Source: Pseudo-nitzschia pungens (lineage: Eukaryota > Bacillariophyta > Bacillariophyceae > Bacillariales > Bacillariaceae). Taken from it: 64,000 bases of DNA. The notes under the pieces were generated by a model, which had not been told where the DNA came from, made no database searches, and saw only the letters and a list, made by a program, of their open reading frames with translations. Location: contig CM074763.1 of assembly GCA_037355855.1 (NCBI GenBank), forward strand, positions 1,860,001-1,924,000, written 5' to 3'. Position numbers and translations under genes: made by a program. Positions within the stretch are counted from its first letter, which is position 1; each line of letters opens with the position of its first letter. Below are positions 1-64,000 of this stretch, piece by piece.

Positions 1-3000
1 TTTTGGATATCCTTGGCAGTAGTTTTCACCGAACCGACATCCATTTTAGATTGTTGGACACTTCCCAACGCAGATGCAGATTGTTTACTCAGGTTATTTG
101 CGATGAAGCTTGCCATCTTCATACTGTCATTGTCAGATTTTCTTGGTAACACTCGAGGTAGATTTTTGGAAGCGTTGTCTGGGTCAGGATTCACACGATC
201 AGTAGAATCACTTTCCTTTGGCACTGGTTTCTGCGATACAGACTTCACTGTTCTTCTCCCTCTCAACACCATGTTCATACCATCATCGTCAGTTTCAAAA
301 GTTATAGGTGGACTTTCTTGTGCTTTGAGCATTTGGGCAGCTACTTTCTGTGCAAGAAATAACCGTTTTTCCTTTGGACTTTGGTAAACGAATTGTGAGC
401 CATCGCTCATGAAATTTAACTTTTTTGCTTCCTTGTTGGAACAAACCGGAGCTACTTGCATCAGTTACTTTGGCTTTAGGACTGGTCGATGCATCCGACG
501 TTGAAGCAGGTGTCTCCTCAGCGGCTTTCACAAGCCTCGTTTTGGACGGTTCTACTTCGAATGACATACCATCATTCGCAGCTTGTGATGCCTTCGGACG
601 GGATACAACTTTCTTTTCTGTTGGATTGATAACCTTAGGAGTTGGTTCGCGTTTTGTGGAAGAATTAGAGATACTGGTATCTGCCTTGGGACTGGTTGAC
701 GCATCTGACGTTGAAGCCCGCGCCTCCTTCTCTGCGGCTTCAACAAGCCTGGTTTTGGATGGTTCAACATTGAATGACATACCATCATTCCCAACTCGTG
801 GCGTTTCGGGAGGGGATTCAGCTTTCTTTTCTGTTGGTTTGATGACTTTAGGAATCGGTTCTCGTGGTTTGGAAGAGTCGACTTTAAATGAAATGGCATC
901 ACTGGTGTCTTGAAATGCCTTCCGAGGAGTTGCAAACCGTCGAGGAGATGGGTTACTGACGCTTATTTCAACGCCAATGCCACTATCTTCTCGTTTGATA
1001 GACTTTATATTTGCTTTAGGAATGTTGTCGCGGGAACGTGTGACCTTTGCAACCGGTGGAACTTCATCAACTGGTTTCCTCACAAGGTCAGGCGCTTTCT
1101 GTTTTTCTTTTTCAATCTCAGCCAGATGGGCTTCCTTGGCAAGTCTTATCGTCTCTGCCTCTTGTTGCGCGACGCGTGCTTCTTCGGCAAGTTTTCCCGC
1201 CAATCTATTTTCTTCTGCGACTCTTTCCTTCTCAGCTTCTGCGAGTCGGTTTTCCTCTGTCAGTTGAGCTTTCTTGGCCAACTCTGCCTCGTACTGAAGT
1301 CTAGCCTCTTCTTCACGCATTTGTTTTTCCGCTAATCGCATCTCTTCTGCAATTTTATCTTTGTCCTTCTGTCGTGCCTCTTCTTGGAGCCGTCTTTCTT
1401 CCGCCAATCGCATCTGTTTTGCAACTCTTGCTTTCTCCTTCTGCCGTGCCACTTCGGCTAGTCTTGACTGTTCTTTTGCCTCGTCCGACGGTGCCGCGGA
1501 AGTGCGCGCACGGAACATCGAACCGATCAAAGCGCCGGTACCCTGCACTAGTTTTTTGAATGGCTCAACTTTATTCTTTGGTGGTTGAGTTGTTCTCGCC
1601 TTAAACATCGTGCCTGCTTCCTCAGCATTTGGAGCCGGTCTTCGCCGGGCCTCGAACATCATACCGCTGTCGTCACTTTCGAACATTTTCGTTGATGAAT
1701 CTTCACTCTTTTCTGACATCTTGATTGTGCGCTTCGTTTGTTCTGTCGAAGGAGATTTCTTTTCTTCGGATGAAACGTCACTAGTTTTGCTTTCGGGTAT
1801 GGTTGCAGAGGGTTTTTCTTTCTGCTCCTTCATGTCACTCCGCTGTACTTGTTTCGTTGGAGGTGATTTCTTGGCTTTAGATACTACATCACTACGTTCA
1901 AGTTCCTCAGAGGGTTGTACTTCTTTCTTGTCAGGGATGTCAATTTGTTGGTCTTCTTCCGATGAAATTGGCTTGGTTTCAAAAGCGACCCCAGAAATCT
2001 TGGACCGAGAATTTGTTTCCTTTGGTTTTGCACGTGGTTCGCCTTGGAGAACTTGTTTCTTTTTCGCCCGTTCTTTCTCCGGTGTTGCCGATGTTGGTGT
2101 TGGTCTTGATAAGTCTGTTGATACAGCATCAACGACAGTCTCAGGAGTCGGTTGAGCCTGAGTGGACGTTTCAAACTCCTTTCTTGGGAACATTGCCGTC
2201 GACGGAGGGGATATCTCCTTTTCAGATATTTCACTACGAAACATGGTTCTTGAAGGAGGTGGCTTCTTTGTTTCAGAAGCTTCATCGCTTCGGAACATGG
2301 TCCTGGAAGGAGGTGGCTTCTCAACTTCGGGTTTCTCGTCGCTCCGGAACATGGTGTACGTGGCTCTTGTAGGCTTCTCTTCTTTTGGTTCTTTCTGTCG
2401 AAACATTGTCCTACTGGACGGAAGAGGTTTTTCTGTTTCGGGTACTCTACTTTGAAACATCGTTCGGGAAGGAGGTGGGGTCTCCTTGGTGGGTGTCATG
2501 CTTTTGAACATGGTCCTGGACGGGGGAGGTACGTCCCTCTTGGGTGCTGAACTTCGAAACATTGTCGTTGCTGAAGGAGGGACGATTCGCGTTTTCGATG
2601 GGGCGATTGTGGCTCGAGGTGTTGTTTCAAACGATGTGTCGGTAGAAACTGCGCTTCTAACTGCCGTTGTCTTCGTGTAGGGAGGGGCAGCTCCCTTCGT
2701 TTTCGCTTCTTCTTCTTCTTCTTCCTGCTGTGGCAAAGGTGTTGATGTTGATGCTTTTGAAATGACTCCTGGCTGCGCCTGCTTCTCTCCCTCTGGTTGA
2801 ATCTTTTTCATTCGCTGCGTGGGTGGGGTTTTTGATGCCTCACCTTCTGCTAAAGCAGCTTCAAACATCGACCCCGAGGCAACTTCGTACTCCTGCTGTG
2901 GCGGAGGCGTGGTTGGTTTTGGTGGCCCCTTTTGTTTCTTTTCTATCTCCTCCTCGGACGATGGAATGGTTGCTTCTGGAATTGGCTTGGTTGCTCTCGA

Positions 3001-5749
3001 CACGACCCGTGGCTGCACGTTTTGGGTCTCCTCCTGCAGCGCGGAAGTCGCCGCTTTCTGTGCTACCTCCGGCGGACGTTGTTTGTTTTCCTGATTCTTC
3101 TGGGGCGGAGACACGGACGGCTTCTGTTGGGCTACGGCAGCGTTGAACATCAACCCCGGAGCGGCTTCGTACATCATTCCGTCGCTATCGTTTGCAAAGG
3201 TGGAGGGTGTTGGATCTTTCTTCTCCGCCATTTTCACTATGCGCTGTGTCTTGGTGGCATTGGACGGTACCGGTTTTGCCTCGAAGGACATGTCACTTAA
3301 TTCGCTCGGCCGAAAGGTTGAAGATGCTAGTTCTTTCTTTTCGGTCATTTGGACGATGCGTTGAAGTCGGGGAGGTGGTTCCGGACGAGTTTGTGGTATC
3401 ATCGCCTCGAACATGTTGCTGCCGACGATTTCATATTCGGAGGATGGGGCTATATCCTCTGTCTTGATGCTTTCGTTGATTTGTTCCATTGGAGGTGAGA
3501 CGATGGGCTGAATCTCCGATGTTGACTCGGTGTCGTTGCTTTTTGGTGGGGATGGAGCAGACTTGTTCTCATCAGTTGCTCGAACAATGCGACTCTTTTT
3601 GGGAAGCGAAATGTCAGCTTTGGCTTCAAAGGACATGTCACCGGTTTTGCTTTCAAATGTAGATGGAGTGTATTCCTTCTTCTGTTCCATTTCAACTATT
3701 CGTTTCTTTTTGGGAGGTGTGGTATCAGCTTTGGCTTCAAAGGACATGTCACCGATTTTGCTTTCAAATGTAGATGGAGTGTATTCTTTCTTCTGTTCCA
3801 TTTCAACTATTCGTTTCTTTTTGGGAGGTGTGGTATCAGCTTTGGCTTCAAAGGACATGTCACCGGTTTTGCTTTCAAATGTAGATGGAGTGTATTCCTT
3901 CTTCTGTTCCATTTCAACTATTCGTTTCTTTTTGGGAGGTGTGGTATCAGCTTTGGCTTCAAAGGACATGTCACCGGTTTTGCTTTCAAATGTAGATGGA
4001 GTGTATTCCTTCTTCTGTTCCATTTCAACTATTCGTTTCTTTTTGGGAGGTGTGGTATCAGCTTTGGCTTCAAAGGACATGTCACCGGTTTTGCTTTCAA
4101 ATGTAGATGGAGTGTATTCTTTCTTCTGCTCCATTTCAACTATTCGTTTCCTTTTGGGAGGTGTGGTATCAGCTTTGGCTTCAAAGGACATGTCACCGGT
4201 TTTGCTTTCAAATGTAGATGGAGTGTATTCTTTCTTCTGTTCCATTTCAACTATTCGTTTCTTTTTGGGAGGTGTGGTATCAGCTTTGGCTTCGAAGGAC
4301 ATGTCACCGGTTTTGCTTTCAAATGTAGATGGAGTGTATTCTTTCTTCTGTTCCATTTCAACTATTCGTTTCTTTTTGGGAGGTGTGGTATCAGCTTTGG
4401 CTTCAAAGGACATGTCACTGGTTTTGCTTTCAAATGTAGATGCAGCATATTCTTTCTTTTTTTCCATTTCGACTGCTTTTGTTTGTTCGGAAGGCCCCGG
4501 AATCTCGTTGTTTTGAACCGTAGAAGAAGAAACCGGTTCTTCGGGTTCAATCGGTTTCACGACCGCGTCGTTCTTTCGGCGCCTGGTAGTCTAGGGTAAT
4601 GCCGCTGCTACCATCTTCGGCAGAACTCGGAACCGTACGAGTCCTGGAACATGGACGAACCCTGCGCCGGCTTTGGTTTTGGGGGAGGTTGCTGCTGCTG
4701 CTGCTGCTGTTCTTCCATTTGAACGATGCGCTTGCTGGTGAGCTCTTCGAGCTTGGCCTCGAAGGACATGCGCTGGCTCGTGAGCTTGTCGAGCTTGGCA
4801 TCGAGCTTGGCCTCGAAGGACATGTCACTTAGATCGCTCTGTCGAAAGGTTGACGGAGCGGGTTCGGTCGCCAGCGGCATCTGGACCACGCGCTGTTTTT
4901 TGGTTTTTGGCGCAAAAAGTGTCGGCTTGGCCTCAAAGGACATGTCGTCGGCGAGCGCACTCGATTGAAACGTCGAGGGCGTCGAGGGTGGCGGCAAAGG
5001 GGAAGATTCCTCCTTCACGGCTCGTTTCGGACGAGGAGGAATCGGCGTCACCGTCTCGAAGGAAATATCGTCCCTCCGACTGGCCCGGAACATGCCCCTG
5101 CCGTTCGACGGTGACGATTGCGACTGGGGCATCTTTGACGATATTGATTGTTGTTGTTGGTATGGAACGAGTCGTGTCTTAGGTGGCGGGACGAGAGGGG
5201 ACTCGTTTGCGAACCAAGCGATGGCTGGACGTCTCCATTGATCAGTGATCGGCTCTCGGTGCCCATCGATAGGGGATCGTTCACCCGAATGCCCGGGGGA
5301 GACCGTGCCGCGGCCGCGATCGCCGCGTCTAAATCGTCCAGAGTAACACCTTCGACAGAGCCCGCCGTTGGGTTCTCCTCCTGGGCAGAGGGTTCGGGGA
5401 CGTCGTCTTTGTCGTCGTCGCCATCCTCCGATGGCAACTCAATGTCGATGATCGGTGGGGGTTGCTGCGGCGGTTCGTCGCCTCCATTGTTGGGCGTTGC
5501 CGACAACTGCAACGATAGGTCGTGGTTCTGGAAGTGGCAGAATCCGGAGCCCTCTCCATTCAGCTGCAGATGTTGGCATGCCTTGCTTTCGGGACCTGAA
5601 TGTCGAGAAATCCGAGCATTGGAATGGAATGCGTGCGCCGTTCGAATGTCTCCCCCTCTCGCAACAAGCAGCAGCAAGGTCGGCACCATTGCTGCTATTG
5701 TTGGCGTGACAACCGCTTTCACGGCAGGACGACGGGAGGGACCCTTCAT
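1..5749 (-). CDS. Plastid-targeted multivalent repeat protein (3' end beyond left edge)
   Basis: A very large, mostly disordered protein of unknown function. The start chosen is the ATG at 5749, because it begins a signal peptide (MKGPSRRPAVKAVV, then a hydrophobic run) ending in THA before a Phe (HAF), the diatom plastid-import pattern. Reading frames then change three times, and each change is explained by a short GT-AG intron (5178-5230, 4583-4638, 420-468). The body holds more than 30 copies of a loose motif, M-[SFM]-F-[ERKQ]-[AS] (DMSFEAK, RTMFRS, GMMFEA), spaced by basic Pro-rich linkers (PPKKKRIVEM). Eight of these copies form a 37-residue tandem array. A charged coiled coil (RLAEEARQ type) lies at about 1080-1480. 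The last frame is still open at base 1, so the C-terminus is missing. The layout recalls scaffold or linker proteins, but no homology is visible. The exons are well supported as coding; the function is unknown. Confidence 0.7.
420..468 (-). other. Inferred short intron (49 nt)
   Basis: On the minus strand the frame running through 469-4582 would stop at 295. Removing GTAACT...AAAAAAG (468 down to 420) joins it to a frame that stays open to base 1 and resumes the protein's style (MSDGSQFVYQ, later TFETDDDGMNM). An alternative acceptor at 432 gives a 37-nt intron in the same frame. A single-base sequencing indel in the nearby A6 run is the rival explanation. Confidence 0.5.
3588..4478 (-). repeat. 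Eight tandem 111-bp coding repeats
   Basis: Eight head-to-tail copies of a 37-codon unit (KKEYTPSTFESK, GDMSFEAKADTT, PPKKKRIVEMEQ) lie inside the repeat protein. The inner copies differ at only a few bases and the outer two are the most diverged (AAST at one end, DISLPKKS at the other). This is what unequal crossing-over within an array produces. Confidence 0.95.
4583..4638 (-). other. Inferred short intron (56 nt)
   Basis: The upstream exon would hit TAG at about 4608 after the motif SSMFQDS. Splicing GTACGG (4638) to ACCAG (4583) gives SSMFQDS-RRKNDAVVKPIEPEE and enters the long downstream frame, which otherwise has no ATG near its beginning. The motif SMFQDS matches the SRTMFRS units elsewhere in the protein. 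Confidence 0.55.
5178..5230 (-). other. Inferred short intron (53 nt)
   Basis: The signal-peptide frame (5749 down to about 5231) must change by 2 mod 3 to enter the motif-repeat frame that includes MPQSQSSPSN. GTCCAG (5230) to CTAAG (5178) does so in phase 0 and yields LINGD-TRLVPYQQQQ. The donor is weak, so the exact ends are uncertain, but some frame change here is required. Confidence 0.4.
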
Positions 5750-7136
5750 CGTTGCGTTGCTGCACTTTTGCTTCCACCCCTCTCCACAAACAAGTCTCAA
5801 GGTTTTCTTTCCGCCGATCCGAGGTGGAGCTTTTGTGATAGGCCAGAAGGGATCAAAGTTCTCTTATCACCGTTCAACCGATTGACAGGGATGTTTCCGT
5901 TTCGATTAGCTTTTTGTGGATACCGGTACAATCGAAGCAGATGCAATACTGTAAGAGAAAAACACCAATAATGAGATTGTAACGACTGGATGCCAAAAGA
6001 TGTTGGAAACGAAGGTAATGGTATTGGTATCAAGGGAGCACTTCTGGCTTCCGATATTTTATTTATCTTGGAGTTCTTGATGATGGCTTCAATTTTTTGA
6101 TTGCTATTTTTTTATACTTACAAAATTCCTATCAGCTGTCCCCCGGTTCTACATCCTCAACTACTAATTTGTACGGAAACCGGGGGACAGCTGATAGGAA
6201 TTCCTTAGTACCGTACCGTACAGACGTCTAAAATCAACAATCTTGGAGTTGAATGACGTTTTGATTGAGGATTTTTATTGGTCCAATCTTTTTCCGAAAG
6301 TACGTATTTACAGCAACACTGGTTGGATGGGCGCGCCGAGGCGGTAGGCGCCATAACTGTGTCACAATGATTAGGGTTAGCCTTATCCTTATGGAAGGAC
6401 AAAAAAATAAAGATAGATTTAAGAAATTTTGATTGAGATGATTGCTGAGTTTCAAGTTTTCATCGAAATCAAGAGTCAAAGGCTTCTTGTTTCTTGGTGC
6501 CTCACTGCCGGATTGGAGCTCTATTTAGAAGTGTTGGAAACTGATGGTGGAAACGTTGATGCTTCTATCACCACCACCCAGAGGAGAGCTTCCAACTCTG
6601 GAATGCTGTAAATGATAAAAAGTCAAAATAGAAAGCACACAACCACCCTGAACGTTTCTTTTTTTAATTTGAGTAACTTGTGTAGAATTCAAAATGATTC
6701 AAAACGAAGGTGTAGCAAGCACATAGATTCCTGTTAGATTGAATTCGGAATGCAGGATCTTTTCGGGAATGGGTCATGCCTGGACGGTTCTGTGGACCAT
6801 GTTATTAGAACTACGTTACTTTTCTATGTTGGACAATTCACAAACAAATTCCCTGGGCATCTTTAGTCTTGTGTCTGTTGCTAGAAGTTTCCACCGCACA
6901 TGAGATTAGACAATACTGTTATGAAACTTCATTTTTGTGCCTGTTTGATGTTGGCGCTCTTTGTGGTTCGGGACGAAAACCGATTTGCACTGCGTTTCTA
7001 GACAGCCGCTATGATACAAGGACACTCCAGACACAGACACAGACACAGACACACACATCATACTGACAGCGACACCAAAGATTTCGTTTGGATGGTTCGT
7101 GCAGGTTTTTGCTAACTCCCCACCTACGATGTATTG
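5750..7136. other. Intergenic region with one fold-back element
   Basis: No convincing gene is seen. The region holds the 5' flank of the repeat protein, the fold-back element at 6124-6202, A/T-rich DNA, and a short CAGACA microsatellite at about 7030-7057. The short open frames here lack codon bias or recognisable domains. Confidence 0.6.
6124..6202. repeat. Fold-back (MITE-like) element, copy 1
   Basis: A 25-nt arm beginning AATTCCTATCAGCTG (6124-6148) is repeated as a perfect inverted copy (6178-6202) around a 29-nt loop. A second copy in the opposite orientation is at 44862-44939. Similarity between the copies extends a few bases beyond both arms (TACAAAATT on one side, GAATTCC.TAGTAC on the other). 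A non-autonomous DNA transposon or a structured RNA are both possible; no coding capacity is present. Confidence 0.85.
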
Positions 7137-9437
7137 CTACTTCTTTGCGGTTGCCGCGGGCAACACGGGAGCGTACATGGGTTTCCCCAAGAAACTACTT
7201 CCGCGGTTGGTGTCAGTGTTGGTGCATCCGTCGTGCACCGCCAGCAGGGTGACCTCGTTCTTGTTGTTGAAGAAATGGACCGTCCGGCAGTGGTATCCGT
7301 GGCCCAGGACCATTGCCTGGATCGATTCGAGTTCGTCCCACGGAATTTCCGCCTGAAACTTGACGGTCACGATGGCGTGGGAAACCCACGAGTTGCCGCA
7401 CCAGTGGTCGAGGAGCTCGGAGATCTTGTCGGGGTAGGCAATAATGTCCGATACCATCCAAGTGTTGGGCAGTGGTTCCGGAAAAGTCCTGCCTGGCCAG
7501 TCGTTGTTGTTGTTGTCGTATTTGTTGCCGTCCGGATTGCTCCGGGCCCAGGGCGGGACGAACCGAAACGCGTCTCCCTGGACGAATTCGACCCCTTTGT
7601 CCCGCATCAACCCGGGGTCGAGGGGAGAACGATCCACGGCAACGACCTCGCAGCCCATTCGACGAAGGGCCCCCGTCCATCCCCCCGGACAGGCCCCCAG
7701 GTCGATCACCGGGTGTTCTCGACTTTCTTGCGAGGGTGGGGGCCGGTCTCCCAGGTACCAAAAGGCCTCGAGGAGCTTGCGGTAGGCCGAGGACGGAACA
7801 GTGCTCCCAGCAGAGGTTTCGTCGAGTTCCACCAGCGCGAGGCCGGAGGGAAGCTTCCAGTTGGGCCACGTCCAGGTGGGACCGGACGAGGACGACAACG
7901 GCCCCGCACTCGTGCTCCCGCACCGGGCCAGGCTGGCAACCGCGACCTCGGGTTCCAGCAACAAGACCTGGAGCACCCACCGGTCTCGCGGATTGCGATC
8001 GCCATTCGTGTTGGCATTGCCATCGCCCCGCGGATTCCGGGCCGCCTGGCACCGCTTCTGGAGCTGGGCCGCCACCTCGGCCCCGATCCGGTGGACCCGC
8101 CGGTACTGCGGCAGATTGGCCTCGGGCATGCCGCGTCCCATCTCCGGAACCAGGGCGTGGATCGCCAGGGATCCCCTCGGGGCCGTCATTAGCCCGGACG
8201 GGAGGATGCCGTCGGCGGTATTGATGGTGTCCAGGACCGAATTGGCCAGGCCCTTGATGCTCTCGGCGCGGACCACGGAACAGTCCGGCAGGACCTGGAG
8301 CGCGTAGGTCGGACGGAGGCTCGCAATCAATGCCGCCAGGGCAGGGTGGTTGTCGCGAAGGATGACCACCACCAGGCCCGGGTGGGGATTGGAGATCGAC
8401 ACGAGATCACGGTAGTTGTCCGGAATGCCGTGGGGATTCCCGTCCGTGTCGTACGAGGCATCGATCGATCGGCGGAGTTCCTGTCGCAGCGCTGATTCGT
8501 ACGTGTGCCGACAGGTAAAGTAGGTGGGGTGGGAATCGATGGGAGGCAGCGGGGGACGCTCTCGGACCGGTTGTGGTCGTCGTCGCTCTTGTTGTTGATG
8601 TTGCTGTTGCTGTTGCCGCGATCGCTCGCCCCTCCCGTGTGAGCGACGAGGAGTTTTGTTGTGCTGGTGCTTCTTTCGTCCGTCCGAGGAATACCGGTTT
8701 CGGCCGAGCTGGTTTGGTTCTCGTGTCCGTTGCGGTTGCGATCGGAAACGCGATTGCGATTGCGATTGGGAGCGTTCCGAATACGATTCGCGCCGGCGAT
8801 TTCGGTGTCGGGACCCATACTCCTCGCGGTCGTTTTCATAGTCGTAATCGTCGTTACCTTCGAAACGCTCCTCCTGTCTGAAATCATAGGTATTTCTTCC
8901 GTCGTTGGTGTTGATGTTGCGACGCCTTCTGCGGTTGTTGCGGTCTCCTCTGTTGGTGCCCGGATCTCGGTTGCTTCTGCTGCTGTAGCACTTGAAAATC
9001 GATCGTTCCGTGCTTCTGTCGATTCTCGATATTGTGAGTCGAGAAGCAATGGGATGCTGTCCGAGACCATCGTGCCATCGGTCGGCCACTCTTCCGGAAC
9101 CAAACCAATGATGGGTTCGTGAACGTATCCGCACCTGCGGTGCCCCCGGGATCCGAGATCGAGATCGAAGGGGCAACCATGCCACACCCGTTGTGGTCCT
9201 CAGAGCTCCGCAAAGCCCGAGCCCCCGCGCCGAGCAAAGGGAGACGGCGATGAATGCCATGTTCCTCAGCAGCAGCAAACCGGGGCCCGGGATCGAGGCA
9301 ACGCTTCGGCAGCGGGCAAGAATCGGAATCGTTGATGATGTCGTCGTTGTCGAGATTGTTGCAAGATGGTTGTGCCTTGCACTGGTGCTTTTGCTTGTCC
9401 TGGTGCTGTTGCTTCGGAGAGTTTTTGTGGCAGGCAT
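7137..9437 (-). CDS. RlmM/FtsJ-like RNA 2'-O-ribose methyltransferase
   Basis: Likely a SAM-dependent methyltransferase acting on rRNA. The C-terminal third has the Rossmann motif I (DLGACPGGWT), an acidic motif (VDRSPLDP), the motif-IV Asp in SDIIAYP, and the catalytic-type Lys in VTVKFQ, arranged as in bacterial RlmM (23S rRNA C2498 2'-O-methyltransferase) and related FtsJ proteins. Before it, YFTCRHTYESALRQELRR and the following segment resemble the RlmM N-terminal (THUMP-like) region. The first roughly 280 residues are low complexity (RNRNR, SQSQSQ, poly-Q). The start is uncertain: the ATG at 9437 gives 766 residues, while the ATG at 9263 (MAFIAVSLCSARG) would begin with a hydrophobic, organelle-signal-like segment. 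Location (plastid, mitochondrion or nucleus) is therefore open. Confidence 0.85.
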   Translation of the reverse strand: MPATKTLRSNSTRTSKSTSARHNHLATISTTTTSSTIPILARCRSVASIPGPGLLLLRNMAFIAVSLCSARGLGLCGALRTTTGVAWLPLRSRSRIPGAPQVRIRSRTHHWFGSGRVADRWHDGLGQHPIASRLTISRIDRSTERSIFKCYSSRSNRDPGTNRGDRNNRRRRRNINTNDGRNTYDFRQEERFEGNDDYDYENDREEYGSRHRNRRRESYSERSQSQSQSRFRSQPQRTREPNQLGRNRYSSDGRKKHQHNKTPRRSHGRGERSRQQQQQHQQQERRRPQPVRERPPLPPIDSHPTYFTCRHTYESALRQELRRSIDASYDTDGNPHGIPDNYRDLVSISNPHPGLVVVILRDNHPALAALIASLRPTYALQVLPDCSVVRAESIKGLANSVLDTINTADGILPSGLMTAPRGSLAIHALVPEMGRGMPEANLPQYRRVHRIGAEVAAQLQKRCQAARNPRGDGNANTNGDRNPRDRWVLQVLLLEPEVAVASLARCGSTSAGPLSSSSGPTWTWPNWKLPSGLALVELDETSAGSTVPSSAYRKLLEAFWYLGDRPPPSQESREHPVIDLGACPGGWTGALRRMGCEVVAVDRSPLDPGLMRDKGVEFVQGDAFRFVPPWARSNPDGNKYDNNNNDWPGRTFPEPLPNTWMVSDIIAYPDKISELLDHWCGNSWVSHAIVTVKFQAEIPWDELESIQAMVLGHGYHCRTVHFFNNKNEVTLLAVHDGCTNTDTNRGSSFLGKPMYAPVLPAATAKK

Positions 9438-10735
9438 GGTTGGTGTTGTTCCGCGACGTGACGGTGCCTTTCTTCTCTGTGAAACGACGGGAAGCTGTCA
9501 AACGGATGTGTCGGTAAGCGTCAGGTATCTCTAGGTTCTAGTGCTTCATTTTCGTGGGCGTGCTTCCTTCCTACCGGTAACCTTACGTTTTGGATGCTTT
9601 CGATCGAATTTTTTCAAGTGATGTTCGGATTTTCGATGGGCCCAGAAAGTTACCAACACGGTACGAACCTTTCAGAACGCTACATACCGTACCGGTATGC
9701 GTACGTAGGGGTTAATGCTAAGAAAAACAACTTGATCGGTTACCTACCATGCGCCGTACGAAGGACGTACGACTTATAGGAGGATGTCAAACATACTTTA
9801 ATGTGCTATGGTACGTATGTATATGATATGTTGTAAAGGTAAAATCTGCAATCCACGATTAGAATCCTGCCGGGTATCATCATTATTTCATGTACCGGTA
9901 CGAGTACTCGTACGTTATACCGGTACTACTAGCAGTATTGTTATGCCAATGAAACGGGATACCAAACCAACCATTCCAGCGGCTGCGCGATTGATTCGTG
10001 TCGATAGATTCTCATCATCATACAGTGTCGTACCCAATGGTATCCATCCTACGGAGCTTCCTACACGATTGATTCGAGGGGTCGTACGGCACAACGCACG
10101 ATGCAATATTCGGAACGACTCAGACACACAAGGTTACTCGTACCTACTGGACAATTCGTACCATACCGAAAATTAGCAGTACCATTACCGACGATAAGGT
10201 TACCGTACTTAGGTTGGGTAGTTTGTGCATACCAATCTTCGTTCACGATCCCCGACCCACATGAAGCAAGTATAGTAGATTGTGTAGAAGTCCTACTGAG
10301 CGAGGATTTCAAAATTCCCGATCGAACGGACGTTTCCTCACGTTCAAGGGAGTCGGTCAGTCGTGAAGTGGAATGATCCACAAACGATCATTGTTTATTG
10401 GCATTAATTTTTTTTACGTTTGCAAGTTATGAAGGAATGCAATCTAGCTTCGCATACCAGTTCTTTTAGTGTTTGATTGATTGTTGAAACAATCGGGTGG
10501 ACATCCGACATCTCTCGCTTCCAACCATCCCAACTCTGTCTCGACACTCGATACCAAAACCCCAACGATCCGTGCGGTGGTCCTACTCTCCAAAGCAATA
10601 AAGAACGGAGGTTCCATACCAGATTTTCAACCATAGCGAATCACCCGACGTCGATCGATTGAACCATCGCCTGCATAGAATCAACCTAAGCGACGCCACA
10701 CATACAGTGCCAAATATAGCGATCCAACAAGTACC
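9438..10735. other. Intergenic region, no gene seen
   Basis: Short open frames occur on both strands but none has a recognisable domain. The DNA is rich in ACCGGTA and GTACG strings and carries one GTAACCTTAC at 9577-9586. Confidence 0.55.
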
Positions 10736-11926
10736 ATGAGAGGCCCAAACGTTCGACAGGTCGCGGTCGATGCCAGCGTGCCAAACCTCTTTGACGACGA
10801 CAGCGACGACGATTCGGGTTGGACGCACGAAGACCCCGAAGTCTTTTGGGCCGGACGACACAATCGAACGTACCCCAGCAAGAGGGACGCACGGTTCGGC
10901 GGCAACAGCAAAAGCCACAAAAGCAACAACAGCAACAACAATTACACCACCACCACCAATTACAACAGCACTTTTGCCGACTTCAGCAACTTGACCAACT
11001 ATTTCAACAACAACAACAACAACAACAACAGCAATTACGACGACGACGATACCAGCGGCAGTGAAAGCCAGGGAAGCTACGCCAGGGTCGACCCCACCGG
11101 GGCCGTGCAGGCCAGCCCCGTGTCCGCCATTGGACTCTTTGCCTTGTTCCAGAACCAGACCCCGGAAAAAAACAGACCGTCCTCTGCCGACACCATCGTG
11201 CAGGACCTGACACGGAGCGAGCTGGAACTGGACAGGATGGAAGCCGACATGTGGGGATACGAGGCGCAGCAGTACGAGGAAGAACAGCGAAAAATACAAC
11301 AGCAGCAACAGCAACGGGAGAAACAGCAATGGGAGAAACAGCAACGGGAACAGCAACAACAGCAACAGCAACGGGAGAAACAGCAGCAGCAACAACAACA
11401 AAGGGAAAACAAAAAAAACGAGCAGCCTATACAGCACCTTCAACTTCGAATCGTACCAGACGAGGACAAGTCATCCACGCTCACCGATTCCGTCTCGGCG
11501 GGACAGACCGTCCCCTCCACGGGAGAGACGAGCGGGGATTCGTCCGAGGTGAACAAGTCCAAGAAACGAGGAAGCGTTCTCCTCTGGTTGCTTGGGATAT
11601 TCCTCTTTTTGGCCATGTGCGCCCTCTTTGCCATTGGTGGATACCTCCTGTACCAGAACCATTTCTACAACAACGCCGCCGATCAACGCCAACGCCACCA
11701 TCGCCAACGCCGGGAACACAACCGATTCCGGCGACGCCATCCAAGTCATCGAAGCCATCGATGGCGTGTAAGCGTGAATCGAAGGGGGCAACGCTGTGCA
11801 TTACCCGTGGTGATTTTCGATCCGGAATCGAAACCACAAACTACTAATGCCTGCGTGTGTGTGTGTGTGACTGCATTCCAAATGGGACGGATATACATAT
11901 ACATATATATATTTATATATTTATAA
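10736..11926 (+). CDS. Q/N-rich single-pass membrane protein, unknown function
   Basis: The protein starts at ATG 10736 (MRGPNVRQVAVDAS). It has an acidic N-terminus (DDDSDDDSGWTHEDPEVFWAG), poly-Asn, a coiled-coil-like poly-Gln/Arg/Glu segment (about residues 180-225), and one strong transmembrane helix (WLLGIFLFLAMCALFAIGGYL, about 283-305). After the helix the annotated frame becomes very basic and runs into TG and TA microsatellites, which is unlike a real C-terminus. The +1 frame reads INANATIANAGN and DAIQVIEAIDGV with the C-ending codons typical here, then stops at 11771. A one-base shift near 11660-11680, real or an error, would place the true end there. No function can be assigned. 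Confidence 0.65.
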   Translation: MRGPNVRQVAVDASVPNLFDDDSDDDSGWTHEDPEVFWAGRHNRTYPSKRDARFGGNSKSHKSNNSNNNYTTTTNYNSTFADFSNLTNYFNNNNNNNNSNYDDDDTSGSESQGSYARVDPTGAVQASPVSAIGLFALFQNQTPEKNRPSSADTIVQDLTRSELELDRMEADMWGYEAQQYEEEQRKIQQQQQQREKQQWEKQQREQQQQQQQREKQQQQQQQRENKKNEQPIQHLQLRIVPDEDKSSTLTDSVSAGQTVPSTGETSGDSSEVNKSKKRGSVLLWLLGIFLFLAMCALFAIGGYLLYQNHFYNNAADQRQRHHRQRREHNRFRRRHPSHRSHRWRVSVNRRGQRCALPVVIFDPESKPQTTNACVCVCVTAFQMGRIYIYIYIFIYL

Positions 11927-12627
11927 ATGGATTGATGGGTGAATGAATTTTCCATGGGAGAAACAGAATCGATGCATGACTTCGATACGATACGAAACAA
12001 TACAATACAATAAAATACGATGGGATTCACTTCGACGAGGGTACGTACGGTGTGCTCACCGCGTCGGTACGTACGCATGGGAATGCTGCCTAAACCCGAA
12101 TAGCGACGACCGCAGCAAGTGTCCCTCTTGTCAATGGCAGCGACAACGACAACGAGGACGACAGAGGCAATCCATCGAACGGGAAAGCAGGAAACCAAAC
12201 CGTGCAACACATTGCGCCAACAAAACGCAAGAGTGGTCACGACCGGGATAGTAGTACAAGTATTAGAATGTATGAATAGTAAATAGTAAATGCCATTACA
12301 AAACCACGCAATGTAGTATTCTTGTGATTTGAGTGATCCCTGGATTCGCGAACAACGCAAATGGGAACGGTAGTTGCGATGGACGAAATTGTTGACCATA
12401 ATGGGTGGCTGCTCATGCAACTTCGAACTGGAGAAGTGCACTCTGCACTCCCCCACACATCCGAACTAGACTCCAAATCCCCCGTCGTAACTAGATCGGT
12501 TGGGAAGTACAGTAATTGGTTTTCCCGACCTTCCCGATCCCAAACGATGTTCTTGCTCTTCGTTGTAAAGAGGTTTCCTTCAGATGATGCTGCGCCTCTT
12601 CAACAACAACGACAACAACAACAACAA

Positions 12628-12664
<37 letters not shown>

Positions 12665-13593
12665 AACAGTGCTTCGGCCATTGCGGATTTCGTAAAGCAA
12701 GCAAGCAGGCAGGCAAGCGACAACTCCGGGATCGTAAAACCAACAGGAGCACTCCTCGTCCCGTTGAATTCAGTGCAATTCAATTCAATGGAAGTCAATT
12801 TAAAATTCAAACCGAGTGAAGTCAAGTGGACTCAAATGCTCGCAGTTGATGCAGTGAAACATGATTAACCCAGTTGAAAGTAATCCCCACAAAAGTTGAG
12901 ACACCAGCAGCAAACTCTAATACTACTACTAGTACTACTATAGCAGCCTTTTGATTCTTACTAGTACTAGTACAGTAGTACTACTAGCAGTAGTGGTAGT
13001 TCCTTGCCAAACAAGACGCAAGAAGAAGCAACAATGACGACTCCACAGGATGCTCCACAGGATGCTCCACAGGAGCAGGAGGAGTTGTACTGACTACAAC
13101 AACTAGCTAGCTACTAGCAAAGGTTGGATTGCTGGCCACTCGCAGAGGAGGAGCATTGTCCACTCTTAAAGCAACATTGTAGTAGTAGTATTGAGATTCA
13201 TTATAAAACAAAGAGTCGACTGACTCACTCGATTCGTCCGACTCAATTTAAAAATGAAACCCTATTTGCACATGAAATGAAATGAAACCGAGAAAGGTTA
13301 AACGTCAGTGGTATTTGTCTGCCGGTTGTTTGGTTCCACACGTTTCGATATGCCAAGGAAAGATCATCATCGTCGTCGCGCTTTTGGGACACTGACACAT
13401 CGATCGAGAAGCATTCCGCATGCCTCCAATCAGTGCACGCAAAACACGCACTACTTGTTCGTTTTTCAATCGTAAGATCGAAACACTGGATCCAATCAGT
13501 CGGCGAAGTACATCCCTCAAGTGCAACAGCAACAGCAAAAGCAACAGCTACCGTGTCAACAACACAAGAATACAGTGATCGACAGCAGATACC
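11927..13593. other. Intergenic region with microsatellites
   Basis: The region begins after (TG)n and (TA)n tracts at about 11856-11925 and contains a (CAA/CGA)n tract at 12600-12668 and TACTAG-type trinucleotide runs at about 12920-12990. An open frame at 12361-12819 spans the trinucleotide tract and looks like chance. The 5' leader of the glutathione reductase gene probably lies just before 13594. Confidence 0.5.
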
Positions 13594-15171
13594 ATGAAGA
13601 TTGCTACCGCTTCCGTTTCGGCCCTCCTCGCCGCATTGTCCGCTTCGGCAGCGGCCTTTGCTCCCTCCACTCGCAACACCGGATCCGCCTTCCGCCGCGC
13701 GTATTCGATCGCCATGGCCGACAAGCCGTACGAGCCCGATCCCAACTTTGACTACGACATGGTCGTCATCGGAGGTGGTTCCGGTGGAGTCCGAGCCTCC
13801 CGCATTGCTTCGGGATACGGCGCCAAGGTCCTGCTGCTGGAGGGCCAGAACCAGCACGGACCTCCCAACTACAGTGCCATCGGAGGAACCTGCGTCAACG
13901 TCGGATGCGTCCCCAAGAAGCTCATGGTCTTTGCCTCGCGGTACCCGGGAGCGATCGGCGAAATGTCCGGATACGGATGGGACGAAGCCTCCCCCGGAAT
14001 CTTCTCGTGGGAAAAATTCATGGAGGCCAAAAACGAGGAAATCACCCGACTGAACAACGTCTACTCCAAGTTCGTTCTCGGAAACGCCGGCGTCGAAACT
14101 ATCGAGGGACTCGGAAAACTCAACGGAAAGAACTCGGTGGAGATTTCTCTGACGGGAGGCGGCACCAAGACGGTATCCGCCAAGAACATTCTCATTGCCG
14201 TCGGTGGGTGGCCCTTCAAGCCCAGCATTCCGGGCATCGAACACACCATCACCTCCAACGAAATCTTTTACCTGGAGGAGCAACCCAAGCGCATGGTCGT
14301 CGTTGGAGGAGGCTTCATCGCCCTCGAATTCGCGCAGATCATGGACGGCCTCGGAACGGACGTGACGCTCATGTACCGCGGGGATTTGTTCCTGCGCGGA
14401 TTCGACCACGACATGCGCACCCACCTCCACGAGGAGATGGAACGCAACACCAACATCGACATTCAGTTCAACACGGATCCCACCGAAATCATCAAGAACG
14501 CGGACGGATCTCTCACGGTGGTCACCGGAGACGGCGAGCGCGTCGAGTGCGACCAGGTCCTGTACGCGACCGGCCGAAAGGGCAAGATCGATACGCTCAA
14601 CCTGGAGAGCGCCGGAGTCGAAACCAAGAATTCCTTCATCCCCGTCGATGAGTATTCCCGAACCAACGTCGAGGGTGTCTACGCGGTCGGTGACGTGACG
14701 GACCGCATCGCTCTGACTCCCGTCGCGCTCATGGAGGGCCACTCCCTCGCCGACACCGTCTTTGGGGGAATGGACCGTCCGTGCGACCACGAATTCGTCG
14801 CTTCGACCGTCTTTACGACGCCCGAAATCGGGACCGTCGGATACTCGGAGGAAGAAGCCGCCGAGAAGTACGGTGACATCACCGTCTTCAAGACGAGATT
14901 CCGTCCCATGGCCCACTCCTTCCCCAAGAGCGAAATGTTTACCATGATGAAGGTCATTGTCGACACCAAGACGGACAAGGTCGTGGGATGCCACATTGCC
15001 ACCGACGGTGCCGGAGAAATGATCCAGGGAGTTGCCATTGCCGTCAAGATGGGTGCCACCAAGGCCGACTTTGACAGGACCATCGGAATCCATCCCACGA
15101 GCGCCGAGGAACTGGTCACGATGCGAACTCCTTCCTACCACTACAAGGACGGAAAGAAGGTAGAAGAATAA
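13594..15171 (+). CDS. GR: Plastid glutathione reductase
   Basis: Reduces glutathione disulfide with NADPH and so supports the plastid ascorbate-glutathione cycle. The 525-residue protein starts with a signal peptide ending in SASAAAFAPS, a textbook diatom ASAFAP plastid-import motif. Next come the FAD-binding GGGSGGVRASR (from about residue 60), the redox-active disulfide GGTCVNVGCVPKK (Cys100 and Cys105), the NADPH-binding GGGFIALEFA with downstream arginines (YRGDLFLRGFD), the second FAD motif (YAVGDVTDRIALTPVA) and the C-terminal catalytic HPTSAEE (His about 500). All key residues are present and the length suits the family plus a presequence. The ATG (ATACCATGAAG) is the only one that keeps the presequence. 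Codon use is strongly C-ending, which suggests good expression. Confidence 0.97.
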   Translation: MKIATASVSALLAALSASAAAFAPSTRNTGSAFRRAYSIAMADKPYEPDPNFDYDMVVIGGGSGGVRASRIASGYGAKVLLLEGQNQHGPPNYSAIGGTCVNVGCVPKKLMVFASRYPGAIGEMSGYGWDEASPGIFSWEKFMEAKNEEITRLNNVYSKFVLGNAGVETIEGLGKLNGKNSVEISLTGGGTKTVSAKNILIAVGGWPFKPSIPGIEHTITSNEIFYLEEQPKRMVVVGGGFIALEFAQIMDGLGTDVTLMYRGDLFLRGFDHDMRTHLHEEMERNTNIDIQFNTDPTEIIKNADGSLTVVTGDGERVECDQVLYATGRKGKIDTLNLESAGVETKNSFIPVDEYSRTNVEGVYAVGDVTDRIALTPVALMEGHSLADTVFGGMDRPCDHEFVASTVFTTPEIGTVGYSEEEAAEKYGDITVFKTRFRPMAHSFPKSEMFTMMKVIVDTKTDKVVGCHIATDGAGEMIQGVAIAVKMGATKADFDRTIGIHPTSAEELVTMRTPSYHYKDGKKVEE

Positions 15172-15987
15172 ACACTCTAGGAAATTCAATATCACTGCTA
15201 CTTTTTTTGTCACAATGCCACGTTCTTTCCCCGAAAAGTGATGCATTCTACCTTTCTGCTTTCGAGCGGAATAGGAATGTCACCAAAACACGGAAATTTT
15301 ACCCGTGAAACACTGCACACCAATAATGATAGATTGTCTCTACAGCATTTTCCAATTCTATGTTTTTCAACGGAATTGAGAATGGTAAACAAAGGTATCC
15401 ATGATTTCTCTCACCCAGAGCTACGACATTCGATTGATTGAGATTCATTCCTGCCCTATTATGCTCCTTGGTTTCGTTCTAAACACTTCCTACGGTAAAT
15501 CGGTTGGCATGGCAAGTGACAAGGTCCAAACAGTTTTCTTGCCCGGGCCTCAATCTGATCAGGGCTGAAATGAACGAGAGCTCGAAAGGAACCGCACAAA
15601 CTGGATCGTAATCGTAACCTTACGTATTGATTCATTATTGTACCGGTACGTGATCGTTTTTCAGAATCATGTTGTGTTCCAAGTTACGTACATTGTACTT
15701 GTACTTGTACGAATGGATCTTCAGAAAATAATAGTAATGCGAAGGAATGAAAATAATGCAAAAGACAAAAGATCCAGTGACACCGAACACCATCTGTAAT
15801 CCGTAATCCGTACCAGCATTGAAATAGTAGTCGTGTCAAATAGAGGGAATTGATTGTTGTTCTGGGTTCCAACTTGTATCATCGATCGAAAAGGAACGAA
15901 TCAATCATCGCATCGCACGTTTCTGAGCAAGAATACAGAGGACCGTTCCTTTTGTTTTCCAACCAGCGCAACGCCAACCAACCAACG
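15172..15987. other. Intergenic region, no gene seen
   Basis: The region holds the 3' flank of glutathione reductase and A/T-rich DNA with one GTAACCTTAC (15614-15623). The frame of the next gene is open from 15850, but its first good ATG is at 15988. Confidence 0.6.
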
Positions 15988-16443
15988 ATGAGTGTTCGAA
16001 AGCCGCCGGAAACCCGGGACGATTGGCTGCGATCCACGCGAGCGCTCTGCGACGCCTTTGCCAACCACGGCACCACGGAACAAATCGTCGGGTGCTTCTC
16101 CGTTTCTCGGCCGGAAGAAATCCTCTTGTTCGAGCACGGCCTGCCCGAATTGGCGCCCTTTTTGGGAAGAGACTTTCGGGGAACCGCGGGCATCGGGGAG
16201 TACTTTGCGGTCGTTTCCGAGCACCTGTCCTACCGGGACATGTCGTTTTCGGATTTCATCGTCGATGTCGACGCGAGGGTGGTTTCGGTGCGGGGAAAGG
16301 CCGAATTCACTTGGAAATCCACCGGGAAACGCTGGAAGGAAGTTTTCGTGTACCGGATCCGGCTCGACGAGGACGGAAACATTTTGGTGTACGAGGTTTG
16401 GGCAGATTCCGGGGCCGCTTATTTGGCCAGCCTCAACGAGTAA
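15988..16443 (+). CDS. NTF2/SnoaL-like small protein
   Basis: A 151-residue protein starting MSVRKPPETRDDWLRS. An alternative in-frame ATG at 15850 would add 46 residues but lacks conserved-looking sequence. The pattern of an N-terminal helix (DDWLRSTRALCDAFANHG), FLGRDFRGTAGIGEYF, then beta-rich segments (ARVVSVRGKAEFTWKSTGK, VFVYRIRLDEDGNILVYEV) and a tail WADSGAAYLASL is typical of the SnoaL-like/NTF2 fold. Members range from polyketide cyclases to plain binding proteins, so the substrate cannot be named. It lies about 0.8 kb downstream of glutathione reductase on the same strand, with no evidence of a shared role. Confidence 0.75.
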   Translation: MSVRKPPETRDDWLRSTRALCDAFANHGTTEQIVGCFSVSRPEEILLFEHGLPELAPFLGRDFRGTAGIGEYFAVVSEHLSYRDMSFSDFIVDVDARVVSVRGKAEFTWKSTGKRWKEVFVYRIRLDEDGNILVYEVWADSGAAYLASLNE

Positions 16444-16891
16444 ACAACACCACAGTGAACAGCATCAGGGGGCGTTCCAAAAACGAAAGACAAAGACTCG
16501 AACGTCGGTGCTAGTGCATTGGTTTCATGGAAATGAAAGCATTCACCATCCGCTGTCCAAATGCGTTGAATGGTACAGAGTAGAAGCGAAAAAGACGCAA
16601 AGGAATCTTGTTTCGGCGGTAAGGTACCTGGTATTAGTGCAGGTACTAGTACAGGTACACGTAAATCAAAGGAAGACTTTCTTTCGCAGCAGCAAGCATC
16701 AATTCCGTATTGTAGTATGACTTATGAATTATAACATCTAATGCATTGATTGTGCACAGACCGAAAACTGAAAAACGGCGCACCACAACGACTTTGTTCC
16801 TCGGGCGATTCTGTGGTCGGATGGTGATCCGATGCAAGGAAGAAGAGTGCATCGAATCGGCTCGGCTAAGCTCGGCGCGGTTTGCCGCCTC
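16444..16891. other. Intergenic region between converging genes
   Basis: Nothing recognisable is seen. It contains a short GTAC-rich stretch at about 16622-16662 and the 3' flanks of the two convergent genes. Confidence 0.6.
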
Positions 16892-19800
16892 CTAAAATTC
16901 GATCAAGTCTCCTTCCAGTGCGGGACTCCAGGCGAAGCCCAACGCATCGAGAAGATCGAACCATTCCTTGGGGAGCGTGCCGTTCTTGAACCGTTCTCGC
17001 TGCCTCTGAACCCAAGCCGAGAGCTTTGGGTCCTCCTTCCAGTTTGTCGGCACGTTTGTGTCGAGGTACAATTTTTTGTATTCCACGAGGAGCTCGAACA
17101 TGCTCGCCCATTGGAGTGTCCTGCTCTTCTTGTGGTTCTTATTGTTGTTGTTGTTGTCGTGGCATTGTTGTCGTTGTCTCCCGTCCCACTCGAAGCCGGT
17201 GGAATCCAACAGAGCTCGCCGGTCCTCGGACAGGACCCCGTTTTGGAACAGCTGCCGCTGCCGGTAAATCCAGTCCACCACTGACGGATCGTCGCACCTG
17301 GCAGGAACCACGACCTTGCTGTTGCGCTCCGTTTGGTGCGCCACGAGTTTCTGGAACATGACCATCCAGGTGGCCCGGGGGGCTTCCGTTGCATCCCAGA
17401 CGAATCCGATCGAGTCCAGCAACTCCCTGCGGTAGCCCATGAGCTTTTTTTGCTTCGAGTTGCTCCGTTGGACAACGACCCACCGACCCAGGGCGGGATC
17501 CTCAGTGCAGTTCCGTGGGACCACGGTCGTGCCGTGCCGGTTCTTGTAGGCGACGAGTTTCGCAAACATGGCCATCCACTGTGCCCGGCGCTGTTCCTGG
17601 ACGTCCCAGACAAATCCGATGGAATTGAGCATGTCCCTGCGATAGGACAGCATCGTGTTGTTTTTGTGGGATTGTCGCTGCGCCGTCACCCATTTTCCGA
17701 GTTGGGGATCGTGATTGTTATCGTTGTTGTTATTGTTGTTGTTGCTGCTGCTGCTCTTCTGTGAGACAACCATGGTCGTTCCGTTGTTGTTTTTGTAGGA
17801 AACGAGTCTCGAAAACATTGCCATCCAGCATTTTGTGTCGGCCTTCTGCTGTTGCTGTCGTGGGTATGAATCAGAATCGGAATCAGAATCGGAATCCTTT
17901 GGGTGGTTGCTGTAGCTGTTGTTGCTGTTGTTGTTGTTGGTTCTTCTGCTAGTACCATTTTCGGAGGACGATCCTCCCCTCGTCGTTCTCCTCGGACCTC
18001 GCTTGTGGGCAACCACAACAGGAACGTCATCATCATCGTCATCGTCGTTATCTACGGAGGCCGCCCACGTCCTCGGACGCTTTCGAGTCCCTCGGACATT
18101 ATCGGTGGAACGGGTACGAGTGGCCGGTCGTTTCTTGTTCTTTTCCACCGTTGTTTCTGGTGATCGTGGTCCGGTATTGCAATCATTGTCGTCGGGAAAG
18201 TCCGACTTTTGTTCCATCGCACTATCGCTGCTGGGCGAACGCCGAGAGGAGTCAATAATCTTACTACCAAAATCACCATCACGATCACTATCGAATTCTT
18301 CGTGGTCCTGGTCCTGGTCCTCGTTGCACACAGAACCGTCATAGCTGCTATCACCAAGATCGTCCGCATTGTTCAACGACGACAAATCGGAATCAGAATC
18401 GGAATCGGACTCCAAATCCTTCCAACAATTCACACCATTGTCGATTCGAGTGGTGGTAGCAGCGCGTCGAGTCGCGGTACGATTGCGATTGAGATTGCGA
18501 TTTCGGTTGCAGTTTCGATTTCGATTTCCATTTCGGTTGCGATTCCGATTGTGAGTGCTTTGAGGGAGTGCGGAACCCGCAACCCATCCACACCTGCCGG
18601 GAGGGGGCTTTCTCCGCTCGGCAGTCGCAACGCCAACGCCAATCCTGATCCGCCGCGGTCCAGAACGGGGACGTCTCCGTTGGCGGGGTTCGGCTTCCAG
18701 AGGTACTTGCTTGGTACGCTTCGACCTTTCTTCCCCACTGTTGTTGTTTCTGTTTCTGTTTCTGTTGCTCCCGCTTCCTTCTCCACCACCACTGCTGCTC
18801 TCACTATCACAATCACCACCGCCCCTTTCTAGTGTGTCCAACCACCGCTTCCTATCCACCTCGGAATTATCATGCTCAAGGTACTGTTGCTGTTGCTGTT
18901 GTTGTTGCTGCTGTTGTGGGTCGTCGTCTTTTTCCTCGTCGTAAAATCCGGCGGCCCGTGCGTTTTCGGTGGCCTTGCGTACGCCCTGGAGGTACCGGAG
19001 CAACCCCATCAGGAGGGGTCCGTCCGGGACGCCAACGCCACGCGCCAGGAGGCGCTGCTCGCTTTCCTTTGGGAAATAGCGCTTGGCAAACTCTCCCACG
19101 TCGAGGTCCGTCTGGCAGCATAGCCACTTCGATGGCCGGAGCAGCGTGTCGGTCGGTAACGTATTAATACTGTTGGTATTGTTGATGATGTTGTCAGTAT
19201 TGTTGCCATCATTGTCGTTGTCGTTGTCGCATTCGTTCCGCAGCCGGCTCCGAATGTAGCGCAATTGGCACACAGCGCACACATGTGTGTTGCACGTACC
19301 ACCGGGGCAACAGGCAAACTCCTCTCTTGGCTTGCGAAGGCAGCAAATTTCGCATTCCCACAAACAGTGACCACCACCAACACTATTGCGATGGGTTCGA
19401 CCGTTCCTGGTTTGGGAGCGTGTTTTGGGTCTCGTTGTTCGGGTGCTTCCGCCATCGTTGCCGTCGATGCGGCGACAATGCAATCCACGTGCACGGATTG
19501 GTCCCGCGATCGAATCGCGCTCGGTGTGCGATATAAACAAGGCATCGTATTGGTCTTCGTCACTTTCTTTGTTCTCATTCGTTGCTGTTTGCAGAGATGC
19601 GTCGTCCTGGTCATCCTCACCATTCTCACCATCCTCGTCACTGTCCTGGTCGTTTAGTTCCCAGCACCAGCTCCCCTTGGTCCAGCCGTTGGCGTCTGTT
19701 TTGTTCCGGGAATAGCAACCACCCGTCATGATCGAGTACGGATACGGCAGGCGTTCTTGTTGATCGATCTCTTTCTCGCTTTCGTTGTCGATGCTTTTGT

Positions 19801-20038
19801 CGTTGCTTTTGCTTTTGTGGTCAGGGTTGCCATTGGGATCGCCGGTGCCACTGATATTGGAAACGGTTGAGTCGCTATCGCTATCGATATCGACATGGCT
19901 CCCGGCCCCTCGCGGTGCGAAAGAATCGGCAACCGGCATTCCATCCTTATCACTTTCACTTTCGCTCTCGCTGTCAAGCTCGATTTCGATCTCGCGCGCC
20001 GTCGTTCTGTATAATATCGGCAACGGCATCCTCTCCAA
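16892..20038 (-). CDS. Zinc-finger-like protein with four helicase-associated domains
   Basis: A 1048-residue protein without a helicase core. The C-terminal 400 residues contain four repeats of the helicase-associated (HA) type: W-x-x-MF-x-[RKL]-LV-x-[YH] ... LG[KR]WV-x-x-QR ... YRR-[DE]-[LM]-L-[DN]-S-[IT]-GF-x-W (for example WMAMFAKLVAYKNRHGTT, LGRWVVVQR, LLDSIGFVWD). Upstream, at about residues 225-275, a Cys/His cluster (CEICCLRKPREEFACC, CNTHVCAVCQLRYIRSR) looks like a zinc-binding RING/PHD-type module, and a further CC pair lies in WLCCQTDLDVGEFAKRYF. The rest is low complexity: acidic Ser/Asp runs, RNRNRNGNRN repeats and poly-Q. HA domains are common in diatom predicted proteins, often without a helicase, and may bind nucleic acid. 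A nuclear role is an inference. Confidence 0.85.
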   Translation of the reverse strand: MERMPLPILYRTTAREIEIELDSESESESDKDGMPVADSFAPRGAGSHVDIDSDSDSTVSNISGTGDPNGNPDHKSKSNDKSIDNESEKEIDQQERLPYPYSIMTGGCYSRNKTDANGWTKGSWCWELNDQDSDEDGENGEDDQDDASLQTATNENKESDEDQYDALFISHTERDSIAGPIRARGLHCRRIDGNDGGSTRTTRPKTRSQTRNGRTHRNSVGGGHCLWECEICCLRKPREEFACCPGGTCNTHVCAVCQLRYIRSRLRNECDNDNDNDGNNTDNIINNTNSINTLPTDTLLRPSKWLCCQTDLDVGEFAKRYFPKESEQRLLARGVGVPDGPLLMGLLRYLQGVRKATENARAAGFYDEEKDDDPQQQQQQQQQQQYLEHDNSEVDRKRWLDTLERGGGDCDSESSSGGGEGSGSNRNRNRNNNSGEERSKRTKQVPLEAEPRQRRRPRSGPRRIRIGVGVATAERRKPPPGRCGWVAGSALPQSTHNRNRNRNGNRNRNCNRNRNLNRNRTATRRAATTTRIDNGVNCWKDLESDSDSDSDLSSLNNADDLGDSSYDGSVCNEDQDQDHEEFDSDRDGDFGSKIIDSSRRSPSSDSAMEQKSDFPDDNDCNTGPRSPETTVEKNKKRPATRTRSTDNVRGTRKRPRTWAASVDNDDDDDDDVPVVVAHKRGPRRTTRGGSSSENGTSRRTNNNNSNNSYSNHPKDSDSDSDSDSYPRQQQQKADTKCWMAMFSRLVSYKNNNGTTMVVSQKSSSSNNNNNNNDNNHDPQLGKWVTAQRQSHKNNTMLSYRRDMLNSIGFVWDVQEQRRAQWMAMFAKLVAYKNRHGTTVVPRNCTEDPALGRWVVVQRSNSKQKKLMGYRRELLDSIGFVWDATEAPRATWMVMFQKLVAHQTERNSKVVVPARCDDPSVVDWIYRQRQLFQNGVLSEDRRALLDSTGFEWDGRQRQQCHDNNNNNKNHKKSRTLQWASMFELLVEYKKLYLDTNVPTNWKEDPKLSAWVQRQRERFKNGTLPKEWFDLLDALGFAWSPALEGDLIEF

Positions 20039-21760
20039 GGGTCTGCTATATTTTGCTTGCAGGAGTGACGAAAATGATGCTTACGATGATGATGATTGTA
20101 TCGCACCTTTTTGTTGCGAAATGGGCAGGCCGGCAGGCATCCATCCGCTGCTTTTGTTTTGGGACTTTTGCGCGTACACAGGCCGAATCTCTTCGATTGA
20201 GTGTGTCAGGTATGAGGGTGGGTGAGAGAGTGCGCGTGATGTTTTTACACTCCTGTTGTTCTGCGTCGGTGGTGTTTCGTTTTCGGATACAGACTGTATT
20301 TTGTACTTGTACATGTAATTTTTTGTCTTCTAAAAATGAAGAAGATAGACAACAACAACAACAATAACAACATGACCTACCGGAAAGATTTACGTACACG
20401 TACCGAACTTGCGATAAAACCAAACAATAGGGCTTATATTCTTGATTGTAGTAGTGAATATTCCCTGTGGACGACTTAGAAATTGTACAACCAAGGAGAT
20501 TTTACTGGACTCGCACCTGCTCTCCACTGCCAATGTACCGGTAATCTTAGTCTAGTAACCTTACTTCTAACCGATCAAAGAATTGCCGCTGGGTTGTGTT
20601 TTGATCTTGGAATGGCATCCATGAACTAACTTACTAAACATCTCACTTATCGTCACTCTCTTCTTGAATTCTTGCACCTTGGTGGTGGACCGCACTGGAT
20701 GACTCTACTCTCCTTGGTCTCCTCTCTCGCAAAAAACAAACAAACATTCTGTTACTACTAATACTACTAGTAGTACTAGTAGTATTACTACTACTGGTAG
20801 TAGTACTAGTAGTACTACTAGTAGGGTGTGACTTCGCCAGCACGACGTGCTGTCTCTGGTGACAATCAGCAGAACTGCTACCGGTATCTTCCTGCTAGGC
20901 TGACGACTATTAGTACTACTATTATTACTAGTACTATCTAAAGGAAGTCACATACTACTACTACGTCCTACTACTATCAGCCCCAATGCTAGTAGTTCTC
21001 CTCTAGTAGTATGGCCCAATTCTTCTTGGATTGCTGGTAAGGTCATGTTATGAATAATGATATTACTATCTTTACCATTAATATGATATCATTCCAAAAA
21101 CAATCTAATGATGGCGAGCCAGCAAGAAGCTATGATCACACAGTAGTTTTGGCACCACAAGGAAAGAACCCTGTTCTATTTTTGCATTCAGCATGACTGC
21201 TTCTTCTTGTTGCATTTTTGTTTTGATCACTATATTTGCTCTACTAGTACATCTTTTCTATTTCATGTAATACAATCCAACGCATGGAACAGCTGGTGTA
21301 AAAGCTGACAGGAGTGTCGGATTGATTCTACTAGTACTAGTGATCGAACTTTAGTACGTACGGTATGCACTCGGACACAGTTTTGTTCGCAGCGAACCCG
21401 ACCACTGCTGCTGCTACTCGCCCTAGCCAAGTGGATGATCGATTGTGATGCTCTGTGTTTCACATGGGCACTCTTTTGACAGAGACAGATTTACTACTCT
21501 AGATTCAATTCAGCTATACAAGTATTACTATTGAACAACTTTACAAAATTATATCTATTTTGATAAATTCCAAATGAATGAATAACTGACTCGACTTACA
21601 CCACATTCCCCCCGTGGTGGCAGTAGTCATTCTTTTTGTTTCGATGAATGTATATTAGCTAGCTTGAATAGTTGCTTTCGTTTCCCGCGTCCATCTCAGA
21701 AATCAGCATAGGTAAGTTGAGTGATGAGGAATCCCAATGAACATTGTGACCTTTCACTAC
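20039..21760. other. Intergenic region rich in TAGTAC repeats
   Basis: No gene is seen. Runs of the ACTAGTAGT type occur at about 20750-20825 and 20905-20990, and one GTAACCTTAC at 20555-20564. The first 200 bases are likely the promoter or leader of the HA-domain gene. Confidence 0.55.
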
Positions 21761-24700
21761 TTAATCATCGTTGATTTCTTCCCCCGGGATTTCCTTTTCC
21801 TCCTCTTCTTCTTCTTGTTCTTTTTCTTGTTCTTGACTCTGTGGCGGCGGAGTCTTTCGAACAATTCTGGGTGCCATCATCGTCCCGCTGTATCGTGTTT
21901 GTTGTTGGGGTTTCTTCGGCGCAGAACCTCCGTCGATCAGCTGTACAGCGGGGTTCCGCTGGTGCTTGTGCTGCACGTCCGATTGGAAGGATTGTTTTGC
22001 GGGAGGGGGCGGCCTTTTGGCATTTGGCGAGCCAGCAGACCCGGTGTCGACCGTCGGACAGGCATCAAACACTGCCGATCCAAACTCTTGTCTCTGCGGA
22101 GCATTCCCACTCGTCTTGGGTTTTGTGATTTTCGGCCGCATGCCACCGGTGGTTCCACCTTCCAGTCCACCCGGTTGTCGTTTGGGCATCTTGGGTGCCC
22201 ATCCAGTTCTCGCGCCACTGGCCTCCGCTACACTGGCACCAAAGTCCGGTGTCCCGGCATCGTCTTCCGAAACGATAAAGAGCGGTTTCTTTGGCGTGCC
22301 TTGTCCGGGACTACCACCCGCGGGTGGCGATGGCGCCGACGGTGCCGATGCTGCTGGGTTGTTGTTGGCGGGTCTGACCGGAGCTTTTCGTCTGGGAGTT
22401 GCCATCATTCCGGTGGGAGTCGCCATGCCCCCGTTTGCAATTTCTTCTTCGACGCTTCTTTGCGTCGGATTGACACCCGTTTGCATCTCGCTTGCTGCAC
22501 CGACGGCACTGCCAAAGTTTGAAGGAGGGCCCTTCTTTCCCCGACCGCCACCGCCGCTCTGGTCTTCGGACACCACGAAATGAGCTTGCGCTGGAGTACC
22601 ACCCGACGATGACGCTCCTCTGCCACCAGATCCATTCACCGGAGAGGCTTTACTGTTTGTTCTGGGAGTCAGCATGCTTCCGGTATTCATCGCCATTTCA
22701 TCGCCCCATTCATCGCCATCGGGACCAACCGCTGTTCCACCGACGCTACCGTTGTTGTTGACTTCGCTTTTCATCGTCGATGGAGCATAACCAGTTTTGG
22801 CCATGCTGGCACCAGCGACAAAATTGCCAAAGTTTGCGGGTGGTCCCTTTCTGCCACCATCATCAACCTCCGGAGCCGCATAGGCAGGGCGAGGCTCTCC
22901 AGGACGCACACCGTCGTCTTCATCGTCCCAATAGTCGGCCTCGTCATCGTAGTACATGTCGTCGACTGGCTCGTCGTACCGAGGCTGCTCGCCGTATCGA
23001 GACTGCTCGTCGTATGGAGAGCGAGGATTCCCAAATTTGAGGAAGTAATAATCTTCCTCCGACTCGAATCCAGGTTGATCCATTCCTTGTGGAGGTGGTC
23101 GAACAGAATACCCGCCACCCATTGGTGGTTCTGGACGACGTGGCACCCTTCCTCGCCACGTATCGTTTTCGTCGTATTCGAAGTAATCACTTTCGTCATC
23201 CTCAAAGTAACCATCACCATCATAGTCATCGAATTCGTCGGACGAAATAGGAGTTTCTATGAATCCATCGTCGCCCCATTCGTTTTCCACGGGGGTGCTT
23301 TCGATTCTGGTATTGAGCGGTCTGCGACGAGGAGGTGGTTTCGGTCGCTGATCATTGTTTCTACGAAAGCCATTAGGATCTTGCATCGGTTGTCGTTTGC
23401 GCGTCCGTCCCATAATGGCAGTGCCTTCTTCATCATCGTCAAACTCCTCGTCATCGTCCTCAAACACTGGGTCAAATGCTTTTATATCGTCGTCGTCATC
23501 ATCGTCGTCATCATCGTCTGTGACAGCCATTTTTCTTCCCTTGGCAGAGCTCTTCGTGGCAGAAACACTTTCTCCCTTTTTGTCGGTGCCGGTAGTAATC
23601 GACACAACTCCCTGGAGCAAATCGGCAACCCTGCTGTCCTCTTTGCTCAGGGAAAAAGCCTCCTTAAGAAGATCTGCGACGCGGTCTTCCATCGCCTTTT
23701 CCTTCTTTTCGCTTTTCGTCTCCGGTGCATTGTTTGTTGGTTTAGACTCTGTCTCTTCCTTGGGAGGCTCTTTGGTATCTGTTTCAGTCTTTCTTTTTCC
23801 AAAAATGGGAGAATTTTCCGCTGTAGCCTTGCCGATGTTGACGGGTCTGGACGGAGTCTTGGGCTCGGCAACAGGGGCTTCCTGGGTCTTTGGTTCCTCT
23901 TCCTTCTTCGCTTTTGGCTCGTTGCGAATCGGTGGAACTTTCTTTTCTACCTTCAAGGGGGGAGCATTGTTCATGGGTGGCGGCGGAGGAGGAATCACTG
24001 TCTCTTTTGGCGGTGTCTTCGGTGACGACTTTTTCTTCGCAGCAGGTGTCTTCTTTGGTTTGGTTGGTTCGTCCTTTTTAGTGTAGACCACGTCTACCAC
24101 GTCAATGATATTGCTGTCGTCGTTCCTTTGTTTGGAGGAGGATTTGGACGGGTTGTTTCGGGAGTTCGATACCCCTGCGTCTGTCGAGGCCGTCCCGCGG
24201 CTTAGCAGGTCCTGCGGGACATCCCCCGAGCTTGCCATAGCCACGGACGCACCAAAGGACGCCGGTGGTCCCTTATCGACCTCATAGCGGGGAGTTTGAG
24301 GACGAGAACCCTGCTGTCCGCTGGCGGCCGCTGCAAAGGATCCAAAATCGGCAGGGGGTCCCTTTTTCTTGAGTTCGTTCTTGTTGAATAGATCACTCGG
24401 TATGGTGCGTTTCGATTCACCTCCTGTCTTATAGGAGGCTGCGACTGATTCTCCAAAGGACGCCGGCGGGCCTCGGTCTTTTAAATCATTCATGACCTCG
24501 GCTTTGAGAGGTTCTGGCGACGGCCGTTTTTGCTTTTCCTTCTGTTTTTGTTGTTGCTGCTGCGCGGCTTTCTTCTTCTTATCCGTCATTTCGTCCAACG
24601 TAATGGTGCTGCCTGCGGTCCTGCCAATGACGTCAAAGAGATTTTCTCGGCTGCTTCTGCCAACCGTTCTTGGGTCCTTGTTATCCTTTTTCGGTTGTGC

Positions 24701-26302
24701 TCTGTCTGGTTGGTCCGTCGACTCGTCCTCCTCGGAGGCCTTCACCTCGACCTTTTCTTCTGTTGCTGCCTCCACTTTTTCTTCTTCCTCTTCTTCTTCC
24801 TTTAGTTCCTCCTTTTCCTCGATTGCGAATTTGGTCGTTTCGGGAGCCTCGACTTCGTCTTTGGTTTTGGATTCTGTCTTGGCCAACTTCTCCTCCTGTT
24901 CGTTCGATGTCGCCTTTGCCTTCCAGTCCACCATCCACTTGGGCTTGGACTTTTCCGATTTCGAATCCGTCGCATTTGTTTCAGGATTCGTCTTTTTCGC
25001 GGAAGACGGTGGCGTCAAATTCGGCATGGGCATTTTGGGTGGGGGTGGTGATGGTGGTACCGGCTCGGAGGCTTCCTCCTCGTCACTCGCCGTTGCCTCC
25101 AAGGGTGCTTTGTCACTTTTGGAAACGGGTGGTTTCAAGTCCGGCATGGCCTTCTGGGGTGGTACAGCTGCTTCTTTTGTTTCCGTTTCCTTCTCCTTGT
25201 CGGCGGGGGTTGGCGGTCGCTTTGATGGTGGCGCGGGATGTTCGTACGATGCTCCACTCTGAATGCGTGCCATCAGATCAGGGGAGAGTCCCCCCCCTAC
25301 ACCCAATGTTTTTGCTTTCTCGTCCTCCTCCTCTTTCTGCCGTTGCTGTTCTTGCTCCTGCTTCTGTTGTTCCTCGGCTTCCGCTTGGATCCTCGAATCC
25401 AATTCGATCCGCACCTTTTCCATTTCTTCCATCATCCTGGCCAAGAGTTCGTCGTCGGCATCGTCGAGCGCGGGTGGCGATTCCGACGCCTCGACCTGCA
25501 GCCGGGCAACGCGCTCGGCTTCTTCCTCGTCCGCCCTGGCAGTCTCGGCCCGGAGCTTGGCATCGATTTCGGCCATGACCCGGGCGGCTTCCTCCTTGGC
25601 CTTGAGCAGCGTGGCGACGTCCTGCGCCCGCTTTTTCTCTGCCTCGGCCCTCTTTTGTTGCTCGGCGGCGGCGGCCGCCTTGCGTTTTTCCTCGGCTTCT
25701 TGTTGCTCCGCCCTGGCAGCGGCTTCTTCCGCCTCCTGCCGGGCTTTGGCCTCCGCTCGGAGGCGGGCGACCTCGGCTTCGGCGCGTTTCAGTTTGTCGT
25801 CTTGCTCGGCCTGCCACCGGTCTTTTTTCTCGGCGGCGCGCTTCGATTCAACCTCGGCCTTGAGCCTGGCAATGGCGTCTTTCTGGGCGGCTTCCCTTGT
25901 CGACGACGACGACGATTCTTTCTCGTCTTCATCATCGTCATCATTGTTGTTGTTGTCGTCATCGCTGCTCGCCTTCCCTTCGAGCGCGTAAGAATCGTGG
26001 CGATCTTTTTTTCGCCAACGGTTGGGTTTTACGGCTCCGAGCACCTTTTTGAGCAGCGGTTTTTTCTTTTGGTTCCTGCTTTCGTCGCTGGCTTGCGAGA
26101 ATCCAAGGTCATTCCCATTGCCGGTGGCTCCGAGTCTTGGTCCAAAGGTGGAAGTGGAAGATGAAGATCTCGGCGAATGGTGGAGATTCTGAAAGCCCCA
26201 GCAGTGCCCGCATGGGTTCCCGAGCAGCAAGAGCAGTCCCAACAAATGATGGGTCGACAGGAAGAGACGGCGAATCGCTTGGCTCGAAGCACTGGATCGC
26301 AT
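21761..26302 (-). CDS. Plastid-targeted coiled-coil protein with GPPASFG-type repeats
   Basis: About 1513 residues from the ATG at 26302, chosen because MRSSASSQAIRRLFL begins a signal peptide ending CWGF; an upstream in-frame ATG at 26362 would add 20 residues. The F after the cleavage region suggests plastid import. A long Ala/Glu/Lys/Arg coiled coil covers about residues 130-330. The remainder is disordered, with acidic runs and six clear plus one weak copy of a motif G-P-P-[AS]-x-FG-x-x-[VA]-[AG]-x-[AS]-x-x-x-x-[TQ]-G (GPPASFGESVAASYKTG, GPPANFGNFVAGASMAKTG), at about 24430-24480, 24320-24370, 24234-24285, 22803-22860, 22490-22540 and 22215-22265. Spacing is irregular and the linkers are Pro/Lys rich. 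It has no enzyme domain. A scaffold or linker role is a hypothesis only. Confidence 0.85.
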   Translation of the reverse strand: MRSSASSQAIRRLFLSTHHLLGLLLLLGNPCGHCWGFQNLHHSPRSSSSTSTFGPRLGATGNGNDLGFSQASDESRNQKKKPLLKKVLGAVKPNRWRKKDRHDSYALEGKASSDDDNNNNDDDDEDEKESSSSSTREAAQKDAIARLKAEVESKRAAEKKDRWQAEQDDKLKRAEAEVARLRAEAKARQEAEEAAARAEQQEAEEKRKAAAAAEQQKRAEAEKKRAQDVATLLKAKEEAARVMAEIDAKLRAETARADEEEAERVARLQVEASESPPALDDADDELLARMMEEMEKVRIELDSRIQAEAEEQQKQEQEQQRQKEEEDEKAKTLGVGGGLSPDLMARIQSGASYEHPAPPSKRPPTPADKEKETETKEAAVPPQKAMPDLKPPVSKSDKAPLEATASDEEEASEPVPPSPPPPKMPMPNLTPPSSAKKTNPETNATDSKSEKSKPKWMVDWKAKATSNEQEEKLAKTESKTKDEVEAPETTKFAIEEKEELKEEEEEEEKVEAATEEKVEVKASEEDESTDQPDRAQPKKDNKDPRTVGRSSRENLFDVIGRTAGSTITLDEMTDKKKKAAQQQQQKQKEKQKRPSPEPLKAEVMNDLKDRGPPASFGESVAASYKTGGESKRTIPSDLFNKNELKKKGPPADFGSFAAAASGQQGSRPQTPRYEVDKGPPASFGASVAMASSGDVPQDLLSRGTASTDAGVSNSRNNPSKSSSKQRNDDSNIIDVVDVVYTKKDEPTKPKKTPAAKKKSSPKTPPKETVIPPPPPPMNNAPPLKVEKKVPPIRNEPKAKKEEEPKTQEAPVAEPKTPSRPVNIGKATAENSPIFGKRKTETDTKEPPKEETESKPTNNAPETKSEKKEKAMEDRVADLLKEAFSLSKEDSRVADLLQGVVSITTGTDKKGESVSATKSSAKGRKMAVTDDDDDDDDDDDIKAFDPVFEDDDEEFDDDEEGTAIMGRTRKRQPMQDPNGFRRNNDQRPKPPPRRRPLNTRIESTPVENEWGDDGFIETPISSDEFDDYDGDGYFEDDESDYFEYDENDTWRGRVPRRPEPPMGGGYSVRPPPQGMDQPGFESEEDYYFLKFGNPRSPYDEQSRYGEQPRYDEPVDDMYYDDEADYWDDEDDGVRPGEPRPAYAAPEVDDGGRKGPPANFGNFVAGASMAKTGYAPSTMKSEVNNNGSVGGTAVGPDGDEWGDEMAMNTGSMLTPRTNSKASPVNGSGGRGASSSGGTPAQAHFVVSEDQSGGGGRGKKGPPSNFGSAVGAASEMQTGVNPTQRSVEEEIANGGMATPTGMMATPRRKAPVRPANNNPAASAPSAPSPPAGGSPGQGTPKKPLFIVSEDDAGTPDFGASVAEASGARTGWAPKMPKRQPGGLEGGTTGGMRPKITKPKTSGNAPQRQEFGSAVFDACPTVDTGSAGSPNAKRPPPPAKQSFQSDVQHKHQRNPAVQLIDGGSAPKKPQQQTRYSGTMMAPRIVRKTPPPQSQEQEKEQEEEEEEKEIPGEEINDD

Positions 26303-28866
26303 GCGTTGTTCGCCAACGCCGATCTCCTTCCTCTCTTCGATCCGGTGAGGAAGCATCGTCAAAAGTTATTTCTTGGTGCCGCAAATTCAAATTCAAATTC
26401 GTTGTTGGTAGGCAATCGTATCTACTACTATAATGTGATTATAGTTTCCCCCGGTATGTATTGAGAAATGGCTATGACGTCAGTTAATTGGTCGCAGCAA
26501 TGGCAGTGGCAATCGGGGATTGATTCGTTCAACGTTCAATAATCTACTCGGAGCAACTTGTTTCTGATCGATCCGGTTGTTATCATTGTCGGTGTTGTCC
26601 TTTTGGTTTGCTATTGATGCTATTCGTTTGTAAGCATATTATTATCACTCTGCAATCATGTATGTGTTGTGTGTCGTCATGCTGGTACGATACCGTAGAA
26701 ACAGATTTCAAAGCCAGAGAAGTTCTGATTTTTGGGTTTCGTTGATCGTCGAAGTTCAAAATCAACCCGTCGTCGTCATCCTCCGTTCAAAAAAAACGTC
26801 CAAGAATACTGAAATTCGATAGGTCCGTCAGTCAGTAGTTCGTTGGTGTGGTAGGCAGTTTTGTAACGGCATTCTCCGCGCGTTGCAAGTCTGTAGGGTG
26901 CCTACGATACAACAGTTACGGTACCGGTAGGTACTGCCTATAGTATGGTTTGGGCTGTTATCGCGCGCCATAGTTCATATCTACCGTTAAACCATCTGTC
27001 CGGTGAGAAAGGATCCGGAATTCCACGCGACCTACGCAAGCATGTGCAACAAGCATGTGAACAAAGCAACCGCCAGAGACCGCCCGAAACAGTTGTACAT
27101 GTCAGATGGTCGAATAGATGCCTTCCACGTGGGTTGCATGCGTTGGACCAGACCAAACCGAGAACGACCGTACATTTTTGTACATACGTGCTGCACAGTA
27201 CAAGAATAGACATACTGTAAATTCGTACAAATTACAAATCCGCAATTTCTTCGTACGTTGTACCGTAAGATTACCCTAAGGTAACTTCTGTAGCTTCTAG
27301 TACGTAAGCATTATTATTTCTTGTGGAAGGTGGACGTTCCTGTTGGTCCGAAAAAAAAAACTTTGTACCGGTAACTTACCGGTACCTGTAAGCGTAAGAG
27401 TAAGGTTACTACTTGTACTCGTAAGGTTTCCTCGGAATGCGGCAAATGGATCTTTCTGATCCTCGAGTTTCTTACAGGAAACGAGAAACATGTTTTAAGA
27501 TTGTTGTTCTTAGGTTGGTGGTAACTAGTAGGTCAGCTCATCAACAGGAGTACCTCCTTTGTTTGCTCATTGCTTCCCGTCAGCCTTACCACCATCAGCA
27601 CAACCACCACCACCACCACCAGGAGCAGTCTAGTACTAGCAGTACTAATTGGTGACCGAGGGAGGAGGAGGAGGAATCCTCTCATGCTGATAGTAGTACT
27701 AAGGTTACTACTAGTAGTAACCTTAGTAGTAGTAACATCACCAGCAGCATATTATTAATTGGACTAGTACCTGGTACTACTAACTTACCGTAACCTTACT
27801 GCAGTAAGATTAGTATTCCTTTTGATGATCGCAGTTGCCATAACTAAAGTATCTTGTACCAGCTCCGTACAAAGGAGTACGATACACAAGAGTAGTACCA
27901 GCAGTGGTAATTACTACTAGTACCGTAAGATTACTACTACTAGCTAGCAGAAAATGAATTTCAATTACGGTAAGGTTACCTGGTAGTAGCTTTGAACTCC
28001 TTTCTAAGGTTAGGTTACCGGTGCATTACGGTTGAGATAGAAAAATACAGGGGGTCTTTTGGTTGACAGGCTTTGTCATTGGATCCACTAAGGCTTACTC
28101 TATGATGAAACAGGTAAGATCTTACCAGTACGGTAAATTACCGGCGGCAACAACGATGATTCGACAAAAACAAAAGATGATGCTGACAATTCCGCCAATT
28201 TCGAAGATTTCAAGATTACAGGTTCTGTCCGCACGTCAGGAACCAATAAAATAATTTCGTTCTCAAGTGTTCAAGGTTAGTCGGAGATATCGGGTCCTTG
28301 CGATATCCGAACCGCTAATTAACCTGATTGAACGTCTCGGAAGAACGTATATGGTTGAAGCGACAAAGGTAATGATATTGCCTCTTGTGTGTGGTACCCT
28401 CTGATGACTGAGAGCATCTCGCCCGTCGCCTAAACAGTACCAATCTACGATTCGAAAGTACGTTTAAAAATAGTTGCATGCAGTTTTTTTATCATCCATA
28501 TGCCCACATTGTTTTTTAATCCGTGGATATTCTTGAAGTGTCAATGTTTTTTCGGATGATCCTATCCGTTCCTGTGTGTTCCACTGGACCGGGGCACTAT
28601 CGAAGATTCGTTTCACGATTTCATTCGAACCGTTAGATAACCTTACTCGCTTTTTCTAAATTTCGTGTTGCGCTCAATTTCGATTTTTTTCGTTTTCGGG
28701 ACTTGGTCGTCGAATTTGTGTTTCAGATCCAAACATCGCCGCACAGAGCTAGATACCCGAGAGAAATTCTTTTTCCTCATAAAAATCAATTTCCGACCAC
28801 AAAACGAGAACAAACCAAAACAAAAACGAAATCAAAAGCAAAAAGCAAAATCAAGAGCCATAAACA
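26303..28866. other. Intergenic region with GTAAGGTTAC motif cluster
   Basis: No gene could be supported in 2.5 kb. The DNA has many ACCGGTAA, GTAAGGTTAC and TACTAG strings between 26900 and 28060, plus CACCAC runs at about 27598-27623. An open frame at 28063-28254 has no recognisable content. Confidence 0.5.
27361..28020. repeat. Dense cluster of the GTAAGGTTAC motif and relatives
   Basis: Exact GTAAGGTTAC or its complement is at 27400-27409, 27790-27799 and 27970-27979, with one-base variants at 27699-27708 and about 27716-27725. TACCGGTA and GTACTAG strings are interspersed. The same 10-mer recurs in other intergenic regions of the window but was not seen inside a supported gene. Confidence 0.8.
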
Positions 28867-29793
28867 ATGGTTGCCAAGATCCGTGATTCTTCCAACAAGG
28901 CCTGTGAACTCGAAAAAGGTTCCTCCTTCCTCCACTGCCTCCCAAAGGAGCAGCTTCCTGCGGAAGCAGCCACAATGGCAACACACTCGTTAGCATCACG
29001 GTCCGAAAAGAAGACCCCGACGCGAAGGCCGGGATCCAGTTGGAACAGGATTCCACCGGCACGGTGCGCGTGACCAACATTGCCAAGAACGGACTCTTTG
29101 GCGACACGCAGCTCGAAATCGGAGACGTGGTTCTGAGCGTCAACAAGAAGCGTCTGAGCGAAGGGGAAGGTCCGGACGTCCTCCTTTCCGTCGTGCACAA
29201 GTTCAAGACCATCTCGATTGCGGTTCGAAAGCCTTCCAAGGAAGGGGCTCCTCTCAAGACAAAAAATTCCAAGAAGAAACAGAACCCAGTCACGGACAAC
29301 AACCATTCAAAAATCGACACGTACTACATGGGAATCGTTAAGCACAACGAGGACGGGAGCATGAAAGTCAAAGGAAACGGAATCGAAGACTACGACGACC
29401 TCAGTGACGACGACGACGACAGCCAGAAGCAGGACAAACACACCACGACCATCTCGGTCCAAAAGACGAACCCCCTTCCTGAGCACAGCCCGCGCAGCGT
29501 CGTCACGAAACGAGCCAAAAAGCACCAGAGCGACTCCACGGGACTGATCCTTGGGGTCCGAAACAAGAACGAACTCGTCGTCAAAAAAATCCTGCAGAGA
29601 TCGCTCTTTCGCGGAACCAAGCTCCGGGTCGGAGACCGCATCCTTAGCATCAACGACATGTCCTTCCGAAGGCACGTCGACGCCGAGTACGCGGTGTCGA
29701 TCCTGGAATTGGCCCGCCTTGTGGTCACGATCGTGGTCGAACACGGCGACGACTACGACAGCAACGGCGAGGGCGACTACGACAGCAGTGAAG

Positions 29794-29824
<31 letters not shown>

Positions 29825-30287
29825 ATTCGGCACGTCGTCCGAATTCGGCGACCTCAAGATCGAGACGGACTTTTTGATCGAGACCTACCACCCCGTCACC
29901 ATTGTCGGCCCCAAGACGTGCATGAGCGAGCAGGCCGGACTTCAGTTCAAGCGGGTTCGGACCACCCGCCCGTTCGTCGACGAGGACAATTGCGTTCCAA
30001 AGCACAAGCAAAAGCGCCGCGGGCAAAGGCGCAAGACGACGTGGGTCTACGTCGACAAGATCGAGAAGGACTCGATCTTTGCCGGTACGTCCCTGGCCGT
30101 GGGGGACAAGGTCTTGAGCATCGACAACGTGGATATCCGGGCCCGGCCGGAGCCGACGCTGGCCCTCCAGACGTGCTGCGCGTCCACGGAGACCGTGACA
30201 ATGGTCGTGCTGAAGGACAAGAAGGTCTTCAAGGAAAAGGGTTTTTGCTTCGACAAATCCACTTCGGATCTCGATTGGGAGCTCTAA
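28867..30287 (+). CDS. Three-PDZ-domain protein
   Basis: Probably a cytosolic protein that binds short peptides. The start is ATG 28867 (AAACAATGG); the PDZ frame itself has no ATG at its beginning, and an inferred 50-nt intron (28904-28953) joins the two. The first PDZ-like domain runs from NTLVSITVRKED to TISIAVRK with the core LFGDTQLEIGDVVLSVN. The second has LFRGTKLRVGDRILSIND. The third has SIFAGTSLAVGDKVLSIDN and ends TVTMVVLKDKK. The carboxylate-binding GLGF loop is replaced by variants such as GIQL, GLIL and GLQF. Between domains are an acidic linker and a poly-Ser run encoded by AGC repeats (29796-29822). Such multi-PDZ proteins are numerous in diatoms; the ligand is unknown. Confidence 0.8.
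28904..28953 (+). other. Inferred short intron (50 nt)
   Basis: GTGAAC at 28904 to GAGCAG ending 28953, with a pyrimidine-rich stretch (TCCTCCTTCC) before the acceptor. Removal turns MVAKIRDSSNKA into the PDZ frame via SSCGSSHNGNTLVSITV. Other GT-AG pairs giving 29 or 35 nt would also fit, so the exact ends are not certain. Confidence 0.5.
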
Positions 30288-32212
30288 CTCCATGGAAGAA
30301 AACACAATGCAACACAGTACAATTCGTTGCGACGAATCACAATCGAAAGCACGTTGCTTCCGGATTCAGCTCGTTTCCGACCCCACGGGACGCGTACGAA
30401 GGAGTAATGAGGAGTGCGTTCATGGCGGACTTATTCATTCATTGGTAGACAGACAGTTCAGGAGTGATACAAGGCCATGCGAAATGGAACGGCTCACTCC
30501 TTGCCACCAATTTAATGAACATTGGACGGTGGCGAACCAATCGATCCACCGATCCATTCACAACTGTTGTGTTTTGGGAAACATCTTGTCGTGCCCGGCG
30601 TGGGGGACGCAATTCAAAGATAAGATGGTCGTCGTGGACCTCTTTGGGTAGCAGAGCAAGCGTGTTTCACTGTTCCGTTTGTGGAATTTATATATTATTA
30701 CTGTGTATTACTTCATCAATAAACAATAATATTTTTATTATAATGTATTATGTTACAGAATCACCCTTCTTCCAACCGACAACGAACCCTAAACTCATTG
30801 CGTTTGTACTAGTTTGAGCAATCATTTGTAGCTACACGTGAGCTACGGAAGACCGATACAACCATGTCGAGACTAGGTTTGGAGGGCAGGGGCGAACGGC
30901 ATTGTGAAACTCATGGGATGAGGTTGAGTGTCGTGGTGGATGGATGATGCAGAGAATCTTGATAGTTCTAGTTTGTGAGAGACATTTTTTTCATTTTTTT
31001 CGCTGTTTGTCCGTCAACATTGAAAATTGGTGTCAGTCCCTACGGAACAATAATTATAAAAAATAAAATAATAGCCTTTCACGCCAGTCATTGCGCGATA
31101 TAAAACAACGTGTTGCATTGAGATGGACAAGGCGTGCAAGAACCATGAGATTAGAGATTAATCTTACCGTAATCCTTAAGGTTACTCAATCAATACAGTT
31201 ACAACATCATAATTTACCGGTAACCTTACCTCCTGGCTTAGTGCGGGGTAATCTTAAGTTACTAGCACTCGTACATATTGTACACATTAGTATCTTGCCT
31301 TACCGTAACGTACTGTACGACTTGTTGTTCGACTCCCATTCCCTACTCGTACCGTTACAGTAAGGTTACACACCCGCTATCTCCAACGAAGACCCGTGGG
31401 AAAGAATAAATGCGCGATTTTCGACTTTTAATTTTCGATCTTCGCAATTTCGAACTGGCACGAAACACGAAACACCGAGACTCATCCATCACATAAGTAA
31501 GGTTACCGTACGGTGGTTCCATTACTTCCCATCCCAAACCAGAGAAGATCGACGGTAAGGTTACCGCTTACAGCAGGTGCCCCGGGAGGTATTCCGTCAT
31601 CCTCCGTCATCAATTACGTAAGATCTTACCATCCTTGAAACTATCATAACAACACAGTAGTCGCTTGCTGGTGAGCGAGTAAGTGGGTAAGACTGAATTG
31701 TGGTGCATTCATTAAGTGATGGGTCATGTCAATTCTTCTTTGGTTCTGAGTGTCTCCAACACCAACTGTTCTGTTGTTCGCATGTGACCCGACTCGACTC
31801 CGCTTCATTTGGTTGGTTTGGTTTGGGTTCTTTGGTATGCATTTACTGCTTCTGCCGATTGTGGTATTATTTTTGTTTGGGTTTCCATTGGGTTCGAATG
31901 TGTTCACTTTCTATGGTCGGCGCTGCACCTTTAATCCAATCCAAAATCCAATCCAAACATCGGGATCCATCCACCCAACCATCCATTGATCCATCCTACG
32001 ATCGAATCAGCACCTAAACACTCGACAACACCACACCACACACCACATCACACCTGCTGCCATTTCGTTTGTTAGTCGGTGAGAACGAGCGAATACTTGT
32101 ACCCACACAACAATAGATACGGTACTGATACGTGTAGCAGTCACCATTGCAGGATTGAAGACTGGGACAAACTCGAAAACCCTCTTTCTTGAATCGCTTG
32201 TCGTGGTGAAAC
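30288..32212. other. Intergenic region with GTAAGGTTAC motifs
   Basis: No gene is supported. Exact GTAAGGTTAC or its complement occurs at 31220-31229, 31360-31369, 31497-31506 and 31555-31564. The last 200 bases are likely the leader of the RING gene. Confidence 0.55.
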
Positions 32213-34210
32213 ATGTCGATCCGTTACTACCGTCAGTACAATGAGGACGGCACCAGCACATTTACGGTCAAGTGCCGACTGGAAGTCATTGAGGACGCGG
32301 ATGGCTTTGCACTTTCCCGGCCGAATCCCATCTATCGCCTCGAATGGTCGGAGTCCGAACAAGATTACGTTGTAGCCGAGCCAGTATTCCCGGTTCCAAC
32401 AACAACCTCCGGGGATGGGGGCGGCTTGGCTGACGGAGACGATGACGACGATGACAGGGTGATCCCGGACGTTTCGTTTGGGGATCTGTCGGAGGATCCG
32501 ACTCCTCCGGATCCCGTGATTGGAACAAACCCTAACACCAGCTCAAATACAAATACAAACGCAACCCTCCTGGCCCGTGAGTGCTGGTGCGCCCGCTTGT
32601 TCCAGCCCGGGGGCGGTTTTGAGACCGCCACCGTGGTCTACGGCGAGCTCGGCCTGGTGATGCCCGATCCCAATCCCCCGGTCTGGTGCCCGCTGGAAAC
32701 ATCGGGCTCAGCCCCCCATTCAAATCCAAACAACATCGATTTCACCACTGCCACAACCACTTCCGGTGCGGTCTGCACGGCCACGGCGGTCGTCGGATCC
32801 AACGGCGTCGTGGAAACCGAGAGCTACGCGGCCGTGTGCTACTCGGAGGACCCCATCGAGGAATTCGCCCGGAGCGCCTGGCCGCTGTGCTGCTTCTGGA
32901 TCGCCATGCTGGTCTACGTGGGCTGTTTCACCCACTACGGGAGGCGCTGCCAGAGCTACGTTTGGCGCATAACGGTCCTGACCGCGGAAGGCATGTGCCG
33001 GCGGTCGAAACCGGAAGCCGAAGCACAGCGGCGGTACCGTTCCCGAGGCGAAGAAGGAAGCAACGCCCCAGACGAGGGTGGAGACGTCGAGGAAAATCGA
33101 TCCGGAGCTGTTGCCGAAACCGATCGCATCGAAGCCGAGAACGGGACGAGTCCTACCGGCGAATCCCAAAACACCGAGGCGCAGACACAGACACCGACCA
33201 CCACCGACAATGATAATGACAATGAAAATGACGACAACGCCGATAACGAAGTGGCGGCACGGGCCGCCATTGAAGCCGAATTCGGCAGCTACCGAAACTA
33301 TCAGCTCCTCGACGACGATCTGCGCAACCTGGCACGCCGGACCGACAACGAGTACATCACCTGGCTCTGGTACTCGGCTGTCCACCGAGAGGAACAAAGC
33401 GTCCACCGGGATCGAATCCACCAGGAGCGACAGCAGCAATGGCGACAACGACAACGTGAACGTCGTCGGCGACAACAACAACGCAGGCGCGAGAATAACC
33501 CGGACGTTGCCGACAATGCGGATGATGCTGATCATTCGAGTGCAAACGAGAGCAATCCGGAGGAACGCGACGGGGGCCTTCCCAGCCGGAGACTGGATCC
33601 CGTCTACTGGTGGCCACCCTCCGGTCCCGACGGGACGCGCTGGCAGCATCTCGTTGTCTTTGCCGCCGAGCGACAGCAACGGCAACAGCAAGACCGGAAT
33701 GCTCCCGGAGTCCTCTGCCTTCGCACCAAGGTTTTTTCGGCGCGCGACGCGGCATCCGCCCGGAGCGAAGACCGTGCTGGCGACACGATCGACGGAAAAG
33801 ACTCCACAGCTCCGGATTTAGGAGGCGAAACCGCAATTCGGACCGGTGATGGCGACGGCAACGGCAGCGGGGAGTCCGGGCTTCTCTCCAAGCGAGAGAG
33901 CAGCTCCCGCGGTGACACCGAGGACGGCGAGGAGAAGGACAGCGAAAGTGACAATGACGCAGAACAACAACAAAAGCAACGAACACCGCTCAAAGGAGAA
34001 GCCCTTCCCGAAGCAACGGTGTGCTCCATTTGCTTATGCGAGATCGAGGACGGCGAGATTGTTGGGGACATTCCGTGCGGTCACTACTTTCACAAGGAGT
34101 GCCTCAAGGAATGGCTGATCAAGAGCAATCTCTGTCCATTTTGCCGGAGATGCGACATTGCGGTCCACAAACCGCGGACGGATGGAAACGACGGGGCACC
34201 GACCCGTTAG
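32213..34210 (+). CDS. Membrane RING-H2 finger protein (probable E3 ubiquitin ligase)
   Basis: Likely transfers ubiquitin to substrates at a membrane. The 665-residue protein has a RING-H2 (C3H2C3) domain at about residues 601-646: CSICLCEIEDGEIV, then IPCGHYFHKECLKEWL, then CPFCRRC, with all eight ligands present. One predicted transmembrane helix (WPLCCFWIAMLVYVGCFT, about 223-240) splits it into an N-terminal part with several cysteines, possibly lumenal, and a long cytosolic part rich in Glu, Arg and Gln (RQRERRRRQQQRRREN). There is no signal peptide, so the helix probably acts as a signal-anchor. Most RING-H2 proteins of this build are E3 ligases. The start ATG (GAAACATGTCG) has a good context. 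Confidence 0.88.
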   Translation: MSIRYYRQYNEDGTSTFTVKCRLEVIEDADGFALSRPNPIYRLEWSESEQDYVVAEPVFPVPTTTSGDGGGLADGDDDDDDRVIPDVSFGDLSEDPTPPDPVIGTNPNTSSNTNTNATLLARECWCARLFQPGGGFETATVVYGELGLVMPDPNPPVWCPLETSGSAPHSNPNNIDFTTATTTSGAVCTATAVVGSNGVVETESYAAVCYSEDPIEEFARSAWPLCCFWIAMLVYVGCFTHYGRRCQSYVWRITVLTAEGMCRRSKPEAEAQRRYRSRGEEGSNAPDEGGDVEENRSGAVAETDRIEAENGTSPTGESQNTEAQTQTPTTTDNDNDNENDDNADNEVAARAAIEAEFGSYRNYQLLDDDLRNLARRTDNEYITWLWYSAVHREEQSVHRDRIHQERQQQWRQRQRERRRRQQQRRRENNPDVADNADDADHSSANESNPEERDGGLPSRRLDPVYWWPPSGPDGTRWQHLVVFAAERQQRQQQDRNAPGVLCLRTKVFSARDAASARSEDRAGDTIDGKDSTAPDLGGETAIRTGDGDGNGSGESGLLSKRESSSRGDTEDGEEKDSESDNDAEQQQKQRTPLKGEALPEATVCSICLCEIEDGEIVGDIPCGHYFHKECLKEWLIKSNLCPFCRRCDIAVHKPRTDGNDGAPTR

Positions 34211-34841
34211 TGAGTGAATGAGAGAGACAGGGATGGGTGGACATGGTAGGGCAGCGCGGAACTGAGCAGAGCACTTGAATCAATTTCACTGACTTGGAGT
34301 AGACAGAGAGAGCAGCACCGTCGTGTTGCTAAATCCACGGAGCAACGAACACAACGCATGTACAAAAGTGTAATACAAAAAGAATAGGAATACGGTTTCT
34401 TCACCATGGATTTGCTGCTAGTATCATCACACCGTAAGTCTACGGGGCAGGCTTGTTTTACCGCGACTAATACTTTCGATGTATTATGAACCACATTGCA
34501 CAGTGAAATTGTGTGTCGTGATTCAGTCGATGCTCGTTGTCCGGAACCCGCATGGCATCTCCGGAAAACATTCGGGTCGTTCGCCTCACCAGCGAGGGTA
34601 TTCAACGCTTTGCCACAGCAAATGGTGCATCCAGGAATCGAACCACCACCAGGGTGGATTGCCGGCAAATGAATCTCATCGCTACGGAGCAGTACAGAAG
34701 TTTTGTTCATGACACAGCACGACTCTGTTGTAGTATGTGTTTGGGGATTGCATCCTCTTTGCCATGAATGTAGGAAAAAGCTTACCGGATCTGCGTTCTG
34801 GGGATAACTTGTTGGAATTTCCTCGGCGACGGTTCGACTCT
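34211..34841. other. Intergenic region, no gene seen
   Basis: The region holds the 3' flank of the RING gene. A tRNA B-box-like string occurs on the minus strand at about 34630-34640 but does not fold into a tRNA. Confidence 0.6.
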
Positions 34842-35504
34842 CTACGACGCGCCGACCAGGAAGACTTGAGAGTTAAAAACTCTGTCAATCTGCGTGGAGA
34901 CCGGGATCAATACCGAAGCAGTTAGAATTGCATTGATTAAAGCAGCGACGTATCGCCTGTCCTTGACCGGCATGGAAGCAGTTTCTTTCTCGGGAGCGAT
35001 GGTGGATCCTATAGTCGGTGCTCTTGTAGGAACTTTTGCGGGTCCTTTAGTTGGCAGGTTGTTTGGTGTTGCTGTGGGAGCTTTGGCGGGTTGGTTGGTG
35101 CTCCTGTGGGAGCTTTTGTAGGAGCCACTGCGGGAGCCACCGTAAGACCTCGTGTGAGACTTTTGGTGTGTACCTGCGTTGGGGTCGTAGTTGGACTCTG
35201 GGTAGAAGTTCTGGTGGGTCCTTTGGAGGGAGGTGCCGTGGGATCCTTTTTGGGAGTAGCTGATAGTCTGAAGGTTGGATTTGTGTTGGTGTTGTCGGAA
35301 CTTGGTGGGAGCGATGGTAGGTTGTGCGGAGGAGGTTGGGGCACGATTAGTGCCTGGTGACGGAGACTTTGTGGATAACTGTGACAATGACCTTGTTTGA
35401 TCATCCCAAAACTCGGCGCCGCTTACGACCAAAAATATGCCGGAGTTGCAGAGCAAAACGATCATCTCGAGTCCAACGCGGCTAGCTTCTTTAGCGTGTT
35501 TCAT
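34842..35504 (-). CDS. PT-rich secreted or membrane protein with frame-drifted linker
   Basis: A 220-residue frame beginning with a hydrophobic signal (MIVLLCNSGIFLVVSG) and ending with a second hydrophobic segment (YVAALINAILTASVLIPVS) that could anchor it. The middle is a Pro/Thr linker of the kind used in diatom surface proteins (NRAPTSSAQPTIAPTKF, then KVPTRAPTIGSTIAP). Between about 35080 and 35310 the PT pattern is not in this frame but in another (TVAPAVAPTKAPTGAPT), and then returns. This looks like a pair of compensating indels that left the whole frame open. It belongs with the PT-rich genes downstream (37269-43383), all on this strand, but has no PSI-like cysteine module. Confidence 0.6.
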   Translation of the reverse strand: MKHAKEASRVGLEMIVLLCNSGIFLVVSGAEFWDDQTRSLSQLSTKSPSPGTNRAPTSSAQPTIAPTKFRQHQHKSNLQTISYSQKGSHGTSLQRTHQNFYPESNYDPNAGTHQKSHTRSYGGSRSGSYKSSHRSTNQPAKAPTATPNNLPTKGPAKVPTRAPTIGSTIAPEKETASMPVKDRRYVAALINAILTASVLIPVSTQIDRVFNSQVFLVGAS

Positions 35505-37268
35505 GTCTTATTTCCCTGATTTGAGCTTCGGTCTGTTGTAACAGTTCGATCTATGGCACCTGTTCGCTTTCCTGTGTCCTTTACCTAGGTTCAATCTTGT
35601 GTATGCTGTTGTCAGCAGTTCTCACGTATCTATTGAGAGAGCAAGGGAACACTGGCGGTTCAGAGGTGCGGAAGGACGGCATCGAGCGTAAAGCTTCCCG
35701 TATCGTCGGAATGCTGATAAGTTCCTTGAATGTTTGTGTTATGCAAATCAATGTCGATCGCTGATGACCACAGGTTATGATACGTTTGTTGCCGGAGGGA
35801 AAGATCTTTGATTGTTTTTTCTTGGCTGTGGCAATCCTTCCGCTGTCTGAGTCAAGATCATCAAAACTGAGAAGAGCACGCAGGGGAGGTTTGGCGTTCG
35901 CTCCTCCGACATAGATTTCGTAGTTGGGACAGAAAGCTAAAACTGCTTTTCCTCTACAAATACCGGATACAGCGGCTGTCGCATTTAAAAAATATTATAA
36001 TGGTGGAGTTTTTGGCTGCACTACTAACTTTCGCCTTTGGCTGAGAAACAAAATTATTTTCGTTGTTTTCAACAATTCATTACGAAGTATTTTTTTTGTA
36101 ATCGAGGGCATTGATGGTGACTGAAAAATCGAACAAGGCAACATGATCCATGAGAGTGCTCGTATCTTGCATTATTTACATACGGTATGTACAACTGAAA
36201 TCAATACGTGTACTGCTGTGCACAATCCTCATCAAAAGTCCCGAAGTCCGTTCACTGAGAGGTCACAGATCACTGTGCGAGCCAACAAGATACGATGTAG
36301 CCTTATTCTCGCAAGTACACAGTACGTGTTCAAAATCTTTCAACGGCATAATATTGTTATTGTTTTATTTATTTACAGTAAGTGACAAAAAGAACGGTTC
36401 GGATGAAATTACTCTAATGTTACCTTCGTGCTGCTCGCAATTGTGATTATTGATTTTATTGTTACCGGATTAGTAACTTCTACTTTCTTGAAAAAAATCT
36501 CTTGTAATATTATTATTATTTTTACTTTGTTCAAGCATTACGGTAGAGATGTGCTGGTGTCGAGATTGTATCCTAGCCAAACAATGTGTTTGTGTACTTG
36601 CAGGATAGATTGCCAACGTGTCAGCAGCTACTAGCAGTAGTATTAGTACTGGTAGCACGAGTATGTTAGTAGTAGTATTCATTCGTGAAAAACAAGTACT
36701 AGTACTACTAGTACTAGTAGTAATAGTGGAGGTAAGTTACTACTTGTTGAGCACCACCAGCACCACCAGCACCACCAGCATCACCACCATGCTGGAACTT
36801 CCAGCATACGAATGAACTCTACTAACACCACTACTATTAGTAGACTGCTCGTATTACTACTGCTTCTGGTGCTGCTGCTGTCCGTAGTGGTACTCCTACT
36901 ACTAGTACTACTAGTTTGTCGTAATGAGGACGATGTAGAGTTCCAAAAGTCCCAGAACTCCTTGAGTGATTGCCACACGCAGTTGTAACGGCTCGTAGTA
37001 ATTCGTCAGGAAGAAAATTCGATTGTTTCGATCAGGTTTCTCTCAACATGAAAAATGCTGCTAAAAGTTATTGTACATGCACCAAGCGAAACTCACGGTT
37101 CGAACCGCCAAAACAACCGATACTACCCATCACACGAGGATTTGGGTGAAATGGGATGGGGTGCGAGGTTGTGAACCCTCTAGAGACGATCTTGGTTATT
37201 TCCTAGATTGCTCTTGGAATGATTCTTTCGTTTGTATCGTTAATCAATACCACGGTACTGCTGGTAGG
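35505..37268. other. Intergenic region with TAGTAC repeats
   Basis: No gene is supported. Runs of GTAGTACTAG and CACCACCAG type lie at about 36630-36800 and 36885-36915. The rest is A/T-rich. Confidence 0.55.
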
Positions 37269-38102
37269 TTACACTCGGAGCAAAAGAAGCACGGACAGTA
37301 TTGCACAGACAATCGCTGTCATTGTCGGCGTGGACGACAACGACCCGGCAGAAGACAGGATGATTCCCTGGCGCATAATGGGAGCCCTGGTGGGTGGTGG
37401 TGGGAAGGTCGGTCTCTGAGTCGGAACTGGTGTGACAGGTTTGGGTTGGGATACGGGGGGTTGCGTTGGCGCGTCGCAAACCATCTGCGAACTGGTGACG
37501 AATCCTTTGCAGAATTTGTCTTCCAGCTTTCGTAGTCTCTCGCGATCCTTGTCTTCGAAGCTATTGCTGCTGCTCGAGCCGAGAAGTCGTACCATTTCTT
37601 GGAGCTCTAGCAATCTCGTGGGGTCCTCATCCTCGTCCTCCTCGTCGTCGTCGGGCCAACTGACTAGGTCCGGCCATTTGTTAAAGCAAAACCCTCCTCT
37701 TCTTCTGCCTCGACAGAAGAGACAGTCGCTCTCCGCGAGACACGCCATGCAGTCCGATTCTAGTGGTAAACACGGATCCACATAAATGGTAGGCGAAAAC
37801 GTCGGCTCAGTGGTTAGTATTGTTTGTTCTTGTGCACCTCGTTGGCCGAAGACAGGCGGGCCTTCTTCCTGAACATTTGAAAATTGTTTGTCGAGCGCAA
37901 TGATGTCCGTATCTTTCACATTTCGAATGTGTTCGTCCAGGTTGATGGATGTTTTCCTCCGCGGCGGCGGCGGCGACGACGACGACGATGTCGTGCCGCC
38001 AATTATTTTTTTCTCCACAGAGTGAAAATGAACGGCGTCTTCTTTTTCCTTCCATTCGCTCCTTCCGATAAGGTTCGTTTCGCTTATCTCTGTCCTCGAC
38101 AT
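37269..38102 (-). CDS. PSI-like cysteine-module protein with GPI-type tail
   Basis: A probable cell-surface protein. From about residue 110 a cysteine module runs DPCLPLESDCMACLAESDC, LFCRGRRRGGFCFN, and after an acidic and Ser-rich insert CKGFVTSSQMVCDAPTQPP. The same layout (DPC-x6-C-x2-CLA-x4-C-x2-C-x6-FC-x-N ... VC-[DN]-APTQPP) occurs at about 40710-40905. It resembles a PSI (plexin-semaphorin-integrin) module. A PT/PP linker and a C-terminal hydrophobic segment (MTAIVCAILSVLLLLRV), preceded by a small-residue stretch (SSAGSLSSTP), suggest a GPI anchor. The 278-residue frame has no N-terminal signal peptide, so an upstream exon encoding it may be missing from this model. Confidence 0.65.
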   Translation of the reverse strand: MSRTEISETNLIGRSEWKEKEDAVHFHSVEKKIIGGTTSSSSSPPPPRRKTSINLDEHIRNVKDTDIIALDKQFSNVQEEGPPVFGQRGAQEQTILTTEPTFSPTIYVDPCLPLESDCMACLAESDCLFCRGRRRGGFCFNKWPDLVSWPDDDEEDEDEDPTRLLELQEMVRLLGSSSSNSFEDKDRERLRKLEDKFCKGFVTSSQMVCDAPTQPPVSQPKPVTPVPTQRPTFPPPPTRAPIMRQGIILSSAGSLSSTPTMTAIVCAILSVLLLLRV

Positions 38103-38150
38103 GCTTTCAGGGGTGCCACTCCTGGAGTTCTCCGTCGTTGGAAAAATGTT

Positions 38151-38330
38151 ATGGTGAAGTCTTCCTTCTTATTGTTATTACTGAGCCTAACAACCATTCA
38201 CGATCGGAACGTGGCTGCCGCTGTCTCGCCTGTCTGTCGATCCAAGGGGTCGATAGCACTAATTTCAACAGACTTCAGATGTGGCTTCCATCCGACGTTG
38301 TCGTGTGCGGTGTCTTGCCTCCGTGGATGA
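38151..38330 (+). CDS. Candidate small secreted cysteine-containing peptide
   Basis: A 60-residue frame starting MVKSSFLLLLLSLTTIHDRN and continuing VAAAVSPVCRSKGS has a strong signal peptide with an AAA cleavage site. Four cysteines follow in the mature part (VCRSK, FRCGF, SCAVSC). It lies just 48 bases from the divergent start at 38102. It could be a real short peptide, the first exon of a longer plus-strand gene, or chance. It carries no recognisable domain. Confidence 0.3.
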   Translation: MVKSSFLLLLLSLTTIHDRNVAAAVSPVCRSKGSIALISTDFRCGFHPTLSCAVSCLRG

Positions 38331-40476
38331 TGCTGTTGTTGACTTGTGAGTGGAAGCGTTTGGCGTGTGTGTGCGAATTTCGAGTTGTACGGTGAGATCT
38401 TAATTACACGTACCCTACGTAAGATTACTGAATATCGTAAAACAGGAAAATAATACCGATCGGGAAGAATTTCCGGTTCTTGATTGAGTAAGATTACAAG
38501 TGAGTCTGCGGGAAATCATATTTTCCTACCAGTAAGCCTTACTGGTAAGATTAATTACAGTTGGTCCTCCAAAAAACATGTGTTGAGGGAATCGAAACTA
38601 ACCTTACTCGTACTCGTCCGTTTAAGGGAAAAAAAATGAAACAGAAGCAACAAACGCTCCCGTACCGGTAGAAGCATAAAACGCTCCGAAACGGTAATTC
38701 TTGAAGGAAAATTCTTCACAATGGGGAATTTATTAATTAAGTAGCAACTCGTTTATTTTGGTTCCCTAAATACGGTATTTGTACTACTTTCGTAAAAAAT
38801 GATAAATTCCCTCAGACTCAGTATGCTGCGTTGATCCCCATCTGTTTGCCACGAGGATGCAATGAACCTAAGATTACACGTACACAAGGAACGATTGTTC
38901 TCAGTAAATATTTATTGTTCCATAGGCTGATTAGACCTCTAACGAGAGAGGCTTACATCTTTTTGTGGCAGTGAAACAAAATACGAAGCGCGCATATGCA
39001 CACAATCTATTATTAGATACGTAGTAGAAGATTGATTCTGTAGGCTATATACCGGTATGTTTGGCGATGTTACAGATTCGTGCACACATACACACAATTG
39101 ATAAACATTTCTTTCAAGTCAACTATAGCAGATGTGTTGGATGCACGTCTGATAATGGTACGTTATTAATTTGACTCTTTTATCAATGTAGACTAAAGGA
39201 TGACGATGACCGAAAGATAAAGTTGTTTAGTACCGTATGAATTTTCTCTCAAAAGCAGTAACCAAGCCAATGGATCCGTTTCTACCAAGTTTCAGCATCC
39301 CCACTGTGACATCCGTATGTCTCCCGGAAACTTCCAACGTACGGAAAACGCCTTCGAGTACGGTATGCGACGCTGCCGGATTCATGTCCAGTCCAAGTCC
39401 CCTTGTTCTCTGTGAGGATCCGGAAGATCCGGACACTTACACGATGGGATATGGGATACAAGTACGCCGGTCGATATTCATGGTCCCGGGATTTTGTCGA
39501 AGGATTTGTTTTGGAAGATAGGAAATAGGGAATGTGACTACGATTATGAATAGTAGGATGAGTTTTAGTACATGATTGTCGACAACGCCAAGATTGGTGT
39601 GGTTATGACCTTTTTCTAACGTGTCCTCCTTCCAATTGGGCTATACGCCACCAATACATTGACACGATTGGTTACGATTGCGACTGTACAAATTTTGAGA
39701 TCGGAAAGCCTTTCAGAGCCGAATGCAAGCCCCTGCTGGATTCAATCTTCTACCCTTTCGGACGGAATTGAGAATGTCGAGGACGAGGAAGCATCGAATA
39801 ACATCTCTAGTCGTAAAGACGTAGGTCTGACAGACATTGGTGAGGGAGCACCCGAATCGTTAGCTGGAATGGCAACGACTGCGTTCTAGGCAAGCCAGTC
39901 GATTCTAGGACTCGGCATTTTGGCCATGCCGATGCAGGCCTTCCAATTCTGGACGAGAGTAGTGTCATCGCGAAAAACTATTCACGACAAGAGACTGCGT
40001 ACCGTACTGATCGATGAAGACTACTACTATTTGCGAAGTACGTAGTTTCTGCGATCAACCACATTCATCAAGATACAATCTGTCGTGACCAAAAATCATA
40101 GCAACTAGTATTTGTATTGCAGCAAACCGTTGTTCATCTATTATGTTTTTTGATTTGTAGACGCGACACCTTTGTCGCGCATTTCATAGTCAACTGGCGT
40201 ACACTATTATGCTTCCTCTGACGCTCCCCCTAAAGAAGATGGACGCACGCTTCCTGGTCAATTCGAACGTCTCGTAGGATCATTAGGTTTCGCCTTGTGG
40301 AGCACAGCAACTGCATATGCGGAATACGTGTAGTAGCTTTCTCAAATGAATTTATTTTAATTGTACATGCTTTACTAACTTCAACAGTGAACAGGAAACT
40401 GGTACGGAACCATGCCGCGAATATCCAGTACAGCGCTTGCGATTTTTCACAAATCATGTTCGGAATGCTAAGAAAA
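38331..40476. other. Intergenic region with possible decayed coding sequence
   Basis: No intact gene is seen. A plus-strand frame at 39659-39889 (including IENVEDEEASNNISSRKDVG) ends in TAG and then continues in frame as ASQSILGLGILAMPMQAFQF until about 40043, which looks like a broken gene. Nearby at about 39630-39760 another frame reads YDCDCTNFEIGKPFRAEC. I cannot name a family. Confidence 0.4.
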
Positions 40477-43383
40477 TTATAACCCTGTCGCAATTTCGTT
40501 TCGATATTGCATCACACCAAAAAGAAAAGAAGCGCGGACAGTACTTCCGCCGGTGATTGCATTTCTTGTTTCTGTCAGCGAGTACGCACCGGCAGTGGCC
40601 TTGTTTCCATCCAGTGCAACGGGGACTGCAGAAGGGGGGAGGGTGGGAGGCTTTGAAGGGAGGAGTAATAACGGTTTGCTGCTGCGGTGAACCACCGATT
40701 AAGATTTCTTGCCCGGGTGGTTGCGTTGGGGCGTTGCAGACAATGGCGAAGGTGGTCGTGAATCCACTACAGGATGGGACCTCGTCTGCAAGATCTTGGT
40801 TGTAGCAAAACCCTCTCGAAGTTTGCTCACGGCAGAATCTACAATTGGGAATTGCGAGACAGCCCTCGCAATCATCTCCTTTTGGCGCACACGGGTCCGT
40901 CCACGGCGTGGGTGGAGAGGTTGGAGGTGGGTTGGTCGGAGTGATGGTCGGAGCGTTAGTGGGAGTAATACTCGGAGCGTTAGTGGGAGTAATAGTCGGA
41001 GCGTTAGTGGGAGTAATAGTCGGAGCATCAGTTAGAGTAACCTTTGGACCACTAGTTTCAGCCGGTAGCAGTGCAGTCTGTGCGATAAGACCTTGGGTAG
41101 CTAGATAGCCCTCACATGTCTTATCTGCCACTGAAACTTCGATAGCTTCCGAAAAAGGTTTCGAGGTCATCTTCTTCCGATCCTTCCATCGTTATTGCAG
41201 CTCGCAAGCATTTGTTTCCAGGATTTATTGTGATCACCAATGCGTCACAATCTTCGCTGGAGACACTGACACTGAATTCGGGAAGTGATTCATCAATTGG
41301 CTCCAGGCGCCGGATAGATCGACGGACTCCAGATCCTGACAAAAAGTCCGACACGTCTTCCTCACTCCCCCCGTTCAAGAAGATTGACACGACAAAATCC
41401 TCGATTTGCTTTTCGATCGTTTCGAGGTTGGTCTCTTGAGGAACGGCTAGGAAGATAGAAACGGTCGTGGTGACCGATGTCTCGTTTTGAGACCATGTCT
41501 CGTTTTGGAAGTCCTCTATTGTTCCCCTTTGAATCACATTATTTATAACGTAAACAATACCGTTACATGCCTCCAACATGTCAACGATCATTGGCAAATC
41601 GGTGACATCATTGCCATCTCCTGCAATATACACGTCATAATAGTCACAAAGAAAATCTGCAGGTTCCCAATTTGCCATGATAAGTGTTGTATTGCAGTAA
41701 CTATCGTCGAGTACATATTCAGGAGTCATATGATAGAGTAACTCTTCATTGTTGAGATATGGAAAAGAAACATTGGAATCCTCAAAAGTAGACGAAAATA
41801 CTTCGTTTGGAGGTGCAAACAGAGTGACGTTTGGACCACTGGTCAGTTCCTCCTGAAATCCAGCAATAGTGAGCATTCGACAGAGCGTTCCGAATGTTTT
41901 GCATACAATGTCGTCTGTGAAGGATGAGTGTTCATTTTCCAAACCGATGCAAAACACAGGATGTGAGCCCAGTGTGGAGCAACCGAGGACAACAAGCAGA
42001 GAATGTCGTGCCAATTTAAAAAAAAAAAAAAAAAACGATTCGCGCACGCAGTCACAAAAACGTACAGATAGGTTCACAGGTGTCGATTTCGTTGGATGGA
42101 GCAACTCCAAGCGCGGTCTCTGCGGGGAGACCAATGGCGGCAAGACTACTCTCGAATGTTTTGTCTTGCACCGAAAACTCCAAAATGGCGGAAAAGCGTT
42201 TGAGCTCAAGCTCAACGACGTTGTCTCCTCCCAGGACAACGATACATCGCACGCATTTCTTCCCGCGGGTTTTCTCAAATGGAAATGTGCTGCAATCCTC
42301 TTCAGAAGACCGTGCGGACAGCTCTTTGAGTAGAGCAGTGACATTTTGGGCTGCATACCCCACCGCAGGTCCGACTTCTGTTGCATTCTCTACAGCAAGT
42401 GTTCGGTTGCATAGTCCGTTCGCATCACTATCGACTCGATTTCCTTGGTCACTAAGGCAGCACACAAATTGATTCGAAGCTTCACATTGGTACGAGAATC
42501 GTCCCAGACCGATGGCCTGGCACTCACTGTCGCTTGTTGCCCCAGTGGTCGCCGTGCATCCTCTGGGTGCAAGACGTCGGATTCTTCCTCGTCGGACCAC
42601 CATGTTGTCGACGGGTAAGAAGGGGTCCTCGAAGATGTCCAGGGGGAGATCATTCTCTCTCGACAAGATGTCTCGAGCGGCTTCTTCGACCCGCGCATTC
42701 ACCGTTGTCAGCGTGGTAACAGCCGGGACCCTGAGCAAGATCACCGCAAGAAGCTGATCAGACATGGTGGTCGGCGCGGCAGATGGTGTGTTGGTTGTGG
42801 GAAGAAAGGTTGTGCTTTCGGTCCAGACATAACTCGGTGTGTAACTTATTATTTCTTCGCTCGGGTTTTTCGCTGGGTATTTCGCTCGGTACATTGCTCG
42901 GTACAGTTGCTCGGTGCGTTGCTCGGTGCGTTGCTCGGTGCGTTGGTTCCTTTTTCGCTCGGTGCATTGCTCAGGTACATTGCTCGGTGCATTGCTCGGT
43001 GCATTGCTGGGTACGTTGGTTGGTACGTTGGTTGGTACTTTGGTTGGCACTTTGGTTGGCGCTTTGGTTGGCGCTTTGGTTGGTACGTTGGTTGGTGCTT
43101 TGGTTGGTGCTTTGGTTGGTACTCTTGGTTGGCTGCTTTGGTTGGTACGCTTGGTTGGTGCTTTGGTTGGTGCTTTAGTTGGTGCTTTGGTTGGTACTCT
43201 GGTTGGTGCTTTAGTCGGTACTCTGGTAGGCGTTTGGGTAGGCACTCTGGTGGGATTCTTCGTGGGGGTTCTCGTTGGCTCGGGCGTGGCAGCGCAAAAA
43301 TTGAATAGACCTGAGGAACCGCAGACCGTAACGGTTGCTAGAATCGCGAGTCCGATGCGACCTACTCCTTTGTTGTACCTCAT
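40477..43383 (-). CDS. PT-linker / FAS1 / PSI-like surface protein, frame broken twice
   Basis: Read as one gene. Exon 1 (43383 down to 42066) has a signal peptide (GLAILATVTVCGSSGLFNFC), a long KAPTKAPT/NVPSNAPS linker, and a cysteine-containing domain ending FSAILEFSVQDKTFESSLA. A 151-nt GT-AG intron (42065-41915) joins it to a fasciclin (FAS1) domain: NVTLFAPPNEVFSSTF, LLYHMTPEYVLDD, NGIVYVINNVIQRG. A second copy of the exon-1 domain follows and runs into a different frame at about 41150 (DDLET to KPFSEAIEVSVADKT). After an ITPTNAPTITPTNAP linker comes the PSI-like cysteine module (DPCAPKGDDCEGCLA). Near a C6 run at about 40640 the coherent tail moves to yet another frame and ends at 40477. 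FAS1 proteins mediate adhesion. Two base errors or a young pseudogene would both explain the breaks. Confidence 0.6.
41915..42065 (-). other. Intron joining the N-terminal domain to FAS1 (151 nt)
   Basis: Donor GTACGT (42065), an 18-base T run in the middle, acceptor TTCACAG (41915). Splicing turns the otherwise truncated end CEPICTFL into CEPI-YDDIVCKTFGTLC, a natural FAS1 beginning. The FAS1 frame has no ATG of its own after the T run, which supports the join. Confidence 0.65.
42890..43260 (-). repeat. PT/PS 12-bp minisatellite in the surface-protein linker
   Basis: Tandem 12-bp units encoding KAPT, NVPT and NAPS. The pattern leaves and re-enters the main frame at about 43130-43150 (RTNQSSQPR) and at about 42850-42960 (TEQRTEQRTEQ, where the other frames read NAPSNAPSNAPS and VPSNVPSEIPSEKPE). 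The overall frame stays open. Confidence 0.8.
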
Positions 43384-44861
43384 TTTTTTTTCTTGCCTGC
43401 TCTCGTGCTAACAATTTTCGAGTACGAGGACACTCAAGAATTTGGTTGGTGTCGTGTTGTGTTGTGTTTTGTGTTTTGTGTTCTCTCGATAATGAGTATA
43501 TCGTTTCCTCTCGGCAAGGTTGGATACCTGGGCTCGTGCTCGTGCTTGTGCTCGGGCTGGTTCTCGTTCTCGTTCTCGGGTTGGCTGTCTGCAAGTGCAA
43601 GGATCGAAAGAGATTCTTGCTCCGTTCGTTCGTTCGTTCGTTTAAATTGTTAGCTCGACGCGAGTTGAGCTCTGGCAATTCCTGCGCACCAACAATCAAA
43701 GCACTGTGTAACCCGATGGGTGATGGCGTGACCTATCCAGTATTGGAGCGGGTGGGGATGGTGGAAAATGTAGGCAATGTTGTGATCACAAACCAACCTC
43801 TCCTCGACGGTTAAGTCTTTGGCTAATAAATATCAATGGAAGGCGGCGAAAATGGAACTGGACGACTTTATCTAAAAGGTTTTTTGGTGTTTACCGCGAC
43901 TCCTGCATTGAACGGAAGTAGAAAGCTTTCGCTGTATCGTAGGATGAAGTTTTCGTCGAAGCGCCTTGCAAAGAAAATTCACAGAAATCTTGCCCGCCAG
44001 AATACGGATTGCAAAACGTGTTTTTGGTGCAAGTAAGACCTTAGTTAAAAGGTTGCTCGTACCGTACTCCTACCGTAGTATCTTACTTGCAATAGTAGCT
44101 GTAGTAAATAAACCCTGTGCTTTGTGCCTAAACTACGGTAGGACCATCAGAACTAGGTAAGAGGATCGTTAAGCCCACAATGCCGTGCTGTTTCTAAGAA
44201 CTTTTAGTACTGGTATGGTATAATGACACGTACCTTCGGGTTCCGAATGAACACACTAAACTTCACTCTGACAATGTCGGACTAGGACCTACTAACTAGT
44301 GTTAAAAGAACCACTTTGACACCCTCCGTTGAAAATTCATTATAGCCGAGTTGAGCCACGTTAAGCAGATAACAAGATTAATATGAAATTCACCGAGCAC
44401 GTATGTATCTTCGCCATAGTCACCTATGGATGGACGTGGTCAACTTTACGAAATCTGTTTCCTAAAAATACTATGAATTGCCCATATTCCATTCCAAAAT
44501 GTCATCGTTTGTCGACACAGAATATCGATTCGGGACACTGTGCATCGAAGATTGAACCGCCGATTTTTGTACGCGTGAATAGGCCCTTGTCGCCGAAAGA
44601 ATTTTTTCTCAAGCGAAGGATTCCACGATTACTAACGTTTTTCGCGTAACCTTACCGCATTTCGAGTATCACATCATAATATTACGATCAAAATTGGTGC
44701 ATACGGTAACTTACCAGTACCATTATGTTACAGCTGGCAATCATTCAAGGTGCGAGTAGACGAGTTTTTTTCGCTTTTCTGGAATTTTCTTCCACGATCG
44801 TTCTTCTGTGTCTCACAGGGCTTTCTTTTTTTCAACAGAGTGTAAGTACTTCGTACTACGG

Positions 44862-44939
44862 AATTCCTATCAGCTGTCCCCGGCTTCCGTAGAAACGAGT
44901 AGTTGGGGATGTAGAACCGGGGGACGGCTGATAGGAATT
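44862..44939. repeat. Fold-back (MITE-like) element, copy 2, inverted
   Basis: Its reverse complement matches copy 1 (6124-6202) over the full 78-79 bp including the loop (TTCTACATCC.CAACTACT). The arms here are less perfect (CAGCTGTCCCC.GG against CCGGGGGACGGCTG), so it has diverged from a perfect hairpin. Confidence 0.85.
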
Positions 44940-45820
44940 TTGTAGTATTTGAGAATGTCATTTACGAGTACTCGTAAGGCTTACCAGGTATCGTACTTAT
45001 TACGTAATACTTCGTACAACTAATACCGTTGCAGTCACCACTTTCAAGAACTAGTACCAGCTTCTTTTCTTGCTACTTTGCTGGTGTGCTACCGGTATGA
45101 TGAGAAAAATACCAATAACTTTGGAACTCCAAATTGATGAGTAGTCTACTTGGACACCACCAACCATCATCGCACTTACTACTACTAGTACTAGTACTAC
45201 TACTACTTTCTTGTCATCGTATCTCTACCACCATGCAACAAAGTTTGTCTAAAACCAACAAGCCTACAAGTAGTAGTACTACTAGTAGAGTAGTAATACT
45301 ACTAGTACCACTTGTAGTAGTACTGGTTGCAGAATTAGGTTGTACTTCGTATCATGCAGCAATTCTTATTATGATCAGCATTTCAATAGAACAGCTCTTT
45401 TGTGTTCAGTAGACTGAGTTGTTCTGCCTAGCCTGATCCGACTTACTAGGGATAAGGTTATATTCGTGTCAATACGTGAATAGTGAAAATAATCTTACCC
45501 ACTCGTACCCCGGCTGCCAACGACGACGACACTAGTATCATTAGTACAGCACCGTAACCTTACTCGTACGAGTAACGCATGACTCACGCACTCCATCCGC
45601 CGATTTCCCATCAATCACCCATAAGGTTCACGTCGGAGTGACAGATTGTTGCCTCACTATCTGACCAAATACCTCCTCCCAGTAATGGAAACCTCCTCAA
45701 CGAAAGTTACAACCTATTCGTAAACACTATAAACCGACTGTTTGCAACAACTCCTGTTGAAATCAGTGACTTACATCCATAGCTTTGGCCCCCTGTAGTT
45801 AGTGGTTTTTTCAAAAAATG

Positions 45821-46084
45821 GCCAAAAATTGATCCATCATGGTAAATGTAGACACTGGTACATTTTCTACACGGGACCATACGATCGAGTGACAGCATCT
45901 ACATTTTCTACACGCCGAGTGACAGCATGTTGAACAAAAAACTGAATTCGAAACGAAACGAAAAAAATGAGTTCTGTTTTTTGCTATGCGCGCATATCAT
46001 GTTCTTTTTACTGCGCGCAAGCTGGAAAACCTGGAAAACCATGCCGGCTCGATGCTGTCACTCAAAAACACACAATTTTTGGCC
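45821..46084. repeat. Short inverted and direct repeats
   Basis: GGCCAAAAATTG (about 45821) recurs inverted as CAATTTTTGGCC (about 46073). GAGTGACAGCATC occurs directly at about 45895 and 45919 and inverted at about 46050, and TACATTTTCTACACG occurs twice (about 45858 and 45900). This may be the remnant of a small inverted-repeat element. Confidence 0.55.
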
Positions 46085-46376
46085 CAATTTCTGTATTCTG
46101 GAGCTTACTAAGGGAAGAATAAGCAAGATACTGTACGACGATGGAAAACATCATCTCTTGTTATCATCGTCATCATCCAATCACATTATTCGTAAAAGGA
46201 CTCGTATCCACAAGTACGTAACCTTACTTGTACATGAGCTTTGCAAGGAGGCAGGAAGAAACGAGAGAGAAAAATTGAACGACAATTCAAGCGCATGCTC
46301 ACAACTGCAACAATCCCAGTGGTAACATTAATTTACCATCAGCTGAAACAACAAAACAACAAATCGCCTTGACAAT

Positions 46377-46407
<31 letters not shown>

Positions 46408-46416
46408 GGCACGAAG

Positions 46417-47655
46417 ATGAGATCGATCACTGTGTCGATCACTGTGTCAGGCCTTGCCGCAATCTCGATGATGGGGATGATGATTGGCTGGCTTCCCCTG
46501 ATGTGCTACTCGTGGATACCAACCCCCACAACGACAACCAAATTGCCACAACCTCCTCGGAAAGCTATGGCAATAATAGAAGGAACCTTTGCATCCACGT
46601 CCACGTCCACGTCCACGTCCAGATCTAGAAACAGATCTCGAAACAGGTCCAAATCCACCGCGCTCTCTGGTTCTTCTTCCTCACCGAACATCGACACAAA
46701 CTCCAACTCCGACACCACCCTCGAGCTCCTGCAGGACCTGCCCCTCGTCCCCAAGGAAGTCCTGTCCAAGTTCCTGGCATCCGTCGGGGACACCCTGACC
46801 CGCGCCAACCTCCAGGCGGGATACGAGGCGGGGGCTGTTTCGTCCGACGAGATGGAGGAGATTGCGGCCCGGATGCCCGGCCTCGATCTCGCCACCAATG
46901 CGTCTGCGACTGGGACTTCGAAAGCAACGACAACGATGCCGTCGGTCCAGTCCGTGGAGAGTCTCAAGGCCGCCTGGGACGATGCGGCGGAGGGACAGCC
47001 CTGGCCCGTCCGCAAGCTCTGCGGCCTCGCAGGGCCGACGGTGGTCGGACTGGTGGCCAAGCTCCAGGAGAAGGCGGTGAAGCAGGCTTCCTCCATGGCC
47101 TGGATCAACGGTGCCGCCCTGTCCGTCCTGCAGGCCAACGCCACGATCGTGGAGCTCTTGTCGGTGCCGTCATCGCCGGAGTTGGTGGACGGAAGCATCC
47201 CCAGCAAATCTGCAACCAAACTGCGGTTCAACAACACGCGGGCCCGGTTCGAACCCGACAAGGGTGTGTGGAGCGCTTCGATGGACGTCTTTGACGAAGC
47301 CCGACGAGTCGTCGCCTCCGACGAGGACGTCGACGTCGCAGTGCCGCCGTCCGAAGGAGAAGGTCGGGAGCCTTCCGCGGCCCAGACCGCACTGGAAGCT
47401 CTGATGAGCGAGGACTCCGACGGGGACAACCCCGACGACCTTTTGACGCTGACGGTGGGGGTCGTGGATCCGGCATCGTCGCCTTTGGGGTCGACCGACG
47501 CGACAGCGACAGAAATAGCGACACCCATGGCGGCACCCGGATCCTCTCCGATCGGGCTGGTCAATGCCTACTTTGTGCCGGAGGAGGAAATCAAGATATT
47601 GGTCGTGGAGATCGATGGGGTGCTGCACAACGTCACCTGGAAGGGTTTGGATTGA
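46417..47655 (+). CDS. Secretory or plastid-targeted protein, unknown function
   Basis: The start is ATG 46417 (MRSITVSITVSGLAAISM); an in-frame ATG at 46369 only adds a poly-Thr run from an ACA microsatellite. The signal peptide (GLAAISMMGMMIGWLPLMCYS) is followed by Trp; an aromatic at +1 is accepted in diatom plastid presequences. A low-complexity STSTSTSRSRNRSRNRS stretch from a TCCACG repeat follows. The folded part begins around LELLQDLPLVPKEVLSKFLA and includes WPVRKLCGLAGPTVVGLVAK and AWINGAALSVLQANATIVEL, then an acidic linker and a beta-like end (IKILVVEIDGVLHNVTWKGLD). I recognise no family. Length is about 412 residues and codon use is strongly C-ending. Confidence 0.75.
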   Translation: MRSITVSITVSGLAAISMMGMMIGWLPLMCYSWIPTPTTTTKLPQPPRKAMAIIEGTFASTSTSTSTSRSRNRSRNRSKSTALSGSSSSPNIDTNSNSDTTLELLQDLPLVPKEVLSKFLASVGDTLTRANLQAGYEAGAVSSDEMEEIAARMPGLDLATNASATGTSKATTTMPSVQSVESLKAAWDDAAEGQPWPVRKLCGLAGPTVVGLVAKLQEKAVKQASSMAWINGAALSVLQANATIVELLSVPSSPELVDGSIPSKSATKLRFNNTRARFEPDKGVWSASMDVFDEARRVVASDEDVDVAVPPSEGEGREPSAAQTALEALMSEDSDGDNPDDLLTLTVGVVDPASSPLGSTDATATEIATPMAAPGSSPIGLVNAYFVPEEEIKILVVEIDGVLHNVTWKGLD

Positions 47656-48209
47656 GGAATGGGCATGGTCGACGGATCGATGGATGGATGGATGAATAGA
47701 TTCATGCATGGATGGAATTGCTTGCTGAAAAAGGGTCGACCCAAATCTCGGCAGATTGGTGTCGTAGTGCCACAAGCACCCACAAAGCTTTCGCCGAAAC
47801 CTTTTGTTGTTTGAAAACGAAGCATCGTTTGAGCACCGGGATTGAGGTTCCCGCTGGACGTTTGCTCACGGTTTGCCGGCAGCTACGAATGCTATCTGGT
47901 ACAACAACGCCATTCGAGATCCTTGCGCGATTCACCTCGGTCTGCCTTGCGCTCTACGCTATCGTTCGCGAACACGTGGTGCACTATCCCGGTTCTGCAA
48001 TGAAGTAAGTTGCGGGTAGTACAATAACAACTACTTAAAGCAGAAAATCATATTCCCTTTACGTTCGTTGGAAACCGCACCGCTTCCTCTTTCTACGGAG
48101 GTGCGTGTAGTGCAATGCTATCCAAACCCAGAAAAGAAGCCAAAAAATGTCGCGGCCGGCCTTGCACGTAGTGTTGTATGCATGTGGTTGGTATGACTAT
48201 TTAGCGCCT
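47656..48209. other. Intergenic region between converging genes
   Basis: Nothing is recognised apart from a GATGGATG run at about 47680-47695 and the 3' flanks of the two genes. Confidence 0.6.
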
Positions 48210-50194
48210 TTACCAGTGGCCCAGTGCATTGCAATGATTGTAGAGCGCGTTTTGGGTCCGGAAGATTTTGTAGCAGACCTCGCACTGCAGTTGATGGGCA
48301 TCTCGGCAGTGTTGGTTCAGCGCGTGCGTGTTGATGAATGTTCGATCGCACTCCTGGCACGTGTACGATATCGATTGCTGCCGCTTGCAATGGATCTTGG
48401 CTTCGTACGCTTTGGTCTTCTCGTGCATCGCGTCGGTGATAGTGGCTCTTTCCACGTCGTGTTTTTCAATGGATTTGAGCAGCGAACTCCGGAATTTCAG
48501 GAGCCGCGCAATGTCGGCATCGCACTCCAAGAGAGACCGGCGAGAATCTTCTTCACCCTCTCCGTACGGAGACATTGCACGTGATTGGTAACCTCTTCCC
48601 ACCATGTATTGCGGATGTCGGAGGATTTTTTTCAGTTCGTCAATCGTACAGTCTCTGCGGAACATCTGTGTGTTGCCCTGCGAAGGAAGGTGAACCGTGG
48701 TGCCGATCGTCCGGGTGGTGTAATAGACATTGACTCGTTCGTGGAATTGATTGCGAAAGGAAATGACCCGACTCACCTCGTTGCACATAATCTCTTCCAG
48801 TTCAAAAGCCGAAGCAAGTCGGCGAAGAAAGTCGAGTTTCCATGAGCCCTGCTCATCGGTTCCAATGGTAGGGTTATGAAAGGCGCCGGAACTTTCGATG
48901 GGCTTTAACATGCTCTTGCCGTTGCGGCGGTCAAATATCCATCCCTCCGTTCCAACAACTCGGTAGAATGACACTCCGGTCGAGGCAGAGGTAATTTTTT
49001 TGTCGCAATACAGCCGATCCCCTGTATCAAAAACTCTGTCGGTTCTCGTTTCAGCTCGGTCTATTGGTTGACGTCGAAGAGCGAGACCGTGCGGTTCGTT
49101 TCGAATTTCAAAGCCCCATCGTCCATCCACAATTGGGAGAGATCTCACGAGTGGGCCTGTATCACAAAGCTTACCGAAAATCCAACCCGTACCATCATTA
49201 AGACGAAGGAAAGGTCCACATCCATCACGTTTGGGATATGTGTCGCGAACGACGTCGCAACAGACGACATCGTTTTTGAATACTGAAATCCTGAGATTTT
49301 CAGTGTCTGAGCGAGCAGTGGTAGGTCTTTCACGAACCCCAATGTTTGCGAGAAGTTCGTACGCAAAGAGACCCGTTTGAACAGCAGACTCCGGCAAAAT
49401 CATGTATACGATCCTGCCATTCCCGCAGATTCTCTTGTCAAATACCCAGCCACTTGTGCCTTGGACACGGTATGACGCTACACCAGTGATCGGGTGGACA
49501 ACCTTTCTGTCACAGTAAATCTTTCGATTCGGGCGGTATACAACTTGTGGCTCTACCGTATCACTCTTGTCAAACGGATGGTTTCGGAGAGCTATTCCAA
49601 GGTAGTAGTTATCGACAACGAAGCACCAAAGGCCAATCTCCACCGGCAAACGTTCGAGCAGGGTCTCCCCATACTTTTTCTGAAAGACCCATCCGGTGTT
49701 GTCGGTAAGTCTGAGAAACGGTCCATTGGTGCTGGTCGGAAACCGAGAAGGGCGAACCAGGTCGACCGAAACGAGTTGATCCGGCTTGAACGAACGCCCA
49801 TCTTTCCTTTCGTCAAGGACGTTGATCGAGGTACAAACCTGTACATCCTTAAGTACGCGATAAACGGCGCACTTATGCTCGTCCGATTTATCGCCGGGAA
49901 TGCTCTGCATGTTGTTGTTTTTCCTTCGGCATTCGGTGTATGCACGGCACCAGTGCAGTTGCTCGAATCCTGCCCTGTTCTTGCAATCGACTTGCAATTT
50001 AGTTTGTGAAAGTTTCGCCTCGATGAAACAGTCCTCGTTCCTAAAGATTCGTGCTCGAAAATGTCGGTTCCCTGCGTTTGTACGGCTTCGGATTGTCTGT
50101 GTTCGATGTTGAGTTGATGATCGATTTGACTGGTGTGTGTTTTATTCCGAAATTCATTGACTTCCGAGACGTGCGGTGGTAGATTATTGGACAA
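48210..50194 (-). CDS. SH3b-like repeat protein with C-terminal C2H2 zinc fingers
   Basis: Four SH3-like repeats are visible: GPFLRLTDNTGWVFQKK, ASYRVQGTSGWVFDKR, GPFLRLNDGTGWIFGKL and SFYRVVGTEGWIFDRR, each about 60-100 residues apart. A helical segment (LLKFRSSLLKSIEKHDVERATI) follows, then two C2H2 zinc fingers at the extreme C-terminus (CQECDRTFINTHALNQHCRDAH and CEVCYKIFRTQNALYNHC... with a final GH). The main frame starts without ATG. The ATG at 50194 (MSNNLPPHVSEVNEF) joined through a 50-nt intron (49980-50029) gives a complete start. The combination is unusual; the fingers suggest nucleic-acid or protein binding, and the function is not known to me. Confidence 0.75.
49980..50029 (-). 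other. Inferred short intron (50 nt)
   Basis: GTTTCATCG (donor at 50029) to GATTGCAAG (acceptor ending 49980), phase 0. It joins ESLGTRT to NRAGFEQLHWCRAYTEC. Without it, the large frame has only a TTG near its beginning. Confidence 0.5.
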
Positions 50195-50767
50195 CTCTGG
50201 GAACCTGAGAAGTGAGGAAAGTGGTGTCAGAAGAAAATGAGGAATTAGAAGAATGAATACCAGGGGTCGTAATAAGAGATGAAGAATCTTAATTACTGCC
50301 TGTCACAACTTGCGTGAGTACGTGTACTTGTACTAAGAAACAAAAAAATAATCAATCAGTACCCCACCTCGCCATCGCCAAGCACATTACTTCGTTCGAA
50401 GTATTATTTGTGAAAAAAGTCCGAACACCCATTGTTGGTTGGTAAGCCCTTTGTTTAGGCCCTCATACGGGGCAACCCATATTAGGTGTTCGGTACAAAT
50501 GTACCGGTAAGATTATGGAACAACCAGAAAGGAAAGATTGCAAGTACGTAAGGTTTTTACCTCGTAAGGCTACTTGTACAAGCACTCCTACATACTGGTA
50601 CAACATGGTACCCGTACATACCTTAGGTCTGTGGTTTTGATTGAGCAACAGCATTCTATTGCCCAAAATATCACTATGCCCCAAATATATCTTTATGTCC
50701 TGAGAACTCAAAGTAATTATGACTAACGTAACAACCCCATCCCTATTTGTGACATATACCTTACCCT
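50195..50767. other. Intergenic region, no gene seen
   Basis: A/T-rich DNA with a few GTAC and ACCGGTAA strings; nothing is recognised. Confidence 0.6.
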
Positions 50768-51205
50768 TCATGGAACCACAGAATTTTGCGAATCTGCGTG
50801 GCATTCGGATGGGGTGGGGGTTTCGATGGAGGTGAAGTTTTCGGTTCCTGGGGTGTTACGTTTGGAGAGGCCAATGGCGACTTTGGTGAAGGTGTCGTTG
50901 GGGATTTCGATGTAGGTTGCTTGGTGGATGTCGTCGGTAAGGAGGGCGATGAGTTTGGTTTGGTCGTTGTTGAAGGTCGGGGTGATGCTATGGATGATAG
51001 CGGTGCGGTTGTTGGAGATGATGATCCAGCGCATGGATGGTTCGTTTTGGACGGAGGCTGCGATAGTCTCGGATCCGATGTGGGTTAGGCGTTGGGTTTT
51101 TTTCTCGGAGGCTAGGAAGGATGTTCCTGGGAGGTTGGAGAAGGTGGAGTGGGAGTGGGTGCTTGCTTTGAGGCGAGCGGCGGCGAGTTGGGCGGTGGAT
51201 GTCAT
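50768..51205 (-). CDS. Hypothetical 145-residue protein
   Basis: The frame from MTSTAQLAAARLKAST to SECHADSQNSVVP reads like protein (alternating beta-like segments MRWIIISNNRTAIIHSI, KLIALLTDDIHQATYIEI, FTKVAIGLSKRN). I do not recognise the family. The coding strand is unusually poor in G, so the plus strand is G/T-rich here and for about 700 bases on either side of the retrotransposon insertion upstream. The retrotransposon sits about 490 bp before the start codon and could affect expression. Confidence 0.5.
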   Translation of the reverse strand: MTSTAQLAAARLKASTHSHSTFSNLPGTSFLASEKKTQRLTHIGSETIAASVQNEPSMRWIIISNNRTAIIHSITPTFNNDQTKLIALLTDDIHQATYIEIPNDTFTKVAIGLSKRNTPGTENFTSIETPTPSECHADSQNSVVP

Positions 51206-51693
51206 GGTGGTAGGTTTGTTTGGAAGTCTTTTTGGTTGTCCTGTTTCTGGGATTGTGAGAGTTTGGTGTTTGTTGTGGGTTTTTGTGTATTCGGGTTGGT
51301 TGTTGTCTTTTTTGTTTGTATGGGGTATTTTTTGTGGTGTGAGAAGGTTATTGAGAAGGTTGTTTGGTGTTGTGGGATTAGATGTGTTTTTAGGCGGGGC
51401 CGGTTCTGTTCGTTTTGGTGTTTTTTGGTGGGGTGGGATTTGGTGGGTTTTTTTGACGGGGTCGGTTCTGGTGTTTTGGTGTTTTGTTGATCGTGGTTTT
51501 GTTTTTGTTGATCGTGGTTTAGGTTTGAGGGTGAATGGGGTGGGATTCGATTTGGTGGTGGGATTGTTTTTGTGGAATGTGGTGGGGTGTTGTGTGGGAT
51601 GTTGTGTGGGATGTTGTGTGGGATGTGGTGGGATGTTGTGTGGGATGTTGTGTGGGGTGTTGTGTGGGATATTGTGTGTTGTGTTGTGGTGTT
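51206..51693. other. G/T-rich low-complexity DNA with TGTGGGATGT repeats
   Basis: The plus strand is almost all G and T, with tandem GGGATGTTGTGTG units at 51595-51670. The same composition resumes after the retrotransposon at 54802-55010, so it was one tract before insertion. The frames reading through it are low complexity. Confidence 0.75.
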
Positions 51694-52032
51694 TGTTACA
51701 TGCTGACGTAGGTACCCTACGAGAGGCTCTAAATGATTATTGAATCCCGCATGTGATCCAATACACAAGAATATCTATGATATTCGTGTATATATAATGA
51801 ATATCCAACGGACCAGAATACACATACAATTCAAACAAAGATTCCCATGACTCACCGATTATTAATATTATGCCCGACGAACATTATTATCGTTCGATCG
51901 TTCATTCATTCCATACTCAAGAAATCATTCCCATCTCGTAAAATATTCAACCATTCTCTTTTATAACACAATTTATTAACCTTTCATCTTTAAAATACTC
52001 CTATCGTGTATTTTCTACTCTAGACCGTAACA
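51694..52032 (+). repeat. 5' LTR
   Basis: 339 bp, TG...CA ends (TGTTACA and TAACA). It contains TATATATAATG at about 51789-51799, a possible promoter TATA. The interior begins with a palindrome CAGTAATTACTG (52033-52044). Confidence 0.93.
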
Positions 52033-52285
52033 CAGTAATTACTGTTTATCTTTTAAAGTAGAAGACAGACAGGAACTCAGTACTGAATCATCCAAAACAA
52101 CCTCCATCCTAAACAACAGGGATACATCGATACCCTGACAAGCAAAATCCTACAAGACAAGCGATTGAACGAAACAATCGCAATTCCAGAAAACGCCGAT
52201 CGAAATCTACGACGATCGAAACGATAACTACGAAACACCGAATCGATCGAACACCAAATCGATCGAACGCCTTGAATCAAGAACC

Positions 52286-53368
52286 ATGGCAGGACTTTAC
52301 AGAGATCCTCCGATCAACTACATCCCTTCCTTCAAGAGGAGCAAGCCAAAACTCACCAAGCTCTCCATTACGCATGCCAATGGGAACACCGACAGCATGA
52401 AGATCCCTCTATTCACCAACAAAGGAGGACTCGAGGAATTCCTATTTGTTGAAGAAGCCTTCAGGAACGCCGCAAAGCTCCTAGGACTACCAACCACCAA
52501 CTACATCACTCACTTCAGCAGATGTCTAAATACAGACACCCAATCCAAGTGGCATGAAATGCTACAGGATCCCCTGGATCCAGATGAATTCCAATATGAA
52601 GAAAGCGCCGAAGGACATGACGCAGCAATCATTGACTTTATCAAGCAATTCTGCAATACAACAGACGCCAAGGATATCATGCATACATACCTTCGAACGC
52701 TGAAGAAACCAAGCAACGTCTCTTGTAAAGACCATGCAGACCGAATGGAACAGCTATTTAAATACACTAAAAGACTCCAAGGGCATGGAACTGACCTATC
52801 CCCGACAGAAGCCAAGACCATTCTGCTACACAGCTTCCCAAACAAATGGATCAACAGCTATGGTCTAATCCACCAAGGAATCCAAGAAGACACTACTGTG
52901 CAGTTTATAGTGGACCACATGAGCTGCTTAGAACGTCAAGCAAAACGAAAAGCGTCGGACGCGCAAAAAGATTCCGACGCTGAAAGCATTGATAGCAATA
53001 ACAACAGCTCTGATTCGGACGCTGACAGCATCGACAGCAACAACTCTAATTCGGACAGTGACAGTGATGCTGAATCCGAAGAAGAAGAGAAAGAGCAAGA
53101 GCCATCTGGTGGCAAAACAAAACATAATAATCCCTGCAGGATCCCAGGACATGATCACGATTGGTCTGAATGTCCAAAGAACAGATATTCCAAAAGGAGC
53201 CAAAGCAGCAACAACAGCACTGCTACGACTCCTAGCAATGAAACTGGAAGCACTGCCTCAACGGAATCGCTCCAAGCCCACGTACAGCAAGCAATCGAAT
53301 CTTATTGCATGCAACATGGAGGCCGGGTCGAAAGACAATCTGATGGCAGCCTACGATGGCAACCATAG
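52286..53368 (+). CDS. Retrotransposon gag-like protein
   Basis: A 360-residue protein that would form the particle shell. The N-terminal two thirds are helical and gag-like (FLFVEEAFRNAAKLLGL, DHADRMEQLFKYTKRLQGHG, AKTILLHSFPNKWINSYG). A Ser/Asp-rich acidic stretch follows, then a zinc-knuckle-like C-x6-H-x4-C segment (CRIPGHDHDWSEC). It is the only long frame in the element; the stop at 53368 is not followed by a pol frame in any phase. Confidence 0.85.
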   Translation: MAGLYRDPPINYIPSFKRSKPKLTKLSITHANGNTDSMKIPLFTNKGGLEEFLFVEEAFRNAAKLLGLPTTNYITHFSRCLNTDTQSKWHEMLQDPLDPDEFQYEESAEGHDAAIIDFIKQFCNTTDAKDIMHTYLRTLKKPSNVSCKDHADRMEQLFKYTKRLQGHGTDLSPTEAKTILLHSFPNKWINSYGLIHQGIQEDTTVQFIVDHMSCLERQAKRKASDAQKDSDAESIDSNNNSSDSDADSIDSNNSNSDSDSDAESEEEEKEQEPSGGKTKHNNPCRIPGHDHDWSECPKNRYSKRSQSSNNSTATTPSNETGSTASTESLQAHVQQAIESYCMQHGGRVERQSDGSLRWQP

Positions 53369-54462
53369 CCACCTAATGAACAAAAGGATCACAGTATCCA
53401 GCACCGTGCCTTCAGTTCCCCTGGAACTGAATGCCAGATCAGCCCTGCTGACTGGGAAGACGCATGGAGGAGAACTCCCAAGAAAAGAGGGGAAGGAACC
53501 TACAGAGATGAGCCCTGTTGCAAACAAAACGTTCAAACTAAAATCCAAAGCGCTCCAGTCCGCTCCAATGTGACGGCAACGACAATCAACCAAATAAAAT
53601 AAAAGATTCAAAAATGGCAAATACAAATAACAGCAAAAGGTTCGGACGCGAACTAATTGCAAGGGTACAGACGCTTATGCCAAACGAATCAAACAATCGA
53701 ATCGAATCATATATCGATATCGATATCGATAAGGGTACAGACGCAAACAAAATAAAGGGTACAGCAGCAATAACAAGGCCAACCTTGTTCCGGACAAACA
53801 AATAGTCTACAGGGAGCTCCAAAATAAGAGAGCAATCCCACAAAATCCACATTCTAAACCCACAGAGGTGCTCTGGAATTACAAAATCCGAAATTCCAGT
53901 AGACTGCTGCAAACACACCCAAATACAGACCGGCAAAGTATCCGGCAAATCGCAACTGAATCTCTATATAAATTTACCCAATAACTAACTAACAATGCGT
54001 CCCCTCTCTGCTTGAACACACACAATCGCAGATACGGCAAGCAACGCATCCAACGCTCGGCTTTTCACCTACCTAACTCCTAATACAGGAGGTGTTTTTA
54101 TGCCAAAGAGCAATCAATTTCAAACATCAACTTAATTTCAAAATCAGCTCCACTACCCTGAGAGGTACATCACAGTTGGGGGAGGAAAAGAATTTTCTTC
54201 GACTCTTTTTGCTATTTTTAGCATGTCATTATGACCCTTCTCAAGAACAAGAAACAAATCTTCGATTTTATGAGTATCACAAAGAACCTTCTTCAATCCC
54301 ATTTCAATCTACATTACCATATATCTTCGAAATATTCCGAATGGTATATATCATCTTCAACCGGTTCTCCGAACAAGCATATCTCTTTCCATCGATACTA
54401 CTCAACTCCGAACCTTATTGTATTGAACCACATGCAAACTTCACCTAATCATTGGGGAACTA
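53369..54462 (+). other. Retrotransposon 3' interior without recognisable gene
   Basis: About 1.1 kb with GATATCGATATCGAT (about 53714-53729), repeated GGGTACAG strings, a purine run GGGGGAGGAAAAGAA (54178-54192) that could be a polypurine tract, and ATTGGGGAAC next to the 3' LTR. The open frames at 54092-54512 have no recognisable domain. Confidence 0.6.
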
Positions 54463-54801
54463 TGTTACATGCTGACGTAGGTACCCTACGAGAGGCTCTA
54501 AATGATTATTGAATCCCGCATGTGATCCAATACACAAGAATATCTATGATATTCGTGTATATATAATGAATATCCAACGGACCAGAATACACATACAATT
54601 CAAACAAAGATTCCCATGACTCACCGATTATTAATATTATGCCCGACGAACATTATTATCGTTCGATCGTTCATTCATTCCATACTCAAGAAATCATTCC
54701 CATCTCGTAAAATATTCAACCATTCTCTTTTATAACACAATTTATTAACCTTTCATCTTTAAAATACTCCTATCGTGTATTTTCTACTCTAGACCGTAAC
54801 A
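54463..54801 (+). repeat. 3' LTR
   Basis: Same length and, by eye, the same sequence as the 5' LTR. It is followed directly by the target duplication GTGTT. Confidence 0.93.
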
Positions 54802-54806
54802 GTGTT

Positions 54807-55876
54807 GTCGTTGTTGTTTTTGTCGTTGTCGTCATTGTCGTTTGTTTTTTGTTGTTTTGGTTGGTTGTTTGTGGTGTGGTTTGTTCGTTGTTAGTGTTTT
54901 CGCTGTGGAGTGTCGAGCCACGATGCTCGATGTTTGTGGTGGTGGTGGTTAATGTTTTGTGTTGTTGGTGTTTGTATCGTTGTTGTTGTTATTGGAGGTG
55001 ATTACTTTTTCTCAGACCGCCATTGTCGGTCTATCACGAAGACAGCTTTAAGGCTCGCTCTTTGCGAAAACAATGAGAATAGTATCCGTACCAAAGACCC
55101 TTGCTCAGCAACTCTACCTACTGCTCTACATTCTACTGTACCTGCTCATTCCTCACTGTTCAGCTCTGTTCACTACGGCACTGGACAATGGTAGGCTTGG
55201 GTCAATGGTACGGATCATACGATCCTACATTGCCTTTCGCACTTGCCTTGCCCTAAGTTCAATTACGGAACGGGTCACGTAAACCTTACCGGTAACTACG
55301 AGTAAACCTTAACCTTACGAAGGCAAGCTCCTGAAAGGACAAAGGACAAAGGACTTCGTTCCTTTCATCTCAATCAAAAAAAATTCACAACGAAAAGAAA
55401 GAAATTCAAAAACAGCAACGCGGTCCTCGTCGTGTCCCTTACTTTGATTGAACGTACCGTGGGACTGGTACTGCACTCCAACGGTAACCTAGCTCGTAGA
55501 AACCATACGGAGTACTCCGTACCATACGGTTCGTACCAGCACTTGTATCTCGTCACAAAGAATTTATTGTTATTGCATCTCTTTCGTTCTGTCACACATC
55601 TATCCATTCATCCATCCATCCACCAAACCGTCGATCAGTGTGCCGGAGAAGAGCGCCGTTGTCACTCTTCACCCTATCCTACTGCAAAGCATCGACCTTG
55701 AGTTGTTGGAGGACCAGTTCCTTGGATATAATCAAACGCAACAGCGCCATTCATTCATTCATTTTGATTGATTTGTCGTCGTTTCCAAGCGGAACTCTTA
55801 ATTAATACAGAACCAAACTCGTGTTGATCCGGAGTGTGTTATTCGAACAGATAGAAAACCTTGCACAACTATAACC
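54807..55876. other. Intergenic region, first part G/T-rich
   Basis: It continues the G/T-rich tract to about 55010. Beyond it no gene is seen; there are CCATCCATCCAT strings at about 55600 and the probable leader of the BSD gene near 55876. Confidence 0.6.
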
Positions 55877-58565
55877 ATGTGGGGAGCACTCAAAAAAGAC
55901 TTCGGAGAGTTCGTTTCGGTACGTGCTGCAAAACATTCGTGTTGTCTCTATCCTGGCCAGGGTGCAATTGTGAAAGCATCTTCGACACTATGTTCGATGG
56001 GACACGTGCCACACGATTGCTCATGTTCTGTTTTCTTTGGATTCGTTCTTTTTTCTGTTTTGCCAATGTTTTCGTTGCCGTTCTGTATCGTTGCAGACGG
56101 TAGCTTCGGAAACCACCGAAACACTGGAAACGATCGACAAGACGCTGGACGAACCCATCGGCGGGCGAAGCGCTGTTTCCAAAACCAGCAGTACGTCCGG
56201 CACAACCACCGACGAAACAACCGAGGGAACGGATACGAAGGAACCCCTGATCGATCCCGACACGGGACTGATCATCGACGATTTGGTCGAGGAGGACGAC
56301 GACGAGGACGACGAATTCTCGTGGAAATCCCCCGAAGAATCTCCCACGACGGACGAAATGCGCCAGCGCCTGGTGAACTGCGAGGACGTCTTTCGGGATC
56401 CTCTCTTGCCCAGCGAGAAAGACGACGAGAAAGACACCGAGGCATCTGGCGAGGAAGGAGAAGAAGAGAAGGAAACAGAAACAGAAATACCGGCAGCATC
56501 GACCGACCCATCCGATGCTGCCTTGCGTGCCTTCTTGGACACCTTTGACGTGGCCTCGAAAACCGAGGAGATTTCCAAGCTCTTGGAGGAGGATATAGCC
56601 CTCAAGACAACCTTCTCCATGGTGGCCACGGACCAGAGCTTGGTGACCTACGCCGACTTTTGGACCCGTTATTTCTACCGAATCGCCAGCGAGGACGAAA
56701 ACAGACTCAAAGAGACCTACGCGTTTTATTACGAGAAGCACCTGGCGGCCTTTCAACAACGCAAGGAAGCCGAACGAGCCGCTGCCGCCTCTTCCAACAA
56801 TCTGAGCACTGGATTTTCCACCTTTTTTGGTGGTGTCGTCAATCGTCTGACACAGGAGAACGACAGTCAACCCTACGACACGAGTGGATACATGGACGAG
56901 AGCGCGGACCAGACCGAGGACGGCGACGACGACGTTGCTCCCACGACCGGTTTGGGAGGCTTTTTGTCCTCGGTAACGGGTGGAGGCGGTGGTCGTCCGC
57001 CCTTTGTCATGAACACCGCTATCAGCGATGATGATGAAGAAGAAGAAGAAGAGGCCGAGGAGGAGGAAGAAGACGAAGATTCGGAGGTCGAACTGGGATG
57101 GGACGACGATGACGACGAGGACTTTGACGAACTCGACGATGACGACGATGAGGCCGCCACGGGCGAGGAGGCGGTTCGGTTTAGAGACGACGATGACCGC
57201 AGCGAAACGGTCGATTTCAAGGACGCCGAAAAAGAAGGTCTTCTTGAGGAACTGGACCAGGCCCGGGCCGAGCGGGATGCCCTCCAGAAAACGGTTCAAA
57301 TGCAAGCGGAGGAACTCAAAAAGGCTAGTCTGATGGCGAAACCCTCTGCCGTTGCGCCCCTGCCAGTGGACGGCTCGACCGATGAAGGCAGTGCGGACGC
57401 AGCGATTCATCGATTGAAAGTGGAGCTCTTTGAAAAGGATTCGGAACTGGCGGCCCTGAGGGCAAAACTCGAAGATGTCGACGAGTCAGAAGACGACGAA
57501 GACGACAACAAAAAAAAAGAACAACACCAGCAAGAAATCGAGCGATTGACCAGGGCACTGGCGGACAAGGACTTGGAACTGGAGTCGCTTCGAACCAGCA
57601 CCGAACTGGAGTCGCTTCGAACCAGCACGGCCAACGACCAGTTCGCAGAACAACGAAAGCAGGAGCAAGCCGAGCACGAATTGAAAGCCATGACCGAGTT
57701 GCACAACGAGGAGACCGCAAAGCTCCGCGAAGAGTGCCAGAAAACCCTACTCGAGAAGGACCAGTTGCAAGCTACCCTCCAATCTCGCATCGACAAACTC
57801 GAACGGACGATCGCTTCCCAACAGGAGCAGGCAGCGAAATCCGTCGAGGAGAAGGAAGCCAGGACCGCAAAAGCCACTGCCGATGCCGCCACCGAGACTG
57901 CTGCCCTCACCGAAGAGCTCGCCTCCAAAGACCAAGACATTGCCAGTCTCAAGACGCAACTGGAAGACTGCCAACGCCAGCTTGCGGAGTCTGTCGAGCA
58001 GGGTACCCGAGACTTAAGCGCTTTGCGTGCCAAGCTCCAGTCCCAGATCGATTCCCTATCCGAAACTGGATCCCGTCGCGAGGAAGAACACCGTGACGAG
58101 CTCCAGCAACAGACCGCGGAATACAACGCTGCGATTCAGACACTTCAAGATCGACTAAATAACAACCAAGCCGTGCTGAGCGTATTACAGGTAGAAACTC
58201 CGGAGGAGGCCAGAAAATTGCATTCCCAATTGGCATCGAGCAGATCGGAACTCCAAATGGCGCAGGGGGAAGCCGACAAGGCCCGGCGTACGGCGGAAGC
58301 TCTAAAGGCGGAACTCGACAAGTGCAAGGCCCAACTGACAACTGCGTCCACCGCCACAACCACAAATGCTCCGTCATCTCCCGGATCCAACTCGACCGGG
58401 GTGCAGATACAGCTTCCCATCGACGACGAGGCGGCTGCTTCGATCCCCGCACTGGAAATGCCCCCCGCCACGCCTTCGGCTGCGGAAGAGCTGGGACTGG
58501 AACCCAGCGAAAACGATGGCGACAATGACGACGATGACGACGATGGCTGGGGAGACGATTGGTAA
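55877..58565 (+). CDS. BSD-domain coiled-coil protein (SYAP1-like N-terminus)
   Basis: About 836 residues after splicing a 178-nt intron (55919-56096). Exon 1 encodes MWGALKKDFGEFVS and exon 2 continues TVASETTETLETIDKTLDEP, the opening typical of SYAP1-type BSD proteins. The BSD domain lies at about residues 150-235, with the diagnostic FW pair in VTYADFWTRYFYR. A 40-residue helical segment, acidic runs (DDDEDFDELDDDDDEAA) and then about 350 residues of coiled coil follow (EIERLTRALADKDLELESL and similar). The protein ends in DDDGWGDDW, an acidic Trp-containing tail seen in vesicle-related BSD proteins. A role in membrane traffic or signalling is an inference. A 21-bp duplication encodes ELESLRTSTELESLRTST. 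Confidence 0.85.
55919..56096 (+). other. Intron of the BSD gene (178 nt)
   Basis: Donor GTACGT at 55919 directly after the codons for EFVS; acceptor TTGCAG ending 56096, preceded by a T-rich tract. Phase 0 join to ACGGTAGCT. It is needed because exon 2's own frame begins without a sensible start. Confidence 0.85.
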
Positions 58566-59024
58566 AAAACGGAATACAAGCCAATGTTGCGTTCGATTGC
58601 ATTGTACTTGGATGCATGTATGGCCACTCGACACGGTCTCGATCGGGGGAGAAATGGGCGTAAAAGTGGAATATTGTACCGGACGATCATTCTCTCTGGA
58701 CCGTTGGTATCGTCCTGTTTCGGTAATTAACTCTAATTTCATCAACGGATTAAGTATCAATAGTATTATAATTTTTTTTATGGTAAACACATCGCTTTTT
58801 CGTTCTTACTTTTAATTATACCGTGCAGCATGACCTATTCAACAATGTTTTCATTGACCTAATTGTCCTATACTACAAGTTGTCACAAAATTCGGAAGGT
58901 TATCACTCCACTTGTTCCTTACAGTAATTTTTTGATCGTTTTATTCTTATCACATCTATCGGGTACGTACCGGTAGTATATTTCGTTGGGCATTCAGGGA
59001 CAGAAAGTTTGAAGTGTTCTACGG

Positions 59025-59032
59025 TATATAAT
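59025..59032 (+). promoter_or_regulatory. TATA element upstream of the permuted tRNA
   Basis: TATATAAT lies 36-43 bases before the 3' half. Because the internal A and B boxes are in reversed order in this gene, an upstream TATA is a plausible way to place RNA polymerase III. Confidence 0.5.
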
Positions 59033-59067
59033 TGTAAGAAGTACTCATGGGATCAATCAGTAGATTA

Positions 59068-59144
59068 TCAGAAGATTCCGGGTTCGATTCCCGGGAGGGT
59101 TTCCAGCGACCCTTTGGCCCAACGGTAAGGCGTCTGACTACGAA
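59068..59144 (+). tRNA. Circularly permuted tRNA-Arg(ACG) gene
   Basis: The 3' half comes first (59068-59105): anticodon 3' strand TCAGA, variable loop AGATT, T arm CCGGG-TTCGATT-CCCGG, acceptor 3' strand GAGGGTT, discriminator T and an encoded CCA. After GC, the 5' half follows (59108-59144): acceptor GACCCTT, TG, D arm GCCC-AACGGTA-AGGC, G, anticodon strand TCTGA and loop CTACGAA. Rejoined, the acceptor stem has 7 pairs (two G-U), the anticodon stem 5 of 5, the T stem 5 of 5, and the D stem 3 pairs plus a C13-A22 mismatch that normal eukaryotic tRNA-Arg(ACG) also has. The anticodon ACG reads CGU as inosine. The B box (GGTTCGATTCC) precedes the A box (TGGCCCAACGG). Maturation would need excision of the two-base link and joining at the anticodon loop, as in other permuted tRNAs. 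Confidence 0.9.
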
Positions 59145-59149
59145 TACAC

Positions 59150-59153
59150 TTTT
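59150..59153 (+). terminator. TTTT after the permuted tRNA
   Basis: A T4 run five bases beyond the 5' half, the usual RNA polymerase III stop signal. Confidence 0.5.
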
Positions 59154-60366
59154 GGTCCACAAGTTGTCCGTGACGCTTATCACTTTTTGGATTACAACGT
59201 TGTATTGTCCGATGTACTGTAGGTTACGAGTGATCATGTCACCTTAAGGTTACTCGAAATAGATTGCCGAACAAAAAATAAAACTGTAATAAAGCAATAG
59301 TAACAATGATACTAGTTACTGCTGTATGATTCGACCTTCCCAAATTGGGCGTGAAAAGTGCATCCGACAGGGCAATGAACCTGTGCGGGAACGTTCAGGA
59401 CATCTTAAGTGCCCCCCCCTTAGACCACTCGGGAACAGATGCCATTTTGATCCTGATGGTCAATTGACCACTATTATACAATAAGATAGTTGTCTTCCGT
59501 ATTTTTACTGTTTTATGGAAAAAATGTCTTTGATGCTTGCTACTAGTACTACTACTACTACTAGTACTACAGTCAAGAAGTACACGGACATCATGTTACG
59601 TGTAATGAATCTCGATCATTACAATGGTGCGGCACTCTCCTCGAATCCCTTACAGGAAATTTAGACTGTTTGACCACCATCAAGGATTGTGTATCACCAT
59701 GTTTTTTGAAACTGTTCTTTTACGTTTTGCTGCAAGAAGTTCTTATGTTTTGCTGCTGTCCGTACCGTAGTGCTACAAAGCGTTCTTTAAAAAAAAACAT
59801 ATCTACCGTAATTACCGGTAACTTACGGTAACTTACTTGGTACGAAGGGTACGAAGTATTACAGGAGAAGCGTTTCGGGTCCGGTCACGAGTTACGACCT
59901 GGTCGGTACGTCAGTCAACGGTAAGACCTCAGTTCTAGCATGAATGCAACATCACAACATCACAACATCATCATCGACCATTTTTTCCCTTCTGCGTTCG
60001 GCACATCCAACTTCTTTCGGATTGCCGAGTGCTGAATCCTAAAAAATACGAAGTAATAAGAGATGATTCTTTCATTGAGTGTTCACTGTTCACCTCCGTT
60101 TCTTGTTCAGTGTTCTTTACCCTCATCTTTCCACACCGTATCGTTAACAACCTCATCTTCCGTGGAGTCGAAGAGATCAAAGCAAACGTGTTCGCTAGTA
60201 TCACAGTCGTATCGTACGGGTTCTTGTGCAGTTTGCATACGATTTCTCCGGTGCTAAATCCTCTGAGAGAGAGGTTATGATGCTGACAACTGGCTGCACA
60301 ACATTTTGCGATCTCAACGCGATAACAACGGCTCCATCTCTCGTTCCTCTAGAAGAGACAACCGAA

Positions 60367-62016
60367 ATGGCAGAAACGACAACCTCTTCCACGGTACCTT
60401 GCTCGCCAGGGAATTCTAGGAGCGTTCGGAGACGAAGACGAAACCGATGGACTGGACCGGTTCCTTCTCCCGTTCTCGTCGTGGTGTTCCTCGCGTGGTT
60501 AAACTGTGCAAACGCTCTCACCGGTATTGCCCGCATTGCATCCCCGACAAAATCCACGATTTCGGCTCGCGATGGCGAAACGGCTCTCCCCCCTCCGTCG
60601 GTTGTGGTGCGAATCCCCGAAGCAATCTGGAGAGAGGCGGCCTCCGATCACCGAGAGCGCATCCGGACGCTCCTCAAGCCGGGATTGGTGGGATCGGACC
60701 ATCCGTTGATGGCTTCGGTTTCGGCGAGTCGCAAGCGCAAACTCAGAAACAAAACAAAAGCGCGGAAACGATCGAATCTCATTGGAATCGCCGCCGGGGA
60801 CGATGCAACGGGAGCGGAGGAATCCGACCTCGACGAAAATTCGGAAACGACCTTGACCATGCTGGATCCCAAGCATCCCGTCTATAATTTCTTGGTGGAA
60901 TATTACGGCTTGAAAGGGCTGAAGGGACCGAAGCGATTGGCGCGGTGGTCGCCGGGCGTTGGGGTGTTTTTCTTGGGCGAGGAAGATTCCGTATCGGATT
61001 GTCGGACGACCACAACTCATGGGTCCTCCACCACGTTGGTTCGGACCATTCGCTCGGTCGACGACTATTACAAAGCCTCCGAGGCGATCGCGGTCGCTGC
61101 CGAGGCGTCATTGTCCCATCCCATCGAGGATCGTGGCGTATTTTTGGAGGGGGCGACCCCAGACGACTTTGGTGGAATTTTGCACCTCAGGGATGCCCAA
61201 TGGATCGATCCCAGCGATGCCGACTCCCACGAGTATTACGGCAGCCAACAGGGAGTCCTTTACCGTCCCCGCCGCACGCCACCACGAGATCCCACTGGCC
61301 TCCTGTGGTACCGGTCCGTCCTGGACACCACACTGACCAATGAACCCATCCTCTATTGCTACGGCCTCCACGAGTGGGCGATGCAGTATCATCCCGAGGG
61401 AGCCCCTCCCCCGCCGTCGGGTAAGTATCAGGCCCACCTCCCGCTTCGGGTGTCCCGCGAGACCATCAACGAGACGGTTGAGCGACGCGGCGTCTCCTGC
61501 ACCCATGTCGACGCACTCCGCTTTTTCGCCCCGGCGGCTGCCACTCTCAACCACCACGGGGCGACGCTGGCCCGGACGGACCAGCTGTCGCTAGAGCAAC
61601 CGGCCTGCGTCCACGCGCACATGGACCTCCTCAAGATCGCGCTCAAGCTGACGCCGTACTGCGATCCGTCTCTGCTGGTGGACGTATTGGAAGTGGCCCT
61701 GGAGGCCCGGACCCTCGACGTCGGGGCCTCCCCGTACGATCCCAAGGCCTACGAGTGCCCGGCCCGTCCCATTCCGATCATCCCCGTGGAAACGCCATCC
61801 GGTCGGGCCTTGTACAAAAAGCGTCAGGTGGCGCTGATGGAAGCCGCTCGGCCGATCCGAAGCCGCCTGAGAGACAACCTGTCCGCGGTCCTTCGCCTCT
61901 TGCACAGCGATGACCAACTCGAGAGGGGGGAGTCGAATCCCTCCGACGAGCGCTTTGCGACGGCAACACCGGGGGGCAATGCCCTGGCGGAAGAGCCTCA
62001 CGGATCGACCCGTTGA
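60367..62016 (+). CDS. Conserved protein of bacterial type, possible plastid import
   Basis: About 549 residues from the ATG at 60367 (MAETTTSSTVPCSPG); upstream in-frame ATGs at 60226 and 60277-60280 are possible. A hydrophobic segment (PVLVVVFLAWLNCANA) before LTG looks like a signal peptide, with Leu at +1 tolerated for plastid import. The core reads HPVYNFLVEYYGLKGLK, LARWSPGVGVFFLG, RRGVSCTHVDALRFFAPAA, EQPACVHAHMDLLKIALKL, ASPYDPKAYECPARPIPI and ETPSGRALYKKRQ. From memory this resembles bacterial proteins often labelled 3-methyladenine DNA glycosylase, but I see no helix-hairpin-helix glycosylase motif, so that activity is not supported by the sequence. The conserved His, Cys and Asp suggest an enzyme. 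Confidence 0.75.
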   Translation: MAETTTSSTVPCSPGNSRSVRRRRRNRWTGPVPSPVLVVVFLAWLNCANALTGIARIASPTKSTISARDGETALPPPSVVVRIPEAIWREAASDHRERIRTLLKPGLVGSDHPLMASVSASRKRKLRNKTKARKRSNLIGIAAGDDATGAEESDLDENSETTLTMLDPKHPVYNFLVEYYGLKGLKGPKRLARWSPGVGVFFLGEEDSVSDCRTTTTHGSSTTLVRTIRSVDDYYKASEAIAVAAEASLSHPIEDRGVFLEGATPDDFGGILHLRDAQWIDPSDADSHEYYGSQQGVLYRPRRTPPRDPTGLLWYRSVLDTTLTNEPILYCYGLHEWAMQYHPEGAPPPPSGKYQAHLPLRVSRETINETVERRGVSCTHVDALRFFAPAAATLNHHGATLARTDQLSLEQPACVHAHMDLLKIALKLTPYCDPSLLVDVLEVALEARTLDVGASPYDPKAYECPARPIPIIPVETPSGRALYKKRQVALMEAARPIRSRLRDNLSAVLRLLHSDDQLERGESNPSDERFATATPGGNALAEEPHGSTR

Positions 62017-62607
62017 AGCACGGCACTGAACGAGCCGTGGGTTGCAAGGGCAGGACCGCGCCGTAATGTAACAAAGCAAAACAAAACAAAGCCAAACGAA
62101 AGGAACCGACACGAAACAAAATGAAACGAAACAAACGAAACGAAACGAAACGAAACGGACAATTGAAAACGTCGAGGATGCTCCTTCCCACCCACGCAGC
62201 ATCGAGCAACACGTCATAGTAGGCCCTCGGAAAGGGGTTAGTGAACCCGCGACTATGCTCTAAAGTTAGTGCTCATCTATCGATTTCTTTCACTTGATTT
62301 CCTTCCAATTGCACCATCGCACATGGTGCAATATCATGGTACAACTATAAAGAACAGGGATATAATTAATTTGGGAAGCCGGGCGTCCTTCAGATTCCAT
62401 AACAATGGGTAGTACGGTCTATTCACTGTCTTTTGGTACAAAGAATCTGAGTTTTCTTTGACGAACTGCCACACGCAGAAATGGGTACCGGTACTCTCGA
62501 TTCATCGACGAACGAGGTAGAATCGCAGTATCGTAGTATCATTAGAATCTAAAAAATGCTAATAATGATACAACAGTCTATGTAGTATTGTTAAACAAAT
62601 TGAATAT
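62017..62607. other. Intergenic region with GAAAC repeats
   Basis: 3' flanks of two convergent genes. A pentanucleotide run (GAAAC)n lies at 62113-62157. Nothing else is recognised. Confidence 0.65.
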
Positions 62608-64000
62608 TTACACCGCCAGCAGATCGTAGTACCGCCGGACGACCACCAGGCACGTGGTCAGCACGATTACCCCGGGGATGAACAGCAGGTTCATCAACTG
62701 GCGAATGTTCCAAAAACCCATCAGCGCGATGAACAGATCGCCACAGCCGCGGCCGGAGGTGTCGACCAGGGTAGCCAACAGCCCACTGTTGAAGGTTCCA
62801 GTAGCGAGTGCAGTCGGGACGAGCTTCGAGAGGGCCGAACCGATGATGCCCTCGAAGCTCTGGATCGAAACGTATGTGACAAAGTACCCAATGACATACT
62901 GTGTCGGTCCGACGCTCCACCATAGATTCTTGTTGTAGGTTCGCTCGGAGAAGTCGCCATCGATCGGAAATAAATCCGAAAAGTCGATCAGCAAACTCAA
63001 TCCGGAGACCCCCACCAGCAGCAGACATACCATCAGGTACCTGTCTTGGTAGGACATGCTGAGTTTTCCAACGAGGATAGAAATAGGGATCACGAAAAAA
63101 CCATTGAAACAACCTAGGGCACCGACCTCGTGAATGGTCCATCCGTATCGATTCTTGGAAAGGGCACTGGTGCAACTCACAAGGGTTTCAATGACAAAGA
63201 CCTTGGCAAACAGCAACCCCATGCAGATCCGAACCGGGAACAAAAAGTGCCGTGAGGCGCGCTGCCATTCGCCCCAAAGCCCTCCGTTGTTGGAGTTGAC
63301 GCTTCTGGTTGCTACACTATATTCGCCCTCCCACATGATGCTCATGGACGATTTGACAGACAGCACGGCCGGTATCGAGTCGTCCCCGACCGAAAGGGTC
63401 GGGTTGAGGTGAACAGGCGGGCGCTTCGCGATCGTTTCCTCACAATCGCCATCCGTGGCCGTAGACACCCGGTGCATCGAGCTGGCTTCCTGTTCTTGAT
63501 GTTCTTGATGGAGTTTCTCGTACAGACCAATCCGTTCCTGTTCACGAAACCCGGCAAAGAGGGCCACCGAAAAGATACTCCACAGCACTGCCATGAACCA
63601 GCCCGGTCCCGTCATGCTGTTGAACCAAAGCTCGGATCCCCCGGGAAGCGCAATAATAAAGTTGTACCGCGCCAGGATGATAGCGCAGCACGGACCCAGG
63701 GCGGATCCGGCCGCCACCACCATTCCAAACAAAGCGTTGACGCTGGTCCGGATGCTGGATGCCGTTGTGTCCGCCATGTACCGCCGGACGATCATCTTTG
63801 GACCCCCTAATCCCGTCATAAACCTGCCGATCAGCGCCATGGGAAGGGACTGGTAATGAAAGGCACTCGAGTACACAATGTTGCCCGTGATCATCAAAGA
63901 GCAGCTGAGCAGAAAAGGCTGTCGGTAGACGGTGTTGGTCCAAACGCTGTAGACAATGGCAGCCGAGCAGCAAGCAATTGGCATCATCCCGATGAGGATC
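62608..64000 (-). CDS. SPX-MFS-type phosphate transporter, N-terminus beyond right edge
   Basis: A multi-pass membrane transporter; the related plant and algal SPX-MFS proteins move phosphate across the vacuolar membrane. The MFS signature lies in SVWTNTVYRQPFLLS, then MALIGRFMTGLGGPKMIVRRYMAD, close to the plant pattern of a loop GRFxxGLGxxxxxxRRY. About ten hydrophobic helices follow, with a hydrophilic central loop (EKLHQEHQEQEASSMHRV to about NNGGLWGEWQRASRHF). The frame stays open through the right edge (ILIGMMPIACC continues a helix), so the ATG at 63987 is internal and the expected N-terminal SPX domain would be outside the window. Family assignment is good; the substrate is inferred. 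Confidence 0.8.
   Translation of the reverse strand, partial: ILIGMMPIACCSAAIVYSVWTNTVYRQPFLLSCSLMITGNIVYSSAFHYQSLPMALIGRFMTGLGGPKMIVRRYMADTTASSIRTSVNALFGMVVAAGSALGPCCAIILARYNFIIALPGGSELWFNSMTGPGWFMAVLWSIFSVALFAGFREQERIGLYEKLHQEHQEQEASSMHRVSTATDGDCEETIAKRPPVHLNPTLSVGDDSIPAVLSVKSSMSIMWEGEYSVATRSVNSNNGGLWGEWQRASRHFLFPVRICMGLLFAKVFVIETLVSCTSALSKNRYGWTIHEVGALGCFNGFFVIPISILVGKLSMSYQDRYLMVCLLLVGVSGLSLLIDFSDLFPIDGDFSERTYNKNLWWSVGPTQYVIGYFVTYVSIQSFEGIIGSALSKLVPTALATGTFNSGLLATLVDTSGRGCGDLFIALMGFWNIRQLMNLLFIPGVIVLTTCLVVVRRYYDLLAV

Follow-up and report, generated by a model that had tools for sequence, protein, structure and literature searches.

An eight-copy family of circularly permuted tRNA-Arg(ACG) genes in a diatom nuclear genome

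A tRNA-Arg(ACG) gene with inverted halves

The window analyzed here is a stretch of 64,000 nucleotides from Pseudo-nitzschia pungens. At 59067-59143 on its forward strand lies a tRNA-Arg(ACG) gene in which the 3' half (tRNA positions 38-73) comes first, followed by a 5-nt linker and then by the 5' half (positions 1-37). Table 1 collects the features of the locus. The 3' half begins with A38 at 59067; the A at 59144, after position 37, is assigned to the flank because sibling copies of the gene vary there. A sequence-only reading of the window had already recognized that the 3' half lies upstream of the 5' half, and this is borne out both by the sequence and by ARAGORN, which calls the tRNA only once it is rejoined or doubled. 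That reading located the gene correctly and misplaced its ends, given as 59068-59144, by one base. It also noticed a single copy, where a search of the genome now gives eight.

Table 1. Features of the permuted tRNA-Arg(ACG) locus, in window coordinates
Feature	Position	Strand	Remarks
TATA box TATATAA, predicted external pol III promoter	59025..59031	+	-42 from 3' half
GTAG in leader	59060..59063	+	-7 to -4; can pair with C32-U33-A34-C35 in an anticodon-intron type helix
3' half of tRNA-Arg(ACG), positions 38-73	59067..59102	+	includes B box, 59081-59091
Linker CCAGC, intervening	59103..59107	+	length 5 nt in 8/8 copies; mean pairwise identity 0.31
5' half of tRNA-Arg(ACG), positions 1-37	59108..59143	+	A-box region 59115-59125; anticodon ACG 59140-59142
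TTTT, predicted pol III terminator	59150..59153	+	a run of at least four T begins within 4-11 nt in 7/8 copies

ARAGORN calls tRNA-Arg(ACG) in all eight copies when they are doubled, in all eight when they are rejoined, and in none in native order. On the native window its sole call is a tRNA-Leu(TAA), and Rfam at its gathering score finds no match in the window. That both programs miss the permuted copy is expected, since its halves are inverted. Searched with a tolerance of up to 3 mismatches, a pattern for the permuted junction has one match in the window and none in 100 shuffles. The rejoined 72-mer has the cloverleaf as its best predicted fold, at an unremarkable energy (equally stable folds arise in 51 of 200 shuffles). 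Eukaryotic tRNA-Arg mostly carries G or A at position 73; here the G1-U72 pair and U73 are invariant across the eight copies (window 59108 and 59102), a point against a functional tRNA. The last linker base before G1 (59107) is a pyrimidine in every copy, six times C and twice T, which perhaps reflects a processing preference although linker sequence is otherwise free.

The sequence-only reading also took a CCA to be encoded at the end of the 3' half, leaving only GC before the acceptor stem. This part did not survive: the whole of CCAGC is linker, and its sequence differs in each copy. CCA follows U73 in just one of the eight linkers, so that its occurrence in the window copy is ascribed to chance and an encoded CCA is ruled out by the other seven. 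Eukaryotic tRNA genes do not encode CCA, according to the account in a 2014 review (PMC3978253). The locus thus has inverted halves in one place, a cloverleaf on rejoining, a junction at 37/38 and an unencoded CCA, all features of eukaryotic permuted tRNA genes of type II. It also has the layout of a single transcription unit, with a TATA box upstream, a T-run only past the 5' half, and no TTTT inside the core of any copy. A split, trans-spliced tRNA gene was considered and rejected, as the halves are only 5 nt apart and no T-run separates them.

The tRNA-Leu(TAA) that ARAGORN reports lies at 59358-59442 on the reverse strand, 214 nt from the permuted gene. It has its own TATA at -36 and a terminal T-run, together with an unusual T loop (TTCATTG) and a D arm rich in G, and may be either a divergent gene or a decayed one.

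Eight copies in unrelated surroundings

The genome searched comprises 66.9 Mb in 28 contigs. In it, the silicon transporter family is matched eleven times, with a top score of 775 bits; one match, at C6:1842004-1843590, lies some 16 kb ahead of the window. The plastid psaA is closest to 8XLS, from photosystem I of the diatom Thalassiosira pseudonana, with 6LY5 from the diatom Chaetoceros gracilis in fourth place and the best four standing about 100 bits above the rest. The silicon transporters and psaA together identify the genome as a diatom's. A separate curiosity is a 1696-codon open frame at C3:7803825-7808126: it contains four consecutive silicon-transporter matches and resembles a multi-domain transporter formed by fusion.

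A DNA search of this genome finds the tRNA at eight places, on contigs C5 (two), C6, C7, C9, C10 (two) and C12, and all eight are permuted. With the rejoined tRNA as query (E<=10), the 16 half matches are confined to the same eight places, and no match anywhere in the genome spans the 37/38 junction. Conservation ends at position 37 and resumes at 38 in each copy, and the gap between the halves is 5 nt in each. The linkers that fill it are CCAGC, CATTC, AGACT, ATTAC, GTGAC, AATAC, CACAC and AGTGT. In the exons just 3 of 576 nt differ across the family (position 60 of the 77-nt core in copies L005 and L007, and position 12 in L008). Averaged over pairs of copies, each half has an identity of 0.99; the linker reaches 0.31, the upstream flank (-60 to -8) 0.28 and the downstream flank 0.31, so that linker and flank identity among copies is about at chance level. 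Over about 1.5 kb on either side, the flanks have no sequence in common in register, and such cross-matches as they have are short and out of register. Conserved exons in unrelated flanks mean that the copies are not recent segmental duplicates, and segmental duplication as their source is unsupported by the flank cross-matches. Judged from these alignments, selection appears to hold the exons and the length of the linker while leaving its sequence free.

The same genome was searched for permuted genes of other tRNAs. A generic permuted-tRNA model, applied to the window and 21 loci, gives no further strong case; its weaker matches fall on ordinary tRNA genes, often ones that stand as close pairs, and it finds nothing in 30 further loci (91 kb). 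For model R1, the rotated Asp, Gln, Glu and plastid Gly sequences (4-nt variable loop) were dropped, and plastid His was excluded from both alignments. Exact permuted-junction patterns give zero matches in viral contigs and prokaryote genomes, as expected for a nuclear gene.

Ordinary nuclear tRNA genes in this genome are often only 9-26 nt apart on one strand (L005, L006, L039, L078-L081, L084, L087 and L088), in groups such as Phe-Glu, Lys-Leu, Ala-Met-Leu, Arg-Asp-Thr and Ser-Pro. The T-run mostly comes only after the last gene of a group, which, with the close spacing, suggests joint precursors. Clustering of this kind suggests a route to permutation by way of tandem duplication.

Transcription, splicing and supply

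Inversion of the halves puts the A and B boxes in reversed order, and for that reason we predict that the TATA box acts as the promoter. TATA[AT] starts between -34 and -44 in seven of the eight copies; in L007 it is found at -83 and -81. The chance of this motif in an 11-nt span is 0.008 against the window background, giving a binomial value of 2e-14 for 7/8. A T-run of at least four begins 4-11 nt past the 5' half in seven copies and at 29 in L005 (binomial value 1.6e-8 for 7/8, window background). Ordinary tRNA genes give a different picture: a TATA at -50 to -20 precedes 7/8 permuted genes versus 3/20 ordinary unit starts (Fisher p=0.0007), in a sample of ordinary genes that is not random, since it was gathered by earlier searches and includes seven Arg(TCG) copies. 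That sample consists of 34 ARAGORN rows, of which 20 are the first of a unit; a tRNA-Thr cgt row of the window, called in intron mode, was dropped as likely false. The B-block family of TFIIIC has no match in the genome with 4/14 controls positive, a weak test given a short family and an intron-blind search.

The GTAG of the leader is a candidate splicing element. It occurs at -7 to -4 in six of the eight copies (background 0.3%) and is absent from L003 and L007. In the six copies that have it, a GTAG:CUAC helix would gain 2.8-3.0 kcal/mol, and the helix is part of the predicted best fold in L001, L002, L004, L006 and L008 and not in L003, L005 or L007. It would leave a 4-nt bulge before the anticodon stem; because classical bulge-helix-bulge motifs have bulges of 3 nt (PMC4090602, in its section 3), we describe the motif as relaxed and as unproven. 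When its trailer is lengthened, the window copy favors an alternative fold, which 89 of 200 shuffles equal, and by fold energy the precursor is indistinguishable from shuffles.

Machinery for processing is partly visible. The genome has one catalytic splicing-endonuclease domain, at C2:1561023-1561238 and above the Pfam cut-off, in which a Tyr, a His and a Lys, which we take to be the catalytic residues, align with the same residues of archaeal enzymes. About 1.2 kb from copy L005, ARAGORN predicts a tRNA-Phe(GAA) interrupted by an 11-nt intron, which fits an ordinary use of the splicing pathway. No match to the RtcB ligase is found in the genome (control positive in 9/14), and the ligase profiles PF09511 and PF08303 match nowhere, controls included, and so are uninformative on the ligase.

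Whether the permuted genes are the only source of this tRNA depends on normal-order genes. A pattern for such a gene with A37 matches 71 times versus 41 for its control, an excess due partly to one repeated sequence. Of these spots, 70 were read (all except C11:1347419), and they include one tRNA-Arg(ACG), of plastid type, at L112 in a plastid-like stretch of C7. The check for a normal gene proposed in the sequence-only reading therefore yields no nuclear one among the spots read. A G37 pattern (TACGG) matches 54 times versus 44 for its control; these are counts only, outside the spots read. The RF00005 search of the genome scored 63 of 4671 candidates and hence is no census. On this sequence evidence a normal-order nuclear tRNA-Arg(ACG) gene is unlikely to be present, and CGU and CGC probably have no other cytosolic tRNA than the permuted set. 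Ordinary tRNA-Arg(TCG) genes are present (L080-L086), and by the wobble rules their product does not read CGU or CGC. Demand for tRNA-Arg(ACG) is real, given that CGT and CGC make up 126 of the 401 Arg codons in nine window ORFs. As no normal-order nuclear copy was found, these cells likely must cut and rejoin RNA by way of a circle to read common Arg codons.

Parts of C7 (4.80-5.22 Mb) and C5 (5.86-5.98 Mb) carry many repeated organelle-type tRNA copies, and the 50 kb at C7:4870000-4919999 are plastid DNA with a second psaB start inside. It looks as if the plastid genome had been concatenated onto nuclear contigs, by misassembly or by insertion.

Alternative readings and known permuted genes

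The reading we hold with high confidence is that of a functional permuted tRNA-Arg(ACG) family, whose transcripts are predicted to pass through a circular RNA on the way to mature tRNA, following the route known from red and green algae. That the family functions is very likely, judging from the loci themselves, and the case is strengthened by exons conserved against their flanks, by the TATA box, T-run and GTAG, and by the failure of the spots read to yield a normal nuclear gene. Each locus would be transcribed from its TATA box as the predicted promoter, the precursor would be made into a circle, and the linker would then be removed from this intermediate; A34 would be edited to inosine, and the charged tRNA would decode CGU and CGC. 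The circular route has been demonstrated in red and green algae, with the circular intermediate detected by RT-PCR, as section 6 of the review reports (PMC3978253). This precedent also makes it improbable that the tRNA is made without a circle, by RNase P and tRNase Z cutting out the linker first and the base-paired halves then being spliced and joined in the manner of split tRNAs, or else kept as fragments. Such a route would draw on the acceptor hairpin, whose 6-nt loop (U73 plus the linker) could be cleaved early; the sequence does not fix the order of the steps.

Two further explanations deny the loci a function or their integrity. Eight scattered copies with unrelated flanks could have spread by way of RNA, as a dispersed, functionless repeat retroposed from a tRNA precursor that was circular or permuted. 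We give this little credence: the exons have accumulated 3 differences over 576 nt, while the linkers now resemble one another about as much as chance would give, most copies are accompanied by TATA, T-run and GTAG, and the rejoined query finds no parent gene in normal order. Least credible is a remnant of ordinary tandem tRNA genes, of partial copies or of an assembly error, which is worth raising in a genome where ordinary tRNA genes often sit so close together and where tandem pairs give the permuted model weaker matches, up to 49.8 bits at plastid trnI/trnA. The eight copies score 67.7-73.5 bits (though the model contains this tRNA), and the model was silent in the 30 further loci. Identical borders and a 5-nt gap recur at eight unrelated places, and the outer halves that a tandem array should have left are absent from all of them. 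The sequence-only reading had named separate partial copies in tandem as the finding that would overturn it; across the genome, the rejoined query returns a single 3' half and a single 5' half at each locus, and a tandem or partial ordinary array is rejected within the limits of this assembly. Its central claim, that a diatom-like nuclear genome carries a tRNA-Arg(ACG) gene in circularly permuted form, is supported by the sequence of eight loci.

Returning to the functional permuted family, a stronger version of it would have all cytosolic tRNA-Arg for CGU and CGC come from the eight permuted genes, a TATA box in place of the inverted internal promoter, and a spread of the copies by RNA copying instead of by duplication of chromosome segments; we rate the chances of this version as even. 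Because the family would then be the whole cytosolic supply, translation would depend on circular RNA at every copy. Should the family indeed be the sole cytosolic tRNA-Arg(ACG), the cell would rely on a circular intermediate for an essential tRNA, and the origin and spread of the permuted family could be tested in other diatoms. Eight copies with unrelated flanks also amount to a natural experiment, separating what is kept (exons, linker length, TATA, T-run and, mostly, GTAG) from the parts that are free. There is a practical side as well: an ordinary tRNA finder reports the ACG anticodon as missing here.

The 2014 review puts the number of permuted tRNA genes at 34, drawn from six unicellular algae and an archaeon (PMC3978253), to which the later literature, as far as our search covered it, adds another nucleomorph and a further green alga. 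In that review's account, the type II genes of Cyanidioschyzon merolae, Ostreococcus and Micromonas likewise have inverted halves, a junction at 37/38, an unencoded CCA and no promoter or terminator between the halves, and C. merolae shares with our loci a TATA-like sequence upstream and a T-stretch downstream (PMC3978253). These three are red or green algae whereas the present host is a diatom; the review's table lacks Arg(ACG) and has single permuted genes except for two for Gly(CCC), as against eight copies here; and in C. merolae the TATA-like sequence precedes permuted and ordinary genes alike, while here it is common in the permuted genes and rare in the ordinary ones sampled (PMC3978253). 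Chlorarachniophyte nucleomorphs (Bigelowiella natans, Amorphochlora) are described with the same type II junction, and both permuted genes reported for B. natans have a 5-nt intervening sequence, as here; unlike ours, the nucleomorph genes are of green-algal origin, encode tRNA-Ser and number one per anticodon. In Auxenochlorella, a green alga and not a diatom, permuted tRNAs came to light, by the published account, when an ordinary search gave an incomplete set (PMC12633428). The archaeon Thermofilum pendens is described as having inverted halves and, as here, a unique anticodon without a normal gene; unlike here, its junction lies at 59/60 in the T loop, CCA is encoded and the genes are single copies.

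The sequence-only reading knew of no report from diatoms, and among the papers listed by our literature search there is likewise none that reports permuted tRNA genes for diatoms or for any other stramenopile. The diatom case extends permuted tRNA genes into the stramenopiles. The kind of gene is already known from the systems above; against the literature searched, the diatom lineage, the Arg(ACG) identity, the copy number, the promoter contrast with ordinary genes and the apparent sole supply look new.
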